Virus record (IMG/VR): IMGVR_UViG_3300043395_001241
Location: 1 to 39,310 of that record
DNA: 39,310 nucleotides
From: a virus
Strand: one strand, 5' to 3'
The notes under the pieces are model-generated. The model was not told the DNA's origin. It saw nothing but the letters and a program-made list of their open reading frames with translations, and did no database searches. This document shows, one piece after another, positions 1 through 39,310 of the stretch. How positions within the stretch are numbered: the stretch's first letter is position 1; every line of letters begins with the position of its first letter. A program made the translations under genes and the position numbers.

Positions 1-123
1 TGCGTACCCACATCAGCGACATGATGCCTACCAGCCGTAGCATCAACCGTTTCAACCCTGCTGACAAGGGTGACACGATCAGCACCTACGAAGGTGACTT
101 CAACTACACCTACCAGATCGATG
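1..123. repeat. Terminal direct repeat, left copy (same as 39188-39310)
   Basis: Bases 1-123 are identical to 39188-39310. Joining the ends at this repeat restores one uninterrupted capsid reading frame, so the molecule maps as a circle of about 39187 bp. This fits headful packaging of permuted genomes or an assembler end overlap. It is not evidence of a physical end lying inside the capsid gene. Confidence 0.95.
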
Positions 124-392
124 ATTCGTGGGTCATGGACCAGACTGGCGCTGACAACACCAGCGCTCTGTTCATGAACCCCGATGTGATCCAGTGGGGT
201 TCGTTGCGTGAACTCGGCCCCAACAACGAAGTGTTCAGCAACGCTGACGCATCGTTGGACCAGTACATCATGGAAGGTACGCTGATTGTGCGTAACCCCG
301 CTGGTGTGGCTGTTCTGGCGGCTATCAGCCCGACTGGTGCGGCTGTGACGGGTCCCCGTCCGAGCGCCCAGGTTCAGCGCTACTTGACCTGA
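1..392 (+). CDS. Major capsid protein, C-terminal part (continues from 38422)
   Basis: This is the end of the coat gene whose start lies at 38422. Across the circular junction (38422-39187 joined to 1-392) the frame is continuous and gives a protein of 385 residues. The reading frame is open from base 1; the ATG at 21 is an internal methionine, not a start. The protein ends in a short Pro/Ala/Gly-rich tail. It resembles the SU10-like (DUF5309) coat family by overall sequence character, and its position directly after a scaffold gene supports a coat role. It is followed at once by a strong terminator. Confidence 0.85.
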   Translation, partial: RTHISDMMPTSRSINRFNPADKGDTISTYEGDFNYTYQIDDSWVMDQTGADNTSALFMNPDVIQWGSLRELGPNNEVFSNADASLDQYIMEGTLIVRNPAGVAVLAAISPTGAAVTGPRPSAQVQRYLT

Positions 393-410
393 TCGTTAGG
401 TTGGTGAACA

Positions 411-436
411 AAGGGGGGCTTCGGTCCCCCTTTTTT
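411..436 (+). terminator. Rho-independent terminator after the capsid gene
   Basis: A G-rich arm at 413-419 pairs with a C-rich arm at 424-430 around a C(TTCG)G tetraloop, followed by six T. The UUCG loop and T tract are typical of an intrinsic terminator. It probably sets a high capsid transcript level relative to the downstream tail genes. Confidence 0.9.
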
Positions 437-449
437 GAAAAGGTAAAGC

Positions 450-944
450 ATGGAAAACGAAGAGTTAAAAGTTGACGAAGACTACTACATGCAAGGCAAC
501 CTCAGCCCTGCTGTGGAAGGCGCTTTGCGTAAAAACAATCAACTTTACAACGAAGTAAAGTCAGGTACTTGGTCGCAGACCTTTGACACCCCAAACATGA
601 CCTACACGGTCGGGGCGGTGGATGGCAACAGGTATGTCCAATACGACCAAAAGAATGTCGAAAAGATCCGACAAGATTGCAAAACCATGCGTGAGTTCTA
701 CAAAGAACATGGGACTGATAACCCGTTCTTTGCTGGCACTTTCCACGCCATGAACCTTCCCAAATGCTTTGCACATGAGATCAGTTCCAAGTGGTTTAAT
801 AATCGCCCTTGGGAACTTATCAAGCGTGACAAGCAAGACAAAATTCTTTTTTACGCTATCGTGAACGAATATTATTCAGATTTCGTTTGCCACCCTAGCG
901 GAAAAATACCACTTCCCTATAATCCAAGTATTCCGACCAAATGA
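450..944 (+). CDS. Hypothetical virion-region protein, 164 aa
   Basis: I do not recognise a family. The product is a soluble, hydrophilic 164-residue protein rich in Asp, Asn, Lys and Tyr, with no membrane segment or signal peptide. It starts after the Shine-Dalgarno-like AAAGGT-type sequence that follows the capsid terminator. It lies between the coat gene and a putative head-tail adaptor gene, so a head-completion or minor structural role is possible, but this is inferred from position only. Confidence 0.7.
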   Translation: MENEELKVDEDYYMQGNLSPAVEGALRKNNQLYNEVKSGTWSQTFDTPNMTYTVGAVDGNRYVQYDQKNVEKIRQDCKTMREFYKEHGTDNPFFAGTFHAMNLPKCFAHEISSKWFNNRPWELIKRDKQDKILFYAIVNEYYSDFVCHPSGKIPLPYNPSIPTK

Positions 945-953
945 GGGTGAAAA

Positions 954-1940
954 ATGTCCCTATTCATTCAATCTGCTAACGCTCTTGTTAGCCGTGTGGC
1001 TCAATGGGTAGGGGTCATCCCTCGCAGTACCGCAATCACCGCAACAGCATATAACTCCTCAACTGGAGTTTTGACTGTTTCCACCAATCCGACCTCAACC
1101 ATTCTGGTTGGCGACTTTATCGGTCCTGCCCTAAATTATCCGTTTGCTCTGGTGCTGGGAACCACTTCCACCACCATTACTGTGAACGATGTTGACGGCA
1201 TTTTCACTTCTGCCACCTATCCTCTGACAATTCTTGCTCTGCCCACTGCTAACAGTTTGGAAATTCAGACCTGTATTCAGCAAGCAGAGTTGAAGATGCG
1301 TACGATTGAACTTCCTGCTTTGCGTACCAATCCGTATGGGGCAACCCCAACCACGCTGACTACTGATGCAAACGGCATGGCCCCCATTCCTGCCGACATG
1401 AACAAGCCTATTTTGTTTTTTCAGGAAACGCCAAATAGTGAAGTTCAACCTGGCACTCCTGCGGCTAGTATGGGTCCTTGGATCATTTATGACCGTGTGG
1501 GTGATCGTGAAATTATCCGTAGGCGCATGATTGACCAACTGTATGTGCGTCCGTTCGGTGTTCCCCGAGTGATCCGTGCATCGTTCTCTGAAGTGGGTTT
1601 GAAATATGTTTTCACGCCCAACCCTGGTGAAAATGTACAAATCAAAGCCGCTTACTATCGAACCTTTCCATTCTTGTTTAGTCCTACTGGCGATAACCTT
1701 GATCCGATTGTGCAGAGCAATGCGGCGCTAGTATCGTTTCCTGAAGGTTATCTCTACGGGACCTTGTGGGCTTACTACGACAAGAACAAAAACACCGAAG
1801 AATCTCAAAAATGGTTGGCTCGTTTTGACGATGCTTACGGTTTGATCGAAGACCAGAACTACCGAGGTAAATGGACAGGAGGTGACAGACACCTTACCTC
1901 CGAATTCCAACCCCGTGATTATCGCTATAACTTTAAGTAA
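954..1940 (+). CDS. Putative head-tail adaptor / tail protein, 328 aa
   Basis: The 328-residue protein begins with a short helical segment (SANALVSRVAQWVG). A beta-rich Ser/Thr-rich domain follows at about residues 25-100. Then comes a segment of the kind seen in phage adaptor proteins: CIQQAELKMRT near residue 106 and IYDRVGDREI near 175. The C-terminal part is Tyr- and Trp-rich with charged helices. Position directly after the coat region and before the fibre genes fits an adaptor of the podoviral connector (P22 gp4 / T7 gp11 functional class). The family assignment is from sequence character and context, not from a search. Confidence 0.55.
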   Translation: MSLFIQSANALVSRVAQWVGVIPRSTAITATAYNSSTGVLTVSTNPTSTILVGDFIGPALNYPFALVLGTTSTTITVNDVDGIFTSATYPLTILALPTANSLEIQTCIQQAELKMRTIELPALRTNPYGATPTTLTTDANGMAPIPADMNKPILFFQETPNSEVQPGTPAASMGPWIIYDRVGDREIIRRRMIDQLYVRPFGVPRVIRASFSEVGLKYVFTPNPGENVQIKAAYYRTFPFLFSPTGDNLDPIVQSNAALVSFPEGYLYGTLWAYYDKNKNTEESQKWLARFDDAYGLIEDQNYRGKWTGGDRHLTSEFQPRDYRYNFK

Positions 1941-1949
1941 GGACCCAAA

Positions 1950-3587
1950 ATGGCAACAGGCGGTCTTTACGGCAACAGCAACGCACAAGTTGTTCAGCCT
2001 CAAGGTGGCGCTGAGAGCGGCGGTCTATACGGACAGGCTGGCTCGTTTGGTGGCACTTATTTTGAGTGGTTCATCTTTAAAGAATCTGCAACGCCTCCTG
2101 CAACGCCTACTGGCGGCTCTTGGAACTTCCAAACCAATACTGGAACCACGCCTACTGGTTGGGTCATGGTTGTTCCTGCGGCTCCTACTGAGCAAGTATG
2201 GGTGTCTATTGCGTTGGTCAATAGCAAGAATGCTGGGACTCTTGTCTGGTCCACCCCAGGTGTTTTTAATAATCTGATTGGCCCTACGGGTCCCACGGGT
2301 CCAATTGGTCCTACAGGTCCTACGGGTCCCACGGGAGCGCAGGGTGTACAAGGAGTTACAGGACCTACAGGTCCAACAGGCTCAACTGGAGCAACAGGTG
2401 CGACAGGTCCAACGGGACCTACAGGAAGTACAGGCGCAATTGGCCCAACTGGCCCAACGGGTGCTACTGGAGCAACAGGCGCAACTGGACCTACTGGACC
2501 AACAGGACCCCAAGGAATACAGGGCGTAACGGGTCCGACAGGTCCTACTGGTGATATAGGTCCTACGGGTCCCACGGGTCCTCAAGGCATCCAAGGTGTT
2601 ACAGGTCCGACTGGTCCTACAGGCGCACAAGGCGATATTGGTCCGACTGGTCCGACTGGTCCTCAAGGTATTCAAGGTGTGACTGGACCTATTGGTCCTA
2701 CGGGTGCTCAAGGAATTCAGGGTCCTACTGGTCCTACTGGACCGCAGGGAGACATTGGACCCACTGGACCCACAGGTCCTACTGGCGCACAAGGTATCCA
2801 AGGACCGACAGGACCAACGGGACCTACAGGACCCCAAGGCATTCAAGGACCCACGGGACCTACAGGTGCGGTTGGACCCACAGGACCTACGGGACCCACG
2901 GGGGCTACAGGTGCAACAGGCGCTACGGGACCCACTGGTCCCACGGGTGCGATTGGTCCAACTGGACCCACTGGCGCAACGGGACCTGGTGTTGCAAGCG
3001 GTGGCACGGCTGGGCAAGTGTTGTCCAAGATTGACTCCACCAACTACAACACGCAATGGATTGACAACTACGCAACCCAAGTTAAGTTGCCTGTTAAAAA
3101 CGCAACAGGATCTACGCTAAACAAGGGTTCGGTTGTTTACATTTCTGGCGCTACTGGGGCAAACGCTTTGGTTGCTCTGGCTCAAGCCAACGCTGAGTCT
3201 ACTTCTGCAACAACGATTGGTTTCCTTGACTCTACCTTAACCACTGGTAGCCAAGGTCTGGTTATTGTTGAGGGCGTAATCAGCGGTATTGATACTTCTG
3301 CGGCTACCGAAGGCGATCCTGTTTGGCTGTCTCCCACCACTGCTGGTGGTGTGGTGTTTGGTCTTGCCAATAAACCTCAAGCCCCCAACCATCTTGTCTA
3401 TCTTGGTGTTGTAACCAGAGCACACGCAACGGTTGGTGAGATTCAAATCCACATCTACAACGGTTGGGAACTGGATGAACTTCACAATGTCCAAATCACC
3501 AGCCCTGTGACTGGAAACATCCTTGTTTACAACGCATCAACGGGTTTGTGGGTCAACACCAGCACGGTGTCGGGTGGGACATTCTGA
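1950..3587 (+). CDS. Collagen-like tail fibre protein, 545 aa
   Basis: Three parts are visible. Residues 1-109 form an attachment-type module with a SGGLYG start and YFEWFIF...GGSWNF motifs, closely related to the protein at 4642. Residues about 110-346 are a long uninterrupted Gly-X-Y collagen-like shaft dominated by Gly-Pro-Thr triplets with some GAQGIQ and GATGAT units. The C-terminal 200 residues are a beta-rich tip ending in VSGGTF. Such shafts form trimers and act as receptor-binding fibres. The stop codon overlaps the start of the glycosyltransferase gene (TGATG), so the two are translationally coupled. Starts after AAGGA at a good distance. Confidence 0.85.
2278..2989 (+). repeat. Gly-Pro-Thr collagen-like coding repeats
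   Basis: This is tandem 9-base coding repetition with varied synonymous codons, giving almost only Gly-X-Y triplets in which X is mostly Pro and Y is mostly Thr. The codon variation shows that selection keeps the protein repeat rather than the DNA repeat. The opposite strand shows long open frames only because of this repetition. Confidence 0.95.
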
Positions 3588-4645
3588 TGAAGATAGCCGT
3601 CTACGCCATATCAAAAAACGAAGGTCAGTTTGTCGAAAGATTTTGTGAATCTGCCAAAGACGCTGACCTGATTTTGATTGCTGATACTGGCTCTACAGAC
3701 AATACTGTTGAGTTGGCTGAAGAATGTGGGGCTACTGTTTACAAAATCTATATCAAGCCTTGGAGGTTTGACAAGGCTAGGGATGCCGCTCTTGCCCTGA
3801 TTCCTGCCGACATTGATGTGTGCATCAGTCTGGATTTGGATGAGGTTTTGGAGCCTGGTTGGCGAGATATTGTCGAGTCGGTTTGGAAGGAAAACACCAC
3901 CCGATTGCGTTATCAATTCGACTGGGGATCTGGCATTCGGTTCTACAGCGAGAAGATTCATTCCCGCCATGGGTATTTCTGGAAACATCCGTGCCATGAA
4001 TACATCACGCCAAACCCTTATTTTGAGGAAGTTTGGGCAAATACGGACGAACTCCTGATTACCCATCACCCTGATCCAACCAAGTCTAGAGGACAATATT
4101 TAGACCTGTTGCGGGTAGCGGTTGCAGAAGACAAAGAATGTCCCAGAAATGCCTTTTATTACGCCAGAGAACTAGTGTTTTACAGGCATTGGTATGACGG
4201 TCTAGACGCTCTGAAAACCTATTTAGACCTTCCTGCCGCCAAATGGTCACATGAACGCTCTTATGCCATGCGGTTGATGTCTGAATGTTATGAAAACATT
4301 GGATATGACGAACTGGCATTTAAGTGGGCTAGATTGGCTGTTGCTGAATGTCCAGAAACCAGAGAGCCTTGGCTTGCTTTAGCCATGCTTTGTTATCGTA
4401 AAGGACAATGGCATGAGTGTTTGTTTGCCAGTGAAAGATGTTTGTCGATCACTGAAAAGCAACTGATTTACACAATGAATCCAGAGTGTTGGACTGAGCG
4501 ACCTTATGACCTAGCAAGTTTGGCATATTGGAACTTAGGACAGAAAGAAAAGGCTATCGAATTTTGCCGTAAAGCCCTAGAATTCAATCCTAAAGATTCT
4601 CGTCTGTTGACCAATCTGGAGAAAATGACCGAGGTAGAAACATGA
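3587..4645 (+). CDS. Family 2-type glycosyltransferase with TPR-like C-terminus, 352 aa
   Basis: The N-terminus is a GT-A fold: KIAVYAISKNEG at residues 2-13, IADTGSTDNT at 31-40 and the metal-binding DLDE at 83-86. The C-terminal half (about 210-350) is a run of helical tetratricopeptide-like repeats such as AFKWARLAVAECP and AIEFCRKALEFNP. I chose the ATG at 3587 because it overlaps the preceding stop and begins the conserved domain. It also overlaps the next fibre gene by ATGA (4642-4645). Enzymes of this type transfer a nucleotide-activated sugar. The likely acceptor, inferred from the tight coupling to two fibre genes, is a virion fibre protein; modification of host surface glycan is an alternative. 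Confidence 0.85.
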   Translation: MKIAVYAISKNEGQFVERFCESAKDADLILIADTGSTDNTVELAEECGATVYKIYIKPWRFDKARDAALALIPADIDVCISLDLDEVLEPGWRDIVESVWKENTTRLRYQFDWGSGIRFYSEKIHSRHGYFWKHPCHEYITPNPYFEEVWANTDELLITHHPDPTKSRGQYLDLLRVAVAEDKECPRNAFYYARELVFYRHWYDGLDALKTYLDLPAAKWSHERSYAMRLMSECYENIGYDELAFKWARLAVAECPETREPWLALAMLCYRKGQWHECLFASERCLSITEKQLIYTMNPECWTERPYDLASLAYWNLGQKEKAIEFCRKALEFNPKDSRLLTNLEKMTEVET

Positions 4646-5103
4646 CGATGGGGCCATACTACACAGGAAGCGGTGACTCATCGGGTCTATATGGGACCCC
4701 TGTTTCGCCGTCTTCGACCACTTATTTTGAGTGGTTTATCTTCCAAGAGGCTTCTAGTCAACCAGCCACCCCCACTGGTGGATCTTGGAACTTCACTACC
4801 AATTCTGGCACTGCTCCTTCTGGTTGGTCAGCAACGCCTCCAACAAACCCCTTGAACCAAGTTTGGGTGAGTATTGGGGTTGTAAGTTCTAAGGCAACCA
4901 CGGCTATCACTTGGGGTGTGCCAGGTCTGTTTGCTTACCCTGGGGCAGGATCTATTTTGTCTGGTAACGGCAGTCCTAGTGGTGCGGCTGGTGCAAACAA
5001 CCAAATGTACATAGAACTGGATGCGGTTCCACAGGGCATTTGGTTTAAAGAATCTGGTTCTTGGGTGAAATTGAACGGCCTAGTGTCGGGCGGTACATTC
5101 TGA
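4642..5103 (+). CDS. Short fibre protein paralogous to the collagen-like fibre, 153 aa
   Basis: The first 110 residues repeat the N-terminal module of the collagen-like fibre: [40 protein letters not shown] and WGVPGLF. The collagen-like shaft is missing. The last six residues, VSGGTF, are identical to the end of the 1950-3587 product. It overlaps the glycosyltransferase stop by four bases. It probably binds the same place on the tail as its paralogue, as an alternative or accessory fibre or as a linker for the long fibre encoded next. Confidence 0.75.
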   Translation: MTMGPYYTGSGDSSGLYGTPVSPSSTTYFEWFIFQEASSQPATPTGGSWNFTTNSGTAPSGWSATPPTNPLNQVWVSIGVVSSKATTAITWGVPGLFAYPGAGSILSGNGSPSGAAGANNQMYIELDAVPQGIWFKESGSWVKLNGLVSGGTF

Positions 5104-5113
5104 AGGAAAAATC

Positions 5114-8100
5114 ATGGCGGCTTCTGGCGCACAACAAATTCAACTCTACTACTCGACCTCTTCGGGTACGGCTCCTGTTGCTGGCAATCTGGCTAATGGT
5201 GAACTTGCAATCAACATCACTGATGGCAAGTTGTACTACAAAGACAACTCGGGAACTGTTCAAACTTTAGCAACCAAAGCCGCCACAAGCGGATCTTTCT
5301 CTGACATTACTGTTTCTGGTAGCGCAACTCTTTCTGGCGGCACAGCCAACGGGGTTCTGTATCTCAACGGCTCTAAGGTTGCGACAAGTGGTAGTGCGCT
5401 GACTTTTGATGGGACAACGCTTGGAGTTGCAAACGGTGTTACTGGTGGAACTGCGCTGTCTTTGACTGGAACTTATGCGGCATCTGGAACGGTCGCATTT
5501 ATGAACTTTCAGCGTGTTGGGGGTGCGGTTGCTGGAACGCTTGGCTATGACGATGCAAGCACTGCAATTCGGTTTGGAACGACCACCAATCACTCAACCA
5601 TTTTCCTTCAAAACAACACCGAACAAATGCGCCTGACCTCCACAGGTCTTGGCATTGGGACGAGTTCGCCTTCCAAAAAACTTGAAGTTGCAAACTCTGA
5701 CGCATTGATTTACGGCATTACCGTAGGCCGTGGAGCAGGTGCTGTGTCCACCAATACTGCGGTGGGTGCGAGTGCGTTGGCGGCGAATACGACAGGTTCT
5801 AACAACGTTGCGGTTGGCAATAGTGCTATGGCCGCAACTACATCAGCCGCAAATAACACTGCGGTCGGCTCTGGCGCTTTGCAAACCAACACTACGGGCG
5901 ACCAGCATACTGCCGTGGGGCGTGGGGCGCTGAGTTTGAATACGACTGGCTATTACAACTCAGCGTTTGGTTGGGCATCTTTGTATTCCAATACCACTGG
6001 GGCATTTAATGTAGGCATTGGACATTCCTCGCTTTACTCCAACACCACCGCCAATTACGGCACTGCCGTTGGCTATCAAGCAGGGTACAGCAACACCACA
6101 TCAAACGGGTTGACTGCGTTTGGATACAAAGCCGCCTATGCGGTTACAAACGGAACCAATGCCGCTTTTGGTCGTGAGGCGTTGCTTAGTGAAGCGTCTG
6201 GTTCTGGTAACACTGCGTTGGGCAATTACAACTTGTACACGCAAAACGGAGCAAGCAATAACACTGCCGTTGGATACAATGTGATGTACGCCAATACGAC
6301 TGGCGGTAACAATACTGCGGTTGGATATCAGGCGTTAATCTCCAACACCACAGCATCTAACAACACTGCGGTAGGTTTTCAGGCTTCGTACACCTCAACC
6401 ACAGGAACCCACATTACTGCAATAGGCTACCAAGCCATGAAAGGCGGTACGAGTGCGGATGGTTCTTACAGTGTTGCTGTCGGCAGTAGCGCACTCTTTG
6501 CAATCACTTCAGGTGTTCAAAACACTGCTGTTGGTTACAACACAATGACATCCACGACCACGGGGAATAACAACTCCGCTTTGGGTCAGGGTGGTCTTGC
6601 GTTAAATACCACAGGTTCTTCAAACACAGCCGTAGGTCAAGCGGCCCTCTACAACAACACCACAGCCTCTCAAAATACTGCTGTTGGTTATCAGGCGCTT
6701 GAGCAAAATACCACTTCCTCTAACAATGTGGCTGTGGGGTATCAGGCGGCGAATAGAAACACGACAGGCGTTGGCATAACTGCAATTGGTTCACAAGCCC
6801 TATATTCAAATACAACAGGGAACTTGAACACTGCGCTTGGAACGCTTGGCCCTGGTGGGCTTTCTGCGCCCCTGTTTGCCAACACCACTGGTAACTACAA
6901 CATTGCAATTGGCGCTGGGATTACTGGCTCTCGTCTTGCGGCTTTAGCGCAAAACACGACTGGAACTGGCAACACGGCGATTGGCAATTCTGCGTTGTCG
7001 AGCAATACGACTGCCAGCGACAACACTGCAATTGGTTACAGAACACTGCAAGACAGCACTGGCTCTGCAAACACTGCGATTGGCACTCAAGCCCTCCAAG
7101 CCAACACCAGCGCATCCAACAGCACCGTTGTCGGATATCAAGCGGCGTATAACAGTTCTGTTGGCTCGCAACTGACAGTGCTTGGATGGAGAGCGCTCTA
7201 CTCGTCAACTGTCTCCAACTTCAATGTGGCCATCGGTTCACAGGCGCTTTATTCGTGGAACAACACAAGTGCTGATGGCTCATGCGCTGTCGTTGGCTAT
7301 CAGGCCGCATACAGCACCACGACTGGAAATGCCAACTCAGTATTGGGTCACCAAGCCCTCTACTCCAACACCACCGCCTCTAACAACACGGCTGTTGGTT
7401 ATCAGGCGGGGTATCAAAATACCACGGGCACAAACAACGCTTTCGGTGGCTTACAGGCAGGTTTTTGGAATACCACTGGTTCTCAGAATACTGCTTTTGG
7501 TGCGGGTTCTTACGCTTCAAACTCAACTACTGCTACAGGTTCTAATAACTCTTCTTTTGGGTATCAAGCGCTTTACAGTAACACCACCGCCTCTAACAAC
7601 ACTGCGGTGGGTTATCAGGCTGGGTACAGCAACCAGACAGGCCAATATCTGACTTTTGTTGGGGGCGGTTCTGGAAGAGTAAACACCGCAAGTTCCAACG
7701 ATGGCTTTGGGTATCAGTCGCTTTATTCCAACACCTCTGGCACAGCCAACTGTGCAATTGGCGCAGGCACCCTGTACTCAAACACAACTGGCAATTACAA
7801 CACCGCTTTGGGTATTGGGATTATTGGTTCTACTGCGCCAGCACTTTTAGGCAACACGACTGGTTCGTATAACATTGCGATTGGGAGCGGCGCCCTCCAG
7901 TCCAACACCACCGCCTCTTACAACACTGCTCTTGGTTGGAGAGCGGGGTACAGCAACCAAACGGGAACAGACAACACTTATGTCGGTGCTCTGGCTGGTT
8001 ATAACGCAACTGGCCTTGGAAACACTTTTGTCGGCACTAGCAACAACCAAGGTGCAGGCTACTTTGTAACCACAGGTGCAAAGAACACTATCCTTGGTGG

Positions 8101-8578
8101 CTACAACGGCAACCAAGGTGGTGTCGACATTCGCACCTCAAACAACAATGTGGTGTTATCTGACGGCGACGGCGGTATAACTGCTCGTTGGGACGCAAAT
8201 AACGCATACATTGTTCGAATGGGGTCTGGTGCTGGCAGTAACGCAGTCAAGTACAACACCACCACCAAAGAACTGACATACGACACATCGTCTGCTCGGT
8301 ACAAAGAAAACATTCGGGACAGCATCTACGGTCTTGATGCTGTTATGTCGTTGCGTTCTGCAATGTTTGAATACAAGAAAGAACAGCGCACAGATGTTGG
8401 ATTGATTGCCGAAGAAGTTGACTTGGTTATCCCTGAGTTGGTTGGCAAGAACGCTGACGGACAACCTGATTCTGTGTCTTACGACCGCATGGTGTCTGTG
8501 TTGGTCAAAGCCATCCAAGAACTTAAATCTGAACTCGACTCGGTGAAAGCCGAACTTGCAACCCTGAAAGGAGCCTGA
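5114..8578 (+). CDS. Long tail fibre with YadA-like head repeats and S74 self-cleaving chaperone, 1154 aa
   Basis: The N-terminus (about 8-55) is an attachment motif, LYYSTSSG...NGELAINITDGKLYYKDN. Residues about 185-960 carry dozens of degenerate NTAVGYQAL-type units like the left-handed beta-roll head repeats of trimeric autotransporter adhesins. The C-terminal 100 residues are a Peptidase S74 intramolecular chaperone (ARYKENI, GLIAEEV) with the likely catalytic dyad Ser1059 and Lys1064 in the S-x-x-R-x-K spacing. In endosialidase-type proteins this domain drives trimer folding and then cuts itself off. It ends in a coiled coil (AIQELKSELDSVKAELATLK). This is the best candidate for the main host-range determinant. 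Confidence 0.9.
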   Translation: MAASGAQQIQLYYSTSSGTAPVAGNLANGELAINITDGKLYYKDNSGTVQTLATKAATSGSFSDITVSGSATLSGGTANGVLYLNGSKVATSGSALTFDGTTLGVANGVTGGTALSLTGTYAASGTVAFMNFQRVGGAVAGTLGYDDASTAIRFGTTTNHSTIFLQNNTEQMRLTSTGLGIGTSSPSKKLEVANSDALIYGITVGRGAGAVSTNTAVGASALAANTTGSNNVAVGNSAMAATTSAANNTAVGSGALQTNTTGDQHTAVGRGALSLNTTGYYNSAFGWASLYSNTTGAFNVGIGHSSLYSNTTANYGTAVGYQAGYSNTTSNGLTAFGYKAAYAVTNGTNAAFGREALLSEASGSGNTALGNYNLYTQNGASNNTAVGYNVMYANTTGGNNTAVGYQALISNTTASNNTAVGFQASYTSTTGTHITAIGYQAMKGGTSADGSYSVAVGSSALFAITSGVQNTAVGYNTMTSTTTGNNNSALGQGGLALNTTGSSNTAVGQAALYNNTTASQNTAVGYQALEQNTTSSNNVAVGYQAANRNTTGVGITAIGSQALYSNTTGNLNTALGTLGPGGLSAPLFANTTGNYNIAIGAGITGSRLAALAQNTTGTGNTAIGNSALSSNTTASDNTAIGYRTLQDSTGSANTAIGTQALQANTSASNSTVVGYQAAYNSSVGSQLTVLGWRALYSSTVSNFNVAIGSQALYSWNNTSADGSCAVVGYQAAYSTTTGNANSVLGHQALYSNTTASNNTAVGYQAGYQNTTGTNNAFGGLQAGFWNTTGSQNTAFGAGSYASNSTTATGSNNSSFGYQALYSNTTASNNTAVGYQAGYSNQTGQYLTFVGGGSGRVNTASSNDGFGYQSLYSNTSGTANCAIGAGTLYSNTTGNYNTALGIGIIGSTAPALLGNTTGSYNIAIGSGALQSNTTASYNTALGWRAGYSNQTGTDNTYVGALAGYNATGLGNTFVGTSNNQGAGYFVTTGAKNTILGGYNGNQGGVDIRTSNNNVVLSDGDGGITARWDANNAYIVRMGSGAGSNAVKYNTTTKELTYDTSSARYKENIRDSIYGLDAVMSLRSAMFEYKKEQRTDVGLIAEEVDLVIPELVGKNADGQPDSVSYDRMVSVLVKAIQELKSELDSVKAELATLKGA
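5740..7970 (+). repeat. Degenerate coding repeats (NTAVGYQA-type units)
   Basis: The repeat unit is of variable length, with a core translating as SNNTAVGYQAG(Y)SNTT. Many copies differ by synonymous and conservative changes, and near-identical DNA stretches recur (for example around 6640, 7360 and 7580). These could recombine and change fibre length. Boundaries are approximate. Confidence 0.85.
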
Positions 8579-8580
8579 AA

Positions 8581-8811
8581 ATGACTGAAATCGCAACCCC
8601 TGTGGAGCAACCCACCGAAGCCGAAATAGCGAGGCACTACTCGGCGGCAATGGACTCGGTGAACCTAATCAACGCTGGCAAGCCCGAAGGCATGGAAGAT
8701 GCTGAGTGGGCTGACTGCGTGGCTCGAAACAAAGAGCACCTTCGTCTGATGATTGCCAAACCTTGGTGGACTACGGAAGACCTAACACCTTTGCAACAGG
8801 CTTCGGCATAA
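8581..8811 (+). CDS. Small acidic protein, 76 aa, unknown
   Basis: A 76-residue acidic protein with a Glu/Pro-rich start and a helical middle (NAGKPEGMEDAEWADCVARNKEHLRLMIAKP). There is no membrane segment. An AAGGAG ribosome-binding site overlaps the end of the fibre gene, so it is translated with the tail operon. It may be a fibre-assembly helper from position; no family is recognised. Confidence 0.75.
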   Translation: MTEIATPVEQPTEAEIARHYSAAMDSVNLINAGKPEGMEDAEWADCVARNKEHLRLMIAKPWWTTEDLTPLQQASA

Positions 8812-8825
8812 TACGCATGGGTAAG

Positions 8826-8851
8826 CCGCCACCCACAACGGCGGTATTTTT
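8826..8851 (+). terminator. Weak terminator-like hairpin
   Basis: CCGCC at 8826-8830 pairs with GGCGG at 8840-8844 around a 9-base loop, followed by TATTTTT. The short stem and long loop make termination partial at best. Confidence 0.4.
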
Positions 8852-8863
8852 AAAGGAAAAGCA

Positions 8864-9037
8864 ATGGAAGACATCAAAATTCAACTGAACTTGTCTTTGG
8901 TCAATGGGATTCTGGGTTATTTGGGAACCCGTCCTTACGGCGAAGTATTCCAGTTGGTTCAAGCCATCCAAGAGCAAGCAGGACCCCAGGTTCCTGTTCA
9001 AGCTCCTGTTGAAGAAACAGAAACCTCTTTGCAGTAA
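8864..9037 (+). CDS. Small protein, 57 aa, upstream of the tail hub
   Basis: Translates to 57 residues beginning MEDIKIQLNLSLVNGILGYL, with a helical, Gln-rich centre (EVFQLVQAIQEQAG) and an acidic Pro/Glu tail. It starts after AAAGGAAAAGCA, the same leader that precedes several early genes at 24-26 kb. Small genes of this kind are common next to podoviral tail hub genes. Function unknown. Confidence 0.7.
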   Translation: MEDIKIQLNLSLVNGILGYLGTRPYGEVFQLVQAIQEQAGPQVPVQAPVEETETSLQ

Positions 9038-9042
9038 AGATC

Positions 9043-9558
9043 ATGGATTACCAAAGACTTCGCACCCCTCTGACCAATATCACACAACAAGATGTGAAAG
9101 ATCTTTTCTTTTATGACAATGGATGTCTTAAATGGAAAAATGATCGTGCCAGAGGTAAAGTGAAGTCTGGTGATATTGCTGGAAATTTATCGTCAAGGGG
9201 TTATTGGAGAATATCTTTGAATCATAAAGAATATCCTGCTCACAGACTGATTTTTTTGATGCATCACGGATATATTCCTGCTGTTATTGATCACATTAAC
9301 GGCAATCCTCTTGACAATAAAATTGAAAATTTAAGAGAAGCAACAGATCAAACAAACCAATACAACAGAAAAATTAGTAAAAACAATTCTTCTGGATGTA
9401 AAAATGTTTCTTGGAATGCAAAAGGAAACTATTGGCAAATACATATCAAAGCAAATAAAAAAGTAAAAAGTTGGTATGTCAAAGATTTTGAATTGGCTGA
9501 ATTGATTGCAAAAGAAGCAAGAACAATTTATCACGGAGAGTTTGCAAATCATGGCTGA
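9043..9558 (+). CDS. HNH homing-type endonuclease with AP2-like DNA-binding domain, 171 aa
   Basis: Residues 1-10 (MDYQRLRTPL) are the start of the neighbouring tail-hub protein, fused in frame to the endonuclease. An HNH_3-type nuclease core spans about 60-110, with AHRLIFLMHHG then DHINGNPLDNKIENLR (H67, D83-H84, N92, N96). An AP2-like DNA-binding segment follows at about 117-166 (GCKNVSWNAKGNYWQIHI...KSWYVKDFELAELIAKEA). The gene is much more AT-rich than its neighbours, which indicates foreign origin. It uses the translation start of the interrupted gene, and its last codons contain the start of the rebuilt tail-hub gene. These enzymes cut alleles lacking the insertion and spread by repair. 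Confidence 0.9.
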   Translation: MDYQRLRTPLTNITQQDVKDLFFYDNGCLKWKNDRARGKVKSGDIAGNLSSRGYWRISLNHKEYPAHRLIFLMHHGYIPAVIDHINGNPLDNKIENLREATDQTNQYNRKISKNNSSGCKNVSWNAKGNYWQIHIKANKKVKSWYVKDFELAELIAKEARTIYHGEFANHG

Positions 9559-9586
9559 TTATCAAAGATTAAGAACTCCATTAAAT
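9551..9586 (+). other. Recoded duplicate of the tail-hub gene's first codons
   Basis: This repeats the peptide DYQRLRTPL found at 9046-9072. Of the nine shared codons six are changed synonymously (Tyr, Leu, Arg, Thr, Pro, Leu), all toward A/T. It lies at the 3' end of the AT-rich endonuclease cassette, so it most likely arrived with the cassette and restores the disrupted gene. Confidence 0.85.
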
Positions 9587-11164
9587 ATGATGTCCTTTTG
9601 CCCCGATGTGCCGTCAAACGCACTCGGGACGAATGAGTACAACTCTGGTCGCAACATTGAAACAGATGTTAGAGGGGTAAAGAAGATCTTTGGTGAACAA
9701 GAGATATTGACTGCCATTCCTGCTGGTCCGATATTCATGGAAGGTGGTTTTAGAAATGAAACCACTTTTGTTTATATCGTAGCCACCAGGGATTCATCTT
9801 CTCACGGAAAATGGTACATGGTGACAACTTCAGGGGTGACTAACATTACCCCTGGGGTTGGAGCCAATCCTTCTGTTTACTTAACGGGTTATACGGCTGA
9901 TTTGAACATTACAACCTCTTGGGTGGGTAATGTTTTTTTCATCAACGACACCGTAAACAACCCCATGTATTTCTTGCCCACGGGTACGGAAATCCAAATC
10001 ACGCCTGATGCCCAGTGGAATTACGATGTTGGCGTCACCTCCACCCGTGCTGGGTTTGTTCGCAACTTCTGTTCTCCCAATGTGGGGAACATACTTGTTG
10101 CAGGAAACCTGACCAAGACCTCTGGCGGCATTCTGACTAACTACCCAACCACGGTGCGTTGGTCGCAATCTTTTGGCAATCAAGGTGTTCCAGATACTTG
10201 GGAACCTACCCTAAACAACATCGCTAACGAGCAGGAGGTCCCTGTCCGAGGTCCGATCATTGACGGATTCTTCCTTGGTGGTAACTTCTACATCTGCTCG
10301 TATTGGGATACGGTTGTTCTGACTCCTATTGCCTATCAAAACAGTTCAGCCCCTGTGTTTGGGGTTCGATTGTTTAATCAAGGGCGTGGGTTGCTGAATA
10401 ACAACTGCTGGACCAACACCGATCAAAATGTCTACGGCATCGACAGTCGGGATATTTGGGTGTTTGACGGGTCTGCTTTCAACTCTATCGGTAATCAAAG
10501 GGTTAAGAATTACTTCTTTGAGAATCTAAACCAGACCTACTATGACCGTGTGTTCATGGTCAACAATACCCAGAAATACCAGATTGAGATCTACTATCCT
10601 GACCTGACCTCTACTGGCTGGTGTAACAAAATGTTGTCGTACCGCTATGACCTCAATGTCTGGAATGCTCCTAAAGACATTCAAAACGCCTGTATGGGCA
10701 CTGAGGGTCCCAAGATTGTTTCGGGCCAGTTCCATCTAGCCTCTAGGGTTGTTGTTTATGCCCAAGGCGAAGTGGCTAATAGCAAGATTATTCAGACCAA
10801 TATTGGCAACAAGTTTATCAATGACGCTCCGATTCCTGCGTTGTTTGAAAGAACCAATGCTGTGTTACAGACGGATAAAGGACCTGTTCCTTTCTCCAAC
10901 CGAGTCTATGTTCACAGGGCGCTTCCTGAAGTGTCTGGGACTGGCACGGTAGAGATTACCTTGGGTGGTGCTAACTCCACTGGTCAAACCCCTACCTATG
11001 GTCAAAAGGGCTATACCAACATTGACACCGACACCCCATGGGTTCCTACCCAACAAAACGCTGTTCGGACAATTGCCATCAAAGTGGAATCCAACGACAA
11101 TTCCCACACATGGAATGTCACGGCAATGAACTACCAAGCCCAGATTGTTGAGGATGCTTTCTAA
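9551..11164 (+). CDS. Tail hub / DNA stabilisation-like protein, 537 aa
   Basis: A 537-residue beta-rich protein with many short repeated Trp/Tyr/Asn strands (YICSYWDTVVLTP, IDSRDIWVFDG, YRYDLNVWNAP). This is the pattern of the P22 gp10 / T7 gp12-type hub or nozzle beta-propeller that closes the podoviral tail. The ATG at 9551 overlaps the endonuclease stop (ATGGCTGA). An earlier in-frame ATG at 9506 would add endonuclease-derived residues and is not used here. It is coupled to the next gene by TAATG at 11162-11166. The start has been rebuilt by the HNH insertion. Confidence 0.75.
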   Translation: MADYQRLRTPLNMMSFCPDVPSNALGTNEYNSGRNIETDVRGVKKIFGEQEILTAIPAGPIFMEGGFRNETTFVYIVATRDSSSHGKWYMVTTSGVTNITPGVGANPSVYLTGYTADLNITTSWVGNVFFINDTVNNPMYFLPTGTEIQITPDAQWNYDVGVTSTRAGFVRNFCSPNVGNILVAGNLTKTSGGILTNYPTTVRWSQSFGNQGVPDTWEPTLNNIANEQEVPVRGPIIDGFFLGGNFYICSYWDTVVLTPIAYQNSSAPVFGVRLFNQGRGLLNNNCWTNTDQNVYGIDSRDIWVFDGSAFNSIGNQRVKNYFFENLNQTYYDRVFMVNNTQKYQIEIYYPDLTSTGWCNKMLSYRYDLNVWNAPKDIQNACMGTEGPKIVSGQFHLASRVVVYAQGEVANSKIIQTNIGNKFINDAPIPALFERTNAVLQTDKGPVPFSNRVYVHRALPEVSGTGTVEITLGGANSTGQTPTYGQKGYTNIDTDTPWVPTQQNAVRTIAIKVESNDNSHTWNVTAMNYQAQIVEDAF

Positions 11165-13569
11165 TGCCTTTCGCACTAGATAACGAACCATCACTGTCGC
11201 AGATCTCTGAGGCAGTTAATTACATTCTGGCTAACTTTGGTGGCGGAAACACTGTTGACCCTGTAACAGGGCAAATAACGGCTCCTGGCGGTACTTTTGT
11301 TGGTTATCTCTACCAATACATTGCCGTCAAGTATGCCGACAGTGCAGATGGTTCTGTTAACTTCAGCAATTCCCCGACTGGTCGGTCATATTTTGGTCTG
11401 CGTAACAGCAACGATGCCTCTGAATCTACCAATCCTGCTGACTACATCTGGTATCAGGCTTCTGGTGGTTTTGGGTCTACCAAGTCACTTTGGTATATTG
11501 CAACGGGCGGTCGGCAGATCCAGTTTGCTGTTTCTGTAGCGGCTCCTGATGCGGGTTGGGTGGTTGACCCAGGATCCTCAATTGATCTGGATGTGGTGAC
11601 ATCTAACACCGCCCCTGTGATTGCAGAGGCTTTTGTTACCTATTTTGCCCCGCCTACCCTGCAAGTACCCCGCTCTGGGAGTCCTCTAACCCCTAGTTTT
11701 ACGGGCATCACGCCTCGTTTGTATGCCACCGACAAGGGGGCTATTGTTCCTTTTACGGATGCTCAGACCGACAGTGGGGTTGGGTTTGTAAACGGATCTT
11801 GGAGGATTGGTAACAGTTCGACCACTGGAAATGGCGACATTTCTTATACCAACCTGACAATTGGTGCGCCGACCGATGGGGGTGATTTTGCTGAGTGGCC
11901 TGTGCCTACAGCGATGTCCAACAGTCCAGCCTATATCACGGTCCCAGTTCGTTATAAAAACTCGTCTGGGATCGTTTCTCAGGCTTCTGTGGCTATCTGC
12001 CAACTGCTATTTGCTGACCCTGGCGCTACGGGTGACGCAGGATCTTCTGTCGATATCTCTGGATACACCTCGTTTGTCCAGAACTCTGGCGGTGCTTACA
12101 CCCCTTCTAGCGCCACCTTGTCGGCTCTTTTGCAAAACATCACCAGCCCGACCTATTCTTGGACCATCAGCGGGGCTACACCGACCTCTTCCACTTCCTC
12201 TTCTGTGGTGGTAACTCCGACCTCTTCGTCTACTGGCGTGACAGTGACTTTGACGGTCAACGGGTCTAACTTGATTTCCCCGATCTCTAAGACTATTCAA
12301 ATGCCTGTGGTCTACGATGGAGCACCAGGCACGGCTGGAGCCAACGGGGTCATGTCGGCTTTCCCGACCATCTACATTTGGACAGGATCTTCTACTCCTC
12401 CAACCCGTCCTAGCACCACCTCGACCTATACATGGTCATCAGGCTCATATAGTGCGCCTAGCGGGTGGTACACGGAAGCGCCTAGCAATACCACGCCTGG
12501 CAATTATTTGTGGTCTATCACAGTTCCTTTGACCGTCACGGCTACAACCACGACCAGTACGCTGGACTGGACTAATGTGACCTACCCCATCCGTGCTATT
12601 GCCTTCAATGGCAACAACGGAACCAACGGGACAAACGGGTCCAACGGAACCAACGGGACCAACGGATCAGCCACTTTTGTGGTGACTAGGGTGGCAAACG
12701 ACAGTTCAGCCCCGACCAATGCTGAAGTCAACGCCATTTTGGGCAGGAATCCTGTCTCTGGAGACATCTGTACGGTGTCCTACAACAACGCCAACAACGC
12801 TGTTGTCTACCAGTACATCACCTCTTGGAGCCTGTTTCAGACCTACATCACGGGCAGTTTGATTGTTCAAAACACCATTACTGCCGACAAACTGGCAAGT
12901 AATTTTGTATATACACAAAAACTACAAGTCGGTAGCAGTCCTGCTCTAGCCATCAATGGCATGACTGGATCTGGCTTACTGGTCAATACTGATGGTAGTT
13001 TTGCTCTTGGCAATTCAAACAGAAGCATTACATTTGACGGGGTAAACAATCCTAAACTAAATGGATTTTTGAACGGATCAACAAATACGGGGTCTGTTAC
13101 TCTTTACCCAACTGGTATTGCAAGTGGATCAGGGTCTTTCAGTTCAGGTTCTTTTGTTGCCACCAACGCTATTGCTCTGATCATCATGGTTTGCGAGGTG
13201 CAAGCCTATACTGGCGCTGGAGCAGGAGTTTGGGCGGCAAACCAAGGCATCAAAATGCGTGTGACTATAAATGTCACGCCCAACGGATCTACAACGCCTC
13301 TTACTTCTGTTTTGGTATTTGGCGGTAATGCACTTACTGGTATTTCTGGATGGCTTCCTGCTTTGCCTTTTGACCCAGGTGCAAGCATTTCTGGCACAAA
13401 AGACATGATGTGGGCAAAGAATACAGACGGTGTTTACATCAGCAATTTGACTGTTGGCGCTACTTACAACATAACCGCAGATTGGGTTGCCAGCACAATC
13501 AACATGCCAGCAGGGGCGGCTGGTGCTCAGATCAACACAAAATGTATTGTTTATCAGCCTAATTTGTAA
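11164..13569 (+). CDS. Large tail tip / fibre-like protein, 801 aa
   Basis: The 801-residue protein is Ser/Thr/Gly-rich and beta-structured. Residues about 396-475 repeat the Trp-rich module of the two fibre proteins (IYIWTGSSTPPTRP...GWYTEAPSN...YLWSITVPL). A short Asn-Gly-Thr collagen-like linker follows near 480-500. Residues about 575-590 carry the ITADKLA motif common in tail-tip protein J C-termini. The end resembles an adhesin-like beta domain. It probably forms part of the tail tip or a third fibre attached to the hub encoded just upstream. Confidence 0.65.
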   Translation: MPFALDNEPSLSQISEAVNYILANFGGGNTVDPVTGQITAPGGTFVGYLYQYIAVKYADSADGSVNFSNSPTGRSYFGLRNSNDASESTNPADYIWYQASGGFGSTKSLWYIATGGRQIQFAVSVAAPDAGWVVDPGSSIDLDVVTSNTAPVIAEAFVTYFAPPTLQVPRSGSPLTPSFTGITPRLYATDKGAIVPFTDAQTDSGVGFVNGSWRIGNSSTTGNGDISYTNLTIGAPTDGGDFAEWPVPTAMSNSPAYITVPVRYKNSSGIVSQASVAICQLLFADPGATGDAGSSVDISGYTSFVQNSGGAYTPSSATLSALLQNITSPTYSWTISGATPTSSTSSSVVVTPTSSSTGVTVTLTVNGSNLISPISKTIQMPVVYDGAPGTAGANGVMSAFPTIYIWTGSSTPPTRPSTTSTYTWSSGSYSAPSGWYTEAPSNTTPGNYLWSITVPLTVTATTTTSTLDWTNVTYPIRAIAFNGNNGTNGTNGSNGTNGTNGSATFVVTRVANDSSAPTNAEVNAILGRNPVSGDICTVSYNNANNAVVYQYITSWSLFQTYITGSLIVQNTITADKLASNFVYTQKLQVGSSPALAINGMTGSGLLVNTDGSFALGNSNRSITFDGVNNPKLNGFLNGSTNTGSVTLYPTGIASGSGSFSSGSFVATNAIALIIMVCEVQAYTGAGAGVWAANQGIKMRVTINVTPNGSTTPLTSVLVFGGNALTGISGWLPALPFDPGASISGTKDMMWAKNTDGVYISNLTVGATYNITADWVASTINMPAGAAGAQINTKCIVYQPNL

Positions 13570-13580
13570 AAAGGACAATC

Positions 13581-13877
13581 ATGGGCGCACAAATATCTCA
13601 AGTTCAAACCCCGCAAGGCAACAGACCCGTTGAGCCTGTGCCTACTCAAGCCAACTATTCTCCTGCCCAACAACAAATGAACGGGAAAGGAATGGCTCAG
13701 GGCCCATCTGGCAAAGGACCAAATCAAAGTTATTCTGGTCAAAAGGTTATGTACTCGCCTTTGTCTGAACAACCGACCATGGGGCAACCAAACCCCTATC
13801 CAAACACCATAGGTCAATGGGATAATGCTTCTATCAAACCTCAACCCCGTCAAGGCGGGAAAGGGAAAGGGATCTAA
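13581..13877 (+). CDS. Low-complexity Gln/Pro/Gly-rich protein, 98 aa
   Basis: An unstructured basic protein rich in Gln, Pro, Gly and Lys (GKGMAQGPSGKGPN, QGGKGKGI), preceded by AAAAAGGA. No family is recognised. It is the first of five consecutive low-complexity proteins in the position where podoviruses encode internal or ejection proteins. Confidence 0.65.
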   Translation: MGAQISQVQTPQGNRPVEPVPTQANYSPAQQQMNGKGMAQGPSGKGPNQSYSGQKVMYSPLSEQPTMGQPNPYPNTIGQWDNASIKPQPRQGGKGKGI

Positions 13878-13879
13878 TC

Positions 13880-14596
13880 ATGGGTGCTGGAAAATCATCT
13901 GGGTCTAGCCAAGCAGTAATTACTCCTGAACAGCGAGAATTAATTGGCGCACAAACTAAGTTTTTAACGGAAACAGCATTTCCTGCCTATCAACAAACTG
14001 TTGGTGGCGCTCGTCAGGCTTTTGAGCAAACCGCTCCTGCCGCAACTACTGCCGCCCAAACAGCCATGGATGTCAGTGGTCGGGCTGGTGCATTGCAAGA
14101 GGCTGGCGGTACTGGCGCTTATTTGCAGGGTCTGACTGGTCTGCAAAAACTCTTTAGCCCCCAGTACAAGCAAGAACAAATCCAAGCCGCTTTGCAACCA
14201 GCAACTGAAGATGTCCGTGAGCAAATGAACCAACAAGCCGTCCTGTATGGTGGCGCTGGCGGTCTTCGTTCTGCTCGACAGGCTTTGGCATCACAGAATC
14301 TTGCAAGCCTTTCTCAGGCTCGTCTGGGTAATATTGCCGCTCAAGTCTCGGGGAATGTGGAAACACAGCGTCAAAACGCCGCCAATGCTTTGTTAGGCGC
14401 TGGTCAGGCTGGTTTGACTGCCGCTCAACAAGCCGCCGCTACCCGTGTCGGTTTGGCTCAAACACCGCAAGACATTTACAGCAAATACGCTTCTGTTGTT
14501 TATGGTATTCCTCAAGCCAGCACTACACCGTCCTTCCAAGGCACTCAAGGTCAAACGACCTCTGGTAAGGGCATGGGACTTCAATTCCGTCAGTAA
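13880..14596 (+). CDS. Putative internal virion / DNA ejection protein, 238 aa
   Basis: An Ala/Gln-rich helical protein with repeated amphipathic stretches (AFEQTAPAATTAAQTAMD, QAALQPATEDVREQMNQQAV, RQALASQNLASLSQARLGNIAAQ) and a Gly/Ser-rich start. The composition matches ejection proteins that travel into the cell with the DNA. Location after the tail genes and before the lysis cassette agrees. The role is inferred. Confidence 0.55.
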   Translation: MGAGKSSGSSQAVITPEQRELIGAQTKFLTETAFPAYQQTVGGARQAFEQTAPAATTAAQTAMDVSGRAGALQEAGGTGAYLQGLTGLQKLFSPQYKQEQIQAALQPATEDVREQMNQQAVLYGGAGGLRSARQALASQNLASLSQARLGNIAAQVSGNVETQRQNAANALLGAGQAGLTAAQQAAATRVGLAQTPQDIYSKYASVVYGIPQASTTPSFQGTQGQTTSGKGMGLQFRQ

Positions 14597-14605
14597 GGAA
14601 ACATC

Positions 14606-14980
14606 ATGGCATCCTCATTCCAGTTTGGTTTTAGCAATCCAGAAAGTTATTCGGACTGGGCTAAATATGCTGGCTTGGACCGCAAAACTGGCATGTTTTC
14701 TGAAACTCAACAAAATACTGGTGTAGCGCCGCCTGAAACATTTGGGCAAATGGTGGAACAAAAATTTGCTCCTGTTCAACAGGCATTTTCCACCATCAGT
14801 AACGCTGGCTCACAACTTGGGCAAGGAAACTTCATGGGCGCTTATAACACCATGACAACCAAACCCAAAGTTGGAGTAGCGCCTAATCCTGTCACTCAAG
14901 CGCCAACTACGCCACAAACCATTCAACCTGTTGGTGAATACGACTACTTGCACTCTCTGAAAAATTTGGAGAATCAATAA
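14606..14980 (+). CDS. Small virion-region protein, 124 aa
   Basis: A 124-residue protein with aromatic N-terminal residues (SSFQFGFSNPESYSDWAKYAGLD) and a disordered Thr/Pro/Gln tail. It holds two copies of a Gly-Val-Ala-Pro motif that recurs in the next two proteins. It overlaps the next start by TAATG. It is possibly an ejection-complex component; this is from context only. Confidence 0.6.
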   Translation: MASSFQFGFSNPESYSDWAKYAGLDRKTGMFSETQQNTGVAPPETFGQMVEQKFAPVQQAFSTISNAGSQLGQGNFMGAYNTMTTKPKVGVAPNPVTQAPTTPQTIQPVGEYDYLHSLKNLENQ

Positions 14981-16473
14981 TGCCTGAAATCAAAGAACCT
15001 ATTGCTCCTCCAGAGTCTGCATCTGTCGGTGTTGCGCCGATGGTTGAATCTGTTACGCCAGGAATTGGTAATCGTCCTGTTGCAACAGTTGATCTTTCTT
15101 ACCCTAAAGAATTCAAGCAACTGTCAGTCGATGTGATGCAACCTAACAATCCAGAAGCACGAGTTCGGATTGCGGATGTTGTTCAAAAAGTAAGCAACGA
15201 AACAAAGAACTACAACCCTAACCAACAACCTCAATGGGATAAAGTTTTTGTTGGTTTGCTCACTGGTCGTTTGGGTGACGCTCTCAAATGGTACAACGGT
15301 GGCGGTGTTGTTGAAGAAGATGGGCGTGACATCAACGGGAATGTTTTTTACAAAGTCAACAATGAACGGGGTTTTACTGGTGTTTACAAAGATGCCAACG
15401 GTAAAACATTGACTCCTGACCAAGTAAATGAAATCAACAAGCGTGGTGGCATTTTTACCAACTCTGATCGCAAAGTTCTGGAAACCTCTACTTGGTCAAA
15501 TATTAAAAACACTCAAGATTTGGTCAACAAAGGTCTAACTAGTCAACTACAACAAACTGCGGCGGCGGCTTATGCAACGGCTAAAGAGGCTGGTGCGGCA
15601 AGCAAAAACGCTGAAGAGCAGATAAAGTTGGCAACTGGTTTGCGTCCTGTGCTCGATTACATCGGCACATTGGACACTGATCGCCGCCAAAAACTGCTAG
15701 GTTATATCAACCGTTTTAACAGTATTAGTGTTGGTCAATCTGGTGAGCAAGCAAAAGGCGGTTCGGTTGGTACTCTAGACAGTACTGGTCAGACCAAAGG
15801 CGGCTCAGTTGGTGGATCTTTAAGTGCTGGTAAAAACCAAGAGGGTCTGGGTGTTGCTCCTCAAGGTTATGGCGGCGGGTTGACTGGCAATCTGAGTCAA
15901 AGTAATCAAGCCCTTAATCAAGCACAGATTAGCGAGAACGAGCGCCAGGTTCAACAAAATAGCAAGAACAATTCTTTGCAAGAGCAACAGAACTTGCAAT
16001 CCATGATCATGCAAGAACTTCAGGGTGTTATTCAATCTCCCCAGCAGTTCTACGATCTGGTTCGGATGCAAGCCTTGGATGTGGCAAACAAAGCATCTTA
16101 TGCAAATATCCCATCGGCTGTTAAAGCGCCTGGATTTGCTGAGATTCCCGAAGATGACCCCAATTTGACTGGCTACCAAAATGTGGTGGCTAATCGTGTT
16201 GCTCAACTTCGCAACAATGCTTTGATGGCGGCATGGACACAAGAACTCTACAAAGCCACCAGGAATGCCGCTAAGACAGGCAACATTCTTGAGGCTGGAG
16301 ATGTTGAGTCATTGTCCAAGTCGTTTACAAACAGCGACATTTTTAAAGCAATCAACAACACTTACCGAGCCAAACTGGAAAAAGATATGACTGGTCGTGA
16401 CCCGTCATTCCAGCCTGGTGATTTGTTGGTGGACAAAAACAACCGAATTTTTCGTTATAAGGGGGCACAATGA
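14980..16473 (+). CDS. Putative internal virion protein, 497 aa
   Basis: A 497-residue protein with a disordered Pro/Val-rich start containing VGVAP. A folded middle segment has WDKVFVGLLTGRLGDALKWYNGGG near residues 87-110, and an Ala-rich helical segment follows. A Gly/Ser/Gln-rich linker lies around 260-345 with KGGSVG repeats. The last 120 residues are helical. The composition is like that of large podoviral ejection proteins. No lytic transglycosylase motif is visible. It overlaps the next gene by ATGA. Confidence 0.55.
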   Translation: MPEIKEPIAPPESASVGVAPMVESVTPGIGNRPVATVDLSYPKEFKQLSVDVMQPNNPEARVRIADVVQKVSNETKNYNPNQQPQWDKVFVGLLTGRLGDALKWYNGGGVVEEDGRDINGNVFYKVNNERGFTGVYKDANGKTLTPDQVNEINKRGGIFTNSDRKVLETSTWSNIKNTQDLVNKGLTSQLQQTAAAAYATAKEAGAASKNAEEQIKLATGLRPVLDYIGTLDTDRRQKLLGYINRFNSISVGQSGEQAKGGSVGTLDSTGQTKGGSVGGSLSAGKNQEGLGVAPQGYGGGLTGNLSQSNQALNQAQISENERQVQQNSKNNSLQEQQNLQSMIMQELQGVIQSPQQFYDLVRMQALDVANKASYANIPSAVKAPGFAEIPEDDPNLTGYQNVVANRVAQLRNNALMAAWTQELYKATRNAAKTGNILEAGDVESLSKSFTNSDIFKAINNTYRAKLEKDMTGRDPSFQPGDLLVDKNNRIFRYKGAQ

Positions 16474-17816
16474 CCCAACAATATCAAGAAATAGGAGACG
16501 ATGAAGTTCGCTCCTTTTTTGGTGGCGCTCCTGCTCAACAGCAAATGGTTCAGCAACCGCTGACATCTGCTCCTCCTGCTCGACCTGTTGCCCCTCCTGC
16601 TTCGGATTTAAAGGCTCAAAAGCCTAATATGAAATCCATGGCTGAGTCTGTTTTGGCTACTCAAGAGCAAATGAAAGATCGCCCTGTTGCTGAGGCAAAG
16701 AGCGTGGCTGATGATGCATTGAATTTTGTTACTCAAAACTGGCAAGCATTTGCTATTCCTCCCGCTGTAGTTGCAGGATCTTGGTTGCTTAACAAAATTG
16801 GTGGTGAAAGCACGGGCGAAAAGAAGAGTTTTGCTGACAGGATTTTTAGGATTGGCGCACCCAAAGATAATTTGTCATCTCCTCAATCTACCAACAGGGT
16901 TGATCCTGTTATGGACACAAATAGTCCATATCAGAAGCCTGACATCGATACTTCAAAACTAGATCCTCAATGGAAACAAATTCTTGCTCGTAGCGAAGAA
17001 AACCGTATTTCCAAAGAGCGTGAACTTGAATTGAAGCGTGTTGAACGACAGCAAGCCGCTGTAGATCGCATCAATAATGTGAACAGTGCTATTGGTAATC
17101 CAACCCCTAAATCGCCAAATCCGATTCCTGATGTGGTGGCGGCTACTGTTCAGCCTACCGTGTCTCTGCCTGAAGTGCCTACTGTTGCCGACATTGGCAA
17201 ACAGGCTGTTGGAGTGGCTCCTGTTGAGGCTCCTTCTACAACTACTCAAATTGCTACAGAAGCCACGCAAAAAAAATCTACTGGTAGACCAAAGGGGTCT
17301 GTTGGTCTTAAAGATACGCCTGAAACATGGCAAAAATTAACAAAAGAAGGTGTTGTGTTTTTGCCTGGCTATGGTCCTGGCGATAACAGTCTTTACAACA
17401 CTTACGGCGCAGAAGGACGTAAAGCAATTCTTGAAAAATACAATCAAGGAAAGCCTCTTGGTTCTAATGAAAATTACAAAGAACTTAATAAGAAATTAAG
17501 ACTTGGAGTGCCGCCATCAGAGGTTCCTGGACTCATGGCAAGATTGCCATCGGCTGAAGAGGCTGGAAATTATGGCAAGTTAGGCAAACAAATGAAGGTG
17601 GGTGGTGTTCTTGGTCTTGGTCTTTTGGCTAGTCAACTAGCAAATGCAAAAAGCAACACAGAGGCTAAACAAGTATTAGGGGAAGCGCTCCTTCCTCTTG
17701 GTTTGACTCCATCAACTTTGCAGTCAGGGGTTTTGCCACCTGAGATTGTTCAGCAGATGATGGCTGAACGACAAAAACTGGGTTCTCCCTTCCGTTCTGT
17801 TCCACCTCCTCAATGA
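16470..17816 (+). CDS. Putative internal virion protein with hydrophobic segments, 448 aa
   Basis: A disordered Gln/Pro-rich N-terminus is followed by a hydrophobic segment near residues 91-110 (WQAFAIPPAVVAGSWLLNKIG), a long disordered linker that again contains VGVAP, and a second hydrophobic stretch near 375-390 (GGVLGLGLLASQLA). Membrane-active patches are expected in proteins forming a DNA-translocation channel. It ends overlapping the next gene (ATGA). The function is inferred. Confidence 0.55.
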   Translation: MTQQYQEIGDDEVRSFFGGAPAQQQMVQQPLTSAPPARPVAPPASDLKAQKPNMKSMAESVLATQEQMKDRPVAEAKSVADDALNFVTQNWQAFAIPPAVVAGSWLLNKIGGESTGEKKSFADRIFRIGAPKDNLSSPQSTNRVDPVMDTNSPYQKPDIDTSKLDPQWKQILARSEENRISKERELELKRVERQQAAVDRINNVNSAIGNPTPKSPNPIPDVVAATVQPTVSLPEVPTVADIGKQAVGVAPVEAPSTTTQIATEATQKKSTGRPKGSVGLKDTPETWQKLTKEGVVFLPGYGPGDNSLYNTYGAEGRKAILEKYNQGKPLGSNENYKELNKKLRLGVPPSEVPGLMARLPSAEEAGNYGKLGKQMKVGGVLGLGLLASQLANAKSNTEAKQVLGEALLPLGLTPSTLQSGVLPPEIVQQMMAERQKLGSPFRSVPPPQ

Positions 17817-18043
17817 TCATGGATGAAGTTTCACACAAGCAAATCTATGACCGACTGATTGCTGTTGAGGCAAAGGTCGATGAAATAGATAACAACACCA
17901 AGGGCCTGGTTGCCGCTTTCAATGCGGCTCAGGGTGCTTTCACTGTCCTCGAATTTTTAGGAAAGTTGGCTAAACCCATTCTGTGGGTTTCTGGTCTTAT
18001 CGCATTGGCTGGTATTGCATGGCAAGGACTCTTCAAAAAATGA
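17813..18043 (+). CDS. Coiled coil plus single membrane segment, holin-like, 76 aa
   Basis: The N-terminal half is a heptad-like helix (IYDRLIAVEAKVDEIDNNTKGLVAAF). The C-terminus holds one membrane segment (ILWVSGLIALAGIAWQGLF) and a Lys-Lys end. The pattern resembles XhlA-type haemolysin/holin accessory proteins. A start at 17819 would drop two residues. It opens the lysis region, so a role in membrane perturbation is plausible, but an ejection role is equally open. Confidence 0.6.
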   Translation: MIMDEVSHKQIYDRLIAVEAKVDEIDNNTKGLVAAFNAAQGAFTVLEFLGKLAKPILWVSGLIALAGIAWQGLFKK

Positions 18044-18046
18044 GCC

Positions 18047-18535
18047 ATGGATCCAATCACTATCGCCATGACGGCGTTTGCTACTGTACAGAAAACTGTA
18101 CAAGTAATCAAACAGGCGCAAAAGACCGTTAACGATGTTTCCTCACTTGGCCCTATGTTGGGTCAATACTTTGGGGCAAAGCAGGAAACTGTTAAAGCCC
18201 TAGAGCAAGCAAAGAAAGAGGGTGGCTCTAGCCTATCGCAAGCCATCCAAATTGAGATGGAATTGCTGTCTCAAAAGCAGTTTGAAGATCAGTTGAAGAT
18301 GATCTTTTTCCAGACTGGTCATGCTGACATCTGGGAAAACATCCAAAAGCGTGTGCAAGAGGGTGAACAAGCCCAGAGAGAGGCGCAACGCAGAGCAAGG
18401 GATGCCGCCATCAAGAAGGCTAAAAAGATGGCTGAGATGGTCAATATTGCAATCGGGGTGGGTCTGGTTGTTCTTTTGGTTCCTCCCCTGATTTGGTTGT
18501 TGATCCAAGGGATCATGTTTGCAAAGGACAAATGA
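18047..18535 (+). CDS. Helical membrane-anchored protein, 162 aa
   Basis: A long charged helical region (about residues 20-128, with EQAQREAQRRARDAAIKKAKKMAEM) leads to a C-terminal membrane segment (IAIGVGLVVLLVPPLIWLLIQGIMF). It could act as an i-spanin-like or holin-associated protein, but the N-terminal helix would then need to be periplasmic, which the sequence does not settle. Its end overlaps the start of the lipoprotein gene. Confidence 0.6.
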   Translation: MDPITIAMTAFATVQKTVQVIKQAQKTVNDVSSLGPMLGQYFGAKQETVKALEQAKKEGGSSLSQAIQIEMELLSQKQFEDQLKMIFFQTGHADIWENIQKRVQEGEQAQREAQRRARDAAIKKAKKMAEMVNIAIGVGLVVLLVPPLIWLLIQGIMFAKDK

Positions 18536-18750
18536 TGATGCGATTGGCTCAGGGGACCTTGCTCGTTCTCTACATTTTCCTGTTGTGCATGATCGTTTCT
18601 GGGTGCGATATGCCTGAGTTCTATCGTTACCAGTGCATGGACAGCAAGAACTGGAGCAAGCCTGAGTGCAAGCGCCCTGAGTGCGAAATCCTTGGCGAGT
18701 GTCCTGACCAACTCATGAAGCCTGAATTGGCTAAAAAGGAAGAGAAATGA
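18532..18750 (+). CDS. Small Cys-rich lipoprotein, 72 aa (o-spanin candidate)
   Basis: Three adjacent ATG codons lie at 18532, 18535 and 18538. After a hydrophobic signal (GTLLVLYIFLLCMI) there is a lipobox, VSGC, so lipid attachment and transfer to the outer membrane is expected. The mature part has several Cys residues (YQCMDSKNW, ECKRPECEILGEC). A small lipoprotein in a lysis cassette suggests an Rz1-like outer-membrane spanin, but the high Cys and low Pro content are not typical of Rz1. Confidence 0.65.
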   Translation: MMMRLAQGTLLVLYIFLLCMIVSGCDMPEFYRYQCMDSKNWSKPECKRPECEILGECPDQLMKPELAKKEEK

Positions 18751-19094
18751 ACGATACGATTGAAGCCAAAATCAAGTTCATGATTGCCGCCACCTTCTGT
18801 TTTACGGTGGTGTGCATGGTCACTTTGTCTATGTTCAGCCTGGTGTTTGTTCCCCAACCAATGTCTGGAATCGCTCCTGCTGACAAACAATTTTTCTTTC
18901 TGCTGTCCGACATGTCTAAATACATTTTGGGGAGCCTTGGAACCCTGTTGGCTATCAAGGGTAAGGATATGGTGAAAGATGCCTTAAACAAGGATCCTGA
19001 GCCTGAGAAGCCCGAAGAAAAGGCTACATGGACTGGTCGTGGCGAGAAGCCTGAATGGGTAAAGGAGAAGACTGATGCTACCAATGATCGCTAG
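18747..19094 (+). CDS. Two-segment membrane protein, holin candidate, 115 aa
   Basis: Membrane segments lie at about residues 9-36 (FMIAATFCFTVVCMVTLSMFSLVFV) and 48-66 (FFFLLSDMSKYILGSLGTLLA). A charged, Glu/Lys-rich C-terminus follows, ending near DATNDR. Two segments plus a charged tail fit a class II holin. It overlaps the upstream stop (ATGA) and runs 20 bases into the next holin-like gene. Confidence 0.6.
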   Translation: MNDTIEAKIKFMIAATFCFTVVCMVTLSMFSLVFVPQPMSGIAPADKQFFFLLSDMSKYILGSLGTLLAIKGKDMVKDALNKDPEPEKPEEKATWTGRGEKPEWVKEKTDATNDR

Positions 19095-19551
19095 TATTGT
19101 TTCTGGACTGATTAGCAATGGATTGCCAAAGGTTGCTGATGCTGTCATGGAAAAGGGCGTGGACTATGTGCAGGACAAACTGGGCGTAGAACTCAAGCCT
19201 GAAGGACAGATGAATCCTGAAGATGTTTCTAGGCTTAAAGAAGCCGCTATGAAGCATGAAGAATTCATGGCTGAGATGGATCTGAAAAACATGGAAGGCG
19301 CTCGCAATATGCAGTTGCAAGCCATGCAGTCTGATGATCCTCTGGTTCGCCGTTTCGTTTATTTCTTCATCTCTTTCTGGTCTGTCTTGTCTGCTGTCTA
19401 CATTGGTTGCATTACCTTTGCCGACATTCCTGAAGACAATGTGCGGTTTGCCGACACCATCCTTGGGTTTGTGTTGGGCACTATGGTCGCATCCATGTTC
19501 CAGTTCCTGTTAGGCTCGTCTTTGGGTAGCCGCAACAAGGATAAGAAATGA
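19075..19551 (+). CDS. GTA-type 3TM holin-like protein, 158 aa
   Basis: The N-terminus is a helical segment (ASIVSGLISNGLPKVADAVM), followed by a charged region. Two strong membrane segments lie at about residues 93-117 (FVYFFISFWSVLSAVYIGCITF) and 126-148 (ILGFVLGTMVASMFQFLLG). The layout and VRRF entry resemble holins of the gene-transfer-agent 3TM family. AAGGAG precedes the ATG at 19075 with a 7-base spacer, which supports this start over 19084. It is immediately upstream of the endolysin with an ATGA overlap, the usual holin position. Confidence 0.7.
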   Translation: MLPMIASIVSGLISNGLPKVADAVMEKGVDYVQDKLGVELKPEGQMNPEDVSRLKEAAMKHEEFMAEMDLKNMEGARNMQLQAMQSDDPLVRRFVYFFISFWSVLSAVYIGCITFADIPEDNVRFADTILGFVLGTMVASMFQFLLGSSLGSRNKDKK

Positions 19552-20198
19552 CCCCAGAAGCAAAGCATTTAATTGCCGCAGGAGTCAAAGATGTTCAGAA
19601 ATGGCTGGGTCCTGTTCAACAGGCTTGTGCAGAGTTCCAGATCAATACTCTTGAGAGAATCGCTGGATTTGTATCGCAAACGGCTCACGAATCTGCTGGC
19701 TACACTATATTGACCGAGAACTTGAACTACTCTGCCGACACAATGGCGGTGGTATGGCCCAATCGTTTTGCCGAAAAGGGTGCCGATGGCAAGCCCATCA
19801 AAGAAAATGGCAAAAATAAGCCCAACAAGTTTGCACTCGCACTACATCGTAAACCAGAAATGATCGCAAATGTGGTCTATTCCAGTCGCATGGGCAACGG
19901 TCCTGTCGAGTCTGGTGAGGGTTGGCTGTACCGTGGCAGGGGTCTGAAACAGTTAACTGGCAAAGAAAATTACACCAAATGTGGTAAAGCGCTGGGTCTG
20001 GATCTAGTGACAAACCCTGATCTGTTGCTGGAAAGCAACAATGCTGTGCGCTCTGCGGCGTGGTTTTGGTCTTTTAACAAGTGCTCAGAGTTTGCCGACA
20101 AGGGCGATGTTGAGGGGCTGACCAAACGCATCAATGGTGGTCTAATCGGTCTTGCTGATCGCAAAGCAAGGTTCAACAAAGTAATGGAGGTTGTATGA
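19548..20198 (+). CDS. GH19 chitinase-like endolysin, 216 aa
   Basis: The whole protein is a glycoside hydrolase family 19 catalytic domain. The motif SQTAHESAGY contains the likely catalytic Glu48, and ENLNYSA around residue 57 carries the second acidic residue. The substrate cleft motif YRGRGLKQLTGKENY is present, as is the C-terminal NGG loop (KRINGGLIGLADR). Phage GH19 enzymes cleave peptidoglycan glycan strands at lysis. No signal peptide or SAR segment is visible, so export through a holin is expected. It overlaps genes on both sides by four bases. Confidence 0.93.
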   Translation: MTPEAKHLIAAGVKDVQKWLGPVQQACAEFQINTLERIAGFVSQTAHESAGYTILTENLNYSADTMAVVWPNRFAEKGADGKPIKENGKNKPNKFALALHRKPEMIANVVYSSRMGNGPVESGEGWLYRGRGLKQLTGKENYTKCGKALGLDLVTNPDLLLESNNAVRSAAWFWSFNKCSEFADKGDVEGLTKRINGGLIGLADRKARFNKVMEVV

Positions 20199-20344
20199 AG
20201 GGACTGTACGCTAATATTCACGCCAAACAAGAGCGCATTAAGGCTGGATCGGGTGAGAAGATGCGTAAGCCTGGTTCCAAGGGTGCTCCCACTGCCAAGG
20301 CTTTTAAAGAGTCTGCCAAAACGGCTAAGAAGGCTAAAAAATGA
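20195..20344 (+). CDS. Small Lys-rich protein, 49 aa
   Basis: Translates to 49 residues starting MKGLYANIHAKQERIKAGSG, with basic MRKPGSKGAPTAKAF and a Lys-Ala-rich end. It overlaps both neighbours by ATGA. Very basic short proteins of this kind occur in many tailed phages and may bind nucleic acid, but no function is known. Confidence 0.75.
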   Translation: MKGLYANIHAKQERIKAGSGEKMRKPGSKGAPTAKAFKESAKTAKKAKK

Positions 20345-20637
20345 AATCAGCCGCTTGGACCCGTAAAGAAGGCCAGAACAAAAATGGTGGTCTAAACGCA
20401 AAGGGTCGTGCGTCTTACAAGGCAGAGACTGGTGGTACTCTGAAACCCCCCGTCAAATCTGGCGACAACCCCCGTAGAGCCTCTTTTCTGGCTCGGATGG
20501 GCAATATGCCTGGTCCTGAGTACAAAGACGGTAAACCCACCCGTTTGCTCAAATCCCTGCAAGCATGGGGCGCATCTTCCAAGGCTGATGCCAAGGCAAA
20601 GGCAAAGAAGATCTCTGCCCGTAACAAGTCACGCTAG
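20341..20637 (+). CDS. DUF6321-like basic protein, 98 aa
   Basis: A basic protein with SAAWTRKEGQNKNGGLNAKGR at the start, a conserved-looking RRASFLARMGNMPGPEYKDGKPTRL centre and a Lys/Ala-rich end. I associate this pattern with the DUF6321 family found in phages; this is from memory, not a search. The last nine bases overlap the end of the convergent minus-strand gene, so the late and early operons meet here. Confidence 0.7.
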   Translation: MKSAAWTRKEGQNKNGGLNAKGRASYKAETGGTLKPPVKSGDNPRRASFLARMGNMPGPEYKDGKPTRLLKSLQAWGASSKADAKAKAKKISARNKSR

Positions 20638-20955
20638 ACGCATCTCAGCCCGTCTGGACTGCTCTTGGGTCTTCCAGACCTCCACTTTCATCTTGGCGGC
20701 TTCTAGCATCCAACGCAGATCCTCTTCGATCTGAACAGCCTCTTTTAAGCCCTGCATCAGTTCCTCGTACTGTACTGACCCATAGGCTTCCATTTCACGG
20801 TCCCCAAGGGTCTTTTTATCGCTTTCTAGGGCTAGTCTGGACTTCAGGGTCTTGCTGTAGTTTTCGATGTAGATCCTGTTTGCCTTGGCTTGGGCGTACT
20901 TTCCTGCGTTTTCTTGGATGTAGCGCAGGGCTTTGGTAGGGTCTATTTCTTCCAT
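20629..20955 (-). CDS. Helical early protein, 108 aa
   Basis: An almost fully helical, charged protein with YIQENAGKYAQAKANRIYIENYSKTLKSRL and LMQGLKEAVQIEEDLRWMLEAAKMKVEVWKTQ segments. Such proteins accompany RusA and recombination genes in many phages; the role is unknown. It is the last gene of the minus-strand early operon and starts by ATGA overlap. Confidence 0.75.
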   Translation of the reverse strand: MEEIDPTKALRYIQENAGKYAQAKANRIYIENYSKTLKSRLALESDKKTLGDREMEAYGSVQYEELMQGLKEAVQIEEDLRWMLEAAKMKVEVWKTQEQSRRAEMRLA

Positions 20956-21206
20956 CAGATGTTCTCCTCAATGAGTCTTACGACCCCCAGTGGGATGTTT
21001 CCATTACCCATTTCACTGAGGATCTTTTGTTGTATGGGGTTTAGGCGCAGAGTCATGGAGAAATCTTTTATTTTTTTCTCAGAGAACGGCTTGGTTGGTC
21101 TACCAGCCCCCTGTCGTTTGCCGCCCCAGTTTGTGGGATTGCCCAGTTCCTTCCTGATCTGGCGCTTTTGCTCCTTCACCCAGTCGGGCAATTCTTTGTA
21201 TCTCAT
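20955..21206 (-). CDS. Small basic protein with GRQGAGRP-type motif, 83 aa
   Basis: I place the start at 21206 because its ATG overlaps the RusA stop (ATGA); a longer frame upstream would overlap most of the RusA end. The middle has GGKRQGAGRPTKPF, a basic Gly/Arg motif seen in DNA-binding phage proteins. A short helical region follows (MTLRLNPIQQKILSEMG). It is probably DNA-associated, without firmer assignment. Confidence 0.7.
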   Translation of the reverse strand: MRYKELPDWVKEQKRQIRKELGNPTNWGGKRQGAGRPTKPFSEKKIKDFSMTLRLNPIQQKILSEMGNGNIPLGVVRLIEENI

Positions 21207-21637
21207 TCCAAATCCTCTTTGACTAGGATGTTCACACCAGGCACATTGGAATAAATCTTTGTGCAGTGCATCACAGTGATCTGACAATCGTCTTTAAATA
21301 CGACCCCGTTCATCCCGTCCAAAACAGCCTTAGCCAAGTTATCTATATCGCCACCTCTCATGCTGATAGGCTTCTCAGAACCGCTTAAACAGGCTTCCTT
21401 GCGCTTTTTTGAGTATGAGGCAGGGATAGGTAGCCTGAAGTACAGAGCGATCCATACGGGCGTTTCTAGAGGCTCAGTTGGACCCATGGCTTCTTGAGAA
21501 TGCTTTCTCACCAAACCCTCAAAATCTAGGGTCTTTTTAGGGGTGTAGGTGGTGATGAAGGTCTTGGTCCTGCGAAACCGTGGTCTACCCTTTGGGACAG
21601 GATTGGTTTCTATGGAAAAGTTAACCATGAAAGTCAT
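21203..21637 (-). CDS. rusA: RusA-type Holliday junction resolvase, 144 aa
   Basis: The N-terminus has the family hallmark NPVPKGRPRFRR. The catalytic region GGDIDNLAKAVLDGMNGVVFKDDCQI carries Asp97 and Asp99, Lys103, and the Asp116-Asp117 pair, matching the acidic residues and lysine of RusA. The enzyme cuts four-way DNA junctions made during recombination or replication, usually before packaging. It works with the ERF-like annealing protein encoded at 25203. A second ATG at 21628 is possible; the first is preceded by GGTGAAG in the upstream gene. Confidence 0.93.
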   Translation of the reverse strand: MTFMVNFSIETNPVPKGRPRFRRTKTFITTYTPKKTLDFEGLVRKHSQEAMGPTEPLETPVWIALYFRLPIPASYSKKRKEACLSGSEKPISMRGGDIDNLAKAVLDGMNGVVFKDDCQITVMHCTKIYSNVPGVNILVKEDLE

Positions 21638-22095
21638 GCTTCACCCTTAATGCCGTGGGCGGCTTCAATGATTCGGACAAAATCACGCAAAGTTGCTGTT
21701 CCGCTTGGAGGGAAAGGCAAAGCATCAATCTCCTCATCAGTCAGCGGCTCAAGCTTGGGTGTTGGCGCATGAACAGTGACCACGCTCAAAGCCCAATCAA
21801 GCCACTTCTCTGCGGTCATGTCGTAGTATCCAAACGGGCCGACAGAACACAAATCTTCACCCACTCGCAGGGCGGCGTTACGCCACGCCACAGGCTCCTG
21901 CTCTAGTTGTCCATAAACATCTTTGTAAAGATCAAGACGCTCGTTTTCATTGTGCAAGGCTTGTAAGGCTTTTTCTTGTGCCAAGGCTTGTTTAATGGCG
22001 ATGATCGCTTTGTCGGTGTCAGGACTACGCTTCATAACTCTGTCCAACTTTTCCAACGCCTCCAATGCCAGCCTCAATGCTTCATCTTTATTCAT
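21634..22095 (-). CDS. Ead/Ea22-like early protein, 153 aa
   Basis: The N-terminal helix carries repeated Ala/Leu heptads (DEALRLALEALEKLD, AIIAIKQALAQEKAL). The C-terminal part has EKWLDWALSVV and EPLTDEEIDALPFPPSGTATLRDFVRIIEAAHGI, which is typical of accessory early phage proteins. The function is unknown. It overlaps RusA by ATGA and the upstream membrane peptide by eight bases. Confidence 0.75.
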   Translation of the reverse strand: MNKDEALRLALEALEKLDRVMKRSPDTDKAIIAIKQALAQEKALQALHNENERLDLYKDVYGQLEQEPVAWRNAALRVGEDLCSVGPFGYYDMTAEKWLDWALSVVTVHAPTPKLEPLTDEEIDALPFPPSGTATLRDFVRIIEAAHGIKGEA

Positions 22096-22195
22096 TTATC
22101 AACCCCAATATTTGAACAAAACCAAAAAACGCCATGACAAGACCAATAGGTATGTAGACGCACATCAGGAAGATCATCAGTGTTTCAGGACTCAT
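22088..22195 (-). CDS. 35-aa single-pass membrane peptide
   Basis: Reads MSPETLMIFLMCVYIPIGLV and then MAFFGFVQILGLINE: one membrane segment covering most of the length. It overlaps the upstream stop by ATGA and the downstream start by eight bases, which supports real coding despite its size. Function unknown. Confidence 0.65.
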   Translation of the reverse strand: MSPETLMIFLMCVYIPIGLVMAFFGFVQILGLINE

Positions 22196-22380
22196 TTGAA
22201 CTCCCTCACATAAGCCGCAAAGGACTGAGAAGTGTTACCGAAGGGCATCTGATCAAAAGCAAAGGACAGTCTGTTTTTCAGGTCCTGTTGTGCTTCCTTC
22301 CAGACAAACCTGGCGTTGTTTTCCCCAATCATGGTTTGTTCTTTTGTGGTTAGTTTTGACCACCAGTTTTCAAATTCCAT
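22192..22380 (-). CDS. Small early protein, 62 aa
   Basis: A 62-residue charged and aromatic protein (MEFENWWSKLTTKEQTMIGE ... WKEAQQDLKNRLSF). It overlaps the gene upstream by about 31 bases and the membrane peptide downstream by ATGA. No family recognised. Confidence 0.65.
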   Translation of the reverse strand: MEFENWWSKLTTKEQTMIGENNARFVWKEAQQDLKNRLSFAFDQMPFGNTSQSFAAYVREFK

Positions 22381-22595
22381 TCCTTCATCTCCTTTACTAG
22401 ATCATCTTTGATGCCCTTCCACAGGCCACTAGGATCAGCATCCAGTTTCTTGGCATCGTCCCACGCATATTCCTTCCACCCCTTTTGTTTGGAAAGGTGA
22501 ATCAACCATTGCAGATCCCTCTGGTAGATCTCCTGTGAGTTCCAAGGCTTTGTTGATGGTGAGCAGGGAATATTCTGTTCCTTCTTTGTGTCCAT
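22350..22595 (-). CDS. Small early protein, 81 aa
   Basis: The preferred start is ATG at 22595. The frame is open further up to a GTG at 22652, but that part looks non-coding. The body IYQRDLQWLIHLSKQKGWKEYAWDDAKKLDADPSGLWKGI is a plausible helical domain of a type common in phage early operons. A competing frame at 22435-22704 overlaps it on the same strand and looks less protein-like at its end. Function unknown. Confidence 0.6.
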   Translation of the reverse strand: MDTKKEQNIPCSPSTKPWNSQEIYQRDLQWLIHLSKQKGWKEYAWDDAKKLDADPSGLWKGIKDDLVKEMKEWNLKTGGQN

Positions 22596-22669
22596 CAAGA
22601 ATCTTTCTTGCAGTGAATAAATCCAAAACACCCTCCCTATGTAACTTTTCACCCAAAGACCCCCCTACC

Positions 22670-23005
22670 CCACAACAGTAGAGTAGAGAGGGAAGGTGCT
22701 TCACCCCTGCAACGCAGGATCATCATGCTGTGGATTGTCCACAAGCCCCTCGGCTTGATGATTCGACCAGCCGCACGGATTATTCGGGAACTGCCCCCTA
22801 GCCTTTCGGCATACCGTGTACCCTTTTCTTCCACGCCCCCAGGTTGAGGTCTTACTATCGTGTGGAGTACGGATGCCGTGGGAAAACAAAAAAGCCGCTT
22901 GCTACTGCCCTCTGGTAGGAACCCTTTGTAAAAAACATCACCTGTCTTTACGAAGGGCAGAGAGCATGAGCAAACGGCCTTAAATTTGTCGCTTCCTACG
23001 GCAAC
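22670..23005 (-). ncRNA. Candidate structured RNA / attenuator inside the early operon
   Basis: This about 440-bp gap between coding genes (22596-23036) is dense in complementary segments. Main pairings: 22988-22992 with 23001-23005; 22969-22978 with 22894-22903, followed on the minus strand by six T; 22954-22960 with 22905-22911; and 22867-22878 with 22807-22821, stacked directly on 22862-22866 with 22830-22834. A junction closes at 22719-22724 with 22757-22762 and encloses hairpins 22730-22742 and 22743-22756. Further hairpins lie at 22706-22718 and 22695-22705. Several stems use G-U pairs that would be C-A mismatches on the plus strand, so minus-strand RNA is favoured. Not matched to a known family. 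Confidence 0.6.
22883..22978 (-). terminator. Terminator or attenuator hairpin within the candidate RNA
   Basis: A ten-base-pair stem (22969-22978 with 22894-22903) runs directly into TTTTTTGTTTT on the minus strand. An inner arm at 22953-22957 can pair either with 22922-22926 or, within 22954-22960, with 22905-22911. The two folds are mutually exclusive, as in a switch. It would control read-through into the RusA half of the operon. Confidence 0.5.
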
Positions 23006-23036
23006 TGTTCTCATGATATTCATGCAAGGGGCGTTT

Positions 23037-23396
23037 TCAATGCATCCTGATTTGGCGCTTCAAGTTTTGCAACTGAGCCAAAATTTCAGGGGTGGGGGGT
23101 ACAGCCTGTTTTCTTTCTACAGAAAGGTTTACTAGGGTCTGATCTGGCTTGCCAAACGACTCAGGAACCTCTGCCCCGTCCCAGCGCATCTGGTTGATGT
23201 AGACCAAGGGGGCTGGGATAAAAGAACCGTTGCTTTTTAGCCACGCCTCTTGGGTTTTCATGTACTCCACATGCCGAATGATGTCATCAGCATGGATGTC
23301 TAGACCCAGTTTGTTCCATTTCTGTAGGCACAGGGATTTGGATTGTTTACGCTGGGAACGGGGCCAAGCCGCCCAAAAACGCTCAAAAGGACTCAT
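23037..23396 (-). CDS. Replication-associated-type early protein, 119 aa
   Basis: The start FERFWAAWPRSQRKQSKSLCLQKWNKLGL and the segment AWLKSNGSFIPAPLVYINQMRWDGAE match a pattern seen at the C-terminus of phage replication initiators and DnaT-like proteins, where it stands alone or follows a winged helix. Here only the short module is present. It probably helps to load a host helicase, which would fit the lack of any phage helicase. The assignment is tentative. It overlaps the upstream 54-aa gene by ATGA. Confidence 0.6.
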   Translation of the reverse strand: MSPFERFWAAWPRSQRKQSKSLCLQKWNKLGLDIHADDIIRHVEYMKTQEAWLKSNGSFIPAPLVYINQMRWDGAEVPESFGKPDQTLVNLSVERKQAVPPTPEILAQLQNLKRQIRMH

Positions 23397-23557
23397 AGCA
23401 ATGCTCCAGGTGCGTTGCGGTCATAACGAGGCTTAGAGAGCCGTTTCTGGGCTTTCTCAAGCACTTTCCACATCTCGGGTGTCATGCGGGTAAACGGATC
23501 AACAGGGTATAGACCCTGCCTGATCCGCTCCCAAGTTTCTTTGCTTTGCTTTTCCAA
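23393..23557 (-). CDS. 54-aa early protein with TTG start
   Basis: The product contains YPVDPFTRMTPEMWKVLEKA and ends in QKRLSKPRYDRNAPGALL. No ATG lies upstream in frame. TTG at 23557 has a good AAGGAG six bases before it, so it is the likely start. Its stop overlaps the next ATG by four bases, consistent with the coupled operon. Function unknown. Confidence 0.7.
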   Translation of the reverse strand: MEKQSKETWERIRQGLYPVDPFTRMTPEMWKVLEKAQKRLSKPRYDRNAPGALL

Positions 23558-23560
23558 TTT

Positions 23561-23728
23561 TTACTCCTTTGCTTTGATAAACCACTCGGGTCGTTTTTCC
23601 TTCAACTGGTATAGCCGAAGGGGTGGAATACCCGACTTCTTCCATTTATATACGCTGGGCGGTGTCATGTTGAGAATCTTTGCCACCCGATACAGGCTGG
23701 CATGTTTCTCTAGTTCTTCTACAGTCAT
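23561..23728 (-). CDS. Cro/YdaS-like helix-turn-helix regulator, 55 aa
   Basis: The start is at 23728, preceded by AAAGGAAATCAG; the frame is open further upstream but that part is promoter DNA. Residues about 11-33 (ASLYRVAKILNMTPPSVYKWKKSG) form a helix-turn-helix. IPPLRLYQLKEKRPEWF follows, as in YdaS/Cro-type repressors of lambdoid-like phages. It is the first gene of the minus operon and lies beside the divergent promoters, so it should bind there. No CI partner is found in the genome. Confidence 0.85.
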   Translation of the reverse strand: MTVEELEKHASLYRVAKILNMTPPSVYKWKKSGIPPLRLYQLKEKRPEWFIKAKE

Positions 23729-23745
23729 CTGATTTCCTTTCGTTG

Positions 23746-23761
23746 TTGTCAATCGCGACAG
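23746..23761. promoter_or_regulatory. Candidate operator TTGTC-N6-GACA
   Basis: TTGTC at 23746-23750 and GACA at 23757-23760 form an inverted repeat with six bases between. It lies just downstream of, and slightly overlaps, the minus-strand -10 element, a normal place for repression. The same arrangement recurs at 29979-29996. Confidence 0.45.
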
Positions 23762-23787
23762 TATAGCGCAATGCAAGAAAACAACAA
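23760..23787 (-). promoter_or_regulatory. Minus-strand early promoter
   Basis: On the minus strand, -10 TATACT (23760-23765) lies 16 bases after TTGTTG (23782-23787). The -10 is near consensus and the -35 is weak. It drives the Cro-like gene and the RusA operon. ACAAC at 23781-23785 and GTTGT at 23793-23797 make a further inverted repeat over the -35. Confidence 0.6.
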
Positions 23788-23811
23788 GCCTCGTTGTATT
23801 TATGCAACCTG

Positions 23812-23839
23812 TTGACATTATCGAAAAACTTATGATACA
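23812..23839 (+). promoter_or_regulatory. Plus-strand early promoter
   Basis: A perfect -35 TTGACA (23812-23817) is followed after 16 bases by GATACA (23834-23839) inside TATGATACAG. The first gene starts at 23882 after CAGGAG. A small inverted repeat (CCGT-N6-ACGG, about 23851-23864) lies in the leader. Confidence 0.6.
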
Positions 23840-23881
23840 GTTCATTCACGCCGTTAAATCACGGTAACAACAGGAGCAGTA

Positions 23882-24091
23882 ATGCGATTCTTAATCAACC
23901 TTCTTACGGGTGACACGCTCACCCAAACCAGCGACACCACGCTGACCGACACCAAGGGCAATGTGTGGAACAAGGCTGGTTCAACCTGGCATGACAGCCA
24001 CGGCAACACCATTCAATCCCTAGACAACAAAATGAGCATGAAGCAAGACGGCTCGTTGTTTTCCTCATGGGGAGATGACCATGACTTCTAA
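23882..24091 (+). CDS. Small early protein, 69 aa
   Basis: A polar, Thr/Asp-rich 69-residue protein (LTGDTLTQTSDTTLTDTKGNVWNKAGSTWHDSHGN) that looks like short beta strands. First gene of the plus early operon, with a good ribosome-binding site. No family recognised. Confidence 0.7.
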   Translation: MRFLINLLTGDTLTQTSDTTLTDTKGNVWNKAGSTWHDSHGNTIQSLDNKMSMKQDGSLFSSWGDDHDF

Positions 24092-24293
24092 AACACTTGC
24101 GCTTGCAGATCATTTGGAGCGAACTGCCACCATCGGTTTGCACATTGAATGTTCTGACGAATTGCGCCGTCTTTACGAAGAAAACAAAGTTCTGAAAAAC
24201 TCTTTGTATCAAATGCAAGAAGCCGCCAAAGACCAATACACCCGTGGTCTTTATGACGCTAGAGACGCAATCACTCGGCAATTTTCTCTGTAA
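24075..24293 (+). CDS. Small helical early protein, 72 aa
   Basis: A helical protein with a coiled-coil-like centre (ECSDELRRLYEENKVLKNSLYQMQEAAKDQ). It overlaps the preceding gene by 17 bases; a start at 24081 is also possible. Function unknown. Confidence 0.65.
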   Translation: MTMTSKTLALADHLERTATIGLHIECSDELRRLYEENKVLKNSLYQMQEAAKDQYTRGLYDARDAITRQFSL

Positions 24294-24303
24294 AGGAAAA
24301 GCA

Positions 24304-24510
24304 ATGAATACTGACAAACTGCGCCAACAGATCTACGAAGACCTGATGCGTGACTCTACCCAGTACTGCTGTTACTGCGGTCAAGCCAAGCACCGCATGT
24401 CCTGCTGTGGTGAGAATCACTTTGAGACATTCTCTGAGATGCGCCATGAGGATCAGGCTTACATCTTGGATGAGATGGTTATTGACGAACTGGCAAAGGA
24501 AAAGCAATGA
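24304..24510 (+). CDS. Small Cys-rich, zinc-binding-like protein, 68 aa
   Basis: Starts at 24304 after TAAAGGAAAAGCA. It contains QYCCYCGQAKHRMSCCGENH, where a CxxC pair and a CC-H cluster could bind zinc, followed by an acidic helical end. It is probably a small DNA- or protein-binding accessory factor; no family assigned. Confidence 0.7.
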   Translation: MNTDKLRQQIYEDLMRDSTQYCCYCGQAKHRMSCCGENHFETFSEMRHEDQAYILDEMVIDELAKEKQ

Positions 24511-24668
24511 ACGAATTATTTGGATGGGGGCTGATTATCACGACAGTTTGTGCATGGTTCACTCACCTGTTTGCATGTTTTGCAGAGAACCTGTGGGGTA
24601 TGTTGATTGTGGGTGCGGTTATCTTCCCTATCGGCATTATTCACGGCATATGGCTGTGGTTTCAGTAA
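24507..24668 (+). CDS. 53-aa two-segment membrane protein
   Basis: Reads from MNELFGWGLIITTVCAWFTH to WLWFQ, with two hydrophobic stretches (about 5-24 and 28-50). It is preceded by CAAAGGAAAAGCA and overlaps the upstream stop. A small early inner-membrane protein could be involved in superinfection exclusion; that is speculative. Confidence 0.7.
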   Translation: MNELFGWGLIITTVCAWFTHLFACFAENLWGMLIVGAVIFPIGIIHGIWLWFQ

Positions 24669-24677
24669 GGAGGCAAT

Positions 24678-24854
24678 ATGAAACTCAAGGCAATCAAGAT
24701 GGAACACAGAGAACAGACCACCTACAAACCCCAAGGCATCTTGGACCCCAATTTCAAGTATGTCCCAGCCGCCGCCACTGATGTCACACAAACCTGGCGC
24801 AAATTTGGATGGAAACCTGTTGAACGAAAGGAAAAGCACTATGAACAAAAATGA
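24678..24854 (+). CDS. Small basic early protein, 58 aa
   Basis: Starts at 24678 after AAGGAGG, a near-perfect Shine-Dalgarno. It contains TTYKPQGILDPNFKYVPA and TQTWRKFGWKPVERKEKHY and is basic and aromatic. It overlaps the next start by 14 bases. Unknown function. Confidence 0.65.
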   Translation: MKLKAIKMEHREQTTYKPQGILDPNFKYVPAAATDVTQTWRKFGWKPVERKEKHYEQK

Positions 24855-25026
24855 ATTCATGGACTACAGCAGTTTGCTGATGGACATTGAGAAACTAACC
24901 AAATCACTGCACGACAAGTGTCTGCATAAAAGGTATGAAGGTTATCTGTCCGAGATCAGCGTCATGCAATCCAAACTGACCCTGTTGGCGGTCTGGATGT
25001 CACATCAAAGGAAAAACAATGATTAA
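24841..25026 (+). CDS. Small helical early protein, 61 aa
   Basis: The product has YSSLLMDIEKLTKSLHDKC and GYLSEISVMQSKLTLLAVWM, an amphipathic helical pattern. The upstream leader is a slightly altered copy of the shared one (AAAGGAAAAGCACT). It overlaps the next gene. Function unknown. Confidence 0.65.
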   Translation: MNKNEFMDYSSLLMDIEKLTKSLHDKCLHKRYEGYLSEISVMQSKLTLLAVWMSHQRKNND

Positions 25027-25201
25027 TTTTGAAGATCAATTCATCAAAGAAGAACGCAACTGCTGGTACGACATGATGACCTGTCAACCCGCAGATCCCA
25101 CAACCCCTGACGAGTACTTGATCCAATTCAAATACTTTGACGAACAAACCCAGAAACGCATAGCAAAGCGTGAATGGCAACAAGCATTTAGCGAGGATTG
25201 A
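25019..25201 (+). CDS. Small acidic early protein, 60 aa
   Basis: A 60-residue protein with FEDQFIKEERNCWYDMM and YLIQFKYFDEQTQKRIAKRE. It overlaps the preceding gene by eight bases and follows an AAAGGAAAAACA leader. No family recognised. Confidence 0.65.
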   Translation: MINFEDQFIKEERNCWYDMMTCQPADPTTPDEYLIQFKYFDEQTQKRIAKREWQQAFSED

Positions 25202-25202
25202 A

Positions 25203-25823
25203 ATGAATGTATATCAAAAACTGAATGAAGCACGAAAGATGTTTCACCAGACCAAGTTGCAAAAGACTGGTCACAACAAGTTTGCTGGCTACTACTACTT
25301 TGAGTTGGGCGACTTCATCGTCCCAGCACTTGGTATCTTCCACCAAGTCGGACTGACTTCTGTGATCAAGTTTGGCAAAGAGATGGCAGAAATGCACATC
25401 ATCAATATTGACAAACCAGAGGAGGTGATCGTTGTCACCAGCCCGATGTCCGAGGCGGCATTGAAAGGGTGTCACCCTGTCCAGAACCTAGGCGCTGTGG
25501 AAACTTATATCCGCCGCTATCTGTGGGTGGCCGCTCTTGAGATTGTGGAGCATGACGCATTAGATGCAACCACGGGAAAGAAGGGTGACGGTCCTACTGT
25601 ACGGCCTACTCAAGGGGCCATCGTAGATGATGAGCGCATGAGTGTGATCGTTGATGTCCGTGAGGCAATTTTGGAGCGCATGGGCCAAGACGACATTATT
25701 GGCGCATATGAAGAGTACTTGGGGATAACCGACTCCGAGGAAAAGACTGCCCTGTGGGGTATGTTGGACAGCAAAACTCGGTCAGCAATCAAGAAACACG
25801 GCGAGAGCCTGAAAGGACAATAA
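25203..25823 (+). CDS. ERF-superfamily single-strand annealing recombinase, 206 aa
   Basis: The N-terminus has VYQKLNEARKMFHQTKLQKTGHNKFAGYYYFELGD, the usual opening of ERF-type annealing proteins. The conserved core AVETYIRRYLWVAALEIVEHDALDA follows near residues 98-122. The C-terminus is charged and helical. It should bind single-stranded DNA and promote annealing for genome circularisation and recombination. The start at 25203 follows the upstream stop directly; an earlier ATG at 25170 would overlap it. It works with the SSB-like product of the next gene and with RusA. Confidence 0.88.
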   Translation: MNVYQKLNEARKMFHQTKLQKTGHNKFAGYYYFELGDFIVPALGIFHQVGLTSVIKFGKEMAEMHIINIDKPEEVIVVTSPMSEAALKGCHPVQNLGAVETYIRRYLWVAALEIVEHDALDATTGKKGDGPTVRPTQGAIVDDERMSVIVDVREAILERMGQDDIIGAYEEYLGITDSEEKTALWGMLDSKTRSAIKKHGESLKGQ

Positions 25824-26102
25824 ATGAGCGATACCTATATTCTCAAGGGTAGCACTGGGACCTACCAAAACAAATCTGGTGAAACCAAGAAAAAATGGGT
25901 GACTGTTGGCACTTTGTATAACCGTGATGGTCGTTGGTCGGTCAAGATCGATGCTCTTCCTGCTTCTGGCTGGGATGGTTGGTTGTCGGCGTTTGAGCCT
26001 CAACAGGAGGGTGAATTCAAGTCTCGTCAGAGTTCTGAGCCTACCCGCCGTAGCCGTCCTTCAAGTGGGTTTGAGGACATGCAGGACGATGCACCCTTCT
26101 AA
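25824..26102 (+). CDS. SSB-like protein with acidic C-terminal tip, 92 aa
   Basis: A short beta-rich N-terminus (TYILKGSTGTYQNKSG, WVTVGTLYNRDGRWSVKIDAL) leads to a Ser/Arg-rich linker and the tail FEDMQDDAPF. The last residues mimic the DDDIPF tip by which bacterial SSB recruits host repair and replication proteins. At 92 residues it is about half the normal SSB length, so it is a minimal single-strand-binding or SSB-mimic protein. Adjacent to the annealing recombinase with AAAGGA in between. Confidence 0.7.
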   Translation: MSDTYILKGSTGTYQNKSGETKKKWVTVGTLYNRDGRWSVKIDALPASGWDGWLSAFEPQQEGEFKSRQSSEPTRRSRPSSGFEDMQDDAPF

Positions 26103-26110
26103 ATAAATTT

Positions 26111-26193
26111 GGGGGGAAAGCGGATGCTGTGATGTAGGCGACGAATCTTTGCTCGGCTTCCTAGCAGACCACACAGATGTAGCGAGTACCCCC
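26111..26193 (+). other. Nested inverted repeats between early genes
   Basis: Nested complementary arms: G-run 26111-26116 with C-run 26189-26193; CTGTG 26127-26131 with CACAG 26172-26176; TAGG 26135-26138 with CCTA 26160-26163. GATGTAG occurs twice, followed by GCGA or CGA. No reading frame of note is present. Possibly a folded 5' leader of the gene at 26214. Confidence 0.4.
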
Positions 26194-26213
26194 ACCCTAG
26201 CAAAGGAAAAGCA

Positions 26214-26507
26214 ATGAACAAAGAACTTGGACAACAACTGGTATTGGAGCACGCTGGTACATGGACAGATCAAGCCATGTATTTACTGGAGCGGTTCCTG
26301 AAAAAAACAACTATTGAATTCACTATGGATGAATTCAGATCCTACGCCCTAGAAGTAGGACTAAAAGAACCCCATCACCACAATGCTTGGGGGGCTTTAT
26401 TCAACTATGCCGCCAGATTAAATATGATTCGTTTCTCAGGAAATGTTTGGGAATCTTCCCGTCCTGAAGCGCATAAAAGACTAATCCGTGGTTGGTTAAA
26501 AGTTTGA
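26214..26507 (+). CDS. Early protein, winged-helix-like, 97 aa
   Basis: Contains QLVLEHAGTWTDQAMYLLERFL, then FTMDEFRSYALEVGL and HNAWGALFNYAARLNMIRFSG. The arrangement of three helices and a short beta turn is like a small winged helix, often found next to ERF genes. Leader AAAGGAAAAGCA. DNA binding is inferred. Confidence 0.7.
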   Translation: MNKELGQQLVLEHAGTWTDQAMYLLERFLKKTTIEFTMDEFRSYALEVGLKEPHHHNAWGALFNYAARLNMIRFSGNVWESSRPEAHKRLIRGWLKV

Positions 26508-26516
26508 GGTGTAAAC

Positions 26517-26693
26517 ATGCTAGGTGGAGCAAGACCAGGTGCTGGTCGCAAACGGGCTTCGTACGATGAAAAGCGGGTGATGTCCCTGAAAAAACAGGGA
26601 TTCACTTATCAAGAGATTGCTGATCGGTTCAATGTAACCAAATCCGCAATATCCTATTTCTTCAAAACACATGCAAAAAAGTATGAGGCGTAA
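26517..26693 (+). CDS. 58-aa helix-turn-helix protein
   Basis: Starts at 26517. The first residues, MLGGARPGAGRKR, are a basic Gly/Arg arm. Residues about 28-47 (GFTYQEIADRFNVTKSAISY) form a resolvase-like helix-turn-helix. It is probably a small transcriptional regulator of the early or late switch. The end overlaps the next gene. Confidence 0.75.
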   Translation: MLGGARPGAGRKRASYDEKRVMSLKKQGFTYQEIADRFNVTKSAISYFFKTHAKKYEA

Positions 26694-27054
26694 ATATTCA
26701 TACTACGGCAACATAGCCGCCATCATCAGGGAGTTAATAACATTTCCTGTGTCGCTCAGAGAGTTGGAACAAAAGACGGGGATTGCTTATGAAACCCTGC
26801 GCCCCATGATGAACGCACTCAGGAAAGAGCAAGTAGTTCACATAGCCATGTGGAAGATCGACAGCATGAACAGGGCATCCATAGCCTGTTACTCCTTGGG
26901 GTTCGGGGTTGATGCGCCCAAGAGACAGCCTAAGACTGGAGCGCAGAGGTCCATGAAGTACAAAAACAAGATCAGGGAAAAGATGGACCCCATGGTGTCA
27001 ACCAGGACCACTAAGACAAACGCAATAGATCAAGCAATGAGGAGTTGGATTTAA
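26683..27054 (+). CDS. Winged-helix regulator-like protein, 123 aa
   Basis: NIAAIIRELITFPVSLRELEQKTGIAYETLRPMMNALRKEQVVHIAMWKI is a clear winged helix-turn-helix at about residues 10-58. A basic tail follows (KYKNKIREK). The start could be ATG at 26671 or 26683; the second gives a cleaner overlap. As the last regulator before the nuclease gene it is a candidate late-gene activator. Confidence 0.7.
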   Translation: MRRKYSYYGNIAAIIRELITFPVSLRELEQKTGIAYETLRPMMNALRKEQVVHIAMWKIDSMNRASIACYSLGFGVDAPKRQPKTGAQRSMKYKNKIREKMDPMVSTRTTKTNAIDQAMRSWI

Positions 27055-27055
27055 T

Positions 27056-27418
27056 ATGTATCGTGATCGTGAACTCCTAGATCTGGCAAAAGGGATGCCT
27101 TGTCTTTTACAGGTGTCCTCAAAATGTTTAGGGGAGGGGGGGGATACAACTGTCGCCGCCCACTCCAACATGAGCATCCACGGCAAGGGTAAGTCCATCA
27201 AAGCAGATGACTGCTACAGCGTATGGGCGTGTGCGGTCTGCCACAGGTGGCTGGATGCGGGTAAAGCCCTTCAGGAAGAGAAAGAAACCGCCTGGTTGAT
27301 TGGCTACCAGCGCCAGATAGACCAGTGGCAGGAAATAGCCGATAATCCCCTTATGCGCCCTTGGAAGGTAGAAGCCTGTCGAAGGGTAATCAAACATTTG
27401 GAGAGCCTAAATGGGTGA
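27056..27418 (+). CDS. DUF1364 / YbcO-like nuclease, 120 aa
   Basis: Cys16 and Cys24 (CLLQVSSKC), His36 and His42 (AAHSNMSIHGKG) and the ACAVCHRWLD cluster (Cys59, Cys62, His63) give the Zn/HNH-like pattern of DUF1364, the family of E. coli prophage protein YbcO. The family is described as putative nucleases of the Nin region. It follows GAGGAG. The role is likely in recombination or DNA processing before packaging. Confidence 0.75.
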   Translation: MYRDRELLDLAKGMPCLLQVSSKCLGEGGDTTVAAHSNMSIHGKGKSIKADDCYSVWACAVCHRWLDAGKALQEEKETAWLIGYQRQIDQWQEIADNPLMRPWKVEACRRVIKHLESLNG

Positions 27419-27761
27419 ACTAATCCTTGTCCTGCTCCACTCGGCAACCAACGCCCACATCCACCATTGGAAAACCAGCAGTTTTGCCCAGCACGAAGCC
27501 TTGGGTGATTTTTACGAAAAGATGCCCGACCTGGTGGATGCCTTGGTCGAAGCCTGTATTGGGGTGACTGGAGAAAAACCAGACTTCCCTAACCTGTATG
27601 TCCAGCCCACAGAGGATCCCGTAGAAGAGATGGAATCCCTCAAGGACTACTTTGACGAAAACAGAAGCGAACTGCCCAACAAGAGCGAGATCCAGAACCT
27701 GGCAGACGCTATTGGCGACCTGATCGACAGTACCATCTACAAGTTGAAATTCCTTCAGTAA
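27411..27761 (+). CDS. Acidic helical protein, ferritin/Dps-like pattern, 116 aa
   Basis: The N-terminal half (LLHSATNAHIHHWKTSSFAQHEALGDFYEKMPDLVDALVEA) resembles the Dps/ferritin-like helix pair with its His/Trp pattern. I associate this with the DUF5856-type phage family. The C-terminal half is acidic and helical. Metal-binding residues of a true Dps are not clearly present. Last gene of the plus early operon, followed by a terminator. Confidence 0.65.
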   Translation: MGELILVLLHSATNAHIHHWKTSSFAQHEALGDFYEKMPDLVDALVEACIGVTGEKPDFPNLYVQPTEDPVEEMESLKDYFDENRSELPNKSEIQNLADAIGDLIDSTIYKLKFLQ

Positions 27762-27795
27762 AGTAATGTAAAGGCGTTTCTCCCTGATGTACTCA

Positions 27796-27828
27796 TTGGG
27801 CGGCTTAGAAATAGGTCGCCCATTTTTT
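27796..27828 (+). terminator. Terminator of the plus early operon
   Basis: TGGGCGGC pairs with GTCGCCCA around a ten-base loop and runs into TTTTTTT. A stable stem with a T tract gives strong intrinsic termination directly after the 27411 gene. Confidence 0.88.
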
Positions 27829-27837
27829 TCGCCCTGA

Positions 27838-28153
27838 CAAACCAAAACACCGAGGCTCATAATTTGAGCCACCCTAAAATTTTTTGGGGGGGTGGGGGTC
27901 ATAAATTTTCCCTATTGACTCAGACCCATCAATAGACCCCCTCAACTAACGAAACGATAGCGAGTGTTCACTTCGGAAACCGAAATGGCAGGGGGGTCCA
28001 GAGTGCGTTTTTAGGTCAAAAATCACCCAAAAATATAGGTCCAAAACCCGCCAGAATGCGTCAGAATCGCACGATTTTGGAAATCCTAGGGTGTGTGTAT
28101 CCTGAAAAAAATAATCGCTTAAAACCCCGATTTTCTGGGGGCAGCAGACAGGC
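27838..28153. other. Non-coding region with several inverted repeats
   Basis: No convincing gene. Paired arms include CTATTGA 27912-27918 with TCAATAG 27929-27935; GACCCCCT 27935-27942 with AGGGGGGTC 27990-27998, enclosing the hairpin TTCGG-AAA-CCGAA (27972-27984); and CCAAAA / TTTTGG around 28042-28081. It lies between two converging terminators, so it may be a regulatory or origin-like spacer or a small RNA. Confidence 0.45.
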
Positions 28154-28179
28154 GAAAAAAAGCCCGCACAATGGCGGGC
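28154..28179 (-). terminator. Terminator of the minus-strand accessory cassette
   Basis: On the minus strand GCCCGC-N6-GCGGGC is followed by seven T. A perfect six-pair stem placed just after the last gene of the cassette. Confidence 0.9.
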
Positions 28180-28202
28180 AACCCTTGGAAAACGATTAGA
28201 TC

Positions 28203-28352
28203 CTAAACCCAGAACAAACCAAAATCAAGCGGGACAATAGGAAAGGGATCGATTCTAGGATTATCCAAAATCTCTACTATTAATGCCGATTGCCCTATTT
28301 GCAAAACCCGCACGATGTCGCCATGGTAAAAACCGATTGATCCAATTTTCAT
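28203..28352 (-). CDS. 49-aa cassette protein
   Basis: Starts at 28352 with AAGGGGATAAAC before the ATG. The product (IGSIGFYHGDIVRVLQIGQS, ALIVEILDNPRIDPF) looks like a small beta-barrel. The longer open frame upstream overlaps the neighbouring gene and is not used. Function unknown. Confidence 0.65.
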   Translation of the reverse strand: MKIGSIGFYHGDIVRVLQIGQSALIVEILDNPRIDPFPIVPLDFGLFWV

Positions 28353-28362
28353 GTTTATCCCC

Positions 28363-29025
28363 TTAATGCAATTCATAAGAAATGGTTTGTTGTGTCCAGC
28401 ATGCGCGACAATCACCGCATGACCCGCCGTTATCGGGTGCGCCACATCGGACGCCATGCCATGATTGACCCTTAGAATGCACATTGCTGGCCGTTACATT
28501 GCCTATCCCCGACAATGATGCGGGTATCTTTACGGGTTGATCAGGATACATGGCCGACAATCGAACAATTAGGTTTTTTGGCAATTCGCCATGTTTTGCA
28601 ATGTAATCCTTAACAATGCTATATTCCCTAGTAGGGAGCCAGTGGCGGCAATTGGGGGTTTTTTCGGCCACTTGGGCGATTTTTTCTAAGTGATCAAGCC
28701 CTTGTAGATCGCCGCTATCGTGCCAGCGAAAATAAGCATCAGCGCCGATTAGGTTAACCATTGCATCAACCCACAAGGGATCGTTTAAGCTATCCCAGCG
28801 CGCCCATTGTGATGGTTTTACAGTATTTTCATAAGCCCGATAAAACCCTTTATTTGCGTAGCATGAATGACAGATCGATCCCTTAATCTGTGCCATTTTG
28901 TAACCCGTTTTGCATGTCTCTGTAGGCAAACTGTAGGATTTACAGGGCATTTTGCTTGTGCTAGTGAGAGTGCCACAGATAGATTGCGCTTCACTTTTTC
29001 GCATCAAAATAACTTTACTTTCCAT
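28363..29025 (-). CDS. Gp88-family protein, 220 aa
   Basis: A Cys-rich N-terminus, CKSYSLPTETCKTGYKMAQI then SICHSCYANKGFYRAY, is followed by RWDSLNDPLWVDAMVN, FRWHDSGDLQGLDHLEKI and a C-terminal GGSCGDCRACW cluster. This is the pattern of the phage Gene product 88 family. The CxxCYAxxG motif and clustered Cys suggest a metal or Fe-S site. Its biochemical role is not established. It is the largest gene of the cassette; the start follows the shared AACC-ATG leader. Confidence 0.8.
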   Translation of the reverse strand: MESKVILMRKSEAQSICGTLTSTSKMPCKSYSLPTETCKTGYKMAQIKGSICHSCYANKGFYRAYENTVKPSQWARWDSLNDPLWVDAMVNLIGADAYFRWHDSGDLQGLDHLEKIAQVAEKTPNCRHWLPTREYSIVKDYIAKHGELPKNLIVRLSAMYPDQPVKIPASLSGIGNVTASNVHSKGQSWHGVRCGAPDNGGSCGDCRACWTQQTISYELH

Positions 29026-29099
29026 GGTTCTAAATCCTTAGCAAGGCGAGACAAAATTGTCCCCATATAGGGGCCGCATGACCCCTATAAAGTGAAAAT

Positions 29100-29345
29100 T
29101 TAACCCAATCGATAACCTAGTAAACCCTTAACGCTATCGTTTAAATCCTCATATGCACATATTTTCGATACATATGTCCATTTTGGGTCAATCAATCTTT
29201 TTAATTCAAATCTACCCCATATTTCCTTATACACTTTTGACCCTTTTTTATTATGCTCACGTATTGCGCCCCTAATGGTCGCATACCCTTTAGAATTCCC
29301 TACTATTTGACCTTCACAGTCTAGAATGAAAAACAATTTGCTCAT
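29100..29345 (-). CDS. Small cassette protein, 81 aa
   Basis: The start at 29345 is preceded by AGGGGTTGACC. The sequence SKLFFILDCEGQIVGNSKGY ... IRGAIREHNKKGSKVYKEIWGRFELKRLI is a mixed alpha/beta pattern, seen in small phage accessory proteins. No function known. Confidence 0.65.
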   Translation of the reverse strand: MSKLFFILDCEGQIVGNSKGYATIRGAIREHNKKGSKVYKEIWGRFELKRLIDPKWTYVSKICAYEDLNDSVKGLLGYRLG

Positions 29346-29347
29346 GG

Positions 29348-29431
29348 TCAACCCCTAAAAGCTAACAAAATACCAATGTAAGCAAAGCTCACAAGGGTCA
29401 CAATGCAATAGAAAGCTTCTTTTTTATCCAT
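29348..29431 (-). CDS. 27-aa membrane peptide
   Basis: Translates as MDKKEAFYCIVTLVSFAY then IGILLAFRG: one membrane segment with a charged N-terminus. The shared leader AAGGGGAAAACC precedes the ATG at the same spacing as in its neighbours, the main reason to accept so short a gene. Confidence 0.55.
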   Translation of the reverse strand: MDKKEAFYCIVTLVSFAYIGILLAFRG

Positions 29432-29449
29432 GGTTTTCCCCTTTTTGAT

Positions 29450-29611
29450 TTAATAACTAACTTCTTTAATGTCGCCAATGTTGTCATTAGGACGCAAATG
29501 GCGAACCAATGCTATTGCGTCAATGACATTTTTAGCCGATACCAAAATGGTAGGGTGGTTAAACCCTTTAGCACCATGGAAACAGGGTAAAGCAACAAGA
29601 TATTTTTTCAT
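29450..29611 (-). CDS. 53-aa cassette protein
   Basis: The start at 29611 follows AAGGGGCAAACC. It contains KKYLVALPCFHGAKGFNHPT and VIDAIALVRHLRPNDN. A short alpha/beta protein with no recognised family. Confidence 0.65.
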   Translation of the reverse strand: MKKYLVALPCFHGAKGFNHPTILVSAKNVIDAIALVRHLRPNDNIGDIKEVSY

Positions 29612-29621
29612 GGTTTGCCCC

Positions 29622-29924
29622 TTAAATATCGGTTTGGGTGTAATCGGCCTTGGCCATGGCCGTGCAAAATTCATCAGATATTTGAAAAAAGATATCCGCG
29701 CATGTTTTGTAATCGCCCTTACGATAGGCCAGCAAAAACAAGTGGCAATCTGACACTAGGCGCTTTTGGTCAACATCGCCCAGGGCATCGGCCATGTTAT
29801 CGGCATCATATGGGGACCACGGGCCGTCAAAATCAGTAGCTCTTTCCATGTAGTCCTCAAAATCATGTTTAGCGTCAAGATCTGCAAAACCGCGATTGTC
29901 ATAAGCAATTGGATCGTATGTCAT
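29622..29924 (-). CDS. Acidic cassette protein, 100 aa
   Basis: The start at 29924 follows AGGAAACGAACC. An acidic protein (DLDAKHDFEDYMERATDFDG, SDCHLFLLAYRKGDYKTCAD) and the first gene of the minus cassette. Its acidity and early place would suit an inhibitor or DNA mimic, but nothing specific supports that. Confidence 0.65.
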   Translation of the reverse strand: MTYDPIAYDNRGFADLDAKHDFEDYMERATDFDGPWSPYDADNMADALGDVDQKRLVSDCHLFLLAYRKGDYKTCADIFFQISDEFCTAMAKADYTQTDI

Positions 29925-29978
29925 GGTTCGTTTCCTGATGTCACCCTGATATAAGGGCATGACTAGATTAGATCATAC

Positions 29979-29996
29979 ATTGTCGCCACTGACAAT
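29979..29996. promoter_or_regulatory. Inverted repeat ATTGTC-N6-GACAAT upstream of the minus cassette
   Basis: Perfect six-base arms (29979-29984 and 29991-29996) with six bases between, about 55 bp before the first cassette start. The same arm sequence and spacing occur beside the Cro-like gene, so the same repressor may bind both. On the minus strand a TTGTCA that could serve as -35 lies here. Confidence 0.5.
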
Positions 29997-30190
29997 AGGC
30001 AGACTGTGGAAAACACTAGGAAAAACCCTACAAAACAGCACAAATATTTCAATGAAAAAAGCGCGTTTAATAGGCTAAATCTATGGGTCAAAACCCGCTA
30101 AAAATAGGCTTCCCCAATGGCCTTTTGATGGTCAATAGATAGGGTAAATGATAGGCAAAATGGGCCGTTTTGGGGCTTGATCACATGGCC

Positions 30191-30218
30191 ACTTGATTGA
30201 TCAGACATTAAATCAAGT
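30191..30218. repeat. 8-bp inverted repeat
   Basis: ACTTGATT (30191-30198) and AATCAAGT (30211-30218) with a 12-base spacer. Arms are perfect. It lies in the long non-coding region, with a further CTTGAT at about 30178-30183. Protein-binding site or origin element. Confidence 0.5.
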
Positions 30219-30260
30219 AAGCCAGGAAAAGAAAAGAAAAACCCAAAACCATAGGGTCAT

Positions 30261-30314
30261 CAGATAGATCGATATACACATCAGATAGGACAAAACAGAT
30301 AGGTCAACAGACAG
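30261..30314 (+). repeat. Iteron-like direct repeats CAGATAG
   Basis: CAGATAG occurs at 30261-30267, 30282-30288 and 30296-30302, with a variant CAGACAG at 30308-30314. Intervals are 21, 14 and 12 bases. The flanking DNA is A-rich. Short regularly spaced repeats are typical of initiator-binding sites, but the unit is short and no initiator gene is recognised. Confidence 0.4.
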
Positions 30315-30523
30315 ACATGGCCGCTGGGTGTCGCAAAACAGTAAAGGCCCTAGATTGTGCTAAGTCCTTGAAAACAAAGGAAACCCTAGAGCCTTGATAT
30401 GCATTTATCGTAAGGAAAGATAGAGAGAGAAATAAGACAGGCTAAGCCACACAGCCACGCATGGCCACTCAGCATCAAACCTAAAAAACATCAAAACGAT
30501 CGGGCCCCCACAATTGCCCTTAT

Positions 30524-30541
30524 TGACTGACCCTCCAGTCA
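30524..30541. repeat. Inverted repeat TGACTG-N6-CAGTCA
   Basis: Perfect six-base arms (30524-30529 and 30536-30541) 20 bp before the parS-like site. The N6 spacing matches the operator-like repeats at 23746 and 29979, though the arm sequence differs. Confidence 0.4.
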
Positions 30542-30560
30542 TTACCAAACACCCCCCTAG

Positions 30561-30576
30561 AGTTTCACGTGAAACA
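30561..30576. promoter_or_regulatory. parS: parS-type ParB binding site
   Basis: AGTTTCACGTGAAACA differs from the bacterial chromosomal parS consensus TGTTTCACGTGAAACA only at the first base, and the 14-bp palindromic core (30562-30575) is perfect. C-rich and G-rich flanks (30552-30559 and 30579-30590) extend the dyad imperfectly. ParB of the host would be expected to load here. No parA or parB gene is seen in this genome. Confidence 0.75.
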
Positions 30577-30717
30577 AATAGGGAGGGGGGGTAGGGCTGG
30601 AGCTGGGGGAAAAAGGGGAGGCCCAATCACCCGAAGCCGAATTTTTCACAAAAACTTTTCTTCTCCACACCGACAACACACCAAAAAACATGATACGATG
30701 TACCCATCGAACTGGAT

Positions 30718-30790
30718 GTTGGTAGTGCTGAGTGCTGGCGCAGGGCACGGGTCCTTAAGTGGCGGTGAGCATGTAACACCTGTTACCAAC
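30718..30790 (+). promoter_or_regulatory. Structured leader of the late operon
   Basis: GTTGGTA (30718-30724) and TACCAAC (30784-30790) are perfectly complementary and enclose 59 bases; the AGGAG of the first late gene follows at once. An overlapping palindrome GTAACA-CC-TGTTAC spans 30773-30786. A 31-codon frame (30698-30793) also covers this stretch and could be a leader peptide. The arms could expose or hide the ribosome-binding site. Confidence 0.4.
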
Positions 30791-30802
30791 TAGGAGATGT
30801 AT

Positions 30803-31330
30803 ATGGAATGGTCATTGGCGCATCCTCTACAAGATGTTGAGGACATTGTTGAACTTGCTGACACCCAATACGGGGCAGAGGCGGATGGGATTGTTAAACG
30901 GGATAGACAAGTATTCCGAAAGAATGTGACCCTAGCGGCTACCTACCAACTGTTTGACAGGGCTAAGGAGTTTTTAGCGGTTTGTCGGGCACTAACACCA
31001 AAGGGCGAGATTGTTGTTGATGAACTGCTGGGGTTCTGTTGGTTTGACCGTGGGGGATACACGACCTACTCCAACGAGGAGATCTCTAATGCCAAGTTCC
31101 ACCATCTCAGGCTTGACCTTCCTGCCAAGACTCGGGTTCGGTTGGTAAATGAGATGATTGACCAACACATCCTGTGGGCGCATACTTATGGCATTCCTGT
31201 GGTGTGTTCTACTTCCGTAAGGGTGGAGCATGATGCTTTTATGCGGATTCATGCCAAACGGGGGTTTAAGGTAACGGGGTCCTATGCCTGGATTCGGACT
31301 GAGGATGGATTGAAATGGATGCAGAAGTAA
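30803..31330 (+). CDS. GNAT-like acetyltransferase-type protein, 175 aa
   Basis: The ATG at 30803 lies six bases after AGGAG, whereas an ATG at 30797 would touch it, so 30803 is chosen. The layout (helical start, beta strands EIVVDELLGFCWFDRGGY, then VVCSTSVRVEHDAFMRIHAKRGFKVTGSYAWIRT) resembles a divergent GNAT fold with its C-terminal beta-alpha-beta. Proteins of this type open packaging operons of related podoviruses. The substrate is unknown. Confidence 0.6.
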   Translation: MEWSLAHPLQDVEDIVELADTQYGAEADGIVKRDRQVFRKNVTLAATYQLFDRAKEFLAVCRALTPKGEIVVDELLGFCWFDRGGYTTYSNEEISNAKFHHLRLDLPAKTRVRLVNEMIDQHILWAHTYGIPVVCSTSVRVEHDAFMRIHAKRGFKVTGSYAWIRTEDGLKWMQK

Positions 31331-31707
31331 AGCCTTCTAAGAAAGCGGTTGCCGCCCAGCGTAAAGCCATGCGCTTGGCTCGGGGTGAGATCGTCCCTAA
31401 TGGCCGCCCCAAGTCTCCTGTTAACCAGATCACTGAGTACGGGGCGCTATTTCATCGGATGAATGTGGAGCGGGTGGAAAACGGGATGCCGCCCCTGAAG
31501 ACTGCTATGGAGGTCCTAATTGATGCCATGCAATCGGACTTGTTGGATTTAAAAGAAAAGGCTAAGATTGCGGAAAAGTTGGCTACCTTTGAGAGTAGCC
31601 GTGCCCCCATCATCAGTATTGAGCATGTGCAAAATATGATGAAGGAAGAGGATGAAGATCCTCAAGAGGCGTTGGATGATTTCCTGCAAGCCTTAAGAAA
31701 GGTCTAA
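31315..31707 (+). CDS. Putative small terminase subunit, 130 aa
   Basis: A basic helical start (KPSKKAVAAQRKAMRLARGE) is followed by GRPKSPVNQITEYGALFHRM, a helical oligomerisation-like middle (LKEKAKIAEKLATFE) and an acidic C-terminus (KEEDEDPQEALDDFLQALRKV). Size and composition fit a small terminase that binds the packaging start site and engages the large subunit. It is several genes upstream of the large terminase, which weakens the case. It overlaps the previous gene by 16 bases. Confidence 0.55.
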   Translation: MDAEVKPSKKAVAAQRKAMRLARGEIVPNGRPKSPVNQITEYGALFHRMNVERVENGMPPLKTAMEVLIDAMQSDLLDLKEKAKIAEKLATFESSRAPIISIEHVQNMMKEEDEDPQEALDDFLQALRKV

Positions 31708-31708
31708 A

Positions 31709-31861
31709 ATGCCCCTATCCTACGGAACCTCAAAGAAGAGTTTCAGTAAGAATGTCAAAGCCGAAATGAAAGCGGGTAAGCCGCAGAAACAGGCTGTGGC
31801 AATTGCCTACCAAGTCAAGCGTGATGCGGAGGCTAAACGCAACCCGAAAGGAAAGAAATGA
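31709..31861 (+). CDS. 50-aa basic protein of the AGKPQKQAVAIAY type
   Basis: Reads from MPLSYGTSKKSFSKNVKAEM through KAGKPQKQAVAIAYQVKRDA to a Lys-rich end. The core motif is widespread in phage and bacterial genomes as a small protein of unknown function. It overlaps the next start by ATGA. Confidence 0.8.
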   Translation: MPLSYGTSKKSFSKNVKAEMKAGKPQKQAVAIAYQVKRDAEAKRNPKGKK

Positions 31862-32148
31862 GCGCCTATACCTCTGGTAACAAAGCCCCCACCCTCATGG
31901 CTCAAGCGCCTAATCGGGTTGGCAACATCGACAAACATCCTGCCAAAAAAGGCGGTGGAGTGACTGCCGTTACTCGCCCCCAAGGATCGACTGCCTACTC
32001 TGGTCCTCACCAAGGTGCGCCTAAGACTGGCGCAGACCCCACCAAAGGTCGTGGTCAAAAGGTCATGGTCAGCAAGCCTGAGTGTTACGATGTCACGCCT
32101 CGCAACGATGCGTACATGAACAAGTCTGTCAAAAACTATCTGGGGTGA
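31858..32148 (+). CDS. Disordered basic protein, 96 aa
   Basis: A Gly/Pro/Lys-rich protein (NIDKHPAKKGGGVTAVTRPQ, GAPKTGADPTKGRGQKVM) with no predicted fold from sequence. It is in the packaging operon by overlap. Function unknown. Confidence 0.7.
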   Translation: MSAYTSGNKAPTLMAQAPNRVGNIDKHPAKKGGGVTAVTRPQGSTAYSGPHQGAPKTGADPTKGRGQKVMVSKPECYDVTPRNDAYMNKSVKNYLG

Positions 32149-32152
32149 AATC

Positions 32153-32374
32153 ATGTCCTACGGAAAAGTAATCTCTGGTGGCGCTCAGATGCGTAAAGGT
32201 CTGACCAAGAACATCAACAACAAACTAGACGGTTTTAAGGCTGAGAACGAGCGCCGTGCCAAAGTGGCTGGTGCTGTTCAAAAGGCTTATGCTGTTGATA
32301 CCCTGTCCAGCCAACACACCAACAATGTGCGTGGCGGTTCGTTCACTAAACCCTCTGTGCCCAGTAAGATTTGA
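32153..32374 (+). CDS. Small basic protein, 73 aa
   Basis: Contains MRKGLTKNINNKLDGFKAENERRAKVAGAVQKAYAVD: one long charged helix followed by a polar tail. It lies in the packaging operon, four bases after the previous stop. No family recognised. Confidence 0.7.
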   Translation: MSYGKVISGGAQMRKGLTKNINNKLDGFKAENERRAKVAGAVQKAYAVDTLSSQHTNNVRGGSFTKPSVPSKI

Positions 32375-32387
32375 AAGGAAGTAAAGC

Positions 32388-33029
32388 ATGGCAATGTATG
32401 ATATTGAAGCACTAAAGCAAGACCTACCCACCGCCAAGGAACTAGCCCAGTTTGTCTACGATAAGACAGGCGTGGCGCTAGACTTGGTGGGCAAACCCAA
32501 AGAAGAGCAGTACCTTGTTGCCAAAAATGCTCTTGAGGGCAAAAAGGTCCCCACGGACTATGTATCGGATGAAAATCCCTATGTAGATCGCCGTGAACTG
32601 ATCCCCGAAGATCCGATTCCTGCTCTGCCTCCTCGCAGTCCTGACCTTCCCCCTGAAGACGCTATGGTCCACTTCTTTGGTGCGACCAACATGCCTCACC
32701 CTCTTGACCCGCAATCTGACCGCAAAGTGCAGATTAACTTCAAGAAGTATGAGAATGGCGTGATCACCTACCAGGTCATGGGTCCCCTTGAGAAAGTGGC
32801 TGAAGGTGAGCGAATCAACAAATACGGTCAAAAGCAACCCGAGAAGTTCACTTGGCTTGACCCCCGTACCCCTGAGATGGTGGTGCGTAATGCCGATGGA
32901 ACCTTTACCCAACAAGGGCGTGGTCTGTACGCCTACTGTGTGGGTGAAAAGGGCGCTGGTATCTGGACGCTGATTGACCGTGAAAATGTCAGCATCAACT
33001 CTCGCAACATCGCAAACCCGTGGGCGTAA
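32388..33029 (+). CDS. Hypothetical packaging-region protein, 213 aa
   Basis: The N-terminus is helical (LPTAKELAQFVYDKTGVALD). A Pro-rich stretch (EDPIPALPPRSPDLPPEDAM) follows, and then a beta-rich domain (VQINFKKYENGVITYQVMG, EMVVRNADGTFTQQGRGLYAY). No enzyme motif. It may be a minor head or assembly protein. Leader AAAGGAAGTAAAGC. Confidence 0.7.
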   Translation: MAMYDIEALKQDLPTAKELAQFVYDKTGVALDLVGKPKEEQYLVAKNALEGKKVPTDYVSDENPYVDRRELIPEDPIPALPPRSPDLPPEDAMVHFFGATNMPHPLDPQSDRKVQINFKKYENGVITYQVMGPLEKVAEGERINKYGQKQPEKFTWLDPRTPEMVVRNADGTFTQQGRGLYAYCVGEKGAGIWTLIDRENVSINSRNIANPWA

Positions 33030-33218
33030 ATGGAAGATTACGCTCTGATCTTTCGGCAAAAACTTGCTGGACAGGTTGAGGTTTGCGCTAGGAAGGCTCT
33101 GGAGATTCTGCAAAAGGATCTTCAGGGTCCTCAAAAACTCACACCTCAAGAAATCTATTACTTGTCGATGTCGGCTCAAGCCCTCTTGAGTATGCGTGAC
33201 TTGTATGGCAAAAAGTGA
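33030..33218 (+). CDS. Small helical protein, 62 aa
   Basis: A 62-residue helical protein (LIFRQKLAGQVEVCARKALE, ILQKDLQGPQ, LTPQEIYYLSMSAQALLSM) immediately before the large terminase, which it overlaps by 14 bases. It could be a terminase partner. Unknown. Confidence 0.65.
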   Translation: MEDYALIFRQKLAGQVEVCARKALEILQKDLQGPQKLTPQEIYYLSMSAQALLSMRDLYGKK

Positions 33219-34791
33219 AGCCAGTAACTATGTAGCCCCGATTTACAAAGATCGGGCGCTCAAACACCTCGTCATGCTGGCGGGTGGAAAGAAAAAAATC
33301 GCTGGTCTGATGCCCGACCAATACAAAAAAATGATGAGGGCACGGGACAAGATTGCATATGACATGCAATTCAACCAACTTAAATGGTTCCGTCCCTTCA
33401 AATACCAGCAAGACTTCTTTAAACTAGGAAAATCCTTTGCCCGTAGAGGCATGATTGCCGCCAACCGTGCTGGCAAAACCATCGCCTCCACCTTTGAAGC
33501 CGCCTATCACCTGACTGGCGAATACCCAAAGGACTGGGAAGGCAAGACTTGGGACCGCCCCATCATCGCTATGGCAAGCGGCGAATCTTGGGAACAAGTT
33601 GCTAAAACGCTACAGTCCAAACTTCTGGGCTGTGATGACATCAAACAAGCCTACAAAATCGGCACAGGATCCATCCCCAAGTCCCTAATAGACGAAAAAA
33701 GCATTAGAACTGATGGCGCTAATGTGCTGGCTTTGGAGATTTGGCATAAATCTGGTGGCAAATCCAAACTCTACTTTTCTAACTACACCCAACAAGTAAG
33801 ACATCTGCAAGGTTTTGAGTTGGATCTAGTACTTTTGGACGAGCAACCGCCTGACGAAACCTTCTCAGAATTGGTGGTTCGTACTGCCGCCCGTAACGGA
33901 CAGGTCATTTGTTCCTTCACCCCCCTAAAAGGTATGACGGGTCTGGTCAGGAAGTTTTGGGACCAGATAGAAGGATATGCCCATGTGCGGGTCACTTGGG
34001 ATGATATTCCTTACATGAACGAGTGGGGGGAGTCATTTTTCCCCAAGGAAGAGCGGGAGCAGTTGGCTCGGGACTTTATGCCTTGGGAGCGGGAAGCCCG
34101 TATGAAAGGCATTCCCTTGATTGGCAAGGGCGTGGTCTTCCCCCTGTTGGAATGGCCCGTATATACAGGGCTGGATTTGAGAAACAACCCTGCTTTGGAG
34201 CGCCTGATTTCCTTTGACTTGGGGCAAAAAAATGACCCGACTGTTATTAGTTTCTTCTTTCGGGATCCTGTTGAAGACATCATCTATTTGCACCGCCAAG
34301 TTACGGTTCCCAGCGGAGAAACGACAGACGAATATGTCCATTACCTGTTGGACAGGGAAAGCAAGGGTGTGCCGATAGCGTTACCCCATGACGCTGGGCA
34401 ACAAGGTCGATACACCCTGACGGAACAGTCGGTCAGGGAGGCATTTGAGGATACCTATGGACTAAATGTTATCCCTGGTGCTATATTGAACCCACCGAAC
34501 GATCAAGGCAAAGTAACTAACCACAAATCATATGGAATTAATATAATGCGGTTATACATGGAGCGTGGACAACTCAAAATCCATGATTCATGTACTGAGT
34601 TTTTGGAAGAAGCCAGAAACTATGCCATTGATGAACACGGCAAATTCAGTGATCCTGACGATCATATTGACTCTGCTCGGATTGGCATATTGGCTCTAAT
34701 CCAAGGACATGGCGAAACACAAGTAAGCAGGGCAAATACTTTCCAAACCAAGCGACTTGAGCCGCTGGAAGGGAAATACCAAAGGATCTAA
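33205..34791 (+). CDS. terL: Terminase large subunit, 528 aa
   Basis: The Walker A motif AANRAGKT is at residues 85-92 and Walker B with catalytic Glu (LVLLDE, Asp212-Glu213) follows. The C-terminal RNase H-like nuclease has FDLGQKNDPT (Asp338) and a late DHIDSARIGI (Asp489). This is a T4-type (Terminase_6-like) motor that pumps DNA into the procapsid and cuts it. The ATG at 33205 is chosen over 33196 for fit to the family start. The portal gene follows after one base. Confidence 0.95.
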   Translation: MAKSEASNYVAPIYKDRALKHLVMLAGGKKKIAGLMPDQYKKMMRARDKIAYDMQFNQLKWFRPFKYQQDFFKLGKSFARRGMIAANRAGKTIASTFEAAYHLTGEYPKDWEGKTWDRPIIAMASGESWEQVAKTLQSKLLGCDDIKQAYKIGTGSIPKSLIDEKSIRTDGANVLALEIWHKSGGKSKLYFSNYTQQVRHLQGFELDLVLLDEQPPDETFSELVVRTAARNGQVICSFTPLKGMTGLVRKFWDQIEGYAHVRVTWDDIPYMNEWGESFFPKEEREQLARDFMPWEREARMKGIPLIGKGVVFPLLEWPVYTGLDLRNNPALERLISFDLGQKNDPTVISFFFRDPVEDIIYLHRQVTVPSGETTDEYVHYLLDRESKGVPIALPHDAGQQGRYTLTEQSVREAFEDTYGLNVIPGAILNPPNDQGKVTNHKSYGINIMRLYMERGQLKIHDSCTEFLEEARNYAIDEHGKFSDPDDHIDSARIGILALIQGHGETQVSRANTFQTKRLEPLEGKYQRI

Positions 34792-34792
34792 C

Positions 34793-36928
34793 ATGCTGGA
34801 CAAACAGAACTTGGTCGTAGAGAGCATGGAAACGCCTCCCCAAAACAAGGGGATGGAATATCAAATTGCCCACGAAGTTTACTTGAAGATGGTGGATTAC
34901 CTCCGTCTAACTCAAGCCAAGAACACCCTCAATCGTTTCTCTGATTACCACTACCTCAATGTTCAGGTTGCCAACTCAACCGAAGCCATCCGAGGTATTG
35001 ATTACATCCATCCCGTTGTAGCACCTGGCATTGATTACGCAACCGCCGTGATCACCAAGTGTCTGATGCCCAACGGCAAGATCAATTTCGAGTTTGAACG
35101 GTTTGCTGAGAACGATGACGAGCAATCCCGCCAAGCCACGGAAATGGTCAAGTACATGCTCAACAGCAAGAATGATCCTTACCAGATCGTTCGTGATTGG
35201 GCGCAAGACTCTTTGCTTCACAAAAACGGCATTGTGATGGTCATGCCCATACGGGAATCCATCGTCCAATACAAAGAAGTAGAGGGAACCCGTGATCAAC
35301 TGCGTACCTTTGAGATCATGGCGACCGAAAAAGGGTTGGAACCCAAGCGCCAAAACATGCGAAAGATCGATGTTGATCTTGAAGGCGTGATGCAAGAAAC
35401 CATGGTCGATGGTATTGAGCCGACTCCTGAAGAAATGGCTGATGCCATGAGAGCGGCAACCATCTACCGTGCCAAATACAAACTGACTGGGTTTAGCACC
35501 ACGATTCGCATCAAGCATGTGGCTCAACACTATTTCGTGTGTAACCCCACGATTCCTCAGATCCAGTATCAAGATTTCTGCGGGTTTTATGACCCGATGA
35601 CGATCCATGAAGCCAAATCCCAGTATCCCTTCATCGATGTCGAAAAGTTCGCAGACCACGCCGCTTACGGACCCGCTGGAGCATACCAAGCAGGAGCACT
35701 TGAGAACGACTTGGCGCTCCATGCTCGGGACTCTACCCCCGTACCTGGACAAGGAGTTATTGCCTCCCAAGGAGCAGACCGATACTCCCGAGTAGTGATG
35801 ATCACTACCGCTTGGATTCGCAAAGACATCGACAACGATGGCGAAGAAGAGATTGTGGAAGTTTGCTTCTCTGGCTCGTACATCATCTACGAAAAAGAAG
35901 TGGACTTCATTCCTTTGGCTAACATGTGCCCCAAGCCCATCGTTGGCAACTTCTTTGGTTACAGCATGGGTGAGCGTCTGGTTCCCATGCAGGAATACGC
36001 CACCGCTATTGCCCGTGCTGAAATGGCTTTTGCCATGCAGTCGAGCACTCCTCGCATCGGCGTGAACCCTGAGTTTGTGGACGCAGAAGAAATCCAGCGT
36101 GGCGTGTCTGCCATGTTTGTGTTGGACCGCAAGTTTGACCCGACCAAGCATGTGTTTGAGTTCCAACCGCTACAAGGCAACTTGGCTTATGTCCAATCTG
36201 CCATGCAACGGTTTGAGCAAGATCGCATGGCAATGATCGGCATGACCAGTCCTGGTGATGTGCTTAACCCCGAAGTGATGAAAGACGGCAATAGCGGGTT
36301 CAAACTGCAACTTGCCATGGGTCCCAACCAGTTGATCCAAGACGAGATGGTCAAAAACTGCGCCATCGCCCTCAAAGATGTGATCTATCTGACTTGGAAG
36401 ACGCTTCTTCAATACTCTGACGATTACAACATTCAACAACTGGCGGCAGTCTGCTCTAAGGGTAAACCCTTTATGGATGCCATCAGCATGGAAAATTTTG
36501 AGTTCATTGACCGCAAGATGATCAACATTGATCTGGCGTTGGGCTTCCTATCGGACGAAAACCGACTGACTCGTCAGCAATTGATCACCCAGACTCAGGC
36601 TCAGTTTGTCGGAATGATTGGTCAACTAGACCCGAGTGCCCCTGAAATGTTCTTTAAGGCTCGTAGACCCTTTGAAGACACTTTGCGTGTATTGGGAGTT
36701 AAGGATGTGGACGCTTACTTACCTACTCTGGAAGAGGCGGCAAAACTTATCCAGGCGAAACAGGCTCAAGGACCTGATGCTGAGACGCAAGAGCGTCAGT
36801 CGAAGGCTAAATTGAACGATGCCAAGACTGTCCTGACCATGAAACAGGCTGATGATATTGACATGGATAACATGTTTGAAACCATCGCCGCAGAGCGAGG
36901 CAAACTAAGGGCAGTACAAGTTGATTGA
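34793..36928 (+). CDS. Portal protein, 711 aa
   Basis: The size matches the P22-type portal (about 725 residues). The N-terminus is helical (YQIAHEVYLKMVDYLRLTQA). The body contains IKHVAQHYFVCNPTIPQIQY and VEVCFSGSYIIYEKEVDF wing strands, the clip/stem segment (PKPIVGNFFGYSMGERLVPMQEYATAIARAEM) and a C-terminal helical crown. It forms the dodecameric DNA entry ring. It is placed between terminase and scaffold, as expected. Confidence 0.9.
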   Translation: MLDKQNLVVESMETPPQNKGMEYQIAHEVYLKMVDYLRLTQAKNTLNRFSDYHYLNVQVANSTEAIRGIDYIHPVVAPGIDYATAVITKCLMPNGKINFEFERFAENDDEQSRQATEMVKYMLNSKNDPYQIVRDWAQDSLLHKNGIVMVMPIRESIVQYKEVEGTRDQLRTFEIMATEKGLEPKRQNMRKIDVDLEGVMQETMVDGIEPTPEEMADAMRAATIYRAKYKLTGFSTTIRIKHVAQHYFVCNPTIPQIQYQDFCGFYDPMTIHEAKSQYPFIDVEKFADHAAYGPAGAYQAGALENDLALHARDSTPVPGQGVIASQGADRYSRVVMITTAWIRKDIDNDGEEEIVEVCFSGSYIIYEKEVDFIPLANMCPKPIVGNFFGYSMGERLVPMQEYATAIARAEMAFAMQSSTPRIGVNPEFVDAEEIQRGVSAMFVLDRKFDPTKHVFEFQPLQGNLAYVQSAMQRFEQDRMAMIGMTSPGDVLNPEVMKDGNSGFKLQLAMGPNQLIQDEMVKNCAIALKDVIYLTWKTLLQYSDDYNIQQLAAVCSKGKPFMDAISMENFEFIDRKMINIDLALGFLSDENRLTRQQLITQTQAQFVGMIGQLDPSAPEMFFKARRPFEDTLRVLGVKDVDAYLPTLEEAAKLIQAKQAQGPDAETQERQSKAKLNDAKTVLTMKQADDIDMDNMFETIAAERGKLRAVQVD

Positions 36929-36938
36929 GGAAATGTAA

Positions 36939-37286
36939 ATGGAAAGTAAAGAAAAGAGTTTGATTGCTGAAATTCGTGAGTTCTTTAACAGAAGGACTAA
37001 TTCCACTGACACCGTAAAGGAGGCCAACACAGAAAGAAGGAGTCTAGCCATAGAAAACGGCGAGGCGGCAAAACGACTGTTGCAAAACAAAGACTTTGCC
37101 CTGCTGTTTAATTTGTACAGATTTGACATGCTGACTCAGTTGGAAGATTCCTCTGACGATGCCGAAAGAATACGCAACGCACACTATGTTGCTGGGGTCC
37201 GTGATTTCGTTGGTTTCATCGAAAAAGCGGAGTATTTTGGAAAAGTGGCGCTGAAAAATGTGCCAAAAAACAACGAAATGGGTTAA
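36939..37286 (+). CDS. Small head-region protein, 115 aa
   Basis: A charged helical protein (KEKSLIAEIREFFNRRTNST, TERRSLAIENGEAAKRLLQN). It lies between portal and scaffold with GAGGAAATGTAA as leader. Possibly an assembly or capsid accessory factor; unknown. Confidence 0.65.
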   Translation: MESKEKSLIAEIREFFNRRTNSTDTVKEANTERRSLAIENGEAAKRLLQNKDFALLFNLYRFDMLTQLEDSSDDAERIRNAHYVAGVRDFVGFIEKAEYFGKVALKNVPKNNEMG

Positions 37287-37289
37287 TAT

Positions 37290-38402
37290 ATGACAAGCGT
37301 AAGTGCCGAAGCACCCGCCACTGAGCAAACTGGTAGTCCCGAGGACGCTATTGCCGCCATGATTGCCGCCAATCGGCGTAACAGTCAGTCGGTTGAAGGC
37401 AGTTCCCCGCCACCAGCGGGACAAGAGGAAGCGAAAGCCGAATCCCCCGAGGCGGCTCCTGTAGAGGATGCTGAACCTGAAGATAGCAATGAAATTGTTC
37501 AGGAATCCGAGAATTCGGAAGAAGAAGGCGAAGCCACCGATGGTGTAACAGAACCTGTCAACTTCCTTGAGTTTGCGGAAGCCAACCCTGACATGCTGTG
37601 GCGTATTCCCAACAAAGACGCACCAAACGGCTTTGTGGAAATCCCAGTATCAAAGGCGGCGGCGATTCTTGGGCAAGGCAGTGCTATCCATGAAAACGCT
37701 CGCAAACTTAAAGCCGAAAAAGCCGAGTTTGAAGAGGAAGTTGCAAAGCGCCGTACTGAACTTGATGGTTTGCAGATCGGCTTGGAGATGACAGTAGTCC
37801 CGCAACTACAACAAGCGGCAGACGAACTCATTACCTTGCAGGGCTACAACCAGAAATGGATGCAAATCCGAGATCAGGCTACTGACGATGTAAAACGGGC
37901 AGAGGCTGAAGCCGCTATCCGAGCAAACGCAGAACTGATTCAGGAAAAGTCCGAGTTCATTAAGGCGAGTCGTCCGAAAGTTGAACAGTTCTACCAGGTG
38001 CGGTCCCAAATGGTCCAAGCCGAACTTGAAAAGGCTCGACAGTCTTTCCAAGACAAAGAACTAGCCAACAAGGCAGTTTTTTCCGAACTTCGGGAGAAAC
38101 TGGAAAAGGACTGGAAAGGAGCAAAACAGGCATTGGTTCCTGGTGTGCCAAACATTGATTTGGTCAGCAGTGACGAGTATCTGTTGGGATTGATTCGAGA
38201 TGGTATGAAGTTTCGTGAAGGACCCAAAGTGCGAAATGCTGGCGGGTCATTGGCGGCAACTGCAAAACCTGTTTCTCGGGCAAAAACGGCTCCTGAAGAC
38301 AAAGCAACAGAACTTCAAAAGAAGGCTCAGGCTGGCGATAAGAATGCGGCCCGTGATCTTTTAGCAACCATGCTTGCGGCAAACAAACAAAGACGCAAGT
38401 AA
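37290..38402 (+). CDS. Scaffolding protein, 370 aa
   Basis: An acidic disordered N-terminus (ESPEAAPVEDAEPEDSNEIV) precedes a long charged coiled-coil middle (RKLKAEKAEFEEEVAKRRTE, AELEKARQSFQDKELANKAV) and a Lys-rich C-terminal helix that probably contacts the coat protein. Charge layout and position immediately before the coat gene are those of phage scaffolds. No protease domain is visible. Confidence 0.8.
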   Translation: MTSVSAEAPATEQTGSPEDAIAAMIAANRRNSQSVEGSSPPPAGQEEAKAESPEAAPVEDAEPEDSNEIVQESENSEEEGEATDGVTEPVNFLEFAEANPDMLWRIPNKDAPNGFVEIPVSKAAAILGQGSAIHENARKLKAEKAEFEEEVAKRRTELDGLQIGLEMTVVPQLQQAADELITLQGYNQKWMQIRDQATDDVKRAEAEAAIRANAELIQEKSEFIKASRPKVEQFYQVRSQMVQAELEKARQSFQDKELANKAVFSELREKLEKDWKGAKQALVPGVPNIDLVSSDEYLLGLIRDGMKFREGPKVRNAGGSLAATAKPVSRAKTAPEDKATELQKKAQAGDKNAARDLLATMLAANKQRRK

Positions 38403-38421
38403 TCTTTAAGGAGTTTCTGAG

Positions 38422-39310
38422 ATGGCAACCATCACCTCTGCAAACCTCGGTAACGGCGCTGGTGCGTACACTACCGACATCGTGGTCAAGGACCTCGACC
38501 TGACCGTTTCTAACTATGTGAAGGATCGCACCCCGATCACGAACATGGCTATGAGCAAAAAGCGCAAGATCAACTCGACCTTGCACATTTGGCCCAACGA
38601 CTACTTCCGTACCCCGAGCCTGAACGCCAAACTGGAAGGCGCCGCTGTCACTTCGTCTGACGCCGCTTCCAACACCCGTTCTAACTTAGGTAACTACACC
38701 CAGATCTTCACGACCGTGATTGGCGCTACTGGCACTGCCCGTGCCGTGGAGCAGGCTGGTGGCGATCCCCAAGCCTACCAAGAGGTCAAGCAGTTGACCG
38801 AAATCATGTTCGATGTGGAACTGCAAATGGTTCGTGCTGACGGCGCTTCGATCAAGTACTCTGGTCAAGCCGCTACTCAGGGTGCATCGCCCAACAACGG
38901 TCGCCGTTTTGGTTCGCTGTACGCTTTTGCTGGCACTCGCTCTGGCAACGACACCGATGGTACTTCTGTGCTGAACCTGGCTACCAGCGACAGCAACGAC
39001 ACCACCTCGGCTGTTGCTACCAACACGCCCTTCAACGGTTCGCTGGCTAACGCTGGTCTGGGTTACTTCACCTTCTCGTCTGGTGTGACCCTGCAACAGT
39101 TCAGCCCGTACCTGTACAAGCAGTTGGTGACTGTTGCTGAACAACGCTTCAACGCCAAGATCACCAACATGGTGGTCCCGACTTCGATGCGTACCCACAT
39201 CAGCGACATGATGCCTACCAGCCGTAGCATCAACCGTTTCAACCCTGCTGACAAGGGTGACACGATCAGCACCTACGAAGGTGACTTCAACTACACCTAC
39301 CAGATCGATG
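38422..39310 (+). CDS. Major capsid protein, N-terminal part (continues at 1-392)
   Basis: Starts after TTAAGGAG with MATITSANLGNGAGAYTTDI. The sequence contains RTPITNMAMSKKRKINSTLH, GYFTFSSGVTLQQFSPYLYK and NMVVPTSMRTHISDMMPTSR, consistent with an SU10-like (DUF5309) HK97-fold coat protein. The frame is open to the window end and, in the circle, finishes at 392 for 385 residues. It has the high-GC third positions typical of a highly expressed virion gene. Confidence 0.85.
   Translation, partial: MATITSANLGNGAGAYTTDIVVKDLDLTVSNYVKDRTPITNMAMSKKRKINSTLHIWPNDYFRTPSLNAKLEGAAVTSSDAASNTRSNLGNYTQIFTTVIGATGTARAVEQAGGDPQAYQEVKQLTEIMFDVELQMVRADGASIKYSGQAATQGASPNNGRRFGSLYAFAGTRSGNDTDGTSVLNLATSDSNDTTSAVATNTPFNGSLANAGLGYFTFSSGVTLQQFSPYLYKQLVTVAEQRFNAKITNMVVPTSMRTHISDMMPTSRSINRFNPADKGDTISTYEGDFNYTYQID
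39188..39310. repeat. Terminal direct repeat, right copy (same as 1-123)
   Basis: Identical to bases 1-123. See the left copy. Confidence 0.95.

Follow-up and report, generated by a model that had tools for sequence, protein, structure and literature searches.

A free-standing HNH endonuclease gene in the 5' end of a phage tail hub gene, with a captured start and a rewritten replacement head

The window, that is, the whole stretch of 39,310 nucleotides analysed here (virus record IMGVR_UViG_3300043395_001241), is a 39 kb record of a freshwater phage in which portal, glycosyltransferase, endolysin and Erf-like genes were recognised and which is of the short-tailed-phage type. Three genes follow one another on the + strand of the locus: a small ORF of 57 aa (8864..9037), a free-standing HNH endonuclease gene of 171 aa (9043..9558) and a tail hub gene of 537 aa (9551..11164). 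The hub product belongs to phrog_3287 and its profile matched tail nozzle proteins of the PDB (8zkk and 8zkm), so that tail hub is a fair name for it. Its start, at the ATG at 9551, reads MADYQRLRTPLNMMSFCPD (ATGGCTGATTATCAAAGATTAAGAACTCCATTA); a longer TTG-initiated hub ORF at 9506 was discarded as mechanical, the real start being at 9551. On the 5' side of the hub gene the window also carries a repeat-rich ORF of 1154 aa (5114-8578), whose C-terminal stretch resembles by eye an S74-type chaperone domain, and the genes found at this place vary widely between relatives.

The product of the nuclease gene, with the N-terminus MDYQRLRTPLTN, contains an HNH domain (Pfam HNH_3, E 4.5e-17; phrog_99, E 6e-63), and a weak match to I-HmuI in the PDB (1u3e, E 1.5e-4) indicates, at the level of sequence similarity, that it is a distant relative of this enzyme. 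The initial annotation had assigned it to an HNH-AP2 class, but Pfam gave HNH_3 and no AP2 match in six HNH members at E up to 1; the C-terminal sequence is AP2-like by eye only. The same annotation had proposed a layout with neither intron nor intein, which agreed with our results. A group I intron was rejected because a search of 8500-10500 against Rfam gave no intron hit at E up to 1. An intein was excluded because the nuclease and hub genes do not share a frame and are separated by a stop, the TGA at 9556-9558, which ends the nuclease gene and, in its own frame, overlaps the region of the hub start. RNA folding around both starts revealed nothing unusual, and no convincing promoter was found near the element.

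The two nearest relatives of the hub (L002 and L003, 87-88% protein identity) both lack the nuclease. In them the gene that precedes the hub is the 57-aa ORF, as in the window, and directly behind it the hub begins with ATGGATTACCAAAGACTTCGCACYCC. When aligned, the window nuclease gene begins exactly where L002 and L003 begin their hub, and therefore the native hub start has been captured by the nuclease gene, as had been proposed. The captured part (9043..9080, + strand) amounts to about 12 codons plus 2 nt, rather than the ten codons originally read there; the hub homology fades at codon 12-13, where the nuclease sequence ITQQDVKDLF starts. Across the captured start, about 59 bp of the window (9010-9068) are identical to L003, in contrast to a clearly lower similarity on either side, which is perhaps the trace of a recent exchange.

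At the other end of the nuclease gene, the hub restarts with a rewritten head of 17 codons, MADYQRLRTPLNMMSFC (9551..9601, + strand). The peptide DYQRLRTPL occurs in both copies of the start, a nine-residue match far beyond chance, with three of the nine codons identical and six changed, exactly as first described. The native copy of this stretch is nearest to the empty-site L003 and L002 (25/27 nt), and the restart copy to L026 (28/30 nt) and L082 (26/30 nt), both of which bear a cassette. The GC content of the restart head (0.31) was close to that of the nuclease gene (0.33) and unlike that of the hub body (0.47), so the description of these codons as A/T-rich like the cassette is right. Between the window head and L002 or L003, synonymous divergence did not exceed the level found elsewhere in the gene (p 0.24-0.48), and an excess of recoding is thus not supported from the window alone, whose nearest empty relatives are more distant than those of the pairs described below. 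Cassette heads shared codon choices more often with one another (55%) than empty alleles did (39%), slightly above the 47% predicted from the codon usage of the HNH genes, a level of sharing reached in 22 of 1000 simulations.

Closely matched filled and empty alleles located the insertion. L093 and L247 are identical on the left through hub nt 47 and on the right from nt 46, and what is inserted between these flanks is the HNH gene together with a head whose codons 4-15 are rewritten. L277 and L281, with flanks 91.7% and 93.5% identical, have the left junction in codon 3 and the right junction after codon 17. Together these junctions put the insertion site within the hub ORF, at about nt 45-51; it lies inside the gene and not at the gene start, where the initial annotation had put it. 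Whereas the window alone offered no excess, the pairs L277/L281 and L093/L247 showed decisively that the head is rewritten and has not simply diverged with age. Between L277 and L281, 15 of 16 head residues were the same, yet synonymous codons were identical at 2 of 14 places in the head and at 419 of 509 (82%) in the body (head vs body, p 6e-8), and in L090 vs L215 the figures were 2 of 11 in the head and 80% in the body (p 1.7e-5). The HNH gene of L093 (L093:3892-4411) has a frameshift following SGCK, so that some copies are not active; this insertion, a very recent one, may have lost its function already, unless the frameshift is a sequencing error.

A nuclease flanked by two copies of one peptide could also arise if the hub start had been duplicated in tandem at insertion and the copies had then drifted, with the nuclease as a passenger. 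We consider this very improbable, since the restart is nearest to cassettes in other phages and not to the native copy, and the GC content of the head is nuclease-like. Moreover, in L093 the left copy is that of the empty alleles and the right one is rewritten, so the divergence was already present at a recent insertion.

Cassettes of the same layout were found at nine distinct hub loci (the window, L026, L033, L082, L083, L090, L093, L118 and L277, the last being the same as L280), against about 125 empty ones, giving a presence/absence polymorphism at a fixed site and bearing out the idea that the insertion supplies the replacement start. In all nine the HNH gene directly precedes the hub gene and the 3' junction is the same: the hub ATG is spanned by the last HNH codons, which encode NHG or NHV (CHV in L277). 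The number of hub codons that open the nuclease gene differed, being 16 in L093 (MSDYTRLRTPFLNMSF), about 12 in the window and a few in the others. For L026, L033, L082, L083, L093 and L277, blastn matched the DNA upstream of the cassette to that of relatives with an empty site; for L090 and L118 it gave no close match there. In a tree built from 134 hub bodies, which could accommodate eight of the nine cassettes, the cassettes were scattered, requiring eight changes for the eight placed, at least six of them forced by well-supported branches. This distribution demonstrates, as far as the sequences allow, that the cassette was acquired at the hub repeatedly and independently. All filled loci, that of the window included, are on metagenomic contigs, and chimeric assembly was therefore weighed as a source of the arrangement; it is exceedingly unlikely, because nine contigs have a conserved 3' junction, L277 and L280 come from different samples and agree across both junctions, and the layout is also present in a second gene family. 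In L072 (2940-3020) a stretch resembling the HNH 3' end (GAGTTTTGCAAATTATG) precedes the hub start and there is no nuclease; it differs from the HNH 3' end at 6 of 27 positions, the next empty allele at 12, and is likely the scar of a lost element.

The codons next to the junction also separated filled from empty alleles. MSFTP at hub codons 14-18 was present in 115 of 125 empty alleles, absent from the other 10, and found in none of the nine cassettes (p 3e-9, for a motif picked after looking at the data and with a value affected by relatedness). The cassettes carried three different changes, T17C, M14L or M14C. Among 351 codon pairs, codons 14 and 17 separated the two classes best (p 9e-10; next pair, 3e-6), and of seven phylogenetically independent pairs six went in the same direction and none in the opposite one (median p 0.03). 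Loss of MSFTP is the pattern expected of altered target sites, an indirect sign that the rewritten alleles may be immune to a putative cut here.

The rewritten heads could have another origin, namely ordinary intronless homing with co-conversion, in which the nuclease would have lain next to the hub in an A/T-richer donor relative, whose own hub start would have come along as flanking DNA without any selection for immunity. Phage homing normally involves co-conversion (PMC2988022, PMC12724721), and the restart head of the window resembles the L026 and L082 heads as well as the composition of the HNH gene. Furthermore, the L093 head resembles that of L118, and residue V5 is common to both, in loci whose HNH genes are 81% identical and whose hub bodies are 69% identical. 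Against it, the junction motif was altered in 9/9 cassettes by the three changes just given, which differ even between the sister HNHs of L026 (T17C) and L033 (M14L), and the L277 head encodes the unusual TSLKTPFSNM of its recipient lineage. This peptide occurred in no loci other than L277, L280 and L281, so no foreign donor is visible for it. On balance we regard co-conversion as a possible but somewhat doubtful account of the heads. L026 and L033 have similar HNH genes and hub bodies and differing heads, and head similarity was correlated equally with HNH and with hub-body similarity (r about 0.32 for both). The rewritten head may simply have come with the element instead of being recoded in place.

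Translation of the rescued gene probably relies on signals lying within the last codons of the nuclease. Its C-terminal motif HGxFANHG (HGEFANHG in the window) encodes both a GGAG (9535-9538), which we propose as the ribosome-binding site, and the hub ATG (9551-9553), the whole signal spanning 9535..9553 on the + strand. The spacing between GGAG and ATG is 12 nt; the usual optimum is shorter. We compared distinct HNH genes with the HGxFANHG motif according to whether their tail overlaps a downstream ORF of at least 60 aa, as it does in 36 of them, hub cassettes included. The Gly codon was GGA or GGG in 30 of these 36 and in 9 of the 35 without such an ORF (p 1e-6, a statistic that ignores relatedness), so that codons of the nuclease itself seem adapted to initiate the gene that it interrupts. 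Since the hub start and the HNH stop overlap, coupling may contribute too; the hub would then be translated from an internal start with translational coupling to the nuclease.

A second family with start capture, unrelated to the hub, was a small coiled-coil gene that phage records name 'heat shock factor binding protein'. The HNH genes of L190, L184 and L117 begin with its native start (VEEIDPVK, VEPGEIDPV and MEHPEID, respectively), which in empty relatives opens the coiled-coil gene itself (VEEIDPVKYG in L303 and MEPGEIDPVKYG in L357), and after the HNH gene the coiled-coil gene restarts as MDKxPExDLVKYG. L184 is the same as L336, and L190 the same as L297. The restarts in L117, L184 and L190 have D-L-V, and most empty alleles have D-P-V or D-P-I. 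In L116, L133, L135, L140, L180 and L204 an HNH gene lies just 5' of what we take to be a DUF5856-like gene, which starts within the HNH tail and, in phage records with an empty site, comes after the portal gene; it is possibly a third target, the layout being compatible and the evidence less. Two further HNH tails overlap the start of a large ORF on the reverse complement, one of 467 aa in L136 (ATG 1162), by eye terminase-large-subunit-like, and one of 503 aa in L098 (ATG 2353), by eye portal-like.

Taken together, the locus is probably the product of a free-standing HNH homing element that inserted in the 5' end of the hub (nozzle) gene, captured its start and supplied a rewritten head. According to this model, the nuclease would cut the empty hub allele near codons 14-17, and repair would copy the nuclease and the rewritten head into the cut allele. 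On the left side, the recipient keeps its own start and first codons, which now open the nuclease gene; on the right side, the element would bring a ribosome-binding site and an ATG made from the nuclease's C-terminal codons, and its rewritten copy of the lost hub codons would join the recipient's hub body. The hub gene would remain functional after insertion, and the rewritten head would no longer be a good target of the nuclease. The cleave-and-rescue layout put forward in the initial annotation, without intron or intein, is thereby well supported by sequence-level tests, namely the captured start, the rebuilt head and its recurrence at nine loci. A wider reading would be that a class of phage HNH genes systematically invades sites just inside the starts of essential genes, capturing the start, using the conserved C-terminal HGxFANHG codons as a ribosome-binding site and start for the rescued gene, and carrying protective heads specific for each target, and that these are natural homing-and-rescue drives; we give this about an even chance. 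Beyond the hub, it draws on the start capture in the coiled-coil gene, the possible cases at the DUF5856-like gene and the 36 HNH genes, hub cassettes included, with a tail overlapping a downstream ORF.

The nearest known arrangement is that of mobile ORFs in fungal mitochondria, in atp6 of Allomyces and in atp6, atp9, cox2 and nad3 of Glomus, where an endonuclease ORF carries a diverged copy that replaces the 3' end of the gene (PMC3630166). As there, an endonuclease ORF sits in a gene, the duplicated coding end is diverged in DNA and conserved in protein, and the native copy is displaced (PMC3630166). A displaced native copy with a diverged functional copy of the coding end, the mark of such mobile ORFs, was thus found here at the 5' end. 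In contrast to the fungal elements, which concern the 3' end, encode LAGLIDADG or GIY-YIG enzymes and are mitochondrial, the phage cassette replaces the 5' end, and only in the phage cassette does the native start become the nuclease start and do the last codons of the nuclease form the new initiation site.

Like the seg and mob genes of T4 and the skunavirus HNH genes, the cassette is stand-alone, scattered and absent from close relatives (PMC2988022, PMC12724721), and for such free-standing endonucleases the donor sequence is expected to confer resistance (PMC2988022, PMC12724721). Of the free-standing genes reviewed, most are intergenic, whereas the cassette lies inside the coding sequence of a virion protein whose start is rebuilt. 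The ShiLan-type HNH insertion in a phage methylase gene is likewise within a gene, with no intron or intein detected, and there too invaded alleles differ from uninvaded ones beside the site; its host gene, however, reads through the insert, and the hub instead restarts after the HNH gene (PMC11855218). Synthetic Cleave-and-Rescue and HomeR drives also combine a nuclease with a recoded rescue of the target gene, but they are engineered and RNA-guided, whereas the phage cassette is natural and protein-guided, with a resistance that we infer. A literature search, mainly of open-access papers, turned up no description of a phage homing endonuclease that captures a 5' start. Such a capture, with the 5' end rebuilt, would then be a new form of an arrangement whose mirror image, with duplicated 3' ends, is already known in fungal mitochondria.

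The matched natural alleles described here make both target immunity and start capture directly testable. The arrangement indicates that a selfish nuclease without a splicing device can inhabit an essential gene by rebuilding the part that was lost, and that the logic of engineered rescue drives occurs naturally, at the 5' ends of genes, and more than once.
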